Origin: Bacillota bacterium
GTDB lineage: Bacteria > Bacillota > DTU030 > DUMP01
NCBI GenBank assembly: GCA_012735455.1
Contig: JAAYHG010000129.1
Span: forward strand, 1 to 8,702
DNA: 8,702 bases
Direction of reading: 5' to 3'
The notes under the pieces were generated by a model, which did no database searches, was not told the DNA's origin, and saw only the letters and a list, made by a program, of their open reading frames with translations. The position numbers were made by a program, and so were the translations under genes. Below are positions 1 to 8,702 of this stretch, one piece after another; positions within the stretch are counted from its first letter, which is position 1; every line of letters starts with the position of its first letter.

Positions 1-709
1 CGGGGTTAGAGACCACAATTCCTGCCGCACCGGCTTCATAGGCAAGGAGGGCCTCATCCGGCGTCATGATCCCCTTCACCAACACCGGTAGCTTAGTTTG
101 CCGGCAGATCTCTCTTAAAGCAGCGGGGCTCAAGGGGCCAACGTACTGTCCTGCCCGACGCATGTTGATGAGCCCAGCAGCATCCACGTCCACTCCCACA
201 GCCACTGCATTTGCCTCTTCTGCCCTCCGTATCCGATCCTTAATTTCCTCAAGCGAACGAGGTTTAATAATGGGTATCCCTCTACCGCCCGCAGCCCTTA
301 TCGCCCGGAGGCCAGCCTCGTACACCACCGGCTGCGGTCCATCTCCTGTCAGCGCCAAAGTGCCCGCGTCCAAGGCGCCCTTCACCTGGGCCCAAACCAG
401 GTCCTGCTCTTCTATCCGGCCGGCAAAGTTTATCGCCGCCCCTGCCACAGCAGCACCTAACACCGGGAGCGAGAGAGACTGGCCGAAGAGCTCCACCCCA
501 AGGTCAGGTTCGCTGACCCCATGTAGTGTCCGTAGGTTAAGCCTAAGTACCCGCAGGGCCTCATGATTATTTCGCGCTCCGGTTCCTGTCCCCACTCCTC
601 CTATTCCTGGCACCTCACCGGCACAGACGCGACCGTCACAGTCTCGGCAGAGACGGCAGATGCCCTGCAGTTTCTCTGCCGCAGCCTTCTTAACCTCTTC
701 CCATTTCAT
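1..709 (-). CDS. FMN-dependent alpha-hydroxy-acid oxidizing protein (C-terminus beyond window)
   Basis: Reading the minus strand from ATG at 709 gives 236 codons with no stop before the window edge; the family is about 340 residues, so roughly the last third is missing. The family uses FMN to oxidise 2-hydroxy acids such as lactate or glycolate in a TIM barrel. Visible matches to the short clostridial branch are GVDVDAAGL (about 174-182), PVLVKGIMTPDEA (about 208-220, with the conserved FMN-contacting Lys) and AGAAGIVVSN at the edge. The N-terminus has a four-Cys cluster (C18, C21, C24, C29) before GEVPGIGGVGTG. The residue after VVSN reads Pro, where the family has the catalytic His of SNHGGR. 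ATG 709 was chosen because the Cys cluster then sits near residue 18 as I recall for relatives; GTG 730 is an alternative, and neither has a strong ribosome site. The gene lies 55 nt downstream of comEA. The substrate is unknown. Confidence 0.85.
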   Translation of the reverse strand, partial: MKWEEVKKAAAEKLQGICRLCRDCDGRVCAGEVPGIGGVGTGTGARNNHEALRVLRLNLRTLHGVSEPDLGVELFGQSLSLPVLGAAVAGAAINFAGRIEEQDLVWAQVKGALDAGTLALTGDGPQPVVYEAGLRAIRAAGGRGIPIIKPRSLEEIKDRIRRAEEANAVAVGVDVDAAGLINMRRAGQYVGPLSPAALREICRQTKLPVLVKGIMTPDEALLAYEAGAAGIVVSNP

Positions 710-764
710 ATCGTCCCGGCTAGAGGCCACCTTATCCGTTCTACCCCCGTCCGGCTACCCCCCT

Positions 765-1397
765 TCAGTGTGTCGTTATGTAGTCTTTGAGGCCCTCGAA
801 AATCTTTTCCCCTATTCCAGAGACCTTCTTGATGTCTTCTATGATTTGAAACGGTCCGTTAGCTGTCCGATAGTCTATAATACGCTGAGCCAAAGCCGGG
901 CCAATACGCGGCAGTGTTTCAAGCTCTCTTAGATCGGCAGTGTTAATGTTAACCTTGCCTCCAGAGACACCGGCTGCAGCCGAATTCAATATTCCTGCCG
1001 CCGTCATAGGTTGTACCTCACCTTGCTTAGGTACCCATACCTTACGTCCGTCTACTAACGGCTCTGCCAAGTTCAGGGCATCCAGCTCCGCCTCATCTGT
1101 GGCCCCGCCTGCGGCCTCTACAGCATCAATCACACGGCTTCCCACGGTTAAGCGGTAAACGCCGCTCCTTTGCACTGCCCCTGCCACATGCACCACCAGT
1201 TCTGCTGTTGCAGAAGGCTCAGTACCACTCTCGTTCTGAGAGGGGTCGGCTAAGGTGTCCGGCGGTAGCTCGATTACAGCACCCCGAGGCGCTGCCAGGT
1301 AGTTCCAGTAGAGGAGCGAGGCCACAACAATAGCTACTCCAGCTAAAAGAAGAAGCAGTATCTGCTGCGTACGTGTGAGACTGTTCAGCAGAATCAC
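765..1397 (-). CDS. comEA: ComEA-type competence DNA-binding protein
   Basis: This 210-residue protein has the ComEA plan. A short cytoplasmic N-terminus precedes one membrane helix (about 12-34), a linker rich in Pro, Ser and Glu follows, then an SLBB domain (about 66-124, VHVAGAVQRSGVY...GRKVWVP), and a C-terminal helix-hairpin-helix pair (about 147-210, VNINTADLRELETLPRIGPALAQRI and a second GIG hairpin). In the family it is anchored outside the cell membrane, binds double-stranded DNA without sequence preference and passes it to the ComEC channel. The start is GTG at 1397, preceded only by a weak CTAGGG; no better in-frame ATG, GTG or TTG exists before the upstream in-frame TGA near 1457. 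A strong terminator separates it from leuS, so it needs its own promoter, which I cannot identify convincingly. comEB and comEC are not next to it here; downstream is the hydroxy-acid oxidase. Confidence 0.9.
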   Translation of the reverse strand: MILLNSLTRTQQILLLLLAGVAIVVASLLYWNYLAAPRGAVIELPPDTLADPSQNESGTEPSATAELVVHVAGAVQRSGVYRLTVGSRVIDAVEAAGGATDEAELDALNLAEPLVDGRKVWVPKQGEVQPMTAAGILNSAAAGVSGGKVNINTADLRELETLPRIGPALAQRIIDYRTANGPFQIIEDIKKVSGIGEKIFEGLKDYITTH

Positions 1398-1520
1398 CCC
1401 TAGCGAAAATGTTGGCTGCCCTTCTGTACCAGCTATTGAGTTAACCTTCGTCTCCTTTCAACGTTTTCCTCCTTCGGCACGGAACGGGAGAGGCGCTTTC
1501 CTTCTCAATCTTACGGTACA

Positions 1521-1557
1521 AATTAAAAACGCCCGCGGCTGGGTTGTCGCGGGCGTT
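1521..1557 (-). terminator. Intrinsic terminator after leuS
   Basis: On the minus strand a perfect 10-bp stem (AACGCCCGCG paired with CGCGGGCGTT) encloses a 10-nt loop and runs into TTTTT then AATT. It begins only 6 nt after the leuS TAA. It should end the leuS transcript and separate it from comEA. Confidence 0.9.
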
Positions 1558-1563
1558 CTTACA

Positions 1564-4047
1564 TTATTTTGCTACGATATTAAGTAGCTTCCCGGGAACG
1601 TTGATTACCTTAACTACCTTCTTGCCCTCAATCTGGCTCTGCACCTTTTCTAACTTCAGGGCCAACCGTTCTACCTCCTCAGGCGGGCTGCCAGCAGCTA
1701 CCACTAGACGGTCACGCAGACGGCCGTTTACCTGCACAACAATCGTTATTTCCTCCTGGGCCAGAGCCTTGTCGTCCCACTGTGGCCAGCTCTGACGATG
1801 AATGCTATCCGTGTGGCCGATTTGATACCAAAGCTCTTCCGTAATGTGCGGGGCAAAGGGAGCCAAGAGCAACAGAAGTGTCTCCAAGGCCTCCCGCACC
1901 ACGCCGCGGTGCTGCCGATCGTTTTCTAGGTAGCGCTGGATCTCGTTCACCATCTCCATGATGGCAGCAATGGCGGTATTGAAATTGAAGCGTTCCTCAA
2001 TATCCTCGCTCACCTTCTTTATAGTTGCGTGGACCTTACGCCTCAGGTCACGATCGGCACGTTCTAACAGAGAATACTCATTTGCGGGACTGGAAACGAC
2101 TGTTTTGTTCCCCATTACCAATCGCCAAACCCGGTTGAGGAAACGCCAGGCACCCTCAACACCTTGGTCACTCCAATCCAAGTCCTTATCCGGTGGCGCA
2201 GCGAAGAGGATAAAGAGGCGCGCGGTATCGGCCCCGTACTTGGCGAAAATCTCTTCGGGATTCACCACATTACCTTTGGACTTGGACATTTTGGCACCGT
2301 CTTTAATTACCATGCCCTGGGTGAGCAGATTAGTAAATGGCTCCACGTTACTCACCAGGCCCGCGTCATAGAGCACCTTGGTAAAGAAGCGCGAGTAAAG
2401 TAGGTGCAGCACAGCATGTTCAATACCGCCGATATACTGGTCTACTGGCAGCCAGCTGTCTACTGCCTCCTTACTGAACGGGGCCTGGTCGTTTTTCGGA
2501 TCAGTGTAGCGGTAGTAGTACCAAGAGGAACAGATAAAGGTGTCCATGGTATCGGTCTCGCGGCGCGCAGGACCACCACACTGGGGACAGGTAGTATTGA
2601 CAAATTCCGGAATCTGTGCCAACGGCGAAACCACACCGGGGTCAAACTTAATGTTTTCCGGCAACATCACCGGCAGGTCCTCTTCCGGCACTGGAACGGT
2701 ACCGCAACTGTCGCAGTAGTCAATGGGAATAGGAGCACCCCAGTAGCGCTGCCGTGAGACCAACCAATCACGCAGACGGTATGTCACCGCCCGTTTGCCC
2801 CAACCATTCGCTTCCAGATAATCTGCGATCTTATCTTTGGCCAGTTCGCTCTCCAAACCGTTGAACGGACCCGAGTTAACCAAAACGCCGGCCGCAGGTA
2901 CAGCCTCGGTCATAAGATCTGGATCCAACACTTCGCCCACTGGCTGACCACCCACGCGGACAGGAAGGTCATACTTGCGGGCAAACTCAAAGTCGCGCTG
3001 GTCGTGGGCGGGAACTCCCTTCACTGCACCGGTGCCGTAGCCCATGAGAACGTAGTTGGCCACCCAAATTGGCACCTTTTCACCGTTGACAGGATTGATA
3101 CAGTGCACCCCAAGATCCAGACCTTCCTTCTCCTGATCGGCTTCCTCCCCTGGTCGTGCCATTTCATGCTGGCGACGGCACTTCTCCACAAATTCTCGGA
3201 CAGCGGCTTCTCGATCGCTGCCTTTAACTAACTCTAAAACCAAGGGATGCTCGGCCGCCAGTACCATAAAAGTTACACCGTAGAGAGTGTCCTGGCGGGT
3301 GGTAAAAACGGTGATGCCCCTCTCCTGTCCGGGTAGGCTAAAAGTTACCTCGGCACCAACACTCTTGCCGATCCAGTGCTCCTGCATGATTCGTACCCGT
3401 TCAGGCCAGCCACCTAGAAGTGAGAGGTCCTCCAAGAGGCGGTCAGCATAGTCTGTGATCTTGAAAAACCGCTGTTCTAGCTCCTTCTTCACCACTCCAC
3501 TGCCACAGCGCCAGCAACCACCTTCAACAACCAGTTCGTTCGCCAGGACAGTCTGGCAAGACGGGCACCAGTTTACCGGAGCCTTACGTTTGTACGCTAG
3601 CCCGCGCTTGTACATTAGAAGGAACATCCATTCTGTCCAGCGGTAGTAGTCTGGGAGGCAGGTGGCCACCTCTCGCTCCCAGTCGTAACTGGTACCAAGC
3701 TGCTTTTGCTGGGCACGCATCTTGGCAATGTTTTGTTTCGTCCATTCAGCTGGGTGGGTGCCGTGCTTAATGGCGGCATTTTCTGCAGGCATACCGAAAG
3801 CATCCCAGCCCATGGGGTGCAACACGTTAAAGCCGCGCATGGTCTTAAAGCGCGCTACCACATCACCAATAGAGTAATTGCGAATGTGTCCCATGTGCAG
3901 CGCCCCGGAGGGATAGGGGAACATCTCCAAGACATAGTAATTGGGGCGATCGCTCTTGTTTTCCACACGGTGGGACCTCCGTTCTTCCCACACCTGTTGC
4001 CACTTGGTCTCAATTTCCTTGAAGTTGTAGTGCTCCTCTCTAGCCAA
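1564..4047 (-). CDS. leuS: Leucyl-tRNA synthetase
   Basis: Class I leucine-tRNA ligase: it activates leucine with ATP and charges tRNA-Leu in the cytoplasm. Numbered from the TTG start (827 residues, normal for the bacterial form), it has the HIGH motif HMGH at about 51-54 and the KMSKS motif at about 586-590. Zn-type pairs are at 161/164 and 178/181 (CPSC, CWRC), with further CDSC and CPQC pairs near 445-490. The CP1 editing domain shows TTRQDTLYG (about 249-257) and [13 protein letters not shown] (about 344-356, including the conserved editing Asp), followed by the C-terminal anticodon-binding helices and small end domain. I chose TTG 4047 because AAGGAG lies 8 nt upstream and [17 protein letters not shown] matches family N-termini. 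ATG 4086 would add 13 residues encoded just past the leader terminator and has no good ribosome site. Expression is governed by the leucine T-box leader upstream and ends at the strong terminator downstream. Confidence 0.97.
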
Positions 4048-4055
4048 GGGACCCT

Positions 4056-4061
4056 CTCCTT
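4056..4061 (-). promoter_or_regulatory. Ribosome binding site deciding the leuS TTG start
   Basis: AAGGAG on the minus strand sits 8 nt before TTG 4047. The alternative ATG at 4086 is preceded only by GAGAGG inside the leader terminator stem. This site therefore favours the 827-residue LeuS. Confidence 0.7.
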
Positions 4062-4091
4062 CCAAGCGACACTGTTCTATCAACATATGAA

Positions 4092-4128
4092 TAAAAAACC
4101 TCTCGCGCCTGGAAAACCCAGGGACGAG
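4092..4128 (-). terminator. Leader terminator of the leuS T-box
   Basis: On the minus strand CTCGTCCCTGG pairs with CCAGGCGCGAG (one C-C mismatch) around a short TTTT-containing loop. It runs through AGG into TTTTTT (4098-4093). The 5' strand contains the CGTCCCT needed for the antiterminator, so the two structures exclude each other, as expected for a transcriptional T-box. Confidence 0.9.
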
Positions 4129-4174
4129 CGGTTATGTACCATCCCGCGGTACCACCCTGCTTGGTAAAGATAAT

Positions 4175-4249
4175 TGGTGGAGCTGACGGGGATTGAACCC
4201 GTGACCTCTTCCATGCCAAGGAAGCGCGCTCCCACTGCGCCACAGCCCC
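4175..4249 (-). tRNA. tRNA-Ala, anticodon GGC, CCA encoded
   Basis: A 75-nt cloverleaf reads on the minus strand. The acceptor GGGGCTG pairs with CAGCTCC. The D stem is GCGC/GCGC with loop AGTGGGA, and the anticodon stem is CTTCC/GGAAG with loop TTGGCAT (anticodon GGC). The variable loop is AGGTC, and the T stem ACGGG/CCCGT has loop TTCAATC. A73 and CCA follow. The G3:U70 wobble, the main alanine identity element, is present. Every stem pairs, so it looks functional and would read GCC/GCU alanine codons. It has no promoter of its own that I can see; the consensus promoter inside rsfS would transcribe it together with the leuS leader. It lies between Stem I and the antiterminator of that leader, which is very unusual. 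Confidence 0.97.
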
Positions 4250-4351
4250 ACATCTTCACCCGCTTTGCACTCTTACTCCGAGGCGAGTTCGGCAAATCGC
4301 GCTACCGGTTTACACCTATCTCCGGCTCTCTTGGAACGCTGCTGTTGCTTA

Positions 4352-4765
4352 CTACTCCCCATCATCATTGGCGTTTGCAGTTGTCACATTGGTCATTATA
4401 CTTAAGTTCATGTCGCTTGTCAAGGTCTCAGGTCGAAAAACCGGCGCATCGCCCCAGAGCCGCTCCAACGCATAGAATTCCCGCGCCTCTTCGCGCATAA
4501 CGTGCACAACCACCCCGCCGTAATCGAGGAGTATCCAGGTTGCGTCAGCGTGCCCCTCGCGGTGCAGCATCGTTATGCCTTGTTTCGCCAGCACTTGCTC
4601 TACATTATCGGCAATCGCCATGAGCTGAGTCTTATTGGCAGCACTAGCAATGACAAAGTAATCGGCAATCAGAGATATGCCACCAATATTCAAGATCACA
4701 ACGTCCTTGGCCTTTTTCTCTTCTGCAGCCTGGGCAGCCAAAGCGGCTATCTCCAGTACTTCCAA
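4352..4765 (-). CDS. rsfS: Ribosome silencing factor RsfS (Iojap family)
   Basis: RsfS/Iojap proteins bind ribosomal protein uL14 and block joining of the 30S and 50S subunits in slow growth. The conserved core is clear: AKDVVILNIGGISLIADYFVIASA, the HREGHADATWILLDYGGVVVHVM segment and EAREFYALERLWGDAP. The family normally ends about there; this protein carries some 28 further residues of low-complexity tail (ending TTANANDDGE). That tail is encoded by DNA holding the leuS promoter and the 5' strand of the T-box Stem I, and the TAG stop is inside the AGUA motif. I prefer TTG 4765 because AGGAGG sits 8 nt before it; the GTG at 4771 is only 2 nt from that site. The TAG of the upstream LCP gene overlaps the ribosome site, which suggests translational coupling in the yqeK-LCP-rsfS operon. 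Confidence 0.93.
   Translation of the reverse strand: MEVLEIAALAAQAAEEKKAKDVVILNIGGISLIADYFVIASAANKTQLMAIADNVEQVLAKQGITMLHREGHADATWILLDYGGVVVHVMREEAREFYALERLWGDAPVFRPETLTSDMNLSIMTNVTTANANDDGE
4395..4423 (-). promoter_or_regulatory. Consensus sigma-A promoter for the tRNA-Ala/leuS transcript, inside rsfS
   Basis: On the minus strand TTGACA (4423-4418) is followed by exactly 17 nt and TATAAT (4400-4395), a perfect match to the housekeeping consensus. It lies within codons 117-126 of rsfS counted from the GTG frame start. Transcription should begin near 4388, giving a leader of about 340 nt to the leuS start. Confidence 0.9.
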
Positions 4766-4773
4766 ACCCACGA

Positions 4774-4779
4774 CCTCCT
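4774..4779 (-). promoter_or_regulatory. rsfS ribosome binding site overlapping the upstream stop codon
   Basis: AGGAGG on the minus strand overlaps the TAG (4780-4778) of the LCP gene. It is 8 nt from TTG 4765 but only 2 nt from GTG 4771, so it favours the TTG start. Confidence 0.7.
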
Positions 4780-6004
4780 AACCGGCCAAGTCTTGGCCCA
4801 AAATCACCCTCAGATCCACATCACTACTCTCCCCATCTGAGGCAGGCAAGATGCGCGTCACATTCAGGGCCGCGGCAACGGCCTCTACAACTTCTTCCGG
4901 TGTATTGGCGGAACTTATGATCTCACTTTGCTCGTAATCAAAACTCTCTGCGTTGCCAACGCGTACCACGGTATAGCCCATATCCGACAGCTGTCTCGCC
5001 ACCTCGGAGGCAGCGCCCGCTTCCCCGTTACCATTCAGAACCTCGATGCGCACCGCCTTGTTGGCTTCGCGGTCAATCCCGCGTAGTACCCTTGCCAACT
5101 GGTTACTGATCTCATCGGTATCAGGTACATAATAACTGATACCGCCAATGTAGCGGTCCACGCCCACCAGCGTCTCTATTGGTACCTGCCCCAGATCAAG
5201 CTTACGTGCCAAACTGGCATAGTAGACCATTTGTGTCGGACTAAGATTAGTCTTGACATTCTCACTCACTACCCGTGCCAGTTCGGGGATTTTCAGCAGA
5301 GTACCTGCCGAGAAGAATTGATCCGCCAAGGCACGGATAAACTTTTGCTGCCGTTCAATGCGACCGAGGTCACCGGTTAGCTTGTCGCGGAACCGCAGGT
5401 ACTCTTCCGCCTTATCACCAAACAGTACCTGCTCACCAGCCTTAATGTTAATGCTCAAGCCACCAGCTTTATCCACATATTTCATGTCTTGTTCCACGTT
5501 TATTTTTACTCCGCCTAAGATATCTACTACGTTTATCAGGCCTTGATAGTCTACCTTGACATAGTAGTGAATAGGAATGTTAAGCAGTTGTTCAACTGTC
5601 TTGATGGCCAGATCAGTTCCACCGTAAGCATGGGCGTGGTTTATTTTGTCTATTCCCCTGCCAGGGATGGACACGCGGCTATCTCTAGGGATAGAAATAA
5701 CTCCAGCCCAATTTTTTTCCGGGTCCAGTGTGGCCACCATTATGGTGTCGCTGCGCGCAGGGAGATTCTTCTGGGTCTCAATGACACCAGCGTCCAACCC
5801 AAGGAGAAGAACATTTATCGGCTCCTCTTTCTTTGGTTCCGGGAGCTCGCGACCGGCAGCTTGCCCTTCTGCTCCACCCAGACTGTCAAGGAAAGCATAA
5901 ATGCTCGCCCCTACCGCCAAAGCTGTGAGGAGTAGAGCACATGAGGAGAAAAGCGCAAACTTCCGCCAATTAATCCTACGTACGACACGCTTTCTTGGTG
6001 TCAT
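4778..6004 (-). CDS. LytR-CpsA-Psr (LCP) family protein with LytR_C domain
   Basis: LCP proteins are membrane-anchored enzymes facing the wall that transfer polyprenyl-pyrophosphate-linked glycopolymers, such as teichoic acids or capsule, to peptidoglycan. This 408-residue protein has a basic N-terminus, one membrane helix (about 15-37) and an LCP domain (about 63-233). The domain shows NVLLLGLDAG, RSDTIMV, ISIPRDSRV, the GIDKINHAHAYGG loop and RFRDKLTGDLGRIERQQ, which include the Arg and Asp residues used for pyrophosphate and metal binding. A C-terminal LytR_C domain (about 317-403) begins VRIEVLNGNGEAGAA. ATG 6004 overlaps the yqeK stop by 4 nt (ATGA), and GAGAGGGG lies upstream, so the two genes are coupled. 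The specific glycopolymer cannot be told from the sequence; names such as lytR or tagU would be guesses. Confidence 0.93.
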   Translation of the reverse strand: MTPRKRVVRRINWRKFALFSSCALLLTALAVGASIYAFLDSLGGAEGQAAGRELPEPKKEEPINVLLLGLDAGVIETQKNLPARSDTIMVATLDPEKNWAGVISIPRDSRVSIPGRGIDKINHAHAYGGTDLAIKTVEQLLNIPIHYYVKVDYQGLINVVDILGGVKINVEQDMKYVDKAGGLSINIKAGEQVLFGDKAEEYLRFRDKLTGDLGRIERQQKFIRALADQFFSAGTLLKIPELARVVSENVKTNLSPTQMVYYASLARKLDLGQVPIETLVGVDRYIGGISYYVPDTDEISNQLARVLRGIDREANKAVRIEVLNGNGEAGAASEVARQLSDMGYTVVRVGNAESFDYEQSEIISSANTPEEVVEAVAAALNVTRILPASDGESSDVDLRVILGQDLAG

Positions 6005-6597
6005 TCTTTTCCCCTCTCCCGTTTTGCAAAGACTTCTTGCAGTAGGCGGTTGCGTGCCCGAACCGTCTGTGGATGGAGTACCAATCCCTGCTCTAACACA
6101 TGACGCATGGTACCTTCCATGGCAGTAAGAACAGCCTGGTTTAGGTCTCTATAGGCTAGGGCCCGTACCTTCTCCACACCCGGAAAAATCCGGCCTGGTT
6201 CAATGTAGTCCGCCAGATAGATAATTCGTTCCAGAATACTCATGTTTTCCCCGCCCTGGGTGTGCAGGCGAATAGCACTCAATATAGCTTGGTCGGTAAC
6301 ACCATACACCTTCCAAGCCAACACCGCTCCTACAGGAGCGTGGAGTAGGTCGGGGTATACTCTTTCACTATCATCACTTAATATACCAAAGGCCAACGCC
6401 CATTGCAACAACTTGTCTTGGTCCAGCCCCTTGGCACAGTCGTGTAGTAGTCCAGCCACACGGGCCTGCTCGGCACTGGCTCCCCAACGCAAGGCCAGGT
6501 GCACACCTGTTTCGGCAACACCGTAAGAATGCCTCAGCCTTTGCGGGGTTAAAGCAGCCGCCAGGCGAGCTTCCATGTCACGCCAGGCTAACATCAC
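6001..6597 (-). CDS. yqeK: YqeK, HD-domain Ap4A hydrolase
   Basis: YqeK-family HD proteins hydrolyse diadenosine tetraphosphate symmetrically to two ADP, using a di-iron centre. All expected metal ligands are visible in the 198 residues: H23 (RHSYGV), H52-D53 (LLHDCAK), H86 (LLHAPVGA), H112 (RLHTQGG) and D130 (YLADYIEPGR). Length and order match the family, which commonly follows nadD in Firmicutes. GTG 6597 and ATG 6594 are adjacent starts; GGTGG lies 7 nt before the GTG, so the choice is not certain. Upstream is a weak candidate promoter (GTGACG, 16 nt, TAATAT, about 6623-6650) that could begin the yqeK-LCP-rsfS operon. The stop overlaps the next start by 4 nt. Confidence 0.92.
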   Translation of the reverse strand: MMLAWRDMEARLAAALTPQRLRHSYGVAETGVHLALRWGASAEQARVAGLLHDCAKGLDQDKLLQWALAFGILSDDSERVYPDLLHAPVGAVLAWKVYGVTDQAILSAIRLHTQGGENMSILERIIYLADYIEPGRIFPGVEKVRALAYRDLNQAVLTAMEGTMRHVLEQGLVLHPQTVRARNRLLQEVFAKRERGKE

Positions 6598-6681
6598 CTA
6601 ATCGCCACCCGCGTCCCTTTTTATATTATTCGCCAGTCAATAACCGTCACGGTCCTTCACCAGCGTAAAGATAAACAAATC

Positions 6682-6712
6682 GGCCTTCGTAAGCATACGC
6701 GCCACGAAGGCC
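6682..6712 (-). terminator. Probable terminator hairpin after the RRM gene
   Basis: A perfect 9-bp inverted repeat (GGCCTTCGT and ACGAAGGCC) with a 13-nt loop lies 40 nt after the RRM stop. On the minus strand it is followed by GATTTGTTTATCTTT, a T-rich but interrupted tail. It may be a weak terminator or a 3'-end stabilising hairpin. Confidence 0.55.
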
Positions 6713-6752
6713 CCACTTGGCTGGTCTGATCTGTTGCCCCTAGCAGAGTCTA

Positions 6753-7013
6753 TTAGAACCGGCTCTGCCGTTGCCTCGCCTCGTTGACAACGAGTTCACG
6801 GCCGCCGACCTGAACTCCCTGCATCGCCTCGAGAACTTTTCCCAGGTCGTCATCGTTAACCTCAACGAACCCAAAACCACGGGAACGCCCTGTCTCACGG
6901 TCCGTGATGATACGGCTAGCCTGGATCTCTACCCCCGTCTTCTCAGCAAACACCGAAGCTAGTTCACTTTCTGTAGTAGCCCACGGTAAATTGCCAACGT
7001 AGATGGTTTTCAA
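6753..7013 (-). CDS. Small single-RRM RNA-binding protein
   Basis: The 86-residue product is almost entirely one RNA recognition motif. RNP2 is IYVGNL (4-9), with RNP1 RGFGFVEV (45-52) and the aromatic residues that stack on RNA bases in both. A short basic tail (ARQRQSRF) follows. Such stand-alone RRM proteins occur in cyanobacteria and many other bacteria; their roles are poorly defined, with cold response or RNA chaperoning proposed in some groups. The start is TTG 7013, with AGGTAGGTG upstream at about 7 nt. It has a candidate promoter of its own upstream and a hairpin downstream, so it is probably a single-gene transcript between nadD and yqeK. The RNA target is unknown. Confidence 0.92.
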   Translation of the reverse strand: MKTIYVGNLPWATTESELASVFAEKTGVEIQASRIITDRETGRSRGFGFVEVNDDDLGKVLEAMQGVQVGGRELVVNEARQRQSRF

Positions 7014-7075
7014 GGGACTTCACCTACCTTTCTGAGGCCAGGAAACCTCGAATCTCATGGTATAGTTCTACACTT

Positions 7076-7105
7076 AGTATAGACATTCCTGCCGTCCTGA
7101 TACAA
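7076..7105 (-). promoter_or_regulatory. Candidate promoter of the RRM gene
   Basis: TTGTAT (7105-7100), 18 nt, TATACT (7081-7076) on the minus strand. The -10 matches five of six consensus bases; the -35 matches only three. The inferred start near 7069 gives about 55 nt of leader. Confidence 0.45.
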
Positions 7106-7113
7106 AATTTTGT
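7102..7113. repeat. 12-nt perfect palindrome overlapping the RRM gene -35
   Basis: ACAAAATTTTGT is a perfect dyad lying within a longer imperfect one (CTGA on one side, ATCAG on the other). It sits just after nadD and over the candidate -35 of the RRM gene, so it could be an operator. The AT-rich core makes chance occurrence possible. Confidence 0.4.
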
Positions 7114-7131
7114 TCAGCCCTAAGATTCATT

Positions 7132-7743
7132 TTAACGGTAGAGCTTATTCTTAATAATGTAGTTTTCGACCGCTTCTGGGAGCAAATATTTAAGGGGCGT
7201 TCCTTCCATCACACGCTTGCGAATATCCGTAGAGGAGATGGCCAGAGCCGGAACTTCCACAGTAAAAACCTTGTGGGAGTACTTCTGCTGCAGGTGCCCT
7301 AGCTTGACACTGAGCTTATACCCTGGCCGTGTCACGGCAATAAAGTAGCATAGCCCAAGGAGCTCATCCACATCCTTCCAGGTAAGTATCTCGGCAATAG
7401 CGTCTGCACCACTGATAAAGTAAAGCTCTACGGCGGGGCCAAATTGGGCCGACAACGCCCGGAGTGTGTCAATGGTATAGGAATACCCCTCACGGTCCAG
7501 CTCTATCCGTGAGACCTCAAAAAAAGGGTTTGTAATGGTGGCTAACACAGTCATTAGGTAGCGATGCTTAGGATCACTAACGGGATAATCCTTCTTATGG
7601 GGTGGCAGGCGGTTCGGTACAAAGAGCACCTCCGATAGACCAAAAGCGGCCCGAGCCGCTTCCGCCGCCACTAGGTGCCCGTAATGGATGGGGTCAAACG
7701 TACCTCCCATGATACCAACCCGCCGTGGATTTTCCTCTTTCAA
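7132..7743 (-). CDS. nadD: Nicotinate-nucleotide adenylyltransferase
   Basis: NadD joins nicotinate mononucleotide to AMP from ATP, giving deamido-NAD in NAD synthesis. The 203 residues have the nucleotidyltransferase signature [11 protein letters not shown] (13-23, with H20 and H23) and [10 protein letters not shown] (about 169-178), the ATP-binding SxTxxR motif. [11 protein letters not shown] (about 41-51) lies between them as in the family. TTG 7743 is supported by GGAGGA 7 nt upstream. It has its own extended -10 promoter, with a terminator just before it, so it is not cotranscribed with obg. In many Firmicutes nadD and yqeK are adjacent; here a small RRM gene stands between them. Confidence 0.95.
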
Positions 7744-7784
7744 ATTCTCGTCCTCCGCTCACTATTGGTCGCTGCCACTATTGC

Positions 7785-7814
7785 ATTATAGCACGACTTA
7801 GATAGGCTTGACCA
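7785..7814 (-). promoter_or_regulatory. nadD promoter with extended -10
   Basis: On the minus strand TGCTATAAT gives a perfect -10 (7790-7785) with the TG extension. TGGTCA (7814-7809) is an acceptable -35 at 18 nt. The inferred start near 7778 leaves about 35 nt before the TTG start of nadD. Confidence 0.75.
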
Positions 7815-7815
7815 G

Positions 7816-7839
7816 AAAAAGGGGATCTAGCTGATCCCC
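7816..7839 (-). terminator. Intrinsic terminator overlapping the end of the small Cys-rich gene
   Basis: GGGGATC pairs with GATCCCC around a 5-nt loop and runs into TTTTT (7820-7816) on the minus strand. The 5' arm is coding (the final Gly-Ile-Ser codons) and the TAG stop spans the loop and 3' arm, so ribosome position could affect folding. It should end the obg transcript. Confidence 0.8.
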
Positions 7840-8027
7840 CTCATGCTGCCACCGCGCTCACGCCGTGCCCGTCTCCTGCGCTCTGACCAATCGTCTACGG
7901 TCCTATCGCCGCTGGGCTTTCTCTCTTTGATCTTCGTCACACCGGCCACCAGAACAAAATCATTGCGTGCCGGGCAGTAATACACGGTTTCTCCCTTACT
8001 GCAATTGCCACAATCCAGGCAATCCAT
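7827..8027 (-). CDS. Small Cys-rich basic protein, unknown function
   Basis: I do not recognise this 66-residue protein. It begins MDCLDCGNCSKG and has four cysteines (C3, C6, C9, C18; C-x2-C-x2-C-x8-C) followed by PARNDFV. This resembles a small metal-binding knuckle, probably zinc, or possibly an Fe-S site. The second half is strongly basic (ERRRRARRER), suggesting nucleic acid or ribosome contact. ATG 8027 was chosen because AGGAGG lies upstream (12-nt spacing) and the Cys cluster then opens the protein. A TTG at 8078 would extend it by 17 residues into obg but has no ribosome site. It starts 28 nt after the obg stop and is closed by a terminator, so it is probably cotranscribed with obg. 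Confidence 0.7.
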   Translation of the reverse strand: MDCLDCGNCSKGETVYYCPARNDFVLVAGVTKIKERKPSGDRTVDDWSERRRRARRERGGSMRGIS

Positions 8028-8055
8028 GCCAGACCCTATCCTCCTATTTTTTGTC

Positions 8056-8702
8056 TTATAAACTCCGATGGTACTCAAAAATGTAATCGCCTACTCTAAC
8101 CTCATCACCATCCTGTGCCCCAGCCTCAGCTAGCTTGTCTTCTACTCCCATCCTGGCCAGTATTGTCTGTAGGCGCTGAACGGCTTGTTCCTGGTTGAAA
8201 TCGGTCATGGCCACCAGCTTCTCCACCGCCAGCCCCTTGATAATAAATATGCCGCCTTCACGTTCGAGGTGAAAGCCTTCCTCCTGCTGCGGGCGATAAA
8301 CAATAGTCTCTGCTTTTGGTTTTACCTCATGCGCAGGCAGCTCAGCCAGCATCTGCACCAGACGCTTCAACAGAGCCTCTACCCCTTGGCCTGTTACGGC
8401 AGACAAGGGATAAACCTCGCGGCCATCCTTGGCTGCAGCTTCCTGCAATGGCCCCAGGTTATCCAGGGCTTGAGGAATATCCATTTTATTGGCAGCAACC
8501 ACCTGCGGTAGTCCTGCTAGCTCTTTCTTATACAAAGCAAGCTCAGCATTTATATTGAGGTAGTCGCGCACTGGATCGCGCCCCTCGGTACCAGCGGTGT
8601 CTACTACGTGAACCAACACTCGGGTGCGCTCCAGGTGTCTTAAGAATTCGCGGCCTAAACCAGCCCCCGTGTGCGCACCTTCGATCAAGCCAGGAACATC
8701 AG
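8056..8702 (-). CDS. obg: GTPase Obg (CgtA), N-terminal part beyond window
   Basis: Obg is a GTPase that acts in late 50S ribosome assembly and stress control. The window begins within the G domain. The frame opens with the G3 motif DVPGLIEGAHTGAGLG, then shows G4 AANKMD and G5 LSAVTGQG. A C-terminal OCT domain follows (from about GIFIIKGLAVEKLVAMTDFNQEQAVQRLQ) and ends VGDYIFEYHRSL. The Obg fold and the G1/G2 motifs lie upstream of 8702, so about half of a normal 420-430-residue protein is present. The apparent TTG at 8688 is internal, not a start. The small Cys-rich gene follows by 28 nt. Confidence 0.95.
   Translation of the reverse strand, partial: DVPGLIEGAHTGAGLGREFLRHLERTRVLVHVVDTAGTEGRDPVRDYLNINAELALYKKELAGLPQVVAANKMDIPQALDNLGPLQEAAAKDGREVYPLSAVTGQGVEALLKRLVQMLAELPAHEVKPKAETIVYRPQQEEGFHLEREGGIFIIKGLAVEKLVAMTDFNQEQAVQRLQTILARMGVEDKLAEAGAQDGDEVRVGDYIFEYHRSL

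What the first reader, a model, noticed from the sequence alone, without database searches (positions are those of the whole stretch)
4092..4388. A tRNA-Ala gene embedded inside the leucine T-box riboswitch of leuS
Seen directly: Stem I elements with a CUC specifier lie upstream (about 4378-4260), an intact tRNA-Ala(GGC) occupies 4249-4175, and the T-box antiterminator/terminator lies at 4158-4092. All are on the same strand and about 300 nt long in total. Known T-boxes place Stem III, and often Stem II, between these domains; here a complete tRNA gene takes that place, with only 16 nt before the T-box sequence. I know of no described T-box with a functional tRNA inside its leader. Inference: the tRNA may serve as a structural linker in place of Stem II/III. 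The leader would then be both a riboswitch and a tRNA precursor, sensing one tRNA (Leu) while carrying another (Ala).
Basis: partly seen in the sequence, partly recalled or inferred. Interest (0 to 1): 0.93.

Follow-up and report, generated by a model that had tools for sequence, protein, structure and literature searches.

The report
A tRNA gene inside a riboswitch
In bacteria from several phyla, the predicted RNA switch in front of the leucyl-tRNA synthetase gene carries a complete alanine tRNA gene at the tip of one of its stems, so a single transcript would act both as a leucine-shortage sensor and as the source of an alanine tRNA for which most of the genomes checked show no second gene.

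Summary
A T-box leader with a leucine (CUC) specifier lies upstream of leuS, and an intact tRNA-Ala(GGC) lies inside it at 4249-4175. It sits at the tip of Stem III: a 9-bp helix (4260-4252 with 4171-4163) flanks it, framed by the RRRxG...AA motif of the T-box discriminator. That helix covaries in the 62 of 80 representative relatives that have both anchors (84% paired, 66% with shuffled arms, 0 of 2000). Several plain leuS T-boxes have a small hairpin in that slot. The arrangement is widespread: 78 of 398 genomes of the phylum match it (26 of 140 family codes). In a truncated GTDB scan, 99 of 119 loci have tRNA-Ala(GGC) just before a T-box-like sequence, some titled Chloroflexota, Atribacterota or Armatimonadota. 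In 68 of 78 genomes it is the only match to a tRNA-Ala(GGC) pattern. A 12/12 consensus promoter precedes Stem I. Best reading: one RNA, two jobs. The terminated leader would be a tRNA-Ala precursor; read-through would also make LeuRS. Transcription, processing and switching are untested. Searches of open-access papers found no description.

The parts
4395..4423 (-). predicted sigma-70 promoter TTGACA-17-TATAAT, upstream of Stem I; it lies inside the 3' end of the rsfS ORF
   Evidence: 12 of 12 consensus positions; of 113 unique relatives tested, 89 showed the AGAGA motif of Stem I, and 72 of these 89 have TTGACN-16..18-TANNNT upstream of it
4117..4374 (-). T-box leader (full-length match to RF00230), tRNA as an insert
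   Evidence: 70.6 bits, E 2.2e-15, model 1-219
4285..4287 (-). specifier CTC (Leu) in the Stem I specifier loop
   Evidence: sequence; a CTC in this context in 100 of 113 unique relatives, 56 of 2260 shuffles
4261..4265 (-). AAGCG = RRRxG purine motif 5' of Stem III
   Evidence: sequence; motif as described in PMC7583486 (passages)
4252..4260 (-). Stem III, 5' arm GGTGAAGAT
   Evidence: pairs with 4171-4163, predicted pairing probabilities 0.96-1.0; covariation
4175..4249 (-). tRNA-Ala(GGC) with encoded CCA and G3-U70, apical domain of Stem III
   Evidence: GGG at 1-3 and TCCACCA at the 3' end in 117 of 117 unique relatives
4163..4171 (-). Stem III, 3' arm ATCTTTACC
4161..4162 (-). AA motif 3' of Stem III
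   Evidence: sequence; motif in PMC7583486
4143..4158 (-). T-box sequence AGGGTGGTACCGCGGG, with the UGGU that would pair with a tRNA ACCA end
4093..4133 (-). terminator hairpin and T run; its 5' strand overlaps the antiterminator's 3' strand (about 4128-4120)
   Evidence: fold; the simple terminator scan did not list it
1564..4047 (-). leuS, leucyl-tRNA synthetase; start predicted at TTG 4047 after AAGGAGAGG (4061-4053). The first ATG of the open frame is 4086, just after the terminator
   Evidence: PF13603 editing domain and others; open frame 4086-1564

Best explanation
The leuS leader is a predicted T-box with a leucine specifier whose Stem III carries a complete tRNA-Ala(GGC) gene at its tip, and this one RNA would serve both as the leucine switch for leuS and as the precursor of that tRNA. 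Shown by sequence and comparison: Stem I with CTC, the covarying Stem III helix on both sides of the tRNA, the RRRxG/AA frame, the T-box sequence, a possible competing terminator, a tRNA that keeps its anticodon and G3-U70 in the 117 relatives compared, and a consensus promoter upstream of Stem I. Inferred: transcription starts near 4388 and always passes the tRNA. If tRNA-Leu is charged, the T-box terminator stops RNA polymerase; the short RNA would not be waste but a pre-tRNA with the T-box terminator as its 3' end, matured by RNase P and a 3' nuclease. If uncharged tRNA-Leu accumulates, it would bridge Stem I and the T-box bulge, the antiterminator would form, and leuS would be transcribed as well. 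Supply of tRNA-Ala(GGC) would thus follow the promoter, and LeuRS would follow the leucine switch. Stem III would do double duty: it would position the purine string that senses the tRNA 3' end, and it would clamp the 5' leader of the pre-tRNA to its trailer, which should delay RNase P until the switch has decided.
For: T-box and tRNA are both matched by models at the same place, the T-box also in 18 of 20 and 11 of 11 sampled relatives. Stem III pairing around the tRNA: own arms -9.7 kcal/mol against -6.2 for permuted arms in 80 representatives, 0 of 5000 permutations as low; 84% paired in the anchored register against 66% for shuffled arms (0 of 2000) and 32-51% for shifted registers, with GC, AT, TA, CG and GU types at single positions, in the 62 of 80 representatives that have both anchors. 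Fold: Stem III and the acceptor stem form one nearly continuous helix. Several plain leuS T-boxes have a short hairpin in that slot. Promoter 12/12 upstream of Stem I and none between Stem I and tRNA in the window. The tRNA is probably in use: 68 of 78 genomes have no second match to the tRNA-Ala(GGC) pattern, and the only other tRNA-Ala detected in the window's genome has anticodon CGC. When the switch decays the tRNA stays: L223 keeps the tRNA without a T-box hit; L072 and L209 lack a recognisable Stem I. Leader pairing with the RCCA end slows E. coli RNase P in vitro (PMC9433436, abstract and passages).
Against: No transcript, processing or regulation data. Only in 17 of 80 representatives does the own Stem III pairing beat 95% of cross pairings, and it is weak in some (L134 -0.3, L113 -1.5, L154 -1.4 kcal/mol). 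18 of 80 lack an anchor of the RRRxG...AA frame, or an arm long enough, under my fixed rule. The window's leader scores below Rfam's gathering score, and its global fold is not significantly more stable than shuffles (z -1.17). RNase P cleavage would cut Stem I from the T-box, so processing and switching could conflict. G(-2)U(-1) next to the tRNA is also present in 8 of the 17 other tRNA genes read in the window's genome, so it is not evidence of a special clamp. Five of 89 relatives have a promoter-like match between Stem I and tRNA. In 6 of 69 tRNA-Ala(GGC) loci no leuS was found within 1.8 kb or to the end of the DNA held.
Confidence: 0.75

Rival explanations
1. Two independent units that only share a place: a tRNA-Ala gene with its own expression sits between the parts of a leader, and selection keeps each for itself.
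For: Five of 89 relatives have a promoter-like match between Stem I and tRNA; in G055 (L223) a promoter-like sequence lies directly before the tRNA and no T-box is found.
Against: Flanks on either side of the tRNA pair and covary as Stem III; the tRNA lies at the same spot of the T-box in loci titled as several phyla; no promoter between Stem I and tRNA in the window.
Confidence: 0.1
2. The tRNA shape is kept only as a structural linker or scaffold of the T-box and is not used in translation (the strong form of the first reader's inference).
For: Stem III and the acceptor stem stack into one helix in the predicted fold.
Against: Anticodon GGC, G3-U70 and the encoded CCA are unchanged while stems vary; mostly no second match in the genome; the tRNA remains where no T-box is found (L223).
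Confidence: 0.04
3. The tethered tRNA's own ACCA end pairs with the UGGU of the T-box bulge in cis and makes the switch respond to alanine charging or to tRNA maturation.
For: UGGU matches ACCA, and the end lies 16 nt upstream.
Against: In the predicted fold A73 and C74 are paired with U-1 and G-2 and the 3' end is not free before processing; the CTC specifier context is kept in 100 of 113 relatives.
Confidence: 0.05
4. Gain of the tRNA in Stem III happened many times by separate insertion, so the layout reflects an insertion hot spot rather than a selected unit.
For: On the LeuS tree (94 embedded rows, 26 plain) the embedded label needs 14 changes, at least 10 forced by well supported branches.
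Against: All 63 leuS-linked loci that could be typed carry the same isoacceptor at the same spot; changes may be losses from one old gain; the tree was a quick FastTree with a midpoint root, its 'plain' rows include leuS without any T-box, and one genome (G088) is in it twice.
Confidence: 0.12

Closest known systems
T-box riboswitch (Rfam RF00230), transcriptional type, aminoacyl-tRNA synthetase leaders
   Same: Stem I with specifier, RRRxG-Stem III-AA discriminator frame, T-box sequence with UGGN, antiterminator and terminator
   Different: The loop of Stem III is a complete, functional-looking tRNA gene of another amino acid
Minimal T-boxes without Stem II/IIA/B such as glyQS (recalled)
   Same: In the representatives of the window's own class no F-box-like motif was found between Stem I and Stem III
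   Different: Leu specifier and embedded tRNA; most relatives with the tRNA do have an F-box-like motif (68 of 80)
tRNA-mRNA co-transcripts such as the E. coli thrU...tufB operon (recalled)
   Same: tRNA and mRNA would share one primary transcript
   Different: There the tRNAs lie in a plain operon; here the tRNA is a structural part of a tRNA-sensing switch, before its terminator
Pre-tRNAs with leader/3'-end pairing that slows RNase P (PMC9433436, abstract and passages)
   Same: 5' leader predicted to pair with the RCCA end and trailer
   Different: Here the pairing is a riboswitch stem of about 9 bp

Membership tests
T-box riboswitch | Stem I with specifier codon matching the regulated gene | tested here: met
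   CTC before leuS; RF00230 aligns from position 1; CTC in this context in 100 of 113 relatives
T-box riboswitch | T-box sequence with UGGN bulge in an antiterminator that competes with a terminator | tested here: met
   AGGGTGGTACCGCGGG at 4158-4143; predicted terminator shares CTCGTCCCT
T-box riboswitch | Discriminator frame 5'-RRRxG-Stem III-AA-3' | tested here: met
   AAGCG...AA in the window; 62 of 80 representatives have both anchors under a fixed rule
T-box riboswitch | Match to the Rfam covariance model | tested here: inconclusive
   Full length, E 2.2e-15, but 70.6 bits is under the gathering score of 93; sampled loci reach 93 in 14 of 20 and 2 of 11
T-box riboswitch | Binding of uncharged tRNA-Leu and antitermination | not testable with these tools
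   needs in vitro transcription or reporters
tRNA-Ala | Cloverleaf accepted by tRNA models | tested here: met
   ARAGORN; RF00005 67.3 bits
tRNA-Ala | Alanine identity pair G3-U70 and GGC anticodon | tested here: met
   117 of 117 unique relatives have GGG...TCCACCA, so T at position 70 (second tally; its first tally, headed pos70, in fact read position 71). That set was picked as Ala(GGC), but in the unpicked set all 63 leuS-linked loci that could be typed were Ala(GGC)
tRNA-Ala | Processed and charged in the cell | not testable with these tools
   indirect only: sole pattern match in 68 of 78 genomes

The most novel reading that the evidence does not exclude
The two RNAs form one regulatory machine: Stem III clamps the embedded pre-tRNA so that RNase P cannot cut until the T-box has read the charge of tRNA-Leu. 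Maturation of tRNA-Ala then cuts the sensor from the switch and fixes the outcome. One transcript so links alanine tRNA supply to leucyl-tRNA synthetase supply, and it has done so since before several phyla split or exchanged it.
Probability: 0.3. Interest if true: 0.95.

Novelty: new variant of a known kind. Interest (0 to 1): 0.86.

Why it matters
T-boxes are the textbook tRNA-sensing riboswitches, and their Stem III was long taken for part of a variable linker (PMC7583486, passages). Here a whole tRNA gene is nested inside that stem in many families and, by record titles, several phyla. If the reading is right, a riboswitch can double as the precursor of another structured RNA. It makes directly testable how RNA processing and co-transcriptional sensing share one molecule. 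It also shows that a default covariance scan can miss such a T-box, as it did here.

Tried and rejected
Tried: reading the tRNA as a replacement for Stem II/III (rejected: Stem III is present around it, and an F-box-like motif lies upstream in 68 of 80 representatives). Reading it as a chance neighbour or a recent insertion (rejected). Other tRNAs in other T-boxes: the pattern was open to any tRNA with CCA. Among the first 80 loci, the 7 typed as other tRNAs (Val, Pro, Ser, Gln, Arg) have no leuS match downstream and look like chance matches. In all, 20 of 119 loci were not typed as tRNA-Ala(GGC); of these L108 has leuS downstream but a truncated upstream. A special G(-2)U(-1) clamp (not supported as special: 8 of 17 other tRNAs read in the genome have it). 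Global fold stability was uninformative (z -1.17). The LeuS tree could not tell one old gain with losses from several gains. One search used a wrong spacing (0 of 398 matches) and was discarded; one search asked the question again on the 78 genomes with the element. In one search, G338's element lies at a contig end that looks chimeric and has a broken tRNA (L075), so its count is unsure. The first tally that was meant to read position 70 read position 71; the second tally was used.

Full report
WHAT IS THERE. On the minus strand, between rsfS and leuS, lies one element. A consensus promoter TTGACA-17-TATAAT is at 4423-4395, 12 of 12 positions, and the scan found no other promoter-like site on this strand in 3900-4600. 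Stem I follows, with specifier CTC at 4287-4285. Then come AAGCG at 4265-4261, the arm GGTGAAGAT at 4260-4252, a tRNA-Ala(GGC) with encoded CCA at 4249-4175, the arm ATCTTTACC at 4171-4163, AA at 4162-4161, the T-box sequence at 4158-4143 and a terminator hairpin at 4133-4093. leuS follows (PF13603 and other class I synthetase domains). RF00230 aligns over its whole length (70.6 bits, E 2.2e-15) but misses its gathering score of 93, which is why the default scan showed the tRNA only.

THE tRNA IS THE TIP OF STEM III. A review of T-boxes describes the motif 5'-RRRxG-Stem III-AA-3' as part of the aminoacylation-sensing discriminator (PMC7583486, passages read). In the window that frame is AAGCG-[GGTGAAGAT...ATCTTTACC]-AA, with the tRNA between the two arms. 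In the predicted fold the nine Stem III pairs have probabilities of 0.96-1.0, and the helix runs on into the acceptor stem past a five-base bulge. In several plain leuS T-boxes of the same phylum the slot holds a small hairpin, for example 19 nt in L216 and 14 nt in L225 (sequences); not every plain leader examined could be read this way.

COVARIATION. I collected 155 loci with a typed tRNA-Ala(GGC) before a T-box sequence; 117 have distinct flanks, and 80 representatives of those share under 75% flank identity. The own arms pair better than permuted ones: -9.7 against -6.2 kcal/mol on average, 0 of 5000 permutations as low. For 17 of 80 the own pairing beats all but 5% of the cross pairings, and for 65 of 80 it beats the median. 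In the 62 of 80 with both anchors, 84% of the first six pairs are standard, against 66% for shuffled arms (0 of 2000) and 32-51% for shifted registers. Position 3 alone shows TA, CG, TG, GC, AT and GT. The anchor rule prefers a 5' arm that begins with G, which affects position 1 and is kept in the shuffles. Pairing is weak in a few loci (L134, L113, L154). Related sequences inflate such counts, but the shifted registers keep relatedness and fall far lower.

HOW WIDESPREAD. The 7 other genomes of the family that were searched match the element at 81-84%. An open pattern (any tRNA T-arm and CCA, then a T-box sequence) matched 78 of 398 genomes of the phylum, 51 of 266 genera and 26 of 140 family codes; the reversed pattern matched 1 of 398. 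It undercounts: of 30 genomes picked for lacking it, G020 (no encoded CCA) and G088 (longer linker) also carry the element. 99 of 119 were typed as tRNA-Ala(GGC). Of the first 80, 69 were Ala(GGC), and 63 of these have a leuS match within 1.8 kb. Record titles name Syntrophomonas, Thermosyntropha, Desulfallas, Desulfofundulus, Ktedonobacter, Dictyobacter, Sphaerobacter, and MAGs called Atribacterota, Armatimonadota, Caldisericota, Coprothermobacterota and Actinomycetota. Single MAGs titled Proteobacteria or Desulfovibrio may be misbinned. The T-box model matches 18 of 20 and 11 of 11 sampled loci at E 0.001 or better; 14 and 2 of them reach the gathering score.

THE tRNA LOOKS FUNCTIONAL. G1-G2-G3 and U70-C71-C72-A73-CCA are unchanged in 117 of 117, so the alanine identity pair G3-U70 is kept (second tally; identity role recalled). 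T33 and the GGC anticodon are unchanged (that set was selected as Ala(GGC), but the unselected leuS-linked set is also all Ala(GGC) where it could be typed, 63 of 64). In 68 of 78 genomes there is only one match to a tRNA-Ala(GGC) pattern. In 10 there are two: five second matches resemble tRNA-Ala (G008, G009, G011, G065, G202), four (G192, G204, G256, G350) do not resemble the embedded type and were not examined further, and G338 has one tRNA-Ala-like match on another contig and one unlike match, while its element lies at a contig end with a broken tRNA. In the window's genome the other tRNA-Ala found has anticodon CGC (the assembly is 93% complete).

NATURAL EXPERIMENTS. G055 (L223) keeps the tRNA between rsfS and leuS, followed by a hairpin-like stretch with a T run, with no T-box hit. 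L072 and L209 keep the tRNA and T-box sequence but no recognisable Stem I. The tRNA thus seems to outlive the switch in these lines. In Desulfofundulus, Desulfotruncus, Desulfallas and kin (6 of the 69 loci) the same leader stands before an AMP-binding acyl ligase (PF00501, checked on L141) with no leuS in the DNA examined; in L119, L135 and L165 a class IV aminotransferase (PF01063, checked on L119) lies between T-box and leuS. The cassette therefore holds together when the gene behind it changes.

EVOLUTION. On a quick LeuS tree of 94 embedded, 26 plain and 1 tRNA-only rows, the embedded state needs 14 changes, at least 10 forced by well supported branches (shuffled mean 24.6). It occurs on both sides of the midpoint root. 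One old gain with many losses, several gains, or transfer with leuS remain open.

MECHANISM. Shown: anatomy, conservation, covariation. Inferred: one transcript from the promoter before Stem I; termination gives a short RNA that is a tRNA-Ala precursor; antitermination by uncharged tRNA-Leu adds leuS. The tRNA lies before the terminator, so it would be made in both states. Also inferred: Stem III holds leader and trailer of the pre-tRNA together and so should slow RNase P. In E. [quoted passage not shown] In our set 64 of 117 have GU there, but so do 8 of the 17 other tRNAs read in the window's genome, so only the longer pairing is distinctive: -15.2 kcal/mol against -1.4 to -11.2 for those 17 flanks.

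LITERATURE. Nine searches of open-access full texts and passages of PMC7583486, PMC7778990, PMC1262725 and PMC4919913 showed no T-box with a tRNA gene inside. Two recalled comparative papers were not held, so an earlier mention there cannot be excluded.

VERDICT. A real and widespread variant of the T-box by sequence and comparison: a riboswitch with a tRNA gene nested in Stem III. The dual use is the best reading and is untested.

Noticed in passing
window 4352-4771 and 4395-4423: The rsfS open frame runs through the leader's promoter and into Stem I; the RsfS domain covers residues 12-106 of 139 only, so its C-terminal tail overlaps the regulatory DNA.
   Followed up: no
L098, L105, L125, L141, L148, L158: The T-box-tRNA cassette stands before an AMP-binding acyl ligase instead of leuS in Desulfofundulus, Desulfotruncus, Desulfallas and kin (Pfam checked on L141); why a leucine switch would control it is open.
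   Followed up: partly
L119, L135, L165: A class IV (branched-chain-type) aminotransferase lies between the T-box and leuS in these Armatimonadota-like records (Pfam checked on L119).
   Followed up: partly
L223 (G055): tRNA-Ala(GGC) alone between rsfS and leuS with a promoter-like sequence before it, no T-box hit: likely a decayed switch.
   Followed up: partly
L113, L130, L134: Coprothermobacterota- and Caldisericota-titled copies have a very short Stem I (AGTAGTAGGC...GAACTCGTCC) yet keep the tRNA.
   Followed up: no
L079 1696-1994 (G123): Group II intron RNA domains lie directly downstream of the T-box-tRNA leader.
   Followed up: no
L075 (G338 contig C119): Contig end with inverted copies of the T-box and a broken tRNA, probably an assembly chimera.
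   Followed up: no
G000, nine other loci L003-L011: The window's genome has nine further RF00230 matches; none was examined for embedded genes.
   Followed up: no
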